Shown in pieces: positions 1 through 64,000 of a DNA stretch of 64,000 bases. Source of the stretch: Siphonodentalium dalli (lineage: Eukaryota; Mollusca; Scaphopoda; Gadilida; Siphonodentaliidae); assembly GCA_032622095.1 (NCBI GenBank), contig CP136065.1:246759474-246823473 (forward strand). The letters run 5' to 3'. The notes under the pieces were generated by a model, which saw nothing but the letters and a program-made list of their open reading frames with translations, had not been told where the DNA came from and did not search any database. Made by a program: the position numbers and the translations under genes. Within the stretch, counting starts at the first letter, position 1. The number at the start of each line of letters is the position of its first letter.

Positions 1-953
1 TATCTATACTAATAATGCCTTAAATAATCGAATCCTTAACCACAGCAGAATTGTTGGTAATTTTTCAGGATTTAGTCGGAAAATTGGTACAGATGGGTCA
101 CCTGACCAGGAGTAAAATGACACGGGTACTATCACAGGATAGGTGCTGTTGATCTCAAATGACTTAAGAGGCACTAATAATTAGCAATAAAGAGCGTTTC
201 TTATCAACTTAAAAGATAGATGTAACTTTATCCAGAGAGTCATGCAATAGGTGCTGTTTACCCCAGATGATTAATAATTATTTTAAATGACTTGGAATTG
301 CCACTAATAAATTACGCATTCTTCACCCCAGCAACGCCGGGTACCCCAGCTAGTAAAATATAATTCCATAGTGTTTCATTTACAGTATAACATATTGGCA
401 TATTTACAGTGTGTCCACAGCATAACATTTTGGCATATTTACAGTGTATTTAAACTAAATATCATTTGAAACTAGCTCAACCTATATCTCTTATAACATT
501 TAAAGTGATGTGAAACACTCAGGTAGGGTGATAAAATAGAAACGGAGCATAATTTTGTTCAAAAGTAGTATTTTTTACAAATTGACAACACACACCGTCA
601 TTCTTATATATTAATTAAATTCAGTGACTCGATGGTGTGATCATTTTCATTAGTTTATCGCTGATAGATGCGTCCCGAATCCAGTAGTAAATATTTACAA
701 TTGAGCGTAGAATGGTGTGGTCAATTTGCTTCAGATTTTCGGTGATGTTGGTAGCGTGTTACATTCCTTCAGTTGGCATAGCACCTGAATACTGACTTGT
801 CAGTTTCATGCACCTGAACAAGTACATAATATGTCTTTAATATAGATATTTAAGAAATATATATTTTCAAATGATATATAGGGGGTGACCTATATACACA
901 ACATAAAGCAGGCTTCATGGCTTACACTTAACATTTATACATTATCCATATCT
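1..953. other. Repeat-derived intergenic DNA, no gene
   Basis: I see no coding signal here. Bases ~5-80 match, in reverse complement, bases ~57400-57480 (shared core around 'ttttcaggatttagtcggaaa'), so the window opens inside a dispersed repeat. Bases ~690-845 are a diverged relative of 7455-7600 in the left inverted arm and of the matching part of the right arm (sharing 'ttggcatagc' and 'acataatatgtcttta'). Bases 130-320 contain two imperfect copies of a stretch with 'ataggtgctgtt'. Confidence 0.5.
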
Positions 954-957
954 TTAA

Positions 958-1220
958 CCCTTTCATGAGGTTTATGGCAGGAGCTTCGTTGGTGCAGCAT
1001 TAATTACCCTGTGATTCTCTTATATAAGTCATCTCCCATGGGGAGCCTTGCATATATAAGAGAATGCACTGGCTTACAGGGTCAATGTAAATATTGTTAG
1101 ACCAATGTATTCTCTTAAATATAGGAGCCTAGGAGGCTCCTGTGGGAGACTCACATATATAAGAGAATGCATTGGCACAGGGTTTTTGCAAAATTTCAGG
1201 AAGCTCCGGTCATGGAATGG
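958..1220. mobile_element. TTAA-flanked palindromic MITE (diverged)
   Basis: TTAA occurs at both edges (954-957 and 1221-1224). The ends are imperfect inverted repeats: CCCTTTCATGA on the left against the complement of TCATGGAATGG on the right. Inside lie two diverged hairpins of the 'tctcttatata...tatataagagaatgca' family (~1016-1072 and ~1103-1175). TTAA duplication and a CCC start are features of piggyBac-type elements. Assignment to a non-autonomous piggyBac-like family is inference. Confidence 0.5.
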
Positions 1221-1321
1221 TTAATAATGCCAGATGTGATTTGACACAATAAAACTACTCATTGTACATTGTGTATGCCAAACAAATTATTAGATAAAAC
1301 TTATCAGTGTGAGCAAGCCTG

Positions 1322-1385
1322 AATATAGTGTGTCTGACATTTGCAGAATGAGGTCCCCAGAAGGTGAATTTAGTGAACTACATTC
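1322..1385. repeat. Fragment of 'GAATGAGGTCCCCAGAGGGTGAA' fold-back repeat family
   Basis: This contains the phrase 'tttgcagaatgaggtcccc' followed by a 'gtgaatttagtg' block. The same block recurs at ~10625, 11140, 11810, 12100, 49200, 56160, 56490, 57830, 58070 and 58990, often with its reverse complement nearby, so it is a dispersed fold-back repeat and not a gene. Confidence 0.7.
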
Positions 1386-1409
1386 TCACACCATATCATC
1401 ATCATTTAA

Positions 1410-1800
1410 CCCTTTACCCAACAAACTGGCCAAAACCGGCCAAATAAAGCTTCAACAGCCTAAAATATCTTCGGTCTGTCTCAATAGAACCATACAAATA
1501 TTGATATCATTGGAACCGGCTCCTTGACCACATTGTGATAGTTATAGTTATGCCCTGTGCCAATGCATTCTCTTATATATGCGAGTCGACCATAGGTCGC
1601 CTCGCATATATAAGAGAATGCATTGGCCTAAAAAAAATCTTTTTTTAACACTTATTACAATTTTTCTTACATTCTTTAACAATTTTATAATTTTTAATGT
1701 GTTAAGCCGATGCATTCTCTTATATATGCGAGGCGACCTATGGTCGACTCGCATATATAAGAGAATGCATTGGCACAGGGCCTTTCTGTTGGGTAAAGGG
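1410..1800. mobile_element. piggyBac-like MITE with two internal perfect hairpins
   Basis: The element is 391 bp with TTAA at 1406-1409 and 1801-1804 and terminal inverted repeats CCCTTTACCCAACA / TGTTGGGTAAAGGG. It carries two 65-bp near-perfect palindromes (1561-1625 and ~1709-1772), each starting CAATGCATTCTCTTATATAT. The second is the reverse complement of the first, loop included, so the internal part is an inverted repeat of palindromes. A nearly identical copy lies at 37586-37977. TTAA target and CCC...GGG ends are known for piggyBac; no transposase is present. Confidence 0.7.
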
Positions 1801-1905
1801 TTAATGTTGGAACGAGTCACATATGACACATGATATACCATATATGGAATCAATAGAACATACCATGAATACCTACTCTGGCTACGCCCGAAGAGATCAT
1901 ATTCC

Positions 1906-2655
1906 ACCCGTTCAAAACATGGGAACTTTTTTATGTTGTATATGATGGGGAATTTTATAACATTGAACAAACAACGCTGGGAATGTATTTGTACTTGTTC
2001 CTTAATAAATCTATTTCACAGTAATTAAGGGGTGCATGATTGTTGTGAGTCCATATCGCAATAAACATTGAATTATTTCCTGGGATAAATTCCATGATAT
2101 ATATGTGTACACACACAGTCCCTCTCAAACATAAACAAGTTCCCAGGTTTTGAAGTGGTCATGGAGTATGTCGAGTATGGTTTCTACTAGATCATGCCGT
2201 GAATCTCGATTCTGGCTAAAGCTTGTAGAGATCATATTTTACCAGTACAAAACCTTGGAACTTTCTTTTTGACGTCTTGACAAGGAACCTTATAAAATCG
2301 AAAAAATAACACGGGGAATATATATCTTATTATCTGTTTCTTGATAATGTACTTCTCTGTGGGTGAAGGTCCCAACTCGAAATCTCACGATTGAATTTGT
2401 GGGCGATTTTGTTCCGCGTCGCATATAATATGAAATTTTTCCTGGGTAATTATTAATTTGATGTTTATTGGGTATCAGCTCCCGAAAGTCAAAGAAAAGC
2501 ATGCGATTTTGAGTTGGACATTCACCTACAGTGATGTATATTATTAAGGAAAAGATAGCAACTAAGAAATATATTCCCCACGTTGTTTTCGACTTTATAA
2601 GGTTCCCTGTGTCAAAACCTCAAAAAGTTTCCAGGTTTTGAAGTGGTGGAGTTTA
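1906..2655. repeat. Fold-back repeat with inverted arms
   Basis: Bases ~2241-2345 and ~2540-2655 are inverted copies: the left arm has 'aaggaaccttataaaatcg', and the right arm reads 'aggaaccttataaagtcg' on the other strand. A third diverged arm lies at ~1906-2025, and the 'ccaggttttgaagtgg' motif repeats at ~2148 and ~2630. No reading frame stands out. It is probably a non-autonomous DNA transposon or its remains. Confidence 0.5.
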
Positions 2656-3400
2656 ACTCGAAGTACAAATTGTATGTTTTTGTTGCTTATAAGGAGTGGT
2701 GGCGGATAACGAAATCCCGATCGGAAACATCAAAGGCCACCGCCTGACATAATGCGCGTGCACCAAGAATCGATTCAATCTAATTAGCATATCAAGGGAA
2801 ACAATTCCTGTACGACGCGCACATGGCTTTCCGCCGATGATAACACAAAGTAAACATACGGTCCAATGAATGTATTTAGCCGCTTATTTGACCAGAGAGG
2901 TTGAGTTGGAATACTTAAAACGGTCCCATGTGTAGGATTCGCTCACATGAAAGGTATGTATTGTTTAGTTTTCATTTTTTAATATCACAGAGATTTTATT
3001 TTATTCCCGACGCGTGCGTTGTCGAATTCATGCACTCTACCTCGGCGTGACCAGGAGCAGTGATGATGCAACATGTGTAAGAGTACGGTACATTAATCAT
3101 TGTATGCAGTAGTTCTAGAGCCAGATGCATGCAGTATATTATGTTTGATGCCTGAATGCCGATGTGTTTAGTATAAACGACATGTACTTTTTTTTTCATG
3201 AAAACGCGACATGGCGAGGGGCGGTAATTGACGGGCGGGCGGCAACAAAACAATTTAACACAGCGGTTTATTGATGGATTCTGGCAATTTTTGGTGTGTG
3301 ATTTATTTGTCACGTGCGGCAGTCGCACACAGAAAATCGGGTCCGCCCCGACTTTATAACCAGAGTTATGCCACTTGTTTCTATTTATAGAAATTTGAAA
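2656..3400. other. No gene recognised
   Basis: This stretch shows no recognisable protein motif or repeat structure. A long open frame on the minus strand (2996-3448) runs into the neighbouring tandem repeat and has no family resemblance, so I do not call it a gene. Confidence 0.4.
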
Positions 3401-4130
3401 TTCGTTAGCGCGATAACTTGAAAAAACGTCAACCAATATTTCATTCATATTTGGTAATATGCCGGGATCTCTGACAACAATATCCCGATCAATTTCGAAA
3501 ACCAGGTTTGTCCGATTATTTGTAAGCCCTCAGTTCGTCTATTTTTGTTTTTTGTTTTTGTTTTTTTGTTGTTGCAATTTTAGGAAAATTATGTCCGTTA
3601 GCGCGATAACTTCAATTACGTCAACCAATTTCATTCATATTTGGTATATATGGACCTTTCACAACTATATTGTATCTCGAACGAGTTCGAAAACCAGTGT
3701 CCGATCCATTTACCTGAGTTAAACCGTGTCTATTTTTGTATAGCAATGTTATTACCGTTAGCACAAAAACTTTAACAAAATGACGACCGATTAAATTCAT
3801 TTTTGGTATATGGATCTCTCACGACAATATCTTGATCGAATTCGAAAACCAGGTTTGTTCGATTATTTTACCTGAGTTACGGCCCTTGTTTCGTCTATAG
3901 ATATCTCTTTAGCAATTTAAAGAAATTTTACGTCCGTTAGCGCGATAACTTGAAAAAACGTCAACCAATTTCATTCATATTTGATGTGTGGACCTTTCAC
4001 AACAATATCACGATCGAGTTCGAAAACCAGGTTTGTCCGATTTATTTTACATGAGTTACGACCCTTAGTTGGTCTGTTTTTATTTAGCAATTTTATGACC
4101 GTTAGCCCATGAGTGCGAAAACTTTAAATA
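3401..4130. repeat. Tandem array of ~160-190 bp units
   Basis: The phrase 'ccgttagcgcgataact' followed by 'caatttcattcatatttgg' and 'cgaaaaccaggtttgtccgat' recurs with starts near 3401, 3596, 3753, 3934 and 4091. The units have drifted (~70-90% alike by eye). The 174-bp units at 26.2 kb and 52 kb are built on a similar 'ccaaatttcattgagatc' theme, but the sequences are not the same. Confidence 0.7.
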
Positions 4131-4279
4131 TAAATTAAATATAAACCGATTCCATGCATATTTATATATAACAGTACACTGTATATATGTATATTTCACA
4201 ACAATATCTTGTTTTAAAAGTGTATATGTACCTGTGTTAACAACAATAACCATATATGTACCGGTATATAACTGCATTG

Positions 4280-4474
<195 letters not shown>

Positions 4475-5295
4475 AGTCTCGCACCGAAAGCTGGCAGCAC
4501 CCGCAGTCCCAAGCCGGTCACCAATCCAAGGACTAACCGAGCTCGACGTTGCTAACTTCGGTGATCACATAAAGCGTCTAACGACTGGATCCTTCGTTTG
4601 TATAAGTCATTGGCCCTCTCTATATATATATGTTTTTACACCGCGCCCGCTATATATACTCTTTTTTTTTTTATAGAGAGCCATAAATGTTGCCGTCGAC
4701 GAACGGTTTGGCCAACAACTCCAACAAGTGAGACACCACCTGTGTCGACAGCCCTGAGGATGTATACTCGTATATATCGGTATATGGCGGCGGTGAATTG
4801 AAATGCCATCGACCTCAATTTCCCGTTAAAAAAGAAAATGCTGATGTTGTTGACCGACTATTTTACCAGACCGCTCGCCCTGTCTCGGGGGGTAGAAACC
4901 GTTTAAACGTCAGAATCCTCGAGCACATGCCTACTATTATACGTTGACACAATGTCCAAGGTCATATATGCACCATCGCCTGTTCTGCTCATTATTGTCA
5001 CATTTCTGACAGCAAATAGTTCGTCTGGGCAAATTAAAAAAAAAAGAAAAAAAAAAAAGGCGACGACAAGCTGCTATATATGTGGACATAACCAACATAC
5101 AAAGTACAAACGTGATGCAATGTGGAGTGAAAAAAAATAACCGCGAATCTGAATGCATGGGTTGTGGATTAGAACAGAAGTGTTACCGAGTTCCAATCTT
5201 TATTCATATGTACTTTGATTTCAAGTTCTACGGAATATAGTATGAAGTAACGACAATACGGTAACGTACGGAAGCACAGTAGCGCCACAAATAAA
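4475..5295. other. No gene recognised
   Basis: Mixed AT-rich sequence with short homopolymers (an A/G run at 5036-5060). I see no motif, repeat or splice structure that supports a gene. Confidence 0.4.
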
Positions 5296-5302
5296 ATAAT
5301 AA

Positions 5303-5500
5303 TACGGCGTTTAAACGCCCTTATACGGCGTTTAAATGCCCTAATTACGGAGTTTAAACGCCCTAATACGGCGTTTAAACGCCCTAATTACGGCGTTTAA
5401 ACGCCGTACTATAGGGCGTTTAAACGCCGTACTACAGGGCGTTTAAAACGCCGTATTAGGGCGTTTAAACGCCGTAATTAAGGCGTTTAAACGCCGTATT
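5303..5500. repeat. Array of GGCGTTTAAACGCC palindromes
   Basis: About ten copies of the 14-bp perfect palindrome GGCGTTTAAACGCC, or one-base variants, are spaced 15-20 bp apart by 'taatac'/'ctaattac'/'gtactata' linkers. In the left half the flanks read 'tacggcgtttaaacgcccta'; in the right half they read the reverse complement. The whole array is therefore also symmetric, with its centre near 5405-5415. It resembles the CTTAAG arrays at 28.3-30.1 kb in design but not in sequence. Confidence 0.85.
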
Positions 5501-5706
5501 ATTATGAATGAATTTTTTTATTTCCAGATATAAACTTTGCTTTAGTTTTGCTTCATATCCCGATTGATGGCACGCCAGTTTGATGTGTTAACTATAGCAT
5601 CTATGTAGATTTCGAAGTCCAGGTTTCTTTCAACAAAAACGGCTAAGGTTGAGGCGACCAGAATTGTCTCAACCGAGTTCACTAGCTGGTTTACGTCGAA
5701 GGAAAC

Positions 5707-6103
5707 CTATGTGACGCGCCATATCAAATCCAGTCGTAGGCCTAAGTCGGGATTTTGTTTACCCTGTGCCAATGCATTCTCTTATATATGCGAGTCGACC
5801 ATAGGTCGCCTCGCATATATAAGAGAATGCATTGGCCTAACAATTTTTTACAATTTTAATAATTTTAATAATTTTTTCTTGTGTTCTTTAACAATTTTAT
5901 AATTTCACCCATACAGAGCCCCAGACAAACATGAGCAGACGACACTCTTCTATATGCTTCTATATATGTGTGGGGCTCCCTGCAGGGTAATGGATGTTTT
6001 TTATTTTATGTTCCTAAAAATTGTAAGAAACATTTATTTAAAAAAAATGATAAAAAAAAAATCCCGAGTTACGACTGGATTTGATATGGCGGGTCACATA
6101 TAG
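5707..6103. mobile_element. Nested palindromic element with outer inverted repeats
   Basis: Outer arms at ~5707-5756 and ~6055-6103 are inverted copies (core 'gccatatcaaatccagtcgta'). Between them sits a hairpin-MITE fragment: hairpin 5770-5834, then an internal segment with 'agccccagacaaacatgag' that matches in reverse the MITE half at ~48645-48950. The right-hand hairpin of the MITE is missing. This shows a hairpin MITE inserted into, or assembled with, another inverted-repeat element. Confidence 0.6.
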
Positions 6104-6134
6104 ATTTCGTTGCATGCATATACCATGTGAGCGT

Positions 6135-6234
6135 NNNNNNNNNNNNNNNNNNNNNNNNNNNNNNNNNNNNNNNNNNNNNNNNNNNNNNNNNNNNNNNNNN
6201 NNNNNNNNNNNNNNNNNNNNNNNNNNNNNNNNNN
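6135..6234. other. Assembly gap of 100 N
   Basis: Exactly 100 N, the conventional length for a gap of unknown size. Reading frames across it are meaningless. Confidence 0.98.
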
Positions 6235-6425
6235 AACCTTCAAACGGGTACCCACAAATTATATATTGTGACCCCGACATGACCTTGACCTTGAAAATTA
6301 TCAATTCAAGGTCAAATCGGGTAAAATATTGAAAAACGCAATATTAACTCATTGAAAAACACAAACAAAACATAAAACATTGTCATGTTTCTGACCAAGC
6401 ACGCCAGTGGCGGGCTAACCTGCTA
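6235..6425 (+). mobile_element. Helitron-like 3' end (partial)
   Basis: The segment ends with a short hairpin (cgccagtggcg) followed by 'ggctaacctgCTAG' then T, the layout of Helitron 3' ends (hairpin a few bases before CTRR). The same family occurs inverted at 17207-17600, sharing the 'accttgaccttgaaaat' block and the terminal 'ctagcaggttagcccgccac'. The 5' part is lost in the assembly gap. Confidence 0.55.
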
Positions 6426-6798
6426 GTCTCATATATATTTTGAAGACCTCTGTATGTCTGTATGTATGTCATTTATACAAATCTACGATTCTCGACCGAT
6501 CGGGACGAAACTTGGTACGTGTGTGTAGTTTGACCAGGCGGTCGTCAACGTCGTATTGGCGAGCCCGTGCGACGGCCGTGCAGCGCATGCGCAGACGAGA
6601 TCTCGGAAACGGGTGGAGCTATCGACTTGAAATTTGCTATGTGAATGTATCTGTCCCCGGATACGAATTTTATCGGGTCGCCGAGCCCGTGCGACGCCAG
6701 CTTCACGCATGCGCAGACCAGATCTCTGAAACGGGTGGAGCTATCGACTTGAAATTTGGTTTTTGAATAGCCCGGACAATGTCGGGCTCATCGGCTAG
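6426..6798 (+). mobile_element. Short non-autonomous Helitron-like element
   Basis: It begins with TC directly after the previous element's CTAG. It ends with a hairpin (agcccggacaatgtcgggct), 'catcgg', then CTAG followed by T. Inside are two ~115-bp related blocks, each carrying 'gagcccgtgcgacg', 'gcatgcgcagac' and 'gaaacgggtggagctatcga'. The 5' boundary is inferred from position only. Confidence 0.5.
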
Positions 6799-7678
6799 TT
6801 ATATATATTTGTGAATAATCTCACAATTTATTAAGGATATACAAATCCTTTATCTGAAGTTAATGCGAGGAAACTGGGAATACTTAGGCCATCTATCACA
6901 ACTACTAAGGGATTTACCAGCCAACCATCCCGATTCACTTCAGCTGCATGAGGCAAGCGAGTCCAGAACCATATTTAGAGGCCTGAACTTAAGTCTACCC
7001 ATGGTAACAATGATCCCCTAAACATTAGGATACATGATACAGCACAGCATCAACACTCATTCTCTGTTTGAACAATAGATGAGTTAAAGTCATTTGAAAC
7101 ACAAGCATTTCGACTAACATTGAATAAACTTGCTCAATGCAGGTATTTCAATAAAGTTTGTATCAAAATTGCCAGATCACATCACCATTCTTTGAGATAA
7201 ATGAAATAAAGTGACTCTCATTGACGAAATAATTCTCATTTATTGATTGGTGATTTGGTTGCGACGATTGAATGGCTGTTTGTTTACAATTTTGTGCAGT
7301 TCAGACGTTGTGTTTTACAAAAGGGCACAGCTGATGTTGACTATCTTATCAGTAATAGATTAGTAGTGCATTCTTCAAATGTCTAGAGTGGCAGAGTCAT
7401 AAATTATCAGTTTGAAAAAAGCACTTATACGTCTTTAAAGTGATGTAAACTATGGAGTGGTATGGTCTATTTGCTTTAGATTTTTGGTGATGTTAGTAGA
7501 ATGCTACATTCCCCCAGTTGGCATAGCGCCTGGATACTAACTGATCAGTTTCACGCACACGAACAAGTGCATAATATGTCTTTAAATAGACTGGAGGAGA
7601 GCACTGTGAGAGGCCACAACATAATCAAGATAAAACTGAGGCAAGACTTAGGTTTTATAGTTTTAATGGGACACAAAA

Positions 7679-9162
7679 GAGGGTATCATCCCCCCTTTTC
7701 GGTACGCGGGATTCAGGGTGTTTTGAAGCCGTACGCGGGATTCATACCCCCGAATTAACTGGTATTCGGGTTCAAGCAAAACATCTTGGACGCAGGTTTT
7801 GGTGGCGCAAAGTAATATTTTGTGCTAGTTATCTGTATGAATGAGTGGGTAGAATAGCTTCTTGGGCATATTCGACCACCATGCCATCATAAACAGAGAC
7901 AGGGGGGGGGTCAAAATTTTCATACCTGCCAAAACATTAGTTGGAAATTTCACACCAACAATAGGTTGAAATGTTCTTGTAAGTTGATTTTCAAACAATT
8001 TATTGGCGGGAATTAATTGTTTTGGGACCAATATTTGCATATTTTCCTATTTTTTTGTCAAAATTTTGGACTGAAATGGTCATCAGTTGGAAATTTTCCA
8101 ACCTCAGGGGGTGACAGGTTGGAAATTTCCAACACTTGGAAATCTTGTGTCCTGGTCCCTCCCCCGTGGCCAGTCAAAAACTGCTAGTTAATTTAAAAAA
8201 ACAATATTCTCATACATTTGGTCAACATTGGCATTGGAATTGTCATCAGTTGTAAATTTTCCAACCTAAGTGGGGTGTCAGGTTTGAAATTTCCAACTCT
8301 ACGAATGCTTGACGCTAGTCTAGATACTAGGATTTTGCGATTTTCTTGTTCAGATTATAAAATTTTCGCACACCGGGCCGAACCATGCATGGTCGGCCCG
8401 GTGTGTCATTGTCTCTCCCCTATGGCCAATACAAAAATGCTAATAAGTTTAACAATATTTTACTACATTTCGTCAAACTTGTGGTCATCAGTTGGAGAAT
8501 TTTCCAACCTGAGGGGGAGTATGAGGTTTGAAATTTCCAACACTATAGGAAAGCTTTAGTTGAGGCCAGTCTGGATGCTAGGATTTGCGATTTTTGTTTT
8601 CTTACACCGGCCGATCAACGATGGTCAGCTCGGTGTCGTGGTCTCTTGTCCGTAGCCGTGTGCATTTGTATGGAGTTAGACCACTAGATGTTAGGATTTA
8701 TGCAATGTTTCAGGTTAAATATTTGAATGTTCTCATACCGGGAATATAGAACCATGGTTTATGAAGATATAGGATATTAGGCCTAAACACTGAGGTGCAA
8801 GGGGAGGGGGGTGCAAATGGAATTATGCAAAACTTGTGTTCGGTCTGATTCTGACTCAAGGGGGGGGGGGGTGCAGTTGGAATTTCCCAAGGTGGACACC
8901 CCCCCAACGGAAACTCTCTAGCCACGTCCCTGATCATAAAGTATCATAACGACCTCATAACGCGACCGGCATCATAATGTGTCTATGTAACTTCTGCTTG
9001 TATCTGTCTGATATTAAAACAGTCAATTTGTATGTCATTTATCACATATAATTTCTTAACATGTATTCAGGATTCACCCCCCAAAATTAACTCGTATTCA
9101 GGATTCACCCCCCAAAATTAACTGGTATTCAGGATTCAGGGGGGGGAGGGGGTGATACCCTC
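7679..9162. mobile_element. 1.48-kb DNA element with GAGGGTATCA ends
   Basis: Terminal inverted repeats GAGGGTATCA(T)CCCCC at 7679 and GGGGGTGATACCCTC ending 9162 are flanked by direct repeats ACAAAA (7673-7678 and 9163-9168). The right inverted arm lacks it except for ~30 odd bases at the site (~41822-41850), possibly a deletion remnant. Inside, several blocks contain the palindrome TTGGAAATTTCCAA or near copies (~7945, 8120, 8265, 8525). No intact transposase frame is present, so it is non-autonomous. Poly-G/C tracts occur at 7903-7911 and 8860-8870. Confidence 0.65.
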
Positions 9163-9556
9163 ACAAAAGTCCATATAACAACTGCCATCAACATTTAGCA
9201 TACATTTAACAATAATTAAGTACATGAAAAAATAGATTGACTTTGTTATTATTTTCATTATTCATAATTATCCAATAAAGTGATTTCGCAGGTCAAGACC
9301 GTTATTAAAAGTCTGATAAGACACCAAACTTTAATCAAAAACATTGGAAAAGTTCCAAAGCATTGGAAAAATATCCTGAAAATGACACCCTAAAATATTT
9401 GAACTTACTAAACAATTAGCGAAGTGTTTTGACAAATCACTTTAACAGTTCTGTTTACATAACAATGGTTTCAACACGCAAAAATGTGTTATTGGAGAAC
9501 TATCAATCATGAATATTAGAACAAAATTTATCCATTTCTCCACAGAGGTGATGTTT

Positions 9557-12500
9557 TTAGCTCACCTGAGACAAAGTCTCCGGTGGAGCTATAGTCATCA
9601 CTCCTCGTCCGTCGTCCGTCCGTCTGTCTGTCTGTCCGTCTGTCCGTCCGTCCGCCGGTCAACTTTTTTAAAAACATCTTCTCCTCTGAAACCATCATAC
9701 CGTATTGGTTCATATTTGGTGTGGATGTTCCCTAGGTGACTCTCATTCAGATTTGTTCAAATGAGGTCACTGGGTCAAATAGTTGCGAAGCCAGGGCCAT
9801 AACTCTATTCCTCCATAGTAATTCTTACAACGACTTCTTGTTCAGAACCATTGGGCCGATTTAGCTAATATTTGGTATGGAGGGTCCTTGGGTCACTGGT
9901 GTTCAGATTTGTTCAAATGAGGTCACCCGGTCAATTAGTTGAGAAACCAGGGCCATAACTCATAGTGATTCTTACAATGACTTCTTCTAAAAAAATATTT
10001 GGCCGATTTAGCTTATATTTGGTACATAGATACCTTGGGTGACTGGGGTTCAGATTTGTTCAAATGGGGTCACTGGGTCAAATATAGCTGGGGCAGGGAC
10101 ATAACTTTAAAAACAAAAAATGTTATTTTTGCATTTTGACCTTTAATTTTTGTTTAGGACACATCACAGCCTCATATTTCTTACCTAGATTTTTCTTAGC
10201 ATGTTCTTCATCTGTATGGATTTTGGTATTGTTTATTTAACCCCTTCCACTCTTGTTTTGATATAGAATTCATCCAAGACAGGATTACTCAAACATTTTT
10301 CTGATCAACACCAAATTTGGTATATGAATTTTTGACACTTATATACAGATCAAGTTAAAATATGGGTTTGATCCGATATATTTTAACAGAGTTATGGCCC
10401 TTTATAATTCAGACCTCTTTGCTATGCACTATTAATTTTTAAGAGAACACTGAAGCCTGCATTATTGAAATAGCCAATTTATCATAGTGTGGTCACCCGA
10501 TATTCTTGCTTCAGACTGCTTGCTTCAGACCAGTTTGCCATCTGTCATTACATGACATGACATTAGCTAAACAACTATTCTACCAGTCTACAATGAATAG
10601 TCCATTGTTCATTTCTCCAAGCCTGGACATAGTGTGTCTGACATTTGCAGAATGAAGTCCCCAGATGGTGAATTTAGTGTTGCTACCCCATACAGCAGGC
10701 TAGCATCACCAAATACACCCTCAATTACCTTATTCTGCTTAGGCCTCATCTTCTGGGACAATTTTTTTTAAACATTTGAAAAAAAGTGACACCATTATAT
10801 ATAACATCTGCAGAGTTATGAAACTTTACTCTTTAATGAAATTATGGAAACATTCCACCCTCCCCCACCCACCCCCTCCCACATGGCCCAGGCTCAACCC
10901 TGCCATCAACCAACATCCCTTCCAAGCCATATCACCTCTCAATTTAATACCTCTTCTCACCACAGAGGCATATATATCTGTAAAGGTACAGGTCATTAAT
11001 TATATAAACTGGCCAGATGACATGTATTATTCTAATCTAAACATATCTGTAGCAATTTAACAACAAACTGGTGCTTCCATTCAATGTTAGGTGATGACTG
11101 ACATTCAATGATACTGTGAATGGCTTTGATTTCTTCAAGTCTGGAAATAGTGTGTCTGACATTTACATAGTGAGGTCCCCAGATGGTGAATTTAGTGTTG
11201 CTACCCCATACAGCATGCTAGCATCACCAAATACACCCGCCAGGGACCTAATTCTGCTTAGTCCTCATCTTCTGGGAAGTATCCTAAGTATCAAATTGAC
11301 AGTTTGATTTAGTCACTTTTTCCACCTGTTCAGTTTCAATGTCCCCCTAATTTGCAGAAGATAAAATGCATAATTGAGGTGCTCAATGGGTGTGTATCAC
11401 CAACTTCAACTGTAGGACTTCATTGATTTAGTCACTTTTTTCCACCTGTTCAGTTTCAATGTCCCCCTAATTTGCAGAAGATAAAATGCATAATTGAGGT
11501 GCTCAATGGGTGTGTATCACCAACTTCAACTGTAGGACTTCAATATGTTCCTTGGTTTTATTGGCCATTGAGGCCTAATCAGATTGAGGATGAATTTGGT
11601 GATGCTAGCCTGCCTTACAGAATATTGTCATTAAATCCACATTTTTGGGACCTAATTCTGCAAATGTCAGACATACTAAATTTAGGTTTGGCCATTTCAT
11701 ATTATTGTTTTAATCACCACTTATCCAGATGAAATCATACGACTAATATTCAAAGAAAAATGGGGGGGGGGGGTATATATTGGATTAAATTTGTCTTCTA
11801 TCTGGCATTTGCAGAATGAGGTCCCCAGAGGGTGAATTTAGTTATGCTACCATTCACAGCAGTCTAGCATCACCAAATACACTAGCCAGGGTCCTCATTC
11901 TGCTTAGGCCTCATCTTCTGGGAAGTATATAGGCACTTAAATTGACATTTTTACTTACTTTAGCCCTTATGTTTAGTTTCTATATCCCCTAATTTGTGAA
12001 TATAAAATGCATAATTGAGGTGGCCAATGGGTGCACATCACCAACTTTAACTGGAGAACTTCAATCTAATGCTATGTCTCCCATAGCAGTTGAGGCCTAC
12101 ACAGAATGAGGTCCCCAGAGGGTGAATTTGGTGATGCTAGCCCGCATTGCAGGATTGTGTCATTAAATTCACCCTTTGGGGACCTCTTTCTGCAAATGTC
12201 AGACAATTTGTTCAGGCTTGTCTGTTCGAATATTATGTTCTTAACCACCAGTATCCAGTTGAACTCATTATACCCTGATTTTGCAAAGAAAACTTGGGGG
12301 GGGATATTGGATTGAATTTGTCAGTCTCTATGTCAGACTGTTCTCCCATCCATCCATCTGTCATTATGTCTCTATCCGTCCATCAATTGTTTTCTTCTCC
12401 AGATACATATTAAAGACCAAATGGGTTTATATATTTAGGTGTGGATGTCCCCCAGGTGACTCACATTCAGATTTGTTCAAATGAGTTCATCAGGTCAAAT

Positions 12501-13440
12501 AGGTGAGAAGTCAGGGCCATAACTCTTTCCTTCCATAGTAATTCTTAAAACAATTTCTTCTCAAGAACCATCTGGACTATTTAGATTATGTTTGGTATGG
12601 ATGGTCCTTCGGTGACTGGGGTTTAGATTTTTTCAGATTTGGTCATTTTAGGAAAATCAGTTCAGTTCAACTCTTAAAATCTAATGTCTGAAATTACCAA
12701 ATGAATGGATCTCATAGATGGGGATAACGTTTGTTCAAATAGGGTCGGAGATAAGAGATTTAATTACCAACCAGCCACTCTACCCGTGCTCCGGTGGAGC
12801 TATAGTCATCACTCCTCGTCCGTCCATCGTCTGTCCGTCCATCCGTCCGACAACAATTATTTGAACATCTACTCTGGAACCATAAGACCAAATGGGTTCA
12901 TATTTGGTGTGGATATTCCCTAGGTGATTCTCATTCAGATTTGTTCAAATGCGGTCACTGGGTCAAATAGTTGCGAAGCCAGGGCCATAACTCTTTCCCA
13001 CCATAGTAATTCTTTTAAACATCTTCAGAACAATAAGACCGAATGGTTTCATATTTGGTGTGGATGTTCCCTAGGTGACTCACATTCAGATTTGTTCGAA
13101 TGAGTTCACTTGAAATAGTTGTGAAGCCAGGGCCATAACTCTTTCCCTCCATAGTATTCTTAAAGTGACTTCTTCTCAAATACCATCAGGCTATATGGGT
13201 TCATATTTTGTATGAAGGATCCTTGGGTGACTGGGGTTCAGATTTGTTCAAATCAGGTCACTGGGTCAAATGTGGGCGGGGCCAGGGACATAACTCCAAA
13301 TTTTTTGTTTTAGATTTAACTCTTTAGATATCTACTTCTTTTAAAGTGATTATGAAAAGTTCTGACTGTTGTGGTCTCCAGAGTCCCAGTCTTATCAGTC
13401 TTTGCAGTCTGGTGAGCGACCCACAGTCATTGACTGTCTT
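9557..13440. mobile_element. Composite insertion built of bivalve-type repeats
   Basis: It is absent from the right inverted arm, where 'gatgtttttt' runs straight into 'gtagacatatat'. It begins AGCTCACCTGAG. It holds at least two related copies of a unit with 'ccggtggagctatagtcatcactcctcgtccgtc' (9578 and ~12790), repeated 'ggtgactctcattcagatttgttcaaatg' blocks, and four copies of the GAGGTCCCCAGAGG fold-back family. A ~119-bp tandem duplication lies at 11306-11424 / 11425-11543. No convincing gene was found. Confidence 0.6.
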
Positions 13441-15076
13441 GTTTATAGACATATATATTTTACAGCTTTACTCATTCCAAGTGCCTTGGGTCCATTTAAA
13501 ATTCAACTTAAATAAAACTCACTTATTCTCACAGTGCATACACAAACACAGTTGAAAGAGTCAAGCGATTAATATCTATACGTTATAGGGTTCAAATATA
13601 TTTGAATCGCTATTCTCTACCTTTTACTGTGTGAAAAAGAACAATGGTTGAAGAAACTTTCAAATTTAACTCTACTGCTATTAAAATTAATCCCAAACAT
13701 CTTTATTATACACCCATGACCGAAGGAAATAGTGGGTATCCTGGATTACATGCGTCCGATCCGATCGTCGGTATGTCTGTCCGACACGCATATATTTCAA
13801 CCAGTTATTCATTTTTGTTTAACTGGAAATATTTATTGTCCATCCAAGCAGATATCTCCACCACCAGTTGACGGCTGTCAATGAAATTTGGTACGGATAT
13901 TCACTACTATGACGACTTTCAATGGAGTGTTCAATCTTTATGTTTGGGTTTTCCATTCTAGAGTTATTCATCTTTGTTTATAAGGAAATGTTAGTTTTTT
14001 GGCCGTCACACCACATATCTCAGCAACAGGTTGTCGAATCTCAATGAAATTTGGTATGGATATTCACTACTATGAGGACATTCAATGTAGTGTTCAATTG
14101 TTTTATTTGGATTTTCAGTTCGAGTCATTTATATTTTTTTATCTGGAAATGTTGTTTTTTTTGACAGTCCGAGTAGATATTTCAACCATCATATGTTGTC
14201 GGATCTCAATGAAATTTGGTAAGGATGTTCACCACTATGAGGACATTCATTGGAGTGTCCAGGTTTTACTTCTAGAGTTATTCATCTTTGTCCATCTATA
14301 TATATGTATGCAGGTGTAGTGTTGAATGGGACAAATGTTTTCAACTCAAAGCTGCAAGCAAAATATTGATCATATATATATTATGTTCCAAAGAATTATG
14401 CCATGATCATTGCATTATATGTATGATATTCCTTCACATGCAAACAGGTACCGGTACACTATATAGGGTTTCCATAGATGCAATCCCTTATTGTGTACGA
14501 ATAATAGTATTGTAACATAGTAATTTAGTTACTTCCAGTATGTAGTAACTTAAATAATATTATATCGCCCACCCCTTTATACCAAGAATATGTATATATT
14601 TGATTCGTATTTCAATTCTGTTCGTAGAAATTTCTGATTTGAATCGACTTAATACCTCAATTTGCAGGGCTCTATATATGATAGCATGTTACTGAAAAAC
14701 CCTGTGCCTTGTCAGTTTTAAGCCATTCCATACATATGTGGAATGGAAAGGCATTGGAGAAACACAATATATGACATGACTTCTGACTAAACAATGTAAC
14801 TGAAACTTCAAAATAATCTCAATATATAAATGTGTGCCTGTCTCTATATATGTTCCTATGTATGTTCCATCCACATTTCTACAACGATTGTGATGAAATT
14901 TGCCATGGGTATGTATTTCGGCTCTCCGGGTAACATGGGCTGGGTCCGGACTCTGCCCGACATCACCTTTTGATGTTATGATGTCATATCAGCATTACCA
15001 AACAGAAACAACACAAACGCTATTTATCTTTTACATTATCGGGAAGCTCTGTAATCTAGATATTCTGTCGCTTGAG

Positions 15077-15917
15077 CCGATTGTGACTCAATTTATGTAT
15101 TGATCGCATCTTGGTATGTATTCCGTGAGTCAACCTGGTGGACCTGCAAAGTCTACTCTACACAATGCATACAAGAAGAAGCCCACTTTTATCGTCCCAA
15201 TTCAGTAAAAGGCCCCATTATCTAAGTTTGTCATAAAATATCAGGTATAATAAGGCCGCAGAATCGTTGAACTGCCGTAGCACCGTGGTTGTCAATCCGC
15301 AGAATCGCGGAATTGGTCGTAGAATCGTCGAAACGATTGTGCCGTGTGAAGTACCCGGAGATCTATTTACGGTCTACATAAAAGGCCGGTTGGCTGCACC
15401 GACCTAAACAGGGCAAACTCTTTGCAGCATCCTCTCCGTTTCAATGCTATAGATAAGAACAATATGAACTGAACCAGATATAGACAATTTTAATCCAAAA
15501 GCATAAGAACTAAGATCATGTCAGAAATCCTTACCAAATGTCCTTGTGGCGCGAGCGATGGGAGATAACTCTCCTGGAATTTGTCAACCGGATGGTTAAC
15601 GGTTCCATGTTACCCTTATATCATTATGAGATATATATATACATATGTATATAATGATTAATGACGGTCATTTTATACTTAATTGAGCCTTGTATATGCC
15701 CATCTAGCCCTTCATTAAGTTATATAAAACACAACATTGATATTGATGAAATAGCGGAGCCGTTCTGTAATTAAACGAAAATTTAAAAAACATTAAAAAC
15801 ACTTCCTTTTTATTACCCAAATAACGGAGAACTGGAAAAAAACATTAAAGAGCGTTCCCTTCTTCAAAGAAGTTTATGCAGTTATATCGGAATGCAACTC
15901 CCTTTTCTCTGTTACAG
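15077..15917. other. No gene recognised; possible intron before the FLYWCH exon
   Basis: AT-rich, with a short stretch of 'agaatcg'-containing repeats (15245-15340). The only functional hint is at its right end, where 'ttttctctgttacag' at 15903-15917 would make a good splice acceptor. Confidence 0.35.
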
Positions 15918-16078
15918 TCAAAGAATGACAATCGTGTATATTGGTGGTGTGCTGACCGCAAAATTGGTAACCGATGTCCCGCGACTGTTATCTACAACAA
16001 ACACACAGAGGAGAACAAACTTGGACGACATGGCCACAATCATGAATCCGAGAGTATCAGTTGGTTTGGGTATCACTT
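15918..16078 (+). CDS. FLYWCH-type zinc-finger exon (partial)
   Basis: The frame reads DNRVYWWCADRKIGNRCPAT, then KLGRHGHNHE. This matches the FLYWCH/WRKY-GCM1 zinc-finger plan: an aromatic-W-x-C start, a second Cys nine residues later before an Ala-Thr pair, and a final HxHxH. FLYWCH domains bind DNA or proteins and occur in host regulators and in MULE-type transposases. The exon start is set at the TTACAG acceptor (15911-15917). The frame stays open to 16127, but the domain ends near 16040 and the donor is unclear. No neighbouring exon or transposase domain was found, so the parent gene is unknown and it may be a remnant. Confidence is good for the domain and low for the gene being live. 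Confidence 0.5.
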
Positions 16079-16269
16079 GACCTGCACCCAATCCGTACAT
16101 ATCAACAATACACATGTATACACATAACACAACACAATTAATAAGAATTACACTTACTTCTTATACAGCCCATCACTTACTCTATCCATCACACTTTCCT
16201 TTAAATTTACTGTATATGCATATATTGCATGAATCCGGTACATTTTTCCTCCACTAGGCATTTTGTAAC

Positions 16270-17075
16270 AGTGTTACAAGTGTTACAAATGATTTAAAGT
16301 CCCAGTAGAAAACCGCAGCCTATTTTTTTCTACCGTGTTCAGTGCAGCGACATGTTACAATGCGTTACAAGTGTTACATTATTTCTGAGATACCAAAGAG
16401 ACCGCTCGTAGACGGGTGTTACAAGTGTTACAAGTGTTACAAGTGTTACAAATGTTACAAATGATTTAAAGTCCCAGTAGAAAACCGCAGCCTATTTTTT
16501 TCTACCGTGTTCAGTGTAGCGACATGTTACAATGTGTTACAAGTGTTACATTATTTCTGAGATACCAGAGAGACCGCTCGTAGACGGGTGTTACAAGTGT
16601 TACAAATGTTACAAATGATTTAAAGTCCCAGTAGAAAACCGCATCATATTTTATTCCTACCGTCTCAGCGTAGCGACATGTTACAAAGCGTTACAAGTGT
16701 TATAATATTTTCTGAGATACCAGAGAGACTGCTCGTAGATGGGTGTTACAAGTGTTACAAATGTTACAAATGATTTAAAGTCCCAGTAGAAAACCGAAGC
16801 CAATTTTTTTCTACCGTGTTCAGTGTAGCGACATGTTACAATGTGTTACAAGTGTTACATTATTTCTGAGATACCAGAGAGACCGCTCGTAGACGGGTGT
16901 TACAAATGTTACAAATGATTTAAAGTCCCAGTAGAAAACCGCAGCATATTTTATTCCTACCGTCTCAGTGTAGCGAAATGTTGCAAAGCGTTACAAGTGT
17001 TACATTATTTCTGAGATACCAGAGAGACCGCTCGTAGATGGGTGTTACACGTGTTACAAATGATTTAAAGTCCCT
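16270..17075. repeat. Minisatellite of ~145-172 bp units with GTGTTACAA submotifs
   Basis: The phrase 'gtcccagtagaaaaccg' starts at 16299, 16471, 16625, 16780 and 16925, with a truncated sixth near 17069. Each unit also has 'tctgagataccagagagaccgctcgtaga', and between units there are one to four copies of the nonamer gtgttacaa(g/a). Variation in nonamer number explains the unequal spacing. Confidence 0.9.
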
Positions 17076-17206
17076 AGGATGTTTTTGTTGTGTGGGAAAA
17101 TGGAATCTCCTTTCTTCTCAAAAGGAGAAAAATGACCGGAGATAATCAAGGTAATAAGAGTATAAACGCTCTTTATATCATAGACACACGCTCTTTATAT
17201 TATACT

Positions 17207-17600
17207 AGCAGGTTAGCCCGCCACTGGCGGCAATGGTCAGAAACATGACAATTTTTAATTTCTTTAATTAATTTTTTTAATTAATTTTTTTAATTAATTT
17301 TTTAATTTAAATTTTTTTTTTCAATCAGTTAATTGTGAATTATTTTTTTTATTTAATTTTTTTTTTTTCAATTTGACCCGATTTGACCTTGAATTGATCA
17401 TTTTCAAGGTCAGGGTCACAATTTAACCCGTCTATGACACTTCCTGTAGGTTTTTAAATTTAATTTTTTGTTTTTCAATGAGTTAATTGTGAATTAATTT
17501 TTTAATTTAATTTTTTGTTTTTCAATTTGACCTTGAATTTATCATTGTCAAGGTCAGGTCGGGGTCACAATTTAACCCGTCCAATACACTTCCCGTAGGT
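17207..17600 (-). mobile_element. Helitron-like 3' end, inverted relative of 6235-6425
   Basis: It starts 'ctagcaggttagcccgccactggcgg', the reverse complement of a Helitron-style hairpin plus CTAG terminus. It continues with two copies of a block containing 'gaccttgaattgatcattttcaaggtcagg' separated by T-rich runs. It directly abuts the 5'-truncated non-LTR retrotransposon. Confidence 0.5.
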
Positions 17601-19575
17601 AGCAAGTTCAGATCAGTAAGCAAAGGGAAAGCCCCAGGTCATGACTCCATATCATATGAGCACATTTTATATGGAGGTGAGTATATCTTACATACTATCG
17701 CCCACATGTTCACCAAAATGTTGGAATTCAATCACATACCATCACAGGCGAAAATCGGAGTCATGGTGCCACTGTACAAAGGGGGCAGCAAACCAAAGAC
17801 GAAATTTGATAACTACAGAGCTATAACTTTGCTTCCTATCCTCTATAAGATTCTCGAAAAAATCATATTTCATCGTCTGGAATCTCATGCCCCACATCTT
17901 ATCCAAGTTAACTCCCTACAGCATGGATTTCAGAAAGGGGTAAGCAGCATGCACTCTTCCGACGCACGTAAAGCGTTTGATACAGTGTGGATAAACGGAT
18001 TGTTGTTCAAATTACTCCAGAGAGGTTTCTGCGGTAAAATATGGCACATTATCAAAACTCTCCTTTGTGGTCTTCAATGCGCTGTCCGCTTTTAATAATT
18101 TAACTTCCAAACTGATCCCCATAAACCAAGGAACAAGACAAGGAAGCATATTAGCCCCTCTTTTATACATGCTGTTCATTGATGACCTATTGGCTGACCT
18201 ATTTTCAAATCCTCATGGCTTGCGATTGAATTCCATAAACTGTGTAGCACCAACACAAGCTGACGACATGACGCTTTTGTCTCTGACAGCAACCGGTGTA
18301 CAACAGTTGTGCAACGTATGTGGAGAGTATAGCCGGAAATGGCGATTTTGTTATAACCAGGACAAATGTAAGGTGGTCGTGTTCAATGAAACAAATTCTA
18401 ATGCTAGAAATCGCACGATAAATACGTGGATCCTCAACGACAAACCGATATCCGAATCTGACAAAATTACACACCTTGGCATACCTTTACATCGTGAGTC
18501 ACATGCTAGCAAGCTCTCCAGTCACATATGTGAGAAAATTAGATCAGTCTATCTCATGTTAAGTAACGCCGGTATGTATGCTGGTGGGATTACCCCACTC
18601 AGCTGCCTTACAATATATTCTTCGGTTGTTTTACCCAAAAGTCTTTATGGGACAGAACTAATGTGTGGGCTCAGTGAGACCAATTTGACATCTCTGGAGC
18701 GAGCACATAGGTTCTGCCTCAAACGCATCCAAGGATTGCCCACAAGATCCCGAACTGATGTCGTCCAATCTCTCCTTGGAACAGGTTCCTTGTCATCGAT
18801 TGTTGATAAACGAAAACTATGTTTTTTGGGGAACCTCTGTAGAATGACGCAAAGAAAATCGTCGCAAGAAATCTTCTCCTCACGATTGGCCGACCACCTT
18901 TCGCAAACGTCAACTGATGAATCTTCTTTTATCAACGATGTTATATCCATACTAAAACGGTATAATTTATATTCATATCTTCACAACTACGCCACACAGG
19001 GAAATTTCCCATCCAAAGGTGAATGGAAAACAATCACCACACAACATATTAACGATATACAAAATCGTGAATGTGAAGAGCGCATGAGAAGCTCTGAATC
19101 ACTAACAACGTTCGCACAAAATCATAATATAATGTCAAAATCTATTCTTTGGAGATCTTGTAGATCACATCCACAGGAAAAACATAAATTCTTGCTTGCT
19201 GCGAAGCTTCTGGCCCTGCATACACATACCTCCCCAGAATGCGGACATTGCAAACTGTGTGACAAAGTTTATGTTGATATTGTTGAGCATGCCTTACTGG
19301 ATTGTTCTTCGACTTCAGAGTCTAGAATCCAATTTTAAATGTGGTTTTCGTTAATTGACATTTTCGGCATACCATGTTTTTTATTCATTGATGCTCTCAC
19401 ACAAAAGGACCAAGTGATGGTATTTCTTTCTATCCTGTCTGACGATATCAGGAGACAAATACTCAACCTGAACGAGTTTTCGCTCTTCGTGGTGAGGAAT
19501 TCCTACGGGATGTGGTCCCAGTATACAAAGGAGATCAATCTCGTCGTAGATAGCAATCTGCTTGTCAATCCTTAA
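17601..19575 (+). pseudogene. Non-LTR retrotransposon reverse transcriptase, 5'-truncated and broken
   Basis: The translated pieces read as a LINE reverse transcriptase. They start at GKAPGHDSIS (17625) and run through VPLYKGGSKPKTKFDNYRAI, ARKAFDTVW (first catalytic Asp), NQGTRQGSILAPLLY and QADDMTLL (the usual FADD/YADD site), to a C-terminal Cys-His motif CGHCKLC...HALLDC. Defects are visible: about 20 residues seem missing between 'SSMHSS' and 'DARKAFD' near 17960, a one-base frameshift lies near 18092 (cgctttt), and a TAA stop at 19336 precedes an in-frame tail to 19575. The endonuclease half is missing, as expected from 5' truncation. It looks CR1/Jockey-like, but the clade is a guess. 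It cannot make a working enzyme. Confidence 0.85.
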
Positions 19576-20040
19576 CATGTGCCCCTTTATTATTCATATA
19601 GTTGTAACGCTAATTTGCTTGGCACATTCTGTAAATAACAACCTTAATTATCATCACTTTCTATGTCTCATGATGCTACTTGTCTAATGATGCTACTGTA
19701 AGTGGAAGTCAGGCATCAGGGATTATCACCACCATATTTCCAGGAAATGGCCGCATCCTGATCGTTCCTGATGTCATGATGGGCTCTCCAGCAGTTGTTT
19801 AGAGAATGGGAAGATTTGGCTAATGGAAAATTCCGCTATGTAATTTTCGGCAGGGTGAATATTTTGCCGGTCATTTAATCAAGTTAATTAGTGCAGGGAT
19901 TATGGCTTGTGTGCGCTGCTGGTCTTTGTCTTATTGAAAGAGCATTTAGTTGTAACAATTACAACTAAATAGAGGGATTATGGGATTATTTATATTGGTC
20001 TTGATTAACTCAGTTGTAGTAATAATATACAGTTATCGCC
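19576..20040. other. No gene recognised
   Basis: This may include the 3' untranslated end of the preceding retrotransposon, but no poly-A tail or target duplication is evident. No other feature is visible. Confidence 0.35.
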
Positions 20041-20048
20041 CGCGATTG

Positions 20049-20160
20049 AGTGAGACACGGGGATTTGTCGCCCGCTCGAGACCTGGAATGTCACCCGAGG
20101 GCCGCCAGGCCCGAGGGTGACATTCCAGGTCGAGAGTGGCTACAAATCCCCGTGTCTCAC
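20049..20160. repeat. Large GC-rich hairpin
   Basis: An imperfect palindrome: 'gtgagacacggggatttgt' on the left pairs with 'acaaatccccgtgtctcac' on the right, and 'acctggaatgtcacccgag' pairs with the mirrored block. The loop lies around 'ggccgccaggcc'. It is possibly the remnant of two inverted transposon ends brought together. Confidence 0.75.
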
Positions 20161-22226
20161 GAAAACAAGGGTGATAAATGTTTTGTTATCTGACAAAGGA
20201 GTACACACGAACCTCGTTAATAGCAGGCATAAATGCGCGCATATATTCTTTAATCCAGTTCGAAATGTTAATTTTATGTTGGAATCATTGCTATTTAGAC
20301 AATAAAACATTCATAATCTGGATTAATTAACAGACCTGTCATTTGCGCAGCTATTCTCCGGTCAGTTTGCTGGTTGCATGGTGGAAATCAGTTCACGGAA
20401 AGAGAAGTAAAGCAATTTCGAAGTTGAGTAGCCATGCAGCGAAATGTTCGGTTTCGTTTCAAATGGCCGTGAAGACGCTGACAGACGTGTTCATTTCCAG
20501 ATTGCTAAAATGTGAAACTAACACGTTGTAGTAGTGCAAAAAGAAATTGACATATGTCACAGATTGTTACGCAACATACGGGTATTCTCTGAAGTCTGAG
20601 GAATGTATTGAAGAAAAGAAATAGTCAATTGATAAACAGTAAAGAGTGGCTATTTGAACTACCACATAAAGGTATTAGTAACGTATGTACATCGTATGTG
20701 CGATTGCCTGCAGCACACACCAACTGCATAATACGGTTTATCTATTTATCCCACGGTCTTTATTATTGATATAAAAAGGTCCAATAGGAACATTACACAT
20801 TATAACAGATTTGTGTCCGTGATAACACCATTTATACATAGCGTGCTTTAAATGCAACTAAAAAAAACACACAATTATGCAAATTAGCAAACACCACAGT
20901 TCGCGGTTGTTATGATACAGTGGGGTTTATAAAAACAGTGTTTTCGAAAATTGTGAGAGAGCTGTGAGAGTGTCTCTACACGTTGAGTTCTTCGTAGTTC
21001 TATGTCTACTGGTAATAGCTGAGCGGTCAATAACTGAGACAATGTTACCCTCGAGGGTAATAAGGTGATTTACGGACCGCCATGTGACGCACTCTCAGCC
21101 AATCAGAAGAGAGGAAAATGGGATGAAATGTGATGAAGGATAACAACACACTTTATCAGCTGCATAGCAGAATAAAAATGATAAAACATATTTAAACAAA
21201 ACAATTGATATTTCAACTGAACAAAATCAACATTTTATCTTTATTTGGAAACACAAAATTAAACATAAAATCTATTAAAATCATGGATTACATGGAATTG
21301 CTCACAGCATTTTATAACCATTTTATTACTAGTGTCTGTTTCGAGGTCCTTGATGGCAACAGTGATCTCTACTTATAGTTGCAGAATCAGTACCAACATG
21401 TAGGTTATGTCAAGTGCTATTGCTCCTTTGGTGCCATGCTGAAATGAAGAATAAGTTGTTTCATATAAAGTTGTTAAATAAAGTGTGTGTACATACCATC
21501 AATCATGTTTTTACTTCGAAATAAAAATGGCACATAAAGAGCATTTCTTATCATTATATTTCTTTTAATGTGTACCCATACCATAGTATGGTAATGTATA
21601 TTGTTGACATCTGGGTTGACCACCCATCGTCTGTCTCTCCATCTGTAGACACTTTACACATGGTGCGATAACTGAAACATATACGCATGGTGCGTTAACA
21701 TTTTCTATCCAATATATGTATACGAGTTTCTCAGCCCAGAATACAGATCTGGTTCGAATATGGGTTTGATCTGATTTTTGTTAAGAGTTATGGCCCTCAA
21801 ATCACTCTAAAAAAATTAGATTGAATTTCTTGCTTAATTTAACCCCCAAAAAAGTCATATTAAAAACAAACTATGATAAAATATATTTTTTTTAAATAAT
21901 TAAAAACATTTTTTTTTTTTATTTAATTTAGATTGAACTCATTGCTTAATTTAATTTTTTGTTCTAAGTTAAAAACATTTGAAAAACTAACACCATTATT
22001 AATTCCGCTCTGTATGAATGCTCTTGAACATTTTCATCTTTGTAATGAGGTTTCTATCATTCTTGTTGATAAGATCCAGGAAGAATTATCAGGGTGCCAT
22101 GCTGTTCAACCCTTCCTTAAATTTCTTGCTTCCTCTGGGAAACATGGTATCCATTGACATGGTATTTTAACTCTTTCATGACTGAAAAAATATGTGATGT
22201 TTTTATTATATCTTTGTTCCTTCCAG
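20161..22226. other. No gene recognised; repeat-like and intronic
   Basis: There is no convincing coding frame. Bases ~21640-21800 carry the bivalve-type 'gttatggccct' repeat motif. The right end, 'tatctttgttccttccag', is a strong splice acceptor leading into the exon at 22227. Confidence 0.35.
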
Positions 22227-22361
22227 ACATGGAAAGAGAACACGATTTTTACCGCCGAAGCAGGCTGACAACTCAGGAATACTCCAAGGATCGACATCTC
22301 TCCAAGCGATGGGGGCCAGAGTTGAAGGGCCAGTGGGACTCGTCTTATCCCAGTAGTAAAG
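22227..22361 (+). CDS. Probable internal exon of an unidentified host gene
   Basis: The segment is bounded by a pyrimidine-rich acceptor (tttgttccttccag, ending 22226) and a donor (AAAG|GTAGTA at 22362). The 135 bases are open in one frame, starting DMEREHDFYRRSRLTTQEYS and ending WDSSYPSSKG. They are rich in charged residues. The exon begins after the first base of a codon and ends after the first base of a codon, so it could be skipped without a frameshift. I do not recognise the protein. Codon content and splice signals look more like a host gene than the surrounding repeats. The LTR retrotransposon 400 bases downstream would lie in the following intron, transcribed in the opposite direction. 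Confidence 0.4.
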
Positions 22362-22755
22362 GTAGTAATAGCCAATCTGGTTGATCTGGTGCTACACCTC
22401 AGATAAATTTCTGCATGGGTAGAATGCAAAACATGTCCTGGTTCCGGTACAGCAGGCTGTGTAGCATTTAATTTGTGACTAGTATTTAATTTATGACAAG
22501 GATGTAACTGTCAACAGCAGGAAGCCCTATTTGCAGGGCAACTAAACATTACAAAGAGTAGTAAGAATATTGGCTGGCTAAAGGCAGCATATAATCATGC
22601 CCATTACCATTTTAACCAGAATTTTATATTGGAACATCTATGAGAATATTGTAAGATCTCAACTGCATATTTCTCCATGAAAAAGTAGCAAAATAAACAC
22701 CTACCGGTACAGCTAAATGCACAGCAAATTGACAAACTGTGAAGCTGGTAACTGT
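22362..22755. other. Intron-like sequence, no gene
   Basis: Follows the putative donor at 22362. No motif seen. Its last five bases before the LTR (CCGGT, 22756-22760) are the target-site duplication of the LTR retrotransposon. Confidence 0.35.
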
Positions 22756-22760
22756 CCGGT

Positions 22761-22889
22761 TGTGATATCCTCATTGGGAATATTAATGGATTAAGTTGGA
22801 GCACATTTCTGATTAATATTTTATTCTCCAAACCGGAAGTAAGTGTCCTTTTTAATCAACAATGTACATAGCATTATTCGTACACGACA
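22761..22889 (-). repeat. 3' LTR of the gypsy element
   Basis: 129 bp; on the minus strand it begins TGTCGTGTACGAATAATGC and ends GGATATCACA. It pairs with 33570-33698. The differences are around 'ggaagtaagtg' versus 'ggaaataagtg' and 'tacatagc' versus 'tacagagc'. Confidence 0.95.
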
Positions 22890-23026
22890 TCCCTCCTTTA
22901 CTTAAGGATTGAAACCACTACAAATGAAGTATGAGTCCGAACATTTTTTTTACATAATAAAACTGAATCTACGAAATAATAATACATAATTAAATCACTG
23001 ATTTTCACTCGCACAAAAACCTTCAA

Positions 23027-25600
23027 TCATTTTCCTGACATACAGAACATAGTCATTTCTGAATCTTTCTGGCATTCTCTTGGTAACTGCCTAGACACAT
23101 CAATGTTGACCTGTGGGTCTTCATTTACTTTCTCAACATGAGTGTGCAAGTCAATGTTACCTGGTATTTGTATGTCATAGTCATCGTCTAAACCTGTACA
23201 CTCATAATCATTTATTACCACATTTCTGTCACTTTTCCCTTTGAAAAACTTCACAAGACCTATATTCCGTTGAATTACTTTATCCCCTCTCTTAAGCAGT
23301 AAAACTGACCCATTTCGTTCGATTACTTCGAAAGGGGTCGGTTCAAATTTTACACTTAATTTGTTACTCTTCTTTTGGGATAACAGAACATAATCACCAA
23401 CTTTAATCGGACTAATGAGTGCCTTTCTAGAAATGTCAGCATGCTGTTTACTTCTCTCCTTCATTTTCTCATCGCGCTCTCTGACTTTAATATCCGCCGC
23501 TGACATGTTATTTGCGGACATTTTACTTGTGAATTCTGGCACTTTATTCCTAATCTTGCGCTTGAATAATAATTCAGCAGGTGATGCACCTGTTGAGGCA
23601 TGTGGTGTGGACCGATATGCCAGAAGGAAATTATAGATATCCAACTTCCAGTCTTTACCTTCCGCATTGGCCGTACGAATAGCCTTGAGTAAAGTTTTGT
23701 TAAGTCTCTCAATTTCACCATTAGCTGCTGGCCAATACGGACTCACTTTTCGGTGTTGGATACCATTTGTCTTGCAAAAATTTGTGAATGTTAATGACGT
23801 AAATACAGAGCCATTATCACTCATTATACTTAGGGGATAACCATGAACAGAAAATAGTCTTGTCAACCAGTTGATAACAACATCGGAAGTGACAGATTTG
23901 GTAATGTATATCTCTGGCCATTGTGAATATAAATCTACCAATGCAATAATATAGTCCCCTGAAGGGAAAGGTCCACATACATCAATTGCCAACATTTCCC
24001 ATGGAGCATTTGGTAGTGGTGTAGATAGTATCGGCTCAGGAATTGGCTTTGAGCCAACCAGTTGGCATGCATGGCATTCCGAAATATATTGTTGAACCAT
24101 GTTGTCTATTCCAGGCCACCAGACCTTTTCGCGTAACAACTGTTTGCACCTTACAATACCTTGGTGACCAATATGAGCAAGTGCAATCACTTTGGATTGC
24201 AAACACATAGGCATGACAATTCTATTGCCTCGCAGGACAATGTCATGAACAACAGACAATTCATTTTGAACAGAGTAATATTTACAATTTTTGTTCCATT
24301 TACTTGTTTTGATGAAGTCTTTAACTTCCATGAGTGCAGAGTCACTATCAGTAGCCAACGCTATTTCTGGTATTGTCATTGATTTGGGAACAGCAGACTG
24401 TGCCACAAAACATATATATTCTTCTGCAATGTTTTTCCCTATACTTTCACATGAATGGCCCTTGTGCAACAGACGGGAGAGGCTATCCGCAATATTCTCA
24501 ATTCCTGGTCTAAATTTGACATGATAATTAAATGCTTGTAGGCGTAACGCCCATCGCTCAATGCGGCCACATGGCTTGCCTGTTTTGGAAAAAAGGACTT
24601 CAAGTGCTTTATGATCCGTAACGAGGTCAAAATCTATACCTATTAAGTATAAATAAAACCGTTCACACCCCCAGACTGCAGCTAATGCCTCTTTCTCAGT
24701 CTGGCTGTACCTAGTTTCAACATCAGACAGACTTCGACTCGCAAATGCTACAGGCTGGAAGGTACCACAGTTTTGTTTTTGTACCAATATGCTTGCCAAG
24801 CCACATGGTCCTGCATCTACAATCAATTCTGTTTTAGCCAATGGATCAAAATAGGCTAGTGTACTCTCATTGGATAATAAAGATTTTAATGTATTGAATG
24901 CTTGGTTTTCTTTCTCACCCCAATGCCAGGTAGTGCCTTGTTTTATGAGATTACGGAGGGGCTCACACACTGTTGCACAAGCAGGTATAAATTTTGAACA
25001 ATAATTTATTAGGCCCAGGAAACTTCTACATTCCGAAGCTGTGTGTGGCGGGCGGGCTTGTTTGATCGCTTTAACTTTACATTCATCTGGACTCACCCCA
25101 TGTTTTGATATTTTGTGTCCCATAAAAGTCAAACAGTCCAGACCAAATTCACATTTAAGTGGGTTTAGTGTTAGGCCAGCACTCGCTAGAGTACATAGGA
25201 CTTTCTCCAAATTTTTATCATGTTCTGATTGGCTACCTCCAAAAACGATAATATCGTCAGACAGGTTTTGAACCCCTTTACAACCTTGAAGAACCTGAGA
25301 AATTAAGTGCTGAAATATTTCAGATGCACTATTGACCCCGAAATTTAATCTTTTGTACCGAAAGAGTCCTTTTGGTGAGGCAAATGTAGTGATATAGCGG
25401 GACTCTTCTGCGAGTTCTGCTTGATGAAAAGCCCATTTGACATCCAGCTTCGAAATGACCTTGGCCCCATTCATGTTATACAACAATTCGTCCACAGTAG
25501 GCATGGGATGTCTCTCTCTTTCTATGGCTGTATTAGCCTGACGCATATCTACACATACCCGTACATCTTCACCACCTTTTTTTGGAATAACAACAAGAGG
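23027..25600 (-). pseudogene. pol: gypsy pol 3' part: reverse transcriptase, RNase H, integrase
   Basis: An open frame of about 860 codons. Counted from the first Met at 25636 (the first 12 residues belong to the insertion), the reverse transcriptase keeps LDVKWAF (Asp 65). Its catalytic box reads LSDDIIV (126-132) where YxDD is usual. RNase H has Asp 274 in LIVDAGPCGL, TDHKAL (Asp 341) and ADSLSR (Asp 384). Integrase has the H488/H491/C521/C524 zinc finger, then Asp 552 (IDVCGP), Asp 607 (SDNGS) and Glu 643 (NGEIERLN). There is no chromodomain at the C-terminus. The first reverse-transcriptase residues (to GPTPWVSP) are 6 kb away at 31774, so the gene is interrupted and cannot give a full polyprotein, although this part itself has no stops. 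Confidence 0.93.
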
Positions 25601-25601
25601 A

Positions 25602-26160
25602 TCGCAGTTTAAACGGAAGTTGCAAAACCCGCCCAAATTTGTGCTATTATTTCATAATAAACTGAATAAATACTAATTATTTCTAAGTTTTAATACATTT
25701 TATCAGATTTATTGACTAATTTCTGCATTTAGAAGCAGAATCTTAGATTTAAATGTCAGAAAATCTGAAATCATCCCGCGATGACAACTCGATGTTTTTT
25801 TTCTGAGGTGATCATTTCTCCGATATGATATCGTACTCGGTGAATTTTAGACGCACCCAAAAACCAGCCCCACGGTATTGACAAAAACATTTACCACTAT
25901 AAATGCCCACGAAATCTCACAGCGATTCCTCCTATATATAGCCAATGGGACAACAGCGACCACTCAATTAAGTTAACGCCCCACACACATTTGTATTATT
26001 GCTCGGTGCTCCTGTTTATGTATATGCGGCATAAATGGGTCATGGTCCAGGTCCACTATATGTATGCTCTAGCTATACAGGTTCTAGCATACCCTAATTT
26101 TCGCACCTGATATTTCTCTGAGCCCAATGTCTTTACCAATATTGATACCACATAAAATTA
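25602..26160. other. No gene recognised
   Basis: The left part of the insertion, AT-rich. No motif beyond a T run at 25796-25803. Confidence 0.3.
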
Positions 26161-26162
26161 TG

Positions 26163-26849
26163 TATAACAAGAGATGGACTGTCGTCCAGCATACCACCTT
26201 GTGTGGGCATATCTATAACTTATGAGGGCTATACTCAGACAGATGGACCCAAACACCAGCATTTTCATATAAACAAAGATGAGTAACTATAGAACAATAA
26301 AAACAAAACAAACATTTGAATGTGCCATTAAATGTCCTCATAGTGGTGAATATCCATACAAAATTTCATTGAGATCCGAGCATTACTGTTCCAAGTTATG
26401 ACCTGAACAGACATCGGATGGACCAAACAACCAACATTTCCAGATAAACAAAGATGAATAACTCTAGAATGCAAAAGCAGAACAGAACAATGGAACCATC
26501 TGTTGAATGTCCACATAGCAGTGAACATCTATACCAAATTTCATTGAGATCCCAGCACAACTGTTGAAGTTACGACATGAACAGACACCAGACGGACCAA
26601 AAAGCCAACATTTCCAGATAAACAAAGATGAATAACTCCAGAATGGAAAATCCGAACAAAACGATGGAACCCTCTTTTTAATGTCCTCATAGTAGTGAAT
26701 ATCCATTCCAAATTACATTGAGATCCGAGCACTACTGTTCAAGTTATGTTATGAACAGACCTCGGACGTACGTACGGACGCACGGACGGACAGACAGGTG
26801 CAAAACAGTATACCCCTCTTTTAAAAAAAGGGGGGTATAACTATTAGCT
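26163..26849. mobile_element. 174-bp-unit tandem element, 3-unit copy
   Basis: It starts 'acaagagatggactgtcgtcc' and ends 'caggtgcaaaacagtatacccc' plus a short A/G hairpin 'aaaaaaaggggggtata'. Between are three ~173-bp units, each with 'aaacaaagatgaataact' (26274, 26446, 26620), 'gtcctcatagtagtgaa' and 'caaatttcattgagatcc'. The same element with six units is at 51887-53096. The final stretch of 'cggacggacgga' is a short microsatellite. Confidence 0.75.
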
Positions 26850-28300
26850 ACATTTAGCATTGGCGGGACATTGAATTATTGTTAATAGCATCGTATGCTG
26901 TTATTTATTTGTGTGCGGTTTATATTCCATAAACCGGCGTAGACATGAATCGTTCTGGTCGAAGAGAAAAAAAACAAATATATGAACGCCATTCTTTCGC
27001 AGAACGCCAAAAATAAAACTGGCTATAAATGGTAGCTATATTATCTATATGTAGTGGACCATGACCATTCAGCCTGAAAACTGCACAAAGCTGGCATGGC
27101 TCATTTTTTTTTACATTAAAATATGCTGAATAGTTTGGGCTATACTTTCCCCATTTTCAATTAAAACCCCATTTTGCAAGTTTGTCACAGTTAAAACGTT
27201 TTACATTACAACTGCCAGTATTTAGTTCTTGGAAATAAGTAGTGTATGTTTCCTGACTCATGGACGATGTGAATTTACAACACTGTGAATAATATAGCAT
27301 CATAAAAGCGTTTTTTCTCAGACTAAAAACGTATCTGTGTTTGCCATATGTCTATCCTCTCGGTGTTTGGCTATTCAATATGCCTACCACAAAATATTGA
27401 CGGGACAGTATGTCAAATAGCTTTTTTTAACTGAAAAATGCATTATTTGAGTTCGCAGTCATGTTTGTCTTGTCACTGAGATACTATACCACATGTATCC
27501 ACGAAAATAACTTACAAATCGACATGCTGAGCAAATTTGGGAGTCTGTTTACTTTGAAAGTTTTAAAAAGTCGACAAAATCCGAGATATTTTGTCTTCAA
27601 ACAACGTATTCTACAATGCCAAATTGTTACCAAGAAGTTCAACTTATAAATCAGACATTACTGCATCTGACGTGATAAAAAAATCTGACCTTTTACAGCG
27701 TATTTGATCAATTATAATCTAAAACATACCTTGGTTGCGAAACCCGCCACGCAATATCACCACAGCAATAAGCCTACCCACAGCCACCAGCCTATAGGGT
27801 TATCGGGCGTGGTGTCTCACTTTAATTCTCTGATATATGTATCCTGCTTCTAACATACAATTAATTTGTCACCATCATGCAGCAAGTTTTAAGACGACCG
27901 ACATTGCTCCCTTGTGACAATCATTTACATATATGTCCCATGCACACACCAACATCTCCATTCAATATATCGATACTGGATTTTATTATGAAATATTATA
28001 GAAGAGAGCCATATATTTATTTGCAATAATTGATATGCATATAAAAATGTAGTATACTTCAATTCAGTTCCGTTTCTATCTGGGATCATATACAACACAA
28101 AACTAAATGGTTCTGGTTTCTCTGGTTTCTGAACCTACATGCCACCCAGTTCCCCCCCCCCTCTCCTCTGGACAAGCCTAAGACCAATGGATTTCTCAGC
28201 TTTCTGACTATCCATGCCACCTCCATCACTGTAATACGTATGACACCGTGGACCCATGGGTTTCTCTGCTTTCTGACTATTCTTGCCACCACACGGGCGT
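26850..28300. other. No gene recognised
   Basis: No protein motif. Three imperfect ~70-bp direct repeats, each with 'tttct(g/c)(a/t)gctttctgactat...gccacc', lie at ~28110-28290. A C-rich tract is at 28153-28161. Confidence 0.35.
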
Positions 28301-28314
28301 TATATGCTGTTATT

Positions 28315-30078
28315 TATGGCAAGCCGTTTTCACATTTTTGATTGATTTGAACTTAAGTCCAATGATTTGGACTTAAGTCCAATTATTTGGACTTAAGTCC
28401 AATGAATTGGACTTAAGTCCAATGAATTGGACTTAAGTCCAAATAATTGGACTTAAGTCCAAATGAATTGGACTTAAGTCCAATTAGCGAATTGATTTGG
28501 ACTTAAGTCCAATTCATTTGGACTTAAGTCCAATTCATCTGGTTTGAAACGATAGTCCCCTTCTTTGTAATGGTATATTCCTGCAAGTTTTGATTGACAG
28601 TCAAACTCCGTACTAACCAGGGCATTCCTGACTCCAAGCATACACAAGACGGCTGTCAATCAAGACTAACTCCGTACCAAACTGCAAGACAGAGTTCAGT
28701 CCCCTATGCTACGCGGGACTTACAAATCATAGCATGAGCGTACAGCTTGACTCCGTACGTCCCCTTTGCCACGTGGCTTGTTTTCGGCATGCCGAGATTG
28801 AAAATGTTTCGAATCCGAATTGGATCTTAATAAATGCTAAATGCATGCATGAATGAAAATTAATTCACGACTTGATTCAATTGTTATTTGACAGCATGTA
28901 GTGTAGGCTACACGCAGTTTCGTTTATTGCATTTACTAAGTGTCTTATTTGTATAATTTGCTCGGTTTTCAAACTCAATGTAATAAGGGTGTACTCGAAA
29001 GTCGATTTATGCCAAAACAATAGATTAGAGTGACTCCCCTTCTATTGCTATTGTAATGACTGCGTGAAGCACAGCCTCAGTTAACTTTGTCAATCTATTC
29101 TACAGAGACTTCTTTGCATCAATTGGCTTGATCAGAAGGAAATTGCAAAAATAATTTACATTATATATTTCTCAGACTCAGTGTTAACATACGCTTTAGC
29201 CCACTATTTCTATAAATTTGGTCAAATATAAAAACAAATTAGCAGTCATAATTCCATTAGTGCATGCAGCCTCGATCGAGTGTGGACCCTGTACATAAGT
29301 TGTAACTTTTTTATCAGGTTAAAATTATAAAGAGCAAGGGGTGGTATTTTATCTACCTGGTCGGACTCTGGTAACATTATTATCGGTATACGGACATTTC
29401 CCCACCCGGACAATTACCCACCGGACATTTACCCACCATACTAATAAAATGCAGACATCAAAGAATGCTTTGACTGATCAGTGAAGCCTGGTCAGTGAGG
29501 CCACCTCAAGCGATGTCAACTCAGTCGATGTAATGTTTTGACAGACAGACATCATCATATGTTAAAAATCGTTCCGAACTTCTTACAACACGGGCTATTG
29601 TTGATATGATCTCGTCCACATCGAGCTGATTCATTATATATGTTGAAAAAGGTAACAATTAACAAGATCATCAAGAATTAGACCCACATGTAAACGGCCA
29701 TTTTCCCACAACTCCGCCCTATGAGCAAAACCAGACCTGCTTAATATCTGATGGGGGTGTTTCTTTTACAGATGAATTGGACTTAAGTCCAAATGAATTG
29801 TACTTAAGTCCAAATACCACATAATTGTGAATTCGGCAAGGAATTGGACTTAAGTCCAAATAGATGAAAATATCGGTATTTGGACTTAAGTGTAATTCAT
29901 TTGGACTTAAGTACAATTCCTCGCCGAATTCACAATTATGTGGTATTTGGACTTAAGTCCAATTCGCTATTTGGACTTAAGTCCAATTATTTGGACTTAA
30001 GTCCAATTATTTGGACTTAAGTCCAAATAATTGGACTTAAGTCCAAATCAATCGAAAATGTGAAAACGGCTTGCCATA
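28315..30078. mobile_element. 1.76-kb DNA element with CTTAAG-palindrome arrays as subterminal repeats
   Basis: Terminal inverted repeats TATGGCAAGCCGTTTTCACA...(28315) and their complement ending 30078 are flanked by a 6-bp duplication GTTATT (28309-28314 and 30079-30084). Just inside each end is an array of the 16-bp palindrome TTGGACTTAAGTCCAA: about eight to nine copies at ~28346-28535, and about nine or ten including variants at ~29770-30050. The right array also holds a ~60-bp inverted repeat around 29870-29890 ('ataccacataattgtgaattc'). The middle has no open transposase. A 6-bp duplication occurs in IS3EU-type elements among others, so the superfamily is not settled. Confidence 0.8.
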
Positions 30079-30084
30079 GTTATT

Positions 30085-31620
30085 ACCATATCCAACAGTG
30101 GTCCTGTAAAGATATAGAGGGAAATACTAAACACACTTGCTCACTTGAAAGTACCCGATCGACCCCAATGCTGGCCAACATACCTTTCAATTTTTAAAGA
30201 TATCTGATGACCTATAATACTAATATATGGCCGAGTTATATATCTACTGGGACAGACGGGCGGGAGGACCGATGTGGCATGTCAATAGAAACAATTGTTT
30301 TTGCCAATAGTTTATTCGTGCAATTCAAAATAGCTCTTGCTAAACGCTCTTCGCGTTTCATCATGCATATATTAAATTTTAACATGCATTTTTTTTAACA
30401 AAAGAGACTGTTGCCCTAATATCCAATCCATGAATAGGCCTATGCATGTAACGGTTATATAAATAGAATACATTGCAACAATTTAAACAGACATGACTCA
30501 TTAGAACTTTGTTGACGTGATTTGGAAGGAGGTGACATATGTTGATCCATGAAAAATCCTGTTAATGTCAGAACTAGGTTCAATCTACATTGAATTTTCG
30601 CACATATGTGCCCTTTATGTATACATGTACCATGTGAGGACTAGATCGTAACAAGGAAGTTGAAGATACTCTTCATTGATCAATGCCGAAGAAAGTTCTG
30701 GACCCAAACGTTCTCAATTATATCACTAATATTAATCTTGCTGTGGCATAAAGAGGCCGAATATAACGTTAATGTTAAGCATATGTGTAGACCTAATTGG
30801 TTGATCCCTCCATAACTGGGCTGCGATGTAACAAAATAGAACATAATTTGGACCTGCAATTGACATTCAAGTACATTTGAGACATTACATACCGGACCAT
30901 GTAAGTATGTACCAGACAATAGATAATAATTAATAAACACGATTGCCGACGTCGGGTTGCCGACTGCGCTGACAATAGACCAACATTAAATAAATGTTGG
31001 CGTGTTAACATACTAAAAGTCTAAAACGTAACAATCTGTTTGATACAATGAGAAACTCTATATAATAGAGACAAATGTGGTTATATATATTAAGCTGTTT
31101 TATTTAGGGGTAGGCTACCAATCAAGCCCGGAACTTCGGATGATTTCCATGAGTGTGCAATATATTTCGGAAAAGTATTAAACTTACCTTTATTATTCCG
31201 CCCTGGAAATGTATCCATGCACGCATGGTCCTCTGCGTAATCATTAACACCGATTGTGATTAATTTTCCACATCATAGAAGAAATAATAATGTTAGGCTC
31301 CAATCAGCAACGAATTTAAAGTCGAAAATAATGTGACCGAAGCTTTCAAATTGACGCAGCAGACGAGACGTACCGTACAACGACGTCATATTAGCGACAA
31401 TGACGTTTTCGGTTGGCAACCGACGTTTTACCGACCAATGTGTGAAAACAACAACAATCTCTTCAAAACTACTATAAAAGCATGGAACGTGCAATAAACC
31501 TTCAAGGGTGGAATTTATGTAGCAAAGATTAATAAATGTACGTGATATATAAATATTCCGCGATTTATTTATCACTGGTCAGTTTCCCGTCGGCAGCCGA
31601 CCATATGTCGACCTCCAGTT
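30085..31620. other. No gene recognised
   Basis: AT-rich sequence with no recognised motif or repeat. A good-looking minus-strand donor (AAAG|GTAAGT near 31192-31200) lacks a convincing exon. Confidence 0.35.
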
Positions 31621-31675
31621 CTGGCGAGATCTAGTGAACGTCGGGTGCCGACCTGTTGCCGACCATCTCTATTTC

Positions 31676-31768
31676 ACAACGACGTCGGGCCGACGTCGCC
31701 CCGACTGACATACCGACGGTTGGGCCGACGTCTGGAACCCGACGTCGGGCCGACGTCGTTGTGCTGTC
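31676..31768. repeat. CG-rich palindromic repeat end
   Basis: The palindrome-rich block 'cacaacgacgtcgggccgacgtcg' occurs at both ends in opposite orientation, making a ~93-bp fold-back. ACGTCG boxes occur six to seven times. It ends at the gypsy junction with 'gtgctgtctgg'. It is probably one end of the element that broke pol. Confidence 0.6.
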
Positions 31769-31771
31769 TGG

Positions 31772-33276
31772 GGAGACACCCAAGGTGTGGGACCACTTAT
31801 CGGTTCAATAATATCAAAATCAAGAAGCTCCTCTAGCTTCTTGTCTAATTTCTGACGCATTGCAAATGGTATCCTCCGTGGAGGTTGAGCTACTGGCTTT
31901 ACCAATTTGTTAATGTGTAATTTTAGTAAAAAATTCTTCAATTTACCCACACCTTTGAAAAGGTTGGGGTGTTTTTCAATAATACTAGACTTGGTATCAA
32001 CACTACTTACTGTGTTGATCTGAAGAATCCCCATTTTAGTAGCAGTTTGTTGCCCTAAAAGGGGTGTATGCTCTCCTTCCATTACAAGGAATGATTCAAT
32101 ACTATGTGTATTTCCAATCTCAAGCTTACATGTTATCAGCCCTTTTATAGGCAAAGGCACCATTGAACCGTATGGATATACCTTAGATGTGTACTTTTCC
32201 ATGACAAGGTGTTTTGGCATTGCGTCAAAAATCGACATGGGTATAACATTTACACTTGCACCAGAATCAATCAAGAAATTAACATTTGTATGAGTATTGA
32301 GACGTGCATGAACATAAGACATCTTATTTTTCATTGGTAAATTGAAAACACAATCATCTGAAATATAAGCATTAACATTGTTATCAACATTGGGTGTTAA
32401 TTCATCAACATTATGTGGATACACTTCTTCAGCTCCAATGTTATATGTATATTGTTGCGAACGTTCTTTTGGAATCTGTTGTTGTTGATACTGGGCTCCC
32501 CGATCACGATTTCTTGGCATCCAGTTACGTGGCTCATATTGTCTGTTTTGAGTGTTGTCTGGTTTTCGATACCGTGAATTCTGGAATCTTGGCTCAGTGT
32601 CATATTCTTGGTTTAACTTAGAGCGACACATATGTGTCAAGTGACTATTCTGCACGAAACATCGCTGGCATGTTGTGCCTCGAACTGATCTACAATATTT
32701 TGGTAAGTGCGGACCCTTTCCACACCGTCCACACAGTTCATGATTCTCATACTGCTTCGCACGATCCATATTTGAATACCGATTCCCTTCATGTAGCGGC
32801 TGCTGTGAAAATCGCGATTTCTGGTTTTGCGCACCCACTTGATAGGTCGTTTCAGATATCATGGTTGCTTTTAATTGCTGTTCAATCGAGGCTGCCTGAG
32901 TTTCCGATTGTTCATATATACGCGCGATGTCAATTAACTTTTGAAGGTCTAATGTTGCTTCCTGTAATAGACGTCTTCGTAATTTTGTGTTCGTGCATTT
33001 ATCAATCACTTGGTCTCGAACCATTTCATCTGAATTGGTGTAATCGCAGGTTTTTACCAACTGCCTCAGTCGTGAAATGAAGTGTTCGAGAGGTTCATCA
33101 ACTGTTTGTTGGCATCGTATGAAATTGGAACGCTCAAACATGATATTTCGTTTTTGAACAAATTTTCCAGTTAAAGCCTTTTTTGTGTACTCATAATCAT
33201 TCGTACCATCAGCCGCAGGGTTATCAGGCAAATCTTCGGCAATGTCCATGAGATTTGTACCACCTTTTAACAGCAT
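31772..33276 (-). pseudogene. gag-pol: gypsy gag C-terminal part, protease and start of reverse transcriptase
   Basis: From Met at 33276 the frame has a gag capsid-like helical region. Two zinc knuckles follow (C182-C185-H190-C195 and C203-C206-H212-C217), then a basic, Gln/Arg-rich linker. The aspartic protease comes next, with FLIDSGASVNVIP (catalytic Asp 337) and LLGQQTATKM. Last is the reverse-transcriptase entry RRIPFAMRQKLDKKLEELL...GPTPWVSP (to about residue 502). Beyond that the frame enters the inserted DNA and stops at 31669. Gag, protease and pol are in one frame with no shift. The true gag start lies upstream (33483), cut off by an in-frame stop in a TA repeat. Confidence 0.9.
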
Positions 33277-33279
33277 TTA

Positions 33280-33483
33280 TATATATATATACATGTATAT
33301 ATATATATATAAACTGCGTTTCTGAGCATCATTTTTTATATCATACGCTGTAGTAAAGCATTCGAAGCGCTTCAGCCACTTTTCCCATCGGGCACCAGCA
33401 TCAGGTTCGAGTGGGTTGAACACCGCAATTTCATGTCCGACATTCAGAATATTCATAGCCATTTTATTTTCATTAATTGTCAC
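33280..33483 (-). pseudogene. gag: gypsy gag N-terminal fragment broken by a (TA)n microsatellite
   Basis: It starts MTINENKMAMNILNVGHEIA and reads the common gag motif GARWEKWLKRFECF...DDAQKR-like (NDAQKRS), then runs into 'tatatatatacatgtatata' (33279-33311). There it gives Tyr-Ile repeats and a stop directly before MLLKGG. Both pieces are in the same frame, so a microsatellite of about 30 bases inserted or expanded inside gag and added a stop. Confidence 0.85.
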
Positions 33484-33569
33484 TTTTGTAGCACACCTTT
33501 GTGGCTAAAAGTTCAATATATTGTGCGCATTGTATAATATTCTTTGATATACTTCTCCTCCTCGCCAGA

Positions 33570-33698
33570 TGTGATATCCTCATTGGGAATATTAATGGAT
33601 TAAGTTGGAGCACATTTCTGATTAATATTTTATTCTCCAAACCGGAAATAAGTGTCCTTTTTAATCAACAATGTACAGAGCATTATTCGTACACGACA
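33570..33698 (-). repeat. 5' LTR of the gypsy element
   Basis: Partner of 22761-22889. Starts TG and ends CA on the minus strand; promoter elements were not assigned. The first internal bases on the minus strand, TCTGGCGAGGAGGAG, contain TGG at the usual place for a tRNA primer-binding site; the tRNA is not identified. Confidence 0.95.
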
Positions 33699-33838
33699 CC
33701 GGTACGATCATACTGAGTCGCCACAACAAGGTTCGACATTTAAAGCAGCCATTCTGGAATCAAGGGTTTCTGGCTCTGCTGGATTACATGTAGTTTTAGA
33801 TATGGCAGCTTTATTCCAAGCCACTCCTCCTCAGCCGT

Positions 33839-34170
33839 CTGTAGGACCTTTCTCAAGCTGTTCTGGCTTTGTCGGATTTGTTCACAACAAGGCAGTTACA
33901 TCCCAAACCTCTTAATTTAAAAGATCAGCAGTCTGCAGGGGCTGTCTCGAGCTATTCTGGTTAGGCCGGATTAGTTGGAGATAAGGCATATCCATTTCAA
34001 ACCTCTATATCAAAAGATCAGCAGTTTGTAGGGCCTGTCTCGAGCTATTCTGGCTATATGTCGGAGTAGTTGGAGATAAGGCAGTTCCATTTCAAACCTC
34101 TACTTCAAAAGATCAGTTGGATGTCCTACCTCAAGCTGTTCTGGCCCTGCTGGATTAGTTGGAGATGAGT
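33839..34170 (+). pseudogene. Decayed coding repeats (four units of ~93 bp)
   Basis: Four related units start near 33839, 33934, 34026 and 34119 (spacing 92-95, close to 31 codons). Translated with frame changes they give variants of 'VGPVSSYSG...GLVGDKAVPFQTS'. Stops and a frame change interrupt them. The period near a whole number of codons and the preserved amino-acid pattern suggest a former protein repeat just upstream of the KptA-type gene. Confidence 0.4.
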
Positions 34171-34397
34171 CTAGAGAAATGATCGGAGTTCTAAGACATT
34201 CAATAGGAATTTTCCAATCTGATTTGTTACCCAGAGTAGGGAGGGGGCTGTGGAAACTGGTACCAGGCATGTATGTTTGTGGAGGCGATCTGTTGTACAA
34301 GGATAATGAACCTAAATTGTGTCAGACTTTTTCTAAGGAAATGGCCTTCTGGCCTAACCTTCTTTTTGGATTAATGGATTAAAGGTACTCAATCCGA

Positions 34398-34975
34398 TTG
34401 GATGGTCCCCATATCATCCAACAATTTTTTTTAAATGCCGCTTCAGTTATCTCAGAATCGATCAATTGGCCAAAAATAATGCTAACCTCGGTCAACTATA
34501 GTATAAAATTGCCCAAACCTGTTATTTATCAACATTTCGTTCAACGAAATCTTGCCGCTTTTGTCAAATATCTGACACTCAAAAGTCACTTGGTTTTAGA
34601 GTTATCCATCTTCATCCTCAATTTGGTCAAGTACTGGTGGTGAACAATAATAGGTTTTTAAAATCTATATTTGATCACTCTGAGCTTGGATGGGTGGGTT
34701 CCTCGACTCGAATCACATTTTTTACCCCGAAGCAAAAGAAATAGTAATTTGTGAGCGTTAATTCGCATTATGCATCTTTAATCCCTCTCAATGCACTGCT
34801 CAATGGCCAAAACATTGTACATGTATAAGGTCTTCGGTGGACCATAACAGTCAAACTTTAAGAACAGTTTCGACCGGGCCTGTTAATATTATTCATAGTA
34901 AAGATTATTGTCATGAAAATAGAAATAGCGCTAAAAAGAGAATAATCAGGGTACAATTGCCAAAAAAAAACAAAA
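34398..34975 (+). pseudogene. Decayed coding region upstream of the KptA gene
   Basis: Open pieces in different frames read like one protein: KLPKPVIYQHFVQRNLAAFV (~34515-34575), then a shift into FRVIHLHPQFGQVLVVNNNR...FFTPKQK (to ~34735), then a shift into a Cys-rich piece CIFNPSQCTAQWPKHCTC (34771-34824) that stays open to 34975. Two frame changes and a stop near 34759 mark decay, or else introns. I do not recognise the family. It may be the upstream part of the gene at 35021. Confidence 0.35.
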
Positions 34976-35020
34976 AATGATCTAACTCAATCCTCTATAT
35001 TTCCAGAGAGTTCTTATTCA

Positions 35021-36406
35021 ATGAAATTAGGGCAGACTCCATCGGCCACATATAATCTTAAAAGGGCCAGGACAACACATCCCGAATACCAGCTACCATC
35101 TCATGCAAAGAAAAGGAAACCTTCGGATGAGAAGATTGAGCGTTTCCTATCTTTGGTGCTTCGATACACTCCACCTGCGGATTGTAGGGTCAGGATTGAC
35201 TCAGAAGGATTTGTGTTGTTACCGGAACTTCTCGAGTGTTCCTCTATGGTCGGAGTTACCTTAAATGATGTGAAGTGGGTGGTGTCCAATTGTTTGAAAC
35301 AAAGGTTCCAGGTGGTGAGTCAGGCAAACGGTACCTGGAAGATTCGTGCTATAGAAGGTCATACCATTGACATGCCAGAACTTGAGCTATTCGAGATTAC
35401 GTCACCGAGTGAGTTAGAGAGGGTTCTTCACAGTACAACGGCATTGGCTTGGCAGAAGATTCGCACCACTGGGTTAAGTAAGATGAAACGTCAGTACATT
35501 CACTTCTCAGTATCTGAGCCTGATGATAATAATATTGTTATTTCGGGAATGAGATCTATCAGCGAAGTTGTCATTTCCATCGACATAGAGATCTGTATGC
35601 AGAATGGCTTGAAGTTTTTTAAGGCCCGGAAAGGTGTGATTTTGTGTCAGGGGAATGAAGACGGGATTATTCCTCCTTGGGGCTTCAAGGAAGTGTACGA
35701 GCGGAAATCATTGAAGCAGCTCAACTTTACGTTGGAATCACCAATCCCGGAATCTACTGCTCTGTTGTCAAATCCTATTCCTAAAGCACTCCGGGACAAA
35801 CGTAAGCGGAGAGTAGTTCGACGCAAAGCTGGCAAGGTGTTATATTCTTGCCCAATAGAGGGCTGTTCCGCAATGTCACAGAAGCTCAAAAGACATGTTT
35901 TGGGGGTTCACGTCTCACGCAAATTATGGGAACCAACCAATGATATGGACTTTTCTGTGATGGCCCCTGTGTACATTTCAGGGTTGGAGGACCTTGTTGT
36001 CATGGCAGAGGGATTGGACTCAGTCGAAATGAGTGATTCGATATATGAAGAAGTTGTGGAATGGATTAATGGTCAGGGCAATATTCCACTGAGCAGCTCT
36101 ATCACTAGTCAGACTTATTTTCGACTCATGGATTTCTTGTGCAACGAGTATCGACATGAAGGTTTTATTCCACCTGAAATTGATCTGTTTCTTCTAAACC
36201 CCATTAACTCTAAGGCATGCCTGGTTCACTGGAGGGCGCTGGTACCCTTACTAAATAAAATCACGGCATCTCAACGTAAATCACTTATTGAAAGAGATTC
36301 TACAGAAGAGACCAGGGATGAGGTATGGAACAAGAGATATGGTGGAAGGATAGAAGAAGTGGAGCAGGGACGAGCAGAAGAGGAGGAGGTCATTGGACTG
36401 TTCTAG
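35021..36406 (+). CDS. Tpt1/KptA RNA 2'-phosphotransferase domain fused to a zinc finger
   Basis: 461 codons without a break. Residues ~38-228 follow the Tpt1/KptA fold, which removes a 2'-phosphate from RNA using NAD+. Motifs are LSLVLRYTP (43-51), GFVLLPELL, KIRAIEGHTID (107-117), VLHSTT (135-140), KRQYIHFS (156-163) and FFKARKGVIL. The usual LRH triplet reads LRY, so a histidine reported as important in yeast Tpt1 is Tyr 49; the Arg residues at 48, 109 and 157 are kept. A basic linker (254-272) leads to a C2H2-like finger with C277, C282, H292 and H297. The last ~150 residues are helical and acidic, unrecognised. The acceptor-like 'tcctctatatttccag' ends at 35006, so this may be a last exon. 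Family members in eukaryotes act in tRNA splicing but lack this fusion. Neighbouring repeats suggest a mobile or formerly mobile gene. Confidence 0.7.
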   Translation: MKLGQTPSATYNLKRARTTHPEYQLPSHAKKRKPSDEKIERFLSLVLRYTPPADCRVRIDSEGFVLLPELLECSSMVGVTLNDVKWVVSNCLKQRFQVVSQANGTWKIRAIEGHTIDMPELELFEITSPSELERVLHSTTALAWQKIRTTGLSKMKRQYIHFSVSEPDDNNIVISGMRSISEVVISIDIEICMQNGLKFFKARKGVILCQGNEDGIIPPWGFKEVYERKSLKQLNFTLESPIPESTALLSNPIPKALRDKRKRRVVRRKAGKVLYSCPIEGCSAMSQKLKRHVLGVHVSRKLWEPTNDMDFSVMAPVYISGLEDLVVMAEGLDSVEMSDSIYEEVVEWINGQGNIPLSSSITSQTYFRLMDFLCNEYRHEGFIPPEIDLFLLNPINSKACLVHWRALVPLLNKITASQRKSLIERDSTEETRDEVWNKRYGGRIEEVEQGRAEEEEVIGLF

Positions 36407-37580
36407 CTGAATGAGTACCGACAAAAGATGGAGAGGAGGATGTTGGACCTGTTCTAGCTAGTCTGGATAAGGGCCAGATTACAATTTGAGATTGGGCAGA
36501 TGGGTCTGTTGCTCCCTGAGGTTTACCTTACCAGAACAGGGACGTAGACATAAAATGGGAGGGTGTTTTGGAGTGGTAACTTTGGTCCAAATTTTCAACA
36601 GTTGGAAATTTGATTTATGAATCATTGGTAGTTGGAAATGAGGTGTTAAAAACGATCTGAAATTGTTCCATAGTTTGAGTTTTCAACCAATAAAGGCGCT
36701 TAAGCTGGAAATTTATAATAAATAACCAGTTGGAAATTTAATTGGTATCAGTTGGTAAATTCCAACACAAGGGGAACTGCAAATGAGTTGAAAATTTTGG
36801 ACTAAAAAGTGAGGGGGGTACAATTGGAAATTCAAGGTTGGACAACCCTACCACCACAAGCTTAACTTTTATTATTTTCTTGCCTTTTTTACTTTTACAG
36901 CGAATATTAAATAGTTGTCGTATAAAAAAATCATTTTTTAAATAATAACAAGAGCTACGCTGGGCCGCCTGGGTGTGGCAAAATATGTCCAGTGTGCTTT
37001 TATGAACTGTACACAAACAAACAATGGCAGTGACACTAAATTGTAGTATTGGAAATGTTACTATGGGTGGACGCTGAATTTACTAAGTCAAATGGACATA
37101 TAAAAAACAAGGTACATGTATGTTAATAGGGCTTGTTGCACCTTTATGAAGTTCATTTATCATTTCATGCAGCCCACACCATCTTGTTGTCTGAGAAATA
37201 TACTTCTGCCAGGCCGCAGGGTATTTTATCATTATTGCAGAACAGAAAACTCACATACCAAATTTGGTTTTGATAAAATAAACCAAAGTTATCCAGAAAC
37301 CTCAAATAATGAAAATTCTAAGTCGAAAAGAGCCATAAGTCAGTAAAAATATTCGGATCGAACCCATATTCAAACTTGACCTGTATTTTGGTCTGAAAAA
37401 CTCACATATCAAATTTAGTTCCGATAAAATAACCCAAACTAAAGTTATCACCTGGAAATCAAAACTGCTAAAGGATGGACGGACAGATAAATCACATAAT
37501 ACAGCCGTTTTTTTCAAATGGGTGTATAAAAATGGGTGTATAAAAATGGGTGTATAAAAATGAAAAATGAGCACACCACT
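36407..37580. other. No gene recognised; repeat remnants
   Basis: From 36537 ('cagggacgtagacataaaatgg') to ~36840 runs a repeat rich in 'cagttggaaattt', related to blocks inside the 7679-9162 element. At ~37240-37450 the bivalve-type 'ctcacataccaaatttggtt' motif occurs twice. Three copies of 'aaatgggtgtata' lie in tandem at 37517-37560. Confidence 0.5.
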
Positions 37581-37585
37581 ATTGA

Positions 37586-37977
37586 CCCTTTACCCAACAA
37601 ACCGGCCAAAACCGGCCAAATAAAGCTTCAACAGCCTAAAATATCTTCGGTCTGTCTCAATAGAACCATACAAATATGGATATCATTGGAACCGGCTCCT
37701 TGACCACATTGTGATAGTTACAGTTATGCCCTGTGCCAATGCATTCTCTTATATATGCGAGTCGACCATAGGTCGCCTCGCATATATAAGAGAATGCACT
37801 GGCCTAAAAAAAATCTTTTTTTAACACTTTTTACCATTTTTTCTTACATTCTTTAACAATTTTATAATTTTTAATGTGTTAAGCCAATGCATTCTCTTAT
37901 ATATGCGAGGCGACCTATGGTCGACTCGCATATATAAGAGAATGCATTGGCACAGTGCCATTCTGTTGGGTAAAGGG
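37586..37977. mobile_element. piggyBac-like MITE, second copy
   Basis: 392 bp, about 97% like 1410-1800 by eye. The ends are CCCTTTACCCAACA and TGTTGGGTAAAGGG; the right flank is TTAA (37978-37981) and the left is TTGA (37582-37585), one base mutated. Hairpins lie at 37737-37801 and 37885-37949. Same orientation as copy 1. Confidence 0.75.
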
Positions 37978-37981
37978 TTAA

Positions 37982-39771
37982 CAGACGCATCGCTATTATT
38001 GAAGCATTAGTCAATAGCGATGTGCTCTCGTTTTCAATTTATATTTTTTTAATTCATATTTTTACTCGCTTTCTTAACGACAAGCCCATGTGGAATTAAA
38101 TTGATGAATATTGATTTTCATGATTTATTTGGCTTGTAATTAGCAATTGGCTTTTTATAATTTCTTCATGTCATATTCTTATATATAGTACCTGCAAATG
38201 TACCCAGTGTTGCATTGGTAAAGTGTGGCAAAATTAAAATTGAAACAGTTACAATAAATTCGAAGTTGGCTTGAATACAAACAGAATAAAAATAAATGAT
38301 ATTTATTAAGGCTATTTATTTCGGCTATTTTGAAAAGAGACAAAAGAAAATTAATTAAGTAATACTTAAGTTCTCTATAAATGAGAAAAATTATATACTT
38401 CTATTCTCACTATAAAAACACCAATTTTACTCTAAACACTCTGAAATAGCATAACCTTGACAACTCTCAATCCAGCAGATACACTACACTGTCATTCTGA
38501 CTTTAGAATATTTAAATCAAACGTACATGCAGAACAAACATGCAATGACAAATTACATAAATTAGCTTGACACATAGGACAAGACAAATAAATATATAAA
38601 CATGCATTGTAAATCAAAGAACAAGGTAAGACAGTTACAACCAAACTGAAATAATGTATTTACCTTTCCGCCCTCAACTGCGAATGCTCCATTGTGGTAA
38701 GCCCAATTCCATGTTTGTGCTGATAAATGTATTTACAATTCTCTCTCCCTGATGGGTGGGTCGGATTATCCAAATGTCAACATCTCTGCCTTGTCCAGGT
38801 AAATTTGAGAATGCCTAAGAATATTAATTTTTGCTGGCAAGGTGTGGCAAGAATTGAACCAGAAGGCAGAAATTTTGTTTTATTAATTACAGGTGAGTGG
38901 ACATGGAAACTCAGGTGTGTCAAAGGTCAAATTATTGAACCACAGGCAAAGAGGTATCAGATATGCCAGGCCCTTGAATTAATTTATTTGCAGACAAATA
39001 GCTCCCCTCACCCTTTCTCAGAGAAGTTTTGGATATGCTTAATAAAATACTTCTCTTCTTACGGCCCTTGCTAATGGCGACGCGAGCGTTGCGATTTCTG
39101 CATCAATGGAATATTCTCGTGTAAATTCCGTGATCCTACACAGGGGGTCGGGCTTCTCTATTGTTTTGCATCTTCAAATGGCAACGTGGCAGTAAGTCAT
39201 TACATATGTTAAAGTATATATAAATAACATAATACGTGACAGCAAGTCATTAAATATGTTAAAGTATCTATAAATATGTGGTCGTTTTCCACAAGGGACT
39301 GTAGACTCATTAGTCTAATTAACACACGTTGAGTCAATGGGACTGAAATAGTCTTGTATGCAATGTCCATCCATATTCCATACGTTGTGTGTGTGTGTTT
39401 TGTATGATGCAGAGTCTTGTTACATAATACTTCATATTTCCGCTATACTATGTTGAATTTGAAATAGCTATTCTATTTCCAACAAATAAACTTGGCAATG
39501 TTTATTGGATTCCACATCCGGTGACTTTGTCTATCTCCATCATTGAAAAACCGAAAACACTGGAGTAAACGCACTGATCACGTCGCTCAATTAGAACAAA
39601 TCATATCCTTGTGATTGACGCTTTGGTTGAGTCACTCGCAGCGGCGTGTGAATACCCCAGTGATATTATGTTTGTCTTAATTGAGCGTTGACGCTGATGT
39701 CGCGTCATTCACGCTAGTGTCACCGTCTGAATAGCCCTTTAGGCAGCATCTCGACAGAGTATCTAGATTAC
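37982..39771. other. No gene recognised
   Basis: Very AT-rich to 38660. A plus-strand open frame at 38727-39074 (115 codons, containing WQGVARIEPEGRNFVLLITG) has no family resemblance and no clear splice sites; I leave it uncalled. Short imperfect duplications 'agtcattacatatgttaaagta' lie at ~39195 and ~39245. Confidence 0.35.
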
Positions 39772-42379
39772 AAAGCGACAGAATATCTAGATTACAGAGC
39801 GTCCCGATAAGGTAAAAGATAAATAGCGTTTGTGTTGTTTCTGTTTGGTAATGCTGATATGACATCATAACATCAAAAGGTGATGTCGGGCAGAGTCCGG
39901 AGTCTCCGGACCCAGCCCATGTTACCCGGAGAGCCGAAATACATACCCATGGCAAATTTCATCACAATCGTTGTAGAAATGTGGATGGAACATACATAGG
40001 AACATATATAGAGACAGGCACACATTTATATATTGAGATTATTTTGAAGTTTCAGTTACATTGTTTAGTCAGAAGTCATGTCATATATTGTGTTTCTCCA
40101 ATGCCTTTCCATTCCACACATGTATGGAATGGCTTAAAACTGACAAGGCACAGGATTTTTCAGTAACATGCTATCATATATAGAGCCCTGCGAATTGGGG
40201 TATTAAGTCGATTCAAATCAGAAATTTCTACGAACAGAATTGAAATACGAATCAAATATATACATATTCTTGGTATAAAGGGGTGGGCGATATAATATTA
40301 TTTAAGTTACTACATACCGGAAGTAACTAAATTACTATGTTACAATACTATTATTCGTACACGATAAGGGATTGCATCTATGGAAACCCTATATAGTGTA
40401 CCGGTACCTGTTTGCATGTGAAGGAATATCATACATATAATGCAATGATCATGGCATAATTCTTTTGGAACATAATATATATATGATCAATATTTTGCTT
40501 GCAGCTTTGAGTTGAAAACATTTGTCCCATTCAACACTACACCTGCATACATATATATAGATGGACAAAGATGAATAACTCTAGAAGTAAAACCTGGACA
40601 CTCCAATGAATGTCCTCATAGTGGTGAACATCCTTACCAAATTTCATTGAGATCCGACAGCATATGATGGTTGAAATATATACTCGGACTGTCAAAAAAA
40701 ACAACATTTCCAGATAAAAAAATATTAATGACTCGAACTGAAAATCCAAATAAAACAATTGAACACTACATTGAATGTCCTCATAGTAGTGAACATCCAT
40801 ACCAAATTTCAATGAGATTCGACAACCTGTTGCTGAGATATGTGGTGTGACGGCCAAAAAACTAACATTTCCTTATAAACATAGATGAATAACTCTAGAA
40901 TGGAAATCCCAAACATAAAGATTGAACACTCCATTGAAAGTCGTCATAGTAGTGAATATCCGTACCAAATTTCATTGACAGCCGTCAACTGGTGGTGGAG
41001 ATATCTTCTTGGATGGACAATAAATATTTCCAGTTAAACAAAAATGAATAACTGGTTGAAATATATGCCCGTCGGACAGACATACCGACAATCGGATAGG
41101 ACGCATGTAATCCAGTATACCCACTATTTCCTTCGGTCATGGGTGTATAGTAAAGATGTTTGGGATTAATTTTAATAGCAGTAGAGTTAAATTTGAAAGT
41201 TTCTTCAACCATTTGTTCTTTTTCACACAGTAAAAGGTAGAGAATAGCGATTCAAATATATTTGAACCCTATAACGTATAGATATTAATCGCTTGACTCT
41301 TTCAACTGTGTTTGTGTATGCACTGTGAGAGTAAGTAAGTGAGTTTTATTTAAGTTGAATTTTAAATGGACCCAAGGCACTTGGAATGAGTAAAGCTGTA
41401 AAATATATATGTCTACAAAAAACATCACCTCTGTGGAGAAATAGATAAATTTTGTTCTAATATTCATGATTGATAGTTCTCCAATAACAAATATTTGTAT
41501 GTTGAAACCATTGTTATGTAAACAGAACTGTTACAGTGATTTGTCAAAAAACTTCGCTAATTGTTTAGTAAGTTCAAATATTTTAGGGTGTCATTTTCAG
41601 GATATTTTTCCAATGCTTTGGAACTTTTCCAATGTTTTTGATTCAAGTTTGGTGTCTTATCAGACTTTTAATAACGGTCTTGACTTGCGAAATAACTTTA
41701 TTGGATAATTCTGAATAATGAAAATAATAACAAAGTCAATCTATTTTTTCATGTACTTAAATATTGTTAAATGTATGCTAAATGTTGATGGCAGTTGTTA
41801 TATGGACTTTTGTGTTATTTCACCCAGTTCAAAGACCCTTGAGTCCCATTAAAACTATAAAACCTAAGTCTTGCCTCAGTTTTATCTTGATTATGTTGTG
41901 GCCTCTCACAGTGCTCTCCTCCAGTCTATTTAAAGACATATTATGCACTTTTTTGGGTACGTGAAACTGATCAGTTAGTATCCAGGCAAAACTGGAGGAA
42001 TGTAGCATTCTACTAACATCACCAAAAATCTAAAGCAAATCGACCATACCACTCCATAGTTTACATCACTTTAAAGACATCTAATTGCTTTTTTCAAACT
42101 GATAATTTATGACTCTGCCACTCTAGACATTTGAAGAATGCACTACTAATCTATTACTGATAAGATATTCAACATCATCTGTGCCCTTTTGTAAAACACA
42201 AAGTCTCAACTGCACAAAATTGTAAACAAACAGTCGTTCAATCGTCCCAACCAAATCACCAATCAACAAATGAGAATGATTTCAACAATGAGACTCTGTG
42301 CCAATGCATTCTCTTATATATGCGAGTCGACCATAGGTCGCCTCGCATATATGAGTCATTATCAATTTTGGCGCATATT

Positions 42380-44604
42380 CTTGTCCTTTGACACTGGCGT
42401 CTTTCAGACAAGATATATGCTGACAAATTATCATTTTATATATGGCCCGCAATGCGTTCTATCAAATACACACCGTATGCATGTCGGGTAGCGGGATATT
42501 AACCCCCTACCCGTCAGCTTTATAGCTGAATTTCGACTAAAAGTCGTGTCCCAATTTCAAAATATCGAGTTTGCTCGTCTGTCTATAGACATTGTTCACA
42601 ATAATTATGAAAACTGTCATGCGTAGTTGAATAATGGTCCTTACTCTAAATGAAAATTAACCGTAGGCTACCAATGTCCGAGATTTCCACATATTTGTTG
42701 CTCGTTACATCTTGTCCCTCAACTCGATGTATCTACTGTAACGAAGATGGATACGAGCAAAATAATAGGACCTCCCTGTCAGCGTCAATGACGTCAATTC
42801 AATTTATTAGAGTGAGAGCACGTGGCATGTTCGAAAGTGGACGCCGATTTGGAATTCGAAGATACAGCGGAGGAAAAATTCGCATCAGGTAGGTGCACCC
42901 ATAACCGTATATTTAAAAAGCGTCTGAAATGTAACGCAAATTTAATCGATATAACAAGGGAGCTCAGTATCGCTAATTCATTTTCATAGAGATGTTTGTG
43001 AGTCATTTCTATTGCCACATTATCTCCCCGCTGAAGGGAGAACTCATTGAGATATTTTGTTATTGATAGTCAATACATATCTCCTGTAACGGTCTACTCC
43101 TGTAACGAAGAAAAGCATTACAGGAAATACCAGTTTTGTTACTGGAAATAGAAATATCACCTTGAGATTAGTCTATGTATAATATGTGTCAAAATTTTAT
43201 GTGGATTTATTATGTAAACTGTCAGGTGACTCATTAGAATTGTATTTAGCCAAACAGTTATGTGTTTAAGATAAACCATTTGTCGGTACCTTGTCACAAT
43301 GTTAAATCATGTTACGGGAGATACTATAATTGTTACGGGAGAAATCAGTTTTGACCAACAATGTAGTAAATTTTGAATAAAGTCTACTTTTAGCCCCTTT
43401 GTCGCATTCCTGCTATCATTGTGATGTGAAGAAACATCATATAATAATAAACGCGACCTCTTCTATATTTGAGTCGCTTCAAATTGTGATTTCGTTACAC
43501 GAAATACACTGCAAGTAACACGATATACGACATGTGTTACATGAATTTTACTACTGTTGTAATAGCAAGGAATCGTGTGTTATTTTGTTTGACGTTTTTT
43601 TTACTGTGTTTAGGTATGTGATAATTAGATGAGTAGCGTGAAATTATTTGAAAATATCGAAATTATACATGCCAATGATACAGTTATATGCACAAATAAG
43701 CAAATATACGTTACAGGAAATACGATTAGTTGTCATTATTTTAGTTTCGGTGTAAGGGGAAAGGATTACCAAATGGTAAGTGTCATTTTTAACTCACATA
43801 CAAATATGTATGTGAGTGTGCTATGGTGAGTAAGCATAGATGTGTTCGTTATATAGTTCCTTTTAAATTCATGATCAGATCGCGTGGTCGTTACATTAAA
43901 TACACAACACGCTACAGGAAAGACCAGAGTGTGTCTGAAGGGTTATTTTGGTGGGGTATTTAAAATTCGCTCGCCAAAATAGCAATAAAAAGTGTCGAAT
44001 TAATGGTATAATACTTTGTTTTGGAGAATTATAATGGAAACCAAACTTTGGCGCACGCATGCACACACACTTGATTAGACGTTACACGAAATACATGTCA
44101 AGATGCCATTGATTTACAACTCGACAAATTCCGTAAGTCGAGTGTGTCCGTGCTCACGAGTAAATATACATTCATATGTGTACATATCGTTTTTGAACAA
44201 GCATGCTTAATATTAGCTGTTTGTCTCTCTGCGTACACTGAATAGCAGTACCAGATCAGACCAGATTATATTTTCGTTACAATAAATACACTCTGCGTTA
44301 CAGGAGACTCCGGCTTTTAATAACTAAATTTATAATATATGGTAAATACAATTTGTTTATAAAGCTAAAGTTATATTTCTACTTTTGCGTTATATTATGT
44401 CACACAATGGAGGAAATCTTCTATAGAAATGAAAAGCCGTAATGCTCAGAGATAACTCTTCATGCGTTACAAGAAAAATCCACCTTGATTGTAAGAGTTT
44501 GGGGCTGGTTAAAACTTAAAAGTACGTTCTTTGTGATACTAATGCCAAACATATATGGTATTCGTAATTTCGTATATTAGTAAACTCGTCCTGATTACTT
44601 TCAG
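42380..44604 (+). other. Transposon 5' flank with motif array and possible non-coding exon
   Basis: No protein family. At least twelve copies of a motif like CGTTACAGGAAATAC or its complement occur (e.g. ~42735, 43083-43150, 43312, 43340, 43491, 43709, 43893, 44082, 44275, 44463). A donor-like CATCAG|GTAGGT at 42889 and an acceptor 'gattactttcag' at 44604 would splice a leader exon onto the gene starting 44607. A short open frame at 42650-42892 ends at this donor. Confidence 0.5.
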
Positions 44605-44606
44605 AT

Positions 44607-45317
44607 ATGGCTATGTCAAATGCTGAGAGACAGAGGAAATTCAGAGCGAATAGAGATAAGGATCCTGAACGGCGATGCTCTTATTTGAACAAACAGAAAT
44701 CAAAGTATAAAGAAGATAAGGAACTGGGAAAAAAGAAATGCAAGAAAGATATGACATCAAGAGAACTGAGGACAGCACGAAAACAATGGAAAGTAAAACA
44801 GAGAAAACAAAGAGAAAAACTAAAGAAAATAAAGCAGATTATAGCATGTACACCACCAGATTCGCCACTGCAAAATCACGAAGAATTTCCGGGCCCGTCT
44901 AGACAGGAAAGACAGAGCAGCAAGCAAAGAATTCGCGAACGATCCAAATGTTATCGGGATAATGTTCGTCTAGAGACCCAGTTATCCATTGAACGAAAGA
45001 AAACAGACCTTTACAAAAAACGATGGCTACGCGCGAGAGAAAATAAACACAATCAGAATGCTACAGACGACACACCACGGACAAAAACAAGAAAACTACT
45101 TGGCCATTTATCAAACAAAACTGTGAAAAAGACACTAGTGTTTCACCACGCACTCGTTGATCAACTGAAAAATAGTTACACATCATCTACGAAGAAATCT
45201 GAGAAGAAGCAGCTGTCGAGAATATTAGCTGGATCGATCGTACGGAAATATCGAATGAAAAGCGTTGCCTTCAAATTGTGCCGTATTGGTGTTCATCATA
45301 AGCTGAAAAAAACATAA
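44607..45317 (+). CDS. Sola2-like transposase N-terminal part (frame 1 of 2)
   Basis: 236 codons, very Lys/Arg-rich. The N-terminus reads AMSNAERQRKFRANRDKDPE followed by KDMTSRELRTARKQWKVKQR, a pattern I know from N-termini of DNA-transposon proteins in cnidarians, fish and arthropods. It is probably a basic DNA-binding region followed by coiled coil (residues 100-150). The start Met is two bases after a splice acceptor (TTTCAG at 44599-44604). The frame ends at TAA (45315) just after a run of seven A (45304-45310). Shifting by one base there continues directly into the downstream frame, so the two were one protein. Confidence 0.7.
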   Translation: MAMSNAERQRKFRANRDKDPERRCSYLNKQKSKYKEDKELGKKKCKKDMTSRELRTARKQWKVKQRKQREKLKKIKQIIACTPPDSPLQNHEEFPGPSRQERQSSKQRIRERSKCYRDNVRLETQLSIERKKTDLYKKRWLRARENKHNQNATDDTPRTKTRKLLGHLSNKTVKKTLVFHHALVDQLKNSYTSSTKKSEKKQLSRILAGSIVRKYRMKSVAFKLCRIGVHHKLKKT

Positions 45318-45324
45318 AAGTAGC

Positions 45325-46962
45325 TTGTCGAGAAGAATGTGCAAAATTGTTCAAAATTTCTTTGAGAGGGATGATGTTTCGAGAATAGCAGCAGGAAAGA
45401 AAAACACAGTAACGGAAAAAAAAAATAAAAAACAAAGAAGAATTCTTGGTGATAGCATGAAGAACTTATATGTAAAATACTGTGCTGAGGAGCACAAACA
45501 AAGTTTGAGCTACACAACATTTTGTCGACTACGTCCATTCTGGGTGAAGTACCCAAATGACAGTGATAGGAACACTTGTCAGTGTAAAACATGTGAAAAC
45601 ACAAAATTCATGGCAATCAGTCTGGAAAGGAAACAAGTTATAGAAACAAGTGAATTGGAAGAAATCATAACGGAAGTTGTGTGTGACAAAAAGAACAAAG
45701 AATGTATGTACAACAACTGTCGTGAATGTAAGAAACGGAAAATAAAAATTAAAAGCGACAAAAAAGAAGAAGATATAGAACATGACATGCAGATGGAGAT
45801 CGAGGGCGTGGACGAGATGTGTCCGGAGATTGTACCAGATAATGAACAGCAGAGTGAGACAAATGTTGGTGAATGTGACATGGAGATGGTGATCGAGGGT
45901 GTGAACGAGAGGTGTCAGGACAAAGTATCGGAGAGTGAACAGCAGAGTAAGACAGCTGATGCATGTGATGGAGATAAATGGGTTGAGGGTTTAGACGGGA
46001 GGTGTCAGGGGAAAATGTCGGAGAGTGAACAGCAGAGTAAGACAGTTGATGAATGTGATGGAGAGAAAAGGGTTGAGGGTTTAGACGGGATGTGTCAGGA
46101 GAAAATATCGGAGAGTGAACAGCAGAGTAAGACAGTTGATGAATGTGATGGAGAGAAACGGGTTGAGGGTTTAGACGGGAGGTGTCAGGAGAATGTAGCA
46201 GATAGTGAACAGCAGAGTAAGACAGTTGATGAATGCGAGGAAGAGAAACGGGTTGAGGGTTTAGACGGGAGGTGTCAGGAGAAAGTACTGGAGAGTGAAC
46301 AGCAGAGTAAGATAGTTGTTGATGAATGTGGAATGCGTATGTTGATCGAGTGTGTGCATTTGATGTGTCCGGAGAGTGTTGTCGAGAGCGAAGAGACAAG
46401 TAAGATAGTTGTTGATGAATGTGATGGGGAGAAGCAGGTTGAGGGTTTAGACGGGAGGTGTCAGGTGAATGCATTGGAGAGTGAACAGCAGAGTAAAACA
46501 GTCGATGAATGTGATGGAGAGAAGCGGGTTGATGGTTTAGACGGGAGGTATCAGGAGAATGCACTTGAGAATGCACAGCCGAGTACAACAGTTGCCAATG
46601 AATGTGATGGGGAGAAGCTGGTTGATGGCTCAGACAAGACGTGTGGTGATGTTTGGTTGAATGTGCCAAGTTCAGTTGAGTGTATTGATAAATATGTTAT
46701 TGTTAAATACCAGCGGAACATATACCCTGGATATGTCCAGAATGTTTCGGGTGATGAGTTGCTTATAAAATGTATGAAGCGTATAGGTCCAAAGAAGGCA
46801 AATTGCTTTATATGGCCAAAACGCTGCACAGATATTTCATGGTACTGTCATAACGAGATTTTGGCAGTTATTCCTGAGCCAAAGATAATTACAGGGAGAG
46901 GTTCGCACTTTGAAGTGTGCATGCCAATATGGAATAAATTACAGAGTAATATCAGAAATTAA
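45325..46962 (+). CDS. Sola2-like transposase C-terminal part with 30-residue repeats in place of the catalytic core
   Basis: 545 codons. Residues ~1-145 carry QNFFERDDVSRIAAGKKNTV, SLSYTTFCRLRPFWV, DRNTCQCKTC and CMYNNCRECKK: the zinc-binding region normally placed before the catalytic domain. Residues ~155-445 are nine to ten units of about 30 residues on the theme VEGLDGRCQEKVSESEQQSK...DECDGEKR, acidic, with two Cys each. Residues ~450-545 (YVIVKYQRNIYPGYVQ...CFIWPKR...PEPKIITGRGSHF) match the small C-terminal domain seen in this family. The aspartate/glutamate catalytic region expected between the two is not visible. The protein should be able to bind but not cut DNA. The repeats are about 90 bp each and in frame, which argues for growth under coding constraint. 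Confidence 0.75.
   Translation: MSRRMCKIVQNFFERDDVSRIAAGKKNTVTEKKNKKQRRILGDSMKNLYVKYCAEEHKQSLSYTTFCRLRPFWVKYPNDSDRNTCQCKTCENTKFMAISLERKQVIETSELEEIITEVVCDKKNKECMYNNCRECKKRKIKIKSDKKEEDIEHDMQMEIEGVDEMCPEIVPDNEQQSETNVGECDMEMVIEGVNERCQDKVSESEQQSKTADACDGDKWVEGLDGRCQGKMSESEQQSKTVDECDGEKRVEGLDGMCQEKISESEQQSKTVDECDGEKRVEGLDGRCQENVADSEQQSKTVDECEEEKRVEGLDGRCQEKVLESEQQSKIVVDECGMRMLIECVHLMCPESVVESEETSKIVVDECDGEKQVEGLDGRCQVNALESEQQSKTVDECDGEKRVDGLDGRYQENALENAQPSTTVANECDGEKLVDGSDKTCGDVWLNVPSSVECIDKYVIVKYQRNIYPGYVQNVSGDELLIKCMKRIGPKKANCFIWPKRCTDISWYCHNEILAVIPEPKIITGRGSHFEVCMPIWNKLQSNIRN
45826..46650 (+). repeat. Coding minisatellite, ~90-bp unit
   Basis: About nine units, each with 'gagagtgaacagcagagtaaga' and 'gggtttagacgggaggtgtcag'. 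All length changes keep the reading frame (units are 90 or 93 bp). Unit 7 is the most divergent, with 'gtgtgtgcatttgatgtgtcc'. Confidence 0.9.
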
Positions 46963-48617
46963 GAAAGGCTATTGCCTGAATATGTAATTTCCCCGTATAT
47001 ATTCGGTGGTTTGCATTATGCGGTATATTATACATATATTGTAACGTACATGTATGATATTAGTTGGAAATATCCACACGTGTGGTTTAGTTATTCGTTT
47101 CCGTTAAAAATATTTTAAATTACAATTTATGTTTTCTTGTTAATAGACGGGTTCAGTCACACGTATTTATATAGTATTTTGTATAGTATTTATATAGTGG
47201 TGCATGTGGCAAGGAAGTTAAAGATACCCGACTTCTGGCACGAATACAAGTGTAACGACATCATGCTTTGCATCACTCAAAATAAAATATGTCTGCAGGT
47301 AAATCACACATGCTCATATCGGCCGCATGTTGTTTCATTCACCAGCTAAATTCCTTCTAGCTACACATACTTGTAACTGAACCTCGCTATTATTACTTAG
47401 GGATGAAGAAACTCTCCCACAACGCAGTTAATATGCGACGAGTTGTAGTCGGCCCTCGGTGGTAACTAAAACATATCTGATATATATGCATCTCTAGTAA
47501 ATACTCCACTTGAAATACTCCGTGTATCAGACGTGTTTACATTTACAATGGAGGGGCAACGGAGCGCACTAGTCACCACAAACTTCATTCTATGGTGAAT
47601 ACACCACTCCAGTTATATATGTTTCCTTCTGTTTTCTTTGGATAACGCATTTTGATTATCCCTTTTCATCGTGTTTTTGTTGAATAAAACAATAATAAAA
47701 ATGTGTCTTTCGTGTAACATTAAGAGCCCACGAATAAGTTCTTTGGCCAAATAATGGTTATATATATTGCAAACAAGTCTTTAACAAAACTTTGTGAGAC
47801 CCTGAATATATTAAACAAATCTTCCTTCATCAAAATGGAACTGGAAATGTCCAAATGTACATGTTATGTCTATCGTGTAACACGCATGTCTTTACTGTAG
47901 CATATGACATTTGAAACCACACGGTAATTTATGAAATAACATTGTACACCTTTTATTATGCACGTCAGACTGCGAAATTGTTATTAGTGTCGCGTTATAC
48001 TGTAAATATGACATATTGTTAGCTTTGTGTGGTTTCAACCTTCCTGTGGTGCTCAAAATTGTATATCATGTAACGATGACCGTCTATACTGTCACACAGA
48101 TGTCCCCCCTGTAACACAGTGAATATTGAAATAAAAAAATGCTAAGTCATACAATTCCAAGGGAGTTTTTTTCAATTATCAGTGGTTTAGGCATATCGGA
48201 TTCACAGCATTAAACCAATACCCAATATGATACGAATATTCTCTCTTGAAGCACTCTTTCGTATCGGAAAAATGTAATTTTCGAAAAACAGTTGATTCTA
48301 CACATGGAAAAGACATGATTTAACATTATATACTAGGAAAAATCTGTTTTATTAGTTGTAAGATAACCCATTTTGACATGATCGAGTTACAACATGCAGT
48401 AGTTTTAATATTTTTTAATTGCAGCCATACAAAGTGTATTTGTTACAGTATAGACATTTTATATGCATGGCCAACATCGACAACCCAACCAAATACAAAT
48501 CATATGTGATTAAGCCTGCATTTTAGTGTTTTAATAACCCTTAAAGTCTATTTATTCCAAACGATGACCAAATTACGTGTTCTGTCAACATATTTTTTTC
48601 AAATATTACCAGACTGA
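46963..48617 (+). other. Transposon 3' flank with motif array
   Basis: No gene. Motifs of the GTTACA/TGTAAC type recur (~47041, 47251, 47371, 47713, 47876, 48068, 48110, 48442), mostly as TGTAAC, i.e. opposite to most left-flank copies, several next to 'gtctatac' or its complement. Confidence 0.5.
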
Positions 48618-49203
48618 AATATGCGCCAAAATTGATAATGACTCATATAAGAGAATGCATTGGCCTAACAATTTTTTATCATTTTTTAAAAATAAATGTT
48701 TCTTACAATTTTTAGGACATAAAATAAAAAACATCCATTACCCTGCAGGGAGCCCCACACATATATAGAAGCATATAGAAGAGTGTCGTCTGCTCATGTT
48801 TGTCTGGGGCTCTGTATGGGTGAAATTATAAAATTGTTAAAGAATACAAGAAAAAATTATTAAAATTGTAATAAATTGTTAGGCCAATGCATTCTCTTAT
48901 ATATGCGAGGCGACCTATGGTCGACTCGCATATATAAGAGAATGCATTGGCACAGGGTAAAAATATTTAATTTATATCAAAGAATGGTGTTGTGTTCTGG
49001 CAATTTTGATACAAAATTTATTGAAATATCTGCATTGAGCAAGTTTATTCCATGTTAGTCAAAATGCTAGTGTTTAAAATGACTTTAACTCATCTATTGT
49101 TCAAACAGAATGAGTGTCCTTAATGTGCTGTATGATGTATCCTAATGTTTAGGGGATCATTGTAACCATGGGTAGACTTCAGGCCTCAAAATATGGTGCT
49201 GGA

Positions 49204-49347
49204 CACATGCAAAATGAGGTCATTTGAGGGTGAATTTAGTGAAGCAACCCTTGCATCACTAAATTCACCCTCTGGGGACCTCATTCTACTAGGCCTCATC
49301 TTCTCTGGAAATTATCTTTATTATCAAATTAACAAGTTTTTTTTTAG
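49204..49347. repeat. GAGGTCCCCAGAGG fold-back repeat copy
   Basis: 'aaaatgaggtcatttgagggtgaatttagtg' faces 'cactaaattcaccctctggggacctcattct' within 80 bp: an imperfect fold-back of the family listed at 1322. Confidence 0.7.
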
Positions 49348-49664
49348 TTTTTTTGAATTTGCATTCAATATGTATGGAATTCTAAAATAAAAATAGCACC
49401 TGCTTGCCTCACATAGCTTTCCACTTGGCATAGTGCCTTGTTGATCACTTATTATGCTGATTTACTAAAACAAAAATGCACAAAATGTCTTTTAAAAATG
49501 GATGAAAAGCAAGCATGTTTTTATTGTTGAGGCCTTTTGGGAGAAGGGGATATGACATATTTTTAAAAGGTTTACATTAAATGCACATAGCTGGTTTATT
49601 ATTTCATGATTTACTTTTTAATGTCAATAAAAATATAAGCACTATAGAAATCCTCAAGAAGCAA
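49348..49664. repeat. Duplicated flank of satellite array A (left copy)
   Basis: This ~317-bp segment (from 'tttttgaatttgcattcaat' to 'ctcaagaagcaata') is repeated almost unchanged at 51422-51738. The array sits exactly between the two copies. No coding content. Confidence 0.85.
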
Positions 49665-51421
49665 TACGTATATAGGTAGTACCCACCCACCACCCCATCC
49701 CGCCACCCATAGTATCTTATGCGCTGCAGGCGCTCGTATATAGGTAGTACCCACCCACCACCCCATCCCGCCACCATCGTAAATAGGTAGTACCCACCCA
49801 CCACCCCATCCTGCCACCCATAGTATCTTATGCGCCGCAGGCGCTCGTATATAGGTAGTACCCACCCACCACCCATAGTATCTTATGCACCGCAGGTGCT
49901 CGTATATAGGTAGTACCCACCCCATCCCGCCACCCATAGTATCTTATGCGCCGCAGGCGCTCGTATATAGGTAGTACCCACCCACCACCCATAGTATCTT
50001 ATGCACCGCAGGTGCTCGTATATAGGTAGTACCCACCCCATCCCGCCACCCATAGTATCTTATGCGCCGCAGGCGCTCGTATATAGGTAGTACCCACCCA
50101 CCACCCCATCCCGCCACCCATAGTATCTTATGCGCCGCAGGCGCTCGTATATAGGTAGTACCCACCCACCACCCCATCCCGCCACCCATAGTATCTTATG
50201 CGCTCGTATATAGGTAGTACTCACCCCATCCCGCCACCCATAGTATCTTATGCGCCGCAGGCGCTCATATATAGGTAGTACCGACCCACCACCCCATCCT
50301 GCCACCCATAGTATCTTATGCGCCGCAGGCGCTCGTATATAGGTAGTACCCACCCACAACCCCATCCCGCCACCCATAGTATCTTATGCGCTCGTATATA
50401 GGTAGTACCCACCCACCACCCCATCCCGCCACCATCGTATATAGGTAGTACCCACCCACCACCCCATCCCGCCACCATTGTAAATAGGTAGTACCCACCC
50501 ACCACCCCATCCTGACACCCATAGTATCTTATGCGCCGCAGGCGCTCGTATATAGGTAGTACCCACCCACCACCCCATCCCGCCACCCATAGTATCTTAT
50601 GCGCTCGTATATAGGTAGTACTCACCCCATCCCGCCACCCATAGTATCTTATGCGCCGCAGGTGCTCGTATATAGGTAGTACCGACCCACCACCCCATCC
50701 TGCCACCCATAGTATCTTATGCGCCGCAGGCGCTCGTATATAGGTAGTACCCACCCACAACCCCATCCCGCCACCCATAGTATCTTATGCGCTCGTATAT
50801 AGGTAGTACCCACCCACCACCCCATCCCGCCACCATCGTATATAGGTAGTACCCACCCACCACCCCATCCCGCCACCATTGTAAATAGGTAGTACCCACC
50901 CACCACCCCATCCTGACACCCATAGTATCTTATGCGCCGCAGGTGCTCGTATATAGGTAGTACCCACCCACCACCCCATCCCGCCACCCATAGTATCTTA
51001 TGCGCCGCAGGCACTCGTATATAGGTAGTACCCACCCACCACCCCATCCCGCCACCATTGTAAATAGGTAGTACCCACCCACCACCCCATCCTGACACCC
51101 ATAGTATCTTATGCGCCGCAGGCGCTCGTATGTAGGTAGTACCCATCCACCACCCCATCCCGCCACCCATAGTATCTTATGCACCGCAGGTGCTCGTATA
51201 TAGGTAGTACCCACCCACCACCCCATCCCGCCACCCATAGTATCTTATGCGCCGCAGGCACTCGTATATAGGTAGTACCCACCCACCACCCCATCCCGCC
51301 ACCCATAGTATCTTATGCGCCGCAGGCGCTCGTATATAGGCAGTACCCATCCACCACCCCATCCCGCCACCATCGTATATTGGTAGTACCCACCCACCAT
51401 CCCATCCTGCCACCCATAGTG
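49665..51421. repeat. 68-bp satellite array A
   Basis: About 26 units. A full unit runs 'ggtagtacccacccaccacc' + 'ccatcccgccacccatagta' + 'tcttatgcgccgcaggcgct' + 'cgtatata'. Shorter variants lack the hairpin or half the unit. On the minus strand each unit has five runs of three or more G with short loops (GGGTGGCGGGATGGGG...GGG), a textbook G-quadruplex pattern. The GCGCC-GCA-GGCGC core is a small hairpin. A 401-bp higher-order block is duplicated (starting ~50316 and ~50717). Long frames here are artefacts. Confidence 0.95.
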
Positions 51422-51738
51422 TTTTTGAATTTGCATTCAATATGTATGGAATTCTAAAATAAAAATAGCACCTGCTTGCCTCACATAGCTTTCCACTTGG
51501 CATAGTGCCTTGATGATCACTTATTATGCTGATTTACTAAAACAAAAATGCACAAAATGTCTTTTAAAAATGGATGAAAAGCAAGCATGTTTTTATTGTT
51601 GAGGCCTTTTGGGAGAAGGGGGATATGACATATTTTTAAAAGGTTTCCATTAAATGCACATAGCTGGTTTATTATTTCATGATTTACTTTTTAATGTCAA
51701 TAAAAATATAAGCACTATAGAAATCCTCAAGAAGCAAT
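51422..51738. repeat. Duplicated flank of satellite array A (right copy)
   Basis: Matches 49348-49664 with very few changes (e.g. 'gggagaaggggga' versus 'gggagaagggga', 'ttgatgatcac' versus 'ttgttgatcac'). Confidence 0.85.
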
Positions 51739-51886
51739 AAAATATCACAATGTCTCAATCACAAGTAATACAATGTAAAATCCTCAACATGCAATAATAT
51801 CACAATCTCTCAATCATTGTTAATACACGAACACTGATCAGGCATCAGTTTCATAAATAACAGTATTCCAATCCACATTCAACAAG

Positions 51887-53096
51887 AGATGGACTGTCGT
51901 CCGGTGCATACCCCCTCATGGCATACCGCCTAGTGTGGGCATATCTATAACTTATGATGGCTATACTCAGACATATGGACCCAGAAATCAGCATTTTCAT
52001 ATAAACAAAGATGAATAACTATAGAACAAAAAACCAAAACAAACATTTGAATGTGCCATTAAATGTCCTCATAGTGGTGAACATCCATAAAAAATTTCAT
52101 TGAGATCCGAGCATTACTGTTCAAGTTATGAGTTGAACAGACATCGGATGGATCAAACAGCCAACATTTCCAGATAAACAAAGATGAATTACTCTAGAAT
52201 GGAAAAGCAGAACAGCACAATGGAACCCTCTATTTAATGTCCTCATAGCAGTGAACATCTATACCAAATTCCATTGAGATCCCAGCACAACTGTTGAAGT
52301 TACGACATGAACAGACACCAGATGGACCAAAAAGCCAACATTTCCAGATGAACAAAGATGAATAACTCTAGAATGGAAAAGCGGAACAAAACGATGGAAC
52401 CCTCTTTTTAATGTCCTCATAGTAGTGAACATCCATACCAAATCCCATTGAGATCCCAGTACAACTGTCGAAGTTACAATATGAACAGACACCAGACGAA
52501 CCAAAAAGCCAACATTTCCAGATGAACAAAGATGTATAACTCTAGAATGGAAAATCCGAACAAAACGATGGAACCCTCTATTGAATGCCCTCATAGTAGT
52601 GAACATCCATACAAAATTTCATTGAGATCCGAGCACTACTGTTCAGGTTATGAAATGAACAGACACCAGATGGACCAAAAATCCAACATTTCAAGATAAA
52701 CAAAGATGAATAACTCTAGAATGGAAAATCCGAACAAAACGATGGAACCCTCTATTTAATGTCCTCATAGTTGTGAACATCCACACCAAATTTGGTTGAG
52801 ATCCCAGCACAACTGTTGAAGTTACGACATGAACAGACACCAGACGGACCAAAAAGCCACTATTTCCAGATAAACAAAGATGAATAACTCTAGAATGGAA
52901 AATCCAAACAAAACGATGGAAGCCTCTATTTATGTCCTCATAATAGTGAACATCCATACCTAATTTCATTGAGATCCGAGCACTACTGTTCAAGTTATGA
53001 CACGAACAGACATCGGACGGACTCACGGACGGACGGACGGACGGACGGACAGGTGCAAAACAGTATACCCCCCTTTTTTTTTTTTAAAGGGGGTAT
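51887..53096. mobile_element. 174-bp-unit tandem element, 6-unit copy
   Basis: Same family as 26163-26849. 'acaaagatgaataact' recurs near 52003, 52177, 52353, 52525, 52697 and 52873. The start 'caacaagagatggactgtcgtcc' and the end 'caggtgcaaaacagtatacccc...gggggtata' match copy 1. It ends with (GGAC)n. Unit length is close to 58 codons, so minus-strand frames run through several units, without resemblance to a known protein. Confidence 0.8.
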
Positions 53097-53258
53097 AATT
53101 ACAATCTATTAAAACTGTATTAAATGTATTAAAATACATTGCAATGGAGTGTGGATTGATATACTATTCTATACATATTAAATGTCTAATAAGTGCTAAA
53201 TTATAACCAGGGTATTCCAGTCCACATCTCTATTATTGGAAAGAGAATATTTTAACCA
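53097..53258. other. Short spacer, no gene
   Basis: AT-rich unique sequence between the 174-bp-unit element and the duplicated block carrying array B. Confidence 0.4.
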
Positions 53259-54670
53259 TTTCTATACTAAATACTTATTGACGAGTAGTTAATGAACTTA
53301 TTATAATACATTTCCCACTAATTAAGAGGAATGCTACTTCATTTGTATTATCTGTTGTCTTAGATTTCCTGAACATCCATTCAGATGAATAATAGACCAT
53401 TCCAATGCTTTTTTACTGATGAATCTTATGCGCCGCAGGCACTCGTATATAGGTAGTACCCACCCCATCCCGCCACTCATAGTATCTTATGCGCTGAAGG
53501 CGCTCGTATATAGGTAGTACCCACCCACCACCCCATCCCGCCACCCATAGTATCTTATGCGCCGCAGGCACTCGTATATAGGTAGTACCCACCCCATCCC
53601 GCCACTCATAGTATCTTATGCGCTGCAGGCGCTCGTATATAGGTAGTACCCACCCACCACCCCATCCCGCCACCCATAGTATCTTATGCGCCGCAGGCGC
53701 TCGTATATAGGTAGTACCCACCCACCACCCCATCCCGCCACCCATAGTATCTTATGCGCTGCAGGCGCTCGTATATAGGTAGTACCCACCCACCACCCCA
53801 TCCCGCCACCATCGTAAATAGGTAGTACCCACCCACCACCCCATCCCGCCACCCATAGTATCTTATGCGCTGCAGGCGCTCGTATATAGGTAGTACCCAC
53901 CCACCACCCCATCCCGCCACCCATAGTATCTTATGCGCTGCAGGCGCTCGTATATAGGTAGTACCCACCCACCACCCCATCCCGCCACCCATAGTATCTT
54001 ATGCGCTGCAGGCGCTCGTATATAGGTAGTACCCACCCCATCCCGCCACTCATAGTATCTTATGCGCTGCAGGCGCTCGTATATAGGTAGTACCCACCCA
54101 CCACCCCATCCCGCCACCCATAGTATCTTATGCGCTGCAGGCGCTCGTATATAGGTAGTACCCACCCACCACCCCATCCCGCCACCCATAGTATCTTATG
54201 CGCTGCAGGCGCTCGTATATAGGTAGTACCCACCCACCACCCCATCCCGCCACCATCGTAAATAGGTAGTACCCACCCACCACCCCATCCCGCCACCCAT
54301 AGTATCTTATGCGCTGCAGGCGCTCGTATATAGGTAGTACCCACCCACCACCCCATCCCGCCACCCATAGTATCTTATGCGCTGCAGGCGCTCGTATATA
54401 GGTAGTACCCACCCACCACCCCATCCCGCCACCCATAGTATCTTAAGTGCTGCAGGCGCTCGTATATAGGTAGTACCCACCCACCACCCCATCCCGCCAC
54501 CATCGTAAATAGGTAGTACCCACCCACCACCCCATCCTGCCACCCATAGTATCTTATGCGCAGCAGGCGCTCGTATATAGGTAGTACCCACCCACCACCC
54601 TATGCGCCGCAGGTGCTCGTATATAGGTAGTACCCACCCACCACCCCATCCCGCCACCCATAGTATCTTA
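53259..54670. repeat. Block 1: unique 160-bp leader plus 68-bp satellite array B
   Basis: Leader 53259-53420 ('tttctatactaaatacttattgacg...') then ~18 satellite units to 54670. The leader recurs unchanged at 54671, so leader and array were duplicated as a 1412-bp block. Array B units mostly have GCGCTGCAGGCGC where array A has GCGCCGCAGGCGC. A 444-bp higher-order repeat is visible (e.g. 53684 and 54128). Confidence 0.9.
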
Positions 54671-56072
54671 TTTCTATACTAAATACTTATTGACGAGTAG
54701 TTAATGAACTTATTATAATACATTTCCCACTAATTAAGAGGAATGCTACTTCATTTGTATTATCTGTTGTCTTAGATTTCCTGAACATCCATTCAGATGA
54801 ATAATAGACCATTCCAATGCTTTTTTACTGATGTATCTTATGCGCCGCAGGCACTCGTATATAGGTAGTACCCACCCCATCCCGCCACTCATAGTATCTT
54901 ATGCGCTGAAGGCGCTCGTATATAGGTAGTACCCACCCACCACCCCATCCCGCCACCCATAGTATCTTATGCACCGCAGGTGCTCGTATATAGGTAGTAC
55001 CCACCCACCACCCCATCCCGCCACCCATAGTATCTTATGCGCTGCAGGCGCTCGTATATAGGTAGTACCCACCCACCACCCCATCCCGCCACCATCGTAA
55101 ATAGGTAGTACCCACCCACCACCCCATCCTGCCAACCATAGTATCTTATGCGCCGCAGGCGTTCGTATATAGGTAGTACCCACCCACCACCCCATCCCGC
55201 CACATATAGTATCTTATGCGCTGCAGGCGCTCGTATATAGGTAGTACCCACCCACCACCCCATCCCGCCACCATCGTAAATAGGTAGTACCCACCCACCA
55301 CCCCATCCTGCCAACCATAGTATCTTATGCGCCGCAGGCGTTCGTATATAGGTAGTACCCACCCACCACCCCATCCCGCCACCCATAGTATCTTATGCAC
55401 CGCAGGTGCTCGTATATAGGTAGTACCCACCCACCACCCTATCCCGCCACCCATAGTATCTTATGCGCCGCAGGCACTCGTATATAGGTAGTACCCATCC
55501 ACCACCCCATCCCGCCACCCATAGTATCTTATGCACCGCAGGCGCTCGTATGTAGGTAGTACCCATCCACCACCCCATCCCGCCACCCATAGTATCTTAT
55601 GCACCGCAGGTGCTCGTATATAGGTAGTACCCACCCATCCCGCCACCCATAGTATCTTATGCGCCGCAGGCATTCGTATATAGGTAGTACCCACCCACCA
55701 CCCCATCCCGCCACCCATAGTATCTTATGCACCGCAGGTGCTCGTATATAGGTAGTACCCACCCACCACCCCATCCCGCCACCCATAGTATCTTATGCGC
55801 CGCAGGCATTCGTATATAGGTAGTACCCACCCACCACCCCATCCCGCCACCCATAGTATCTTATGCGCCGCAGGCACTCGTATATAGGTAGTACCCACCC
55901 ACCACCCCATCCCGCCACCCATAGTATCGTATGCGCCGCAGGCACTCGTATATAGGTAGTACCCACCCACCACCCCATCCCGCCACCATCGTATATAGGT
56001 AGTACCCACCCACCATCCCATCCTGCCACTCATAGTATCTTATGCGCCGCAGGCGCTCGTATATAGGTAGTA
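54671..56072. repeat. Block 2: duplicated leader plus 68-bp satellite array C
   Basis: Leader 54671-54832, then ~18 units to 'ggtagta' at 56072. Array C mixes B-type and A-type hairpin variants, including GCACCGCAGGTGC, in which both sides of the stem have changed together. Confidence 0.9.
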
Positions 56073-56737
56073 TTAGTAAAGAAAGGGTTAAATAAAGACA
56101 TCCAACTGAAGAAATATATATATTTTTTTAATCTATTCCATGCCAGCCTGAGTTTAGTGTGCCTGTCATTTGCAGATTGCGGTCCACAGAGGGTGAATTT
56201 AGTGACGCTATCCCGCATAGCGGGCTAGCATCACCAAATTCACCATCTGGGGGACCTCATTCTGCTTAGGCGTCATCTTCTCTCGAAAGTTTCTATATTA
56301 TAAAATTTCTATAGAAACGTCTTCACATAGATTCTATTTCTTTTTTAGTTAAGTTTTTCTATATCCCCAAATTGGCAGACAACACAATGCATAATCGAGG
56401 TTCCCAATGGGTGTATTTCACAATATTCACCATTTGGGAACTTCAATCAATGAGTCTGTCTCCCATAGCAGATGAGGCCATGCAAAATGAGGTCCCCAGA
56501 GGGTGAAGCTAGCCCGCTATGCGGGATAGTGTCACTAAATACATCCTTTGAGGATGTCATTCTGCAAAAAAACCTTAAACTCAGGCTTGTTCATCAATTT
56601 ATTTCACAAAGGATTATAATGACCTGCTCCAACCATTGATACACCAGTATCTTAGTTATACCCTCTCCATTTTCATTAAAGAATTTCACAAAGGATGATC
56701 ATAATCCAGGTCCAGCTGTCAGTGATGATCTGAGGCA
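56073..56737. repeat. Fold-back repeat copies after the last exon
   Basis: Copies of the GAGGTCCCCAGAGG family at ~56140-56300 and ~56485-56590. Between them lies 'tcccatagcagatgaggcc', also present near 12080, 58045 and 58150. This is downstream of the stop codon of the minus-strand host gene, and possibly within its 3' untranslated region. Confidence 0.6.
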
Positions 56738-57000
56738 TTAACACCAATCAGCATGGAGTAAAACTCCCATGATGCATCCGTGTCCGTCATTCATGAATAA
56801 ATACTGTCCCGCTAATCCGAAATCTTTGTTCTTAATGTTAACCTCTTTGTTTTCGATGAGGTGCTTCACACAGAATGATCGGGGACCCGGACCGACCATC
56901 GGTAACACGCCCGCTAATGTCCCTCTGTTCTTAAAGTAGTACACATTCTCCCGATAATTCTTGTCCATTTCTTTCACATTGGCAGAAACAATTAGTCCCG
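56738..57000 (-). CDS. Last coding exon of an unidentified host gene
   Basis: On the minus strand the acceptor AATTTATCTTGCAG ends at 57001 and the exon runs to a TAA at 56738. Spliced to the exon at 59510-59589 it continues in frame (phase 1), giving ...LAIEA then AGLIVSANVKEMDKNYRENV and ending CIMGVLLHADWC. It has a Cys-containing C-terminus, several Gly, and no transmembrane span. I do not recognise the family. The matched splice phase between two exons 2.5 kb apart supports a real gene. Upstream exons must lie beyond 64000. The intron between the exons is filled with fold-back repeats. Confidence 0.65.
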
Positions 57001-59509
57001 CTGCAAGATAAATTAAAGACTGATTGCGTAATTCGGAATGGCCACAGACCCTCTCTCACACCCAGCATTTTAAATTCATGCATGAGTGTGACATTATAAT
57101 TTATTGTGGTTGATTGATGGTGATTCCTTTCATTACGCTCGGCTACAATGGGTAAAATACCCTGGGCAAAAATGAATTTTTTGGTGACCGGAGTAATCTA
57201 AAAATAGCATAGTTACAACTGCAAACAAAACATAATTTTTTATTCAGGAAATTTGACAAAATTGAAATGGGCATGTCGAACAGACGAAGACTTAAGTAAA
57301 TAAGAAAAATTATCTGATATTCACAATGAAACTAACGAGAATTTTTACTTTTATCGAACAAGTCTCGGGGAGAGCTTTCCGATGAATGGCAACAAGCCAT
57401 ATTTCCGACTAAATCCTGAAAAGTTACCCATAATTCTCCTGTGGTTAAAGGAGTCGATTAATTAGGGCATTACTGTAGGCTCCAAGCTATCAATGTCACA
57501 GCATGTCACCATCAATCAAGCACAATAACATATATGTCCTGTCGACTGTCCTGGTCATTCATAGCAATTTTGATCTTGTATCGGTCTCTCCATAACATTG
57601 TTCAATGTAAATGACTTCATGAAAAAAGCAGAACGGTGAGATGATGAAATGGTGGTCTTGGTGTCCATTATGTTGACGGCTCTAAACGAAAACATGGAAT
57701 ATATTGTGCCACATTTGCGTGGCTCTCTGACCAATCAAAGTCGCTGTTTCTTACAAAGCAGAACATGAGCTACTCCATCTCACTACAATGCAATGGAAAA
57801 CACTTACAAGTCTGCAAATAGTGTGTCTGTCATTTGCAGAATGAGGTCCCCAGAGGGACCTCATTCTGCTTAGGCCTCATCTTCTGGGAAGTATCTATGG
57901 TATTAAATTAACATTGTTTTTAGTTACGTTTTCCCATCTGGGAAGTTTCTATATCCCCTAATTTGCAGAAGATAACAACCATAATCGAGGCGCCCAATGG
58001 GTGAACATCACCAACTTCAACTGGGGAACTTCAATTTTATCCTAGGTCTGCCATAGCAGTTGAGGGCCTAAGCAGAATGAGGTCCCCAGAGGGTGAATTT
58101 AGTGATGCTATCCAACACAGTCCTCTGGGGACCTCATTCTGCTTAGGCCTCAACTGCTATGGGAGACCTAGGATCAGATTGAATTTCCCCAGTTGAAGTT
58201 GGTGATGTTCAGCCATTATTTAGTCACCTCGATTATGCTTTTTATCTTTTGAAAAGAAACGACTAGTTATTTCTCGTAGTTTGAGAACCCCCTCCAGCAT
58301 GTCCGATTGGCTTAATTCTTTGCGTCATAATAAGTTATGGTTTAATAAATATCGAGTGAACTGCGATTTCAATAGCAAGCTGAATTGTCGCAAGTCAAAG
58401 ATTAATTGTTGCTAGTCTAAAGAAGCAATTTAATATCGAGCGACGGATCTATTTTAGACCGTGGTATGTATATTCCGAAGGCAATATCTAAGGGTTAAAT
58501 AGAAACTATATTTAATCCAATCGGAGTGAAAGAAATATTAACTGCCGACGTCAAGCTAAATTCCCGGGCTTTCTCAAGTCTTTGTCTCCCGACATTTCTT
58601 CCAATGAAAATTATTCATAGTATCCAATTCTCTAATATCAGCCAATCAGAATGCTAGGAATTAGTAAGGTTGAAAGTCCGAGACTAGTTATATCGACCAT
58701 AGCGTCACTTACTCTCTCGACTTTGTGGAAGATGCAAGCACGTTAAGCATTCTGCAAATTTCATTCAAAGTATATTACTACTTCGTCAGTTGATATTATC
58801 TCGGAAGCAAATCAAAGTTGTTAGCCTCCACCTCCCCACCACCGCCATTGATGTGCACCAATATGGGAATCTCCACGACAGGTCAAGCTGTTGGAACGTA
58901 TCTTTAGGTATAGTCTCAGTTCCAGGGTGCCCCCTTCCCAGAAGGGAAAAAGTAACTAAAACAATGTTAATTTGAGACTATAGATACTTCCCAGAAGATG
59001 AGGCCTAAGCAGAATGAGGTCCCCAGAGGGTGAATTTGGTGATGCTAGCCCGCTGTGAATGATAGCACCACTAAATTAACCCTGAGGACCTCATTCTGCA
59101 AATGACAGACACACTATTTGCAGGCTTGTACACTTATTTCACAATTGACTCTGAATGCACAATTATCAATTACCACGGAAATTTCTCCTTGCACAGAAGT
59201 TTCTGATTTTCGCCTGAACTTCCTAATATGATGATTTCCATATTAACTGGGAGGTCAGAATTTTGCAGTTTATTTGGTACCTTATTCCCATTGTAGTCTA
59301 GTCTAAAAAAGAAAAGAAAAAAAACTGCCTCCCTCATGCTAAATATGGGGTACAAAATGAAATAAAAATGTGCCTCGCTCATCACTCCAGAAAATTAAAT
59401 TAACTGAGAACCAAACATTGTTTCCTATTTGGTCATGATTGCGCGCACTGTCCCTTCTGATTGTCATAACAATTTCATTGTTTCTAGTTAGATGAATTTA
59501 GTTACATAC
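57001..59509 (-). other. Intron of the host gene, with repeats
   Basis: Bounded by donor CAG|GTATGT (59509) and acceptor TTGCAG (57001-57002) on the minus strand. Contains a match to window bases 5-80 at ~57400-57480 and several GAGGTCCCCAGAGG fold-back units at ~57815-57905, 58060-58160 and 58985-59125, some back to back as near-perfect inverted repeats. No other coding signal. Confidence 0.6.
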
Positions 59510-59589
59510 CTGCTTCTATAGCCAGAGCCTCGGCTGGTTTACCCGGAACGACAGCACACCATTTGACAGTAACAGGAGCTTCAAATACA
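59510..59589 (-). CDS. Penultimate exon of the host gene
   Basis: 80 bases between acceptor TTTTGTTTTATTGCAG (59590-59605, minus strand) and donor GCAG|GTATGT. It reads VFEAPVTVKWCAVVPGKPAE then ALAIEA. It enters with the last base of a codon and leaves with the first base of the next. The short KWCAV reminds one of the start of a transferrin lobe, but the rest does not fit. Its acceptor and first 14 bases (TGTATTTGAAGCTC) are the template of the tandem array at 60.7-64 kb. Confidence 0.65.
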
Positions 59590-59625
59590 CTGCAATAAAA
59601 CAAAAACAACCAATCATATACCAAG

Positions 59626-60707
59626 GCGGTCCAGTCCGGTCCGGTCCAGGCTATTCCGGTCCGGTACACATGCCTGGACCGGTCCAAAACGGTCCGGTTC
59701 ACCTATAATAGGCTATGTGTTAATGAATTCTCTGTTTTCTCAAAGTTTTTACTCTGTATAGTACAAACTATAAGGTTACTGGGTTCAGTGCATTGCAATG
59801 AGTCCATATATGTAAAAACTTACATTGTTTGCCGATTGTATGCATCATTGTCTGTCTCTGGTGGGATATACTGGGAACGATGCACGATAATAGTATTTCT
59901 AGTAATGCGCGAACATGCACTAATTAAATGTATTGGATAGATATATAGCTAGGGCCAGAATGTGTTATAACCTGGCACTCAACTGATCGTATGCATGATT
60001 CGTATCATACTTATTTTCATTAAATTGAAATTTAAACTAAATAACTATACTGATGACAGTTATACAAATGTGTACTATTATGACTACTACATTAATATTG
60101 GAGTCTTGGAGATTGTGATGGCTGATTGTATATAGTCCTGACAATTTACAGTTATATACCTAAGTACAACTACTATTGGATTATAATGTGACTGTCTTGT
60201 GTATGTACTATGTAATGTGGTTTGCATGTTTCTTCGATAATTATAACTGTGAAAAACAATAGAATACTCGATTCGTATCCATCCAAATTGATTAGTATAG
60301 ATGCCATGTTACACTGTTTATGACAAATAGTTCCATACTCATTCAGTTGCATGTTTGTCGCATTGATAGGGTGCTACATAGTGTTGGCCAGTGTTACACT
60401 AATACATTTTAAGGAAAGTGACATGTACAAAGTACATCTATACATTGTTTTTGTGGCATCAAATGTTTAATAGATATTAACCACTTGAATGCGTCAATAC
60501 ATCGTTGCTAATTGATATGATGGCAAATACGCAATAATATTCACGATAGTTTATTATAACTGAAGTAAAATAGTGGACCGGACCGGAGAGTACCGGACCG
60601 GCGGCAAAAAGCGGTCCGGTCCGGTCCAGTGACACCCGGTCCAGACCGGACCGCAGTCCACCGCTGGACCGCGGACCGGTCCAAAGCGGTCCGGTCCGCA
60701 TCACTAC
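59626..60707. mobile_element. GGACCGG-rich inverted-repeat insertion within the splice-site array
   Basis: It lies between the first array unit (next to the exon) and the rest of the array. Both ends are packed with GGTCCGGTCC/GGACCGG boxes in opposite orientations (59626-59705 and ~60573-60707), so the ends fold back on each other and on themselves. On the minus strand the outer edge reads TAGTGATGCGGACCGG, similar to hAT-type starts. TACC occurs at both junctions. The middle (59706-60572) is AT-rich with no gene. Confidence 0.6.
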
Positions 60708-63700
60708 CTCAAATACACTGCAATCAAACAAAAACAAACAATCGTATACCTCAGCCTCAAATACACTGCAATCAAACAAAAACAACCAATCAACCTGAGC
60801 CTCAAATACACTGCAATTATTCAAAAACAAACAATCATATACCTGAGCCTCAAATACTCTGCAATCACACAAAACAACCAATCATATACCTGAGCTTCAA
60901 ATACACTGCAATCAAACAAAAACAACCAATCGTATACCTCAGCCTCAAATACACTGCAATCAAACAAAAACAAACAATCATATACCTGAGCTTCAAATAC
61001 ACTGCAATAAAACAAAAACAAACAATCATATACCTGAGCCTCAAATACTCTGCAATCACACAAAACAACCAATCATATACCTGAGCTTCAAATACACTGC
61101 AATCAAACAAAAACAACCAATCGTATACATCAGCCTCAAATACACTGCAATCAAACAAAAACAACCAATCATATACCTGAGCCTCAAATACACTGCAATC
61201 AAACAAAAACAACCAATCGTATACCTCAGCCTCAAATACACTGCAATCAAACAAAAACAACCAATCATATACCTGAGCCTCAAATACACTGCAATTATTC
61301 AAAAACAAACAATCATATACCTGAGCCTCAAATACTCTGCAATCACACAAAACAACCAATCATATACCTGAGCTTCAAATACACTGCAATCAAACAAAAA
61401 CAACCAATCATATACCTGAGCCTCAAATACACTGCAATTATTCAAAAACAACCAATCATATACCTGAGCCTCAAATACTCTGCAATCACACAAAACAACC
61501 AATCATATACCTGAGCTTCAAATACACTGCAATCAAACAAAAACAACCAATCGTATACCTCAGCATCAAATACACTGCAATCAAACAAAAACAACCAATC
61601 ATATACCTGAGCCTCAAATACACTGCAATTATTCAAAAACAAACAATCATATACCTGAGCCTCAAATACACTGCAATCACACAAAACAACCAATCATATA
61701 CCTGAGCTGCAAATACACTGCAATCAAACAAAACAACCAATCATATACCCGAGCTTCAAATACACTGCAATCAAACAAAAACAAACAATCATATACCTGA
61801 GCCTCAAATACACTGCAATCAAACAAAAACAACCAATCAAATACCTGAGCCTCAAATACACTGCAATCACACAAAACAACCAATCATATATCTGAGCTTC
61901 AAATACACTGCAATCAAACAAAAACAAACAATCATATACCTGAGCCTCAAATACTCTGCAATCACACAAAACAACCAATCATATACCTGAGCTTCAAATA
62001 CACTGCAATCAAACAAAAACAACCAATCATATACCTGAGCTTCAAATACACTGCAATCAAACAAAAACAACCAATCATATACCTGAGCTTCAAATACACT
62101 GCAATCAAACAAAAACAACCAATCATATAACTGAGCTTCAAATACACTGCAATCAAACAAAAACAACCAATCATATACCTGAGCTTCAAATACACTGCAA
62201 TCAAACAAAAACAACCAATCATATACCTGAGCTTCAAGTACACTGCAATCAAACAAAAACAACCAATCATATACCTGAGCTTCAAATACACTGCAATCAA
62301 ACAAAAACAACCAATCATATACCTGAGCTTCAAATACACTGCAATCAAACAAAAACAACCAATCGTATACCTGAGCCTCAAATACACTGCAATCAAACAA
62401 AAACAAACAATTATATACCTGAGCCTCAAATACACTGCAATCACACAAAACAACCAATCATATACCCGAGCTTCAAATACACTGCAATCAAACAAAAACA
62501 AACAATCATATACCTGAGCCTCAAATACTCTGCAATCACACAAAACAACCAATCATATACCTGAGCCTCAAATACACTGCAATTATTCAAAAACAAACAA
62601 TCATATACCTGAGCCTCAAATACTCTGCAATCACACAAAAACAACCAATCATATACCTGAGCCTCAAATACACTGCAATTATTCAAAAACAACCAATCAT
62701 ATACCTGAGCCTCAAATACTCTGCAATCACACAAAACAACCAATCATATACCTGAGCTTCAAATACACTGCAATCAAACAAAAACAACCAATCGTATACC
62801 TCAGCATCAAATACACTGCAATCAAACAAAAACAACCAATCATATACCTGAGCCTCAAATACACTGCAATTATTCAAAAACAAACAATCATATACCTGAG
62901 CCTCAAATACACTGCAATCACACAAAACAACCAATCATATACCTGAGCTGCAAATACACTGCAATCAAACAAAACAACCAATCATATACCCGAGCTTCAA
63001 ATACACTGCAATCAAACAAAAACAAACAATCATATACCTGAGCCTCAAATACACTGCAATCAAACAAAAACAACCAATCAAATACCTGAGCCTCAAATAC
63101 ACTGCAATCACACAAAACAACCAATCATATACCTGAGCTTCAAATACACTGCAATCAAACAAAAACAAACAATCATATACCTGAGCCTCAAATACTCTGC
63201 AATCACACAACACAACCAATCATATACCTGAGCTTCAAATACACTGCAATCAAACAAAAACAACCAATCATATACCTGAGCTTCAAATACACTGCAATCA
63301 AACAAAAACAACCAATCATATACCTGAGCTTCAAATACACTGCAATCAAACAAAAACAACCAATCATATACCTGAGCTTCAAATACACTGCAATCAAACA
63401 AAAACAACCAATCATATACCTGAGCTTCAAATACACTGCAATCAAACAAAAACAACCAATCATATACCTGAGCTTCAAGTACACTGCAATCAAACAAAAA
63501 CAACCAATCATATACCTGAGCTTCAAATACACTGCAATCAAACAAAAACAACCAATCATATACCTGAGCTTCAAATACACTGCAATCAAACAAAAACAAC
63601 CAATCGTATACCTGAGCCTCAAATACACTGCAATCAAACAAAAACAACCAATCATATACCTGAGCCTCAAATACACTGCAATCACACAAAACAACCAATC

Positions 63701-64000
63701 ATATACCCGAGCTTCAAATACACTGCAATCAAACAAAAACAAACAATCATATACCTGAGCCTCAAATACTCTGCAATCACACAAAACAACCAATCATATA
63801 CCTGAGCTTCAAATACACTGCAATCAAACAAAAACAAACAATCATATACCTGAGCCTCAAATACTCTGCAATCACACAAAACAACCAATCATATACCTGA
63901 GCTTCAAATACACTGCAATCAAACAAAAACAACCAATCATATACCTGAGCCTCAAATACACTGCAATTATTCAAAAACAAACAATCATATACCTGAGCCT
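60708..64000 (-). repeat. Tandem array of ~68 copies of a 3' splice site (47-48 bp unit)
   Basis: On the minus strand each unit reads a pyrimidine-rich tract TTGGTTGTTTTTGTTTGATT, then GCAG, then TGTATTTGAAGCTCAG, then GTATATGA. That is the acceptor and first 14 bases of the exon at 59510-59589 followed by a donor-like AG|GTATAT. TTGCAG is kept in essentially every unit I read. Variants differ by 'tcacacaaaac' (47 bp) versus 'tcaaacaaaaac' (48 bp), 'ttattcaaaaac', and GCTTC/GCCTC. The array continues past the window end. A 1241-bp higher-order repeat (~26 units) is duplicated (e.g. 61442 and 62683; 61867 and 63108). Frames of 16-residue repeats on this strand are artefacts. Confidence 0.9.

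Follow-up and report, generated by a model that had tools for sequence, protein, structure and literature searches.

The intron preceding exon Y of a protein-coding gene on the minus strand contains a 48-bp minisatellite in which the 3' splice region of that same exon is repeated in tandem, as is settled by the continuity of array and exon in copies C, D, E and F of the gene. The window analysed, a stretch of 64,000 nucleotides (C5:246759474-246823473, in a genome of 2.23 Gb and 9 contigs), holds copy A, whose features are listed in Table 1. With a probability of roughly 0.7, we regard the array as a passive minisatellite that arose by tandem duplication across the intron-exon boundary, with splicing using the last copy.

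Table 1. Features of the gene copy in the window (window positions, except for exon X)
Feature	Coordinates	Strand	Description
Exon X, 156 nt	C5:246825874-246826029	-	Upstream exon, 2.4 kb past the window end
48-bp minisatellite	60707..64000	-	Unit: exon Y 3' splice region, 14 exon bases and AG|GTATAT
Insertion, ~1.08 kb	59623..60706		Between exon and array; CGGTCC/GGACCG-rich ends; copies A and B only
Exon Y's own 3' splice region	59590..59621	-	GTATATGATTGGTTGTTTTTGTTTTATTGCAG; last array unit remaining beside the exon
Exon Y, 80 nt	59510..59589	-	Encodes VFEAPVTVKWCAVVPGKPAEALAIEA; donor CAG|GTATGT; preceded by TTGCAG
Exon Z (last coding exon)	56738..57000	-	GLIVSANVKEMD...GVLLHADWC, stop at exon end; acceptor TTATCTTGCAG

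Exons X, Y and Z are in phase: the AG left by the donor of exon X is completed to a serine codon by the first T of exon Y. A further upstream exon, W, joins exon X in phase likewise. Exon Y has an open frame whose phase fits both neighbours and is present in all six paralogs, as is exon Z, which is phase-joined to exon Y and closes the frame at the stop (in D, E and F, two codons ahead of the end common to A, B and C). The gene is under purifying selection: omega is at most 0.28 in all 15 paralog pairs and 0.08 to 0.28 in 14 of them (pairs involving D being compared over exons X and Y only), and the coding differences between A and B comprise two synonymous and no nonsynonymous changes. Phase-compatible exons, open frames and low omega together indicate a real protein-coding gene. 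Its predicted peptides Y-Z, X-Y-Z and W-X-Y-Z gave no Pfam match up to E 10, and a PDB match (E 0.00035) to a repetitive pentatricopeptide protein was rejected as a repeat artefact in which no single stretch is significant.

An earlier note on the window described an exon beginning TGTATTTGAAGCTC after TTGCAG, with its 3' splice site amplified upstream in about 68 units. Both observations are confirmed: Tandem Repeats Finder (TRF) reports one 48-bp array of 69.1 copies within the window (92% matches), which extends ~750 bp past the window end to ~C5:246824223 (window-equivalent ~64750) and comprises 84 units in total, or ~4.05 kb of an X-Y intron of ~6.8 kb. Unit length and copy number are those of a minisatellite (units of ~10-100 bp in many copies). 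Read in gene sense, the unit is GTATATGATTGGTTGTTTTTGTTTGATTGCAG followed by TGTATTTGARGCTCAG. It contains, in order, a donor-like GT, TGAT as a putative branch site 25 nt ahead of the acceptor AG, a tract rich in T, that AG, 14 bases of exon and another AG; the majority unit is identical across six arrays, except for one base in E. The same note held that the acceptor tract and exon start are repeated exactly, which is a little too strong. The exon's own 46 bp (32 intron and 14 exon bases) are 1 base off the best-matching unit in the array of the window copy, and 3 bases off the median unit, and the pyrimidine tract of the exon's own site is one purine shorter than in the main unit type; unit position 42 is G, not A, in 66 of the 99 distinct units of the six arrays, and in the window copy 20 of 83 spacings between units measure 47 bp. 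One frame of the 48-bp unit is open, yet units of 47 bp and TAA variants interrupt it, and we therefore reject a coding repeat.

Six genes carry the array (A, in the window, and B to F), all linked on one chromosome; by literal count they hold 84, 50, 17, 29, 14 and 7 units respectively, 201 in total. The unit spans both sides of the exon boundary, and in four of the six paralogs (C, D, E and F) exon Y follows the array without interruption, the exon start being the last unit; the match to the exon is therefore not due to chance. Array and exon are parted in A and B by an insertion with imperfect inverted repeats at both ends, which is missing in C, D, E and F. When the genome was searched with the unit DNA, as a check for its presence at unrelated loci, at least 30 matches were obtained from 8 scored candidate regions (counts that are lower bounds), all at C5:246.638-247.436 Mb (246.64-247.44 Mb in rounded form), and no 48-bp unit was found outside the six paralogs. 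A whole-genome search with exon Z yielded 10 matches from 13 scored candidates, of which six, at E 1e-47 or better, are the six genes; the next matches were no better than E 3.66, and no array-less close paralog was found by this search. The opposite order of events, in which the intronic minisatellite came first and its cryptic acceptor was taken over by exonisation to begin exon Y, would lead to array-exon continuity equally, and no array-less relative was found that would reveal the older state; we nevertheless consider it improbable, given that the exon part of the unit encodes V-[F/C/Y]-E-A-P, the first residues of a constrained exon, in all six copies, and given that the genome search found the unit nowhere outside the gene family.

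Copy B is an inverted, near-identical copy of A ~150 kb away (C5:246.97 and 246.82 Mb, respectively). The two match at 97 to 99% over long blocks and share the insertion, yet they have 50 and 84 units; thus, in this comparison between paralogs of one genome, array length turns over fast. The array itself is older than substantial divergence, as dS among the paralogs reaches 0.31 (A-F and B-F).

Under the passive reading, a tandem duplication in the common ancestor of the six paralogs would have copied a segment reaching from the last part of the X-Y intron into the first part of exon Y. Homology and array-exon continuity are observed, and from them we infer a single founding event; the array would then have expanded, contracted and mutated through unequal exchange, giving the present 7 to 84 units and the disparity between A (84) and B (50). 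As a rule, the spliceosome would join exon X to the last copy only, which we infer because the junction of exon X with the last copy gives an open, constrained frame and because only the acceptor of this copy leads into the full 80-nt exon and its donor. An upstream unit would meet a donor after 16 nt, and neighbouring units leave 32 nt between them as a would-be mini-intron, so that such a unit would probably not be recognised; exon definition and minimal intron size make a 16-nt exon and a 32-nt intron too small for ordinary recognition. Mis-inclusion would produce a premature stop and removal by nonsense-mediated decay, in which case the array would be tolerated rather than used.

The exon's own acceptor also differs from those of the units. 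The tract ahead of the exon is TTATTGCAG in A, B, C and D, copies that are related by descent and do not represent four independent events, and another pyrimidine-rich tract in F; TTATTGCAG occurs in only 1 of the 201 array units. Pyrimidines per 20 bases at the own site number 14, 14, 14, 14, 13 and 15 in A to F, against array means of 12.6 to 13.0, and the units that equal or exceed the own site are few in most copies (10/83 in A, 5/49 in B, 0/17 in C, 5/28 in D and 0/6 in F). Copy E breaks the pattern, as its own acceptor does not surpass the array: 9 of 14 units equal or exceed it in pyrimidines, which counts against the passive reading.

Tandem repeats constitute about one fifth of the window (13,301 of 64,000 bases, as the union of 19 larger TRF intervals); a minisatellite lying on a splice junction is therefore unsurprising, and a passive, tolerated array is preferred.

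Among the other features of the window are two large GC-rich arrays (49734-51414 and 53460-56072) of mixed 43- and 68-bp units of one satellite, which flank the 3' end of the gene; a related repeat, GGGTGGCGGGATGGGGTGG, is found in the X-Y intron of copy D. The window also contains three retrotransposon-like open frames, one with reverse transcriptase, RNase H and integrase (23027-25651, minus strand), one with reverse transcriptase (17995-19338, plus strand) and one with a weak, below-cutoff protease match (31669-33276, minus strand), as well as a 486-codon open frame (34946-36406, plus strand) with an RNA 2'-phosphotransferase (Tpt1/KptA) domain (Pfam PF01885, E 3.5e-41).

The consequences of using a unit can be predicted from the reading frame. 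Acceptor AG and donor GT are both in place in 175 of the 201 units, and inclusion of any one of these as a 16-nt exon shifts the frame, such that the next TGTATTTGA reads TGT ATT TGA; single inclusion leaves the frame open in 0 of 175 units, all 175 losing it as a poison exon would. The proposal that 16-base microexons diversify the protein is weakened accordingly. Since inclusion leads to a premature stop, the units could serve at most as poison exons or decoy acceptors, and their potential in those roles appears far greater than as sources of protein variety. Short peptides could still be added by two-unit cassettes, which are in frame and open in A 20/79, B 14/47, C 1/11, D 2/18, E 2/13 and F 0/4, or by read-through from an upstream acceptor to exon Y, which is open from the nearest one or two units only in C (2/17), D (2/29) and E (1/14) and from none in F (0/7), these counts covering C to F, as the insertion intervenes in A and B. 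We give such in-frame alternative coding sequence a very small chance: the extension is stopped or frame-shifted for most units, and no evidence emerged that the open combinations are conserved between copies. Even less probable is recursive splicing, with CAG|GTATAT at the unit end serving as a ratchet point for stepwise removal of the 6.8-kb intron. A literal AG|GTAT does stand directly behind the exon part of 160 of the 201 units (74, 43, 11, 18, 8 and 6 in A to F), but a stronger AG lies 16 nt upstream within the same unit, the stretch ahead of CAG|GT is purine-rich, and GT is among the most changeable dinucleotides (21 events in the tree described below).

Conservation of the acceptor within units bears on a functional role. 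The AG is intact in 199 of 201 units, the two genuine losses being in D and F (one each); it is off its expected place in four units, two of which (one in A, one in B) have an intact TTGCAG and an indel in the exon part. The donor GT, by comparison, is lost in 22 of 201 units (A 4, B 1, C 6, D 10, E 0, F 1). In a minimum-spanning tree built from 96 distinct units, the AG underwent 2 events and the donor GT 21, the dinucleotide mean being 8.4; a value of 2 is shared by 3 of 47 dinucleotides, the AG and two others, both in the exon part, which changes little overall (2.6 events per site). Ranked by events, the AG is fourth in A and B alone and third in C to F alone. This is a hint of constraint on the acceptor AG, suggestive rather than proof. 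Retention of the AG with loss of the GT would fit selection that keeps decoy acceptors, and it counts against a passive array.

Persistence of the array points the same way. A 32-bp satellite in the Y-Z intron is present in D (L014 6096-9901; 113.8 copies by TRF) and E (L015 ~6870-7964) and was not found in the examined sequence of A, B, C and F; thus, other intronic arrays in the gene family come and go. The retention of the 48-bp array by all six copies, over dS up to 0.31, is unlike this changeable satellite and is likewise counted against the passive reading. These observations may be explained by a functional ladder of decoys and poison exons, whose units would bind U2AF and U2, and sometimes U1, and would slow or divert the splicing of exon X, with unit inclusion sending a share of transcripts to decay and array length tuning the output of each paralog. 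Consistent with this, each unit has a putative branch site, a pyrimidine tract and an AG, the AG is among the least changed dinucleotides, and inclusion of a unit always yields a stop. The ladder is nonetheless unlikely as an explanation, considering that array length is highly unstable between near-identical twins, that donors decay, and that conservation of the AG does no more than equal that of two other dinucleotides of the exon part. Slightly more doubtful still is the specific proposal of a length-tunable splicing brake, in which up to 84 complete acceptor decoys, all of them potential poison microexons, contend for exon X and thereby determine how much each of the six paralogs produces, the AG being selected while the donor decays. 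The passive minisatellite, with use of the last copy, remains the preferred reading.

Comparable duplications are known. The human CBS variant c.844_845ins68 duplicates the junction of intron 7 and exon 8, so that two copies of the splice region stand side by side; the more distal copy is strongly preferred in splicing, and gene function is retained (PMC2630376). It resembles the present arrays in having the same splice region in adjoining copies and differs in having one extra copy of 68 bp rather than 7 to 84 copies. Human CBS also contains a 31-bp VNTR, c.1444_1467+7(16_21), which spans the boundary of exon 13 and intron 13 and is variable in length (PMC2630376 and PMC1395315), and which a title cited in PMC2630376 ties to reduced CBS activity. 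Like the array, it crosses an exon-intron boundary and multiplies a splice site in similar copy number; it multiplies the donor (5') site at an exon end, whereas the present arrays multiply an entire acceptor region and occur in six paralogs. A tandem duplication over a 3' splice site of a potato RdRp gene created a new intron supported by 106 RNA-seq reads (PMC4974935). There too, branch site, pyrimidine tract and AG were copied along with the segment, and a donor arises inside the duplicate; the potato gene has two copies and a new intron that is spliced, whereas the arrays leave 32 nt between acceptor copies.

Duplications over splice junctions have precedents in CBS and potato; the present case differs in scale, with as many as 84 copies of a complete acceptor region, and in its occurrence in six constrained paralogs. 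No amplified acceptor array of this kind turned up in narrowly worded searches of an open-access library, from which absence from print is not claimed; PMC7277093 contained no mention of VNTRs. Classical studies of splice-site choice employed artificial constructs with duplicated sites; the present genes offer a natural series of 7 to 84 complete acceptor regions in six genes whose protein product remains under constraint. A true exon standing among dozens of near-identical acceptors, some of them one base off, would permit a direct test of exon definition against first-AG scanning, and array length would become a natural dose variable if use of the units can be measured.
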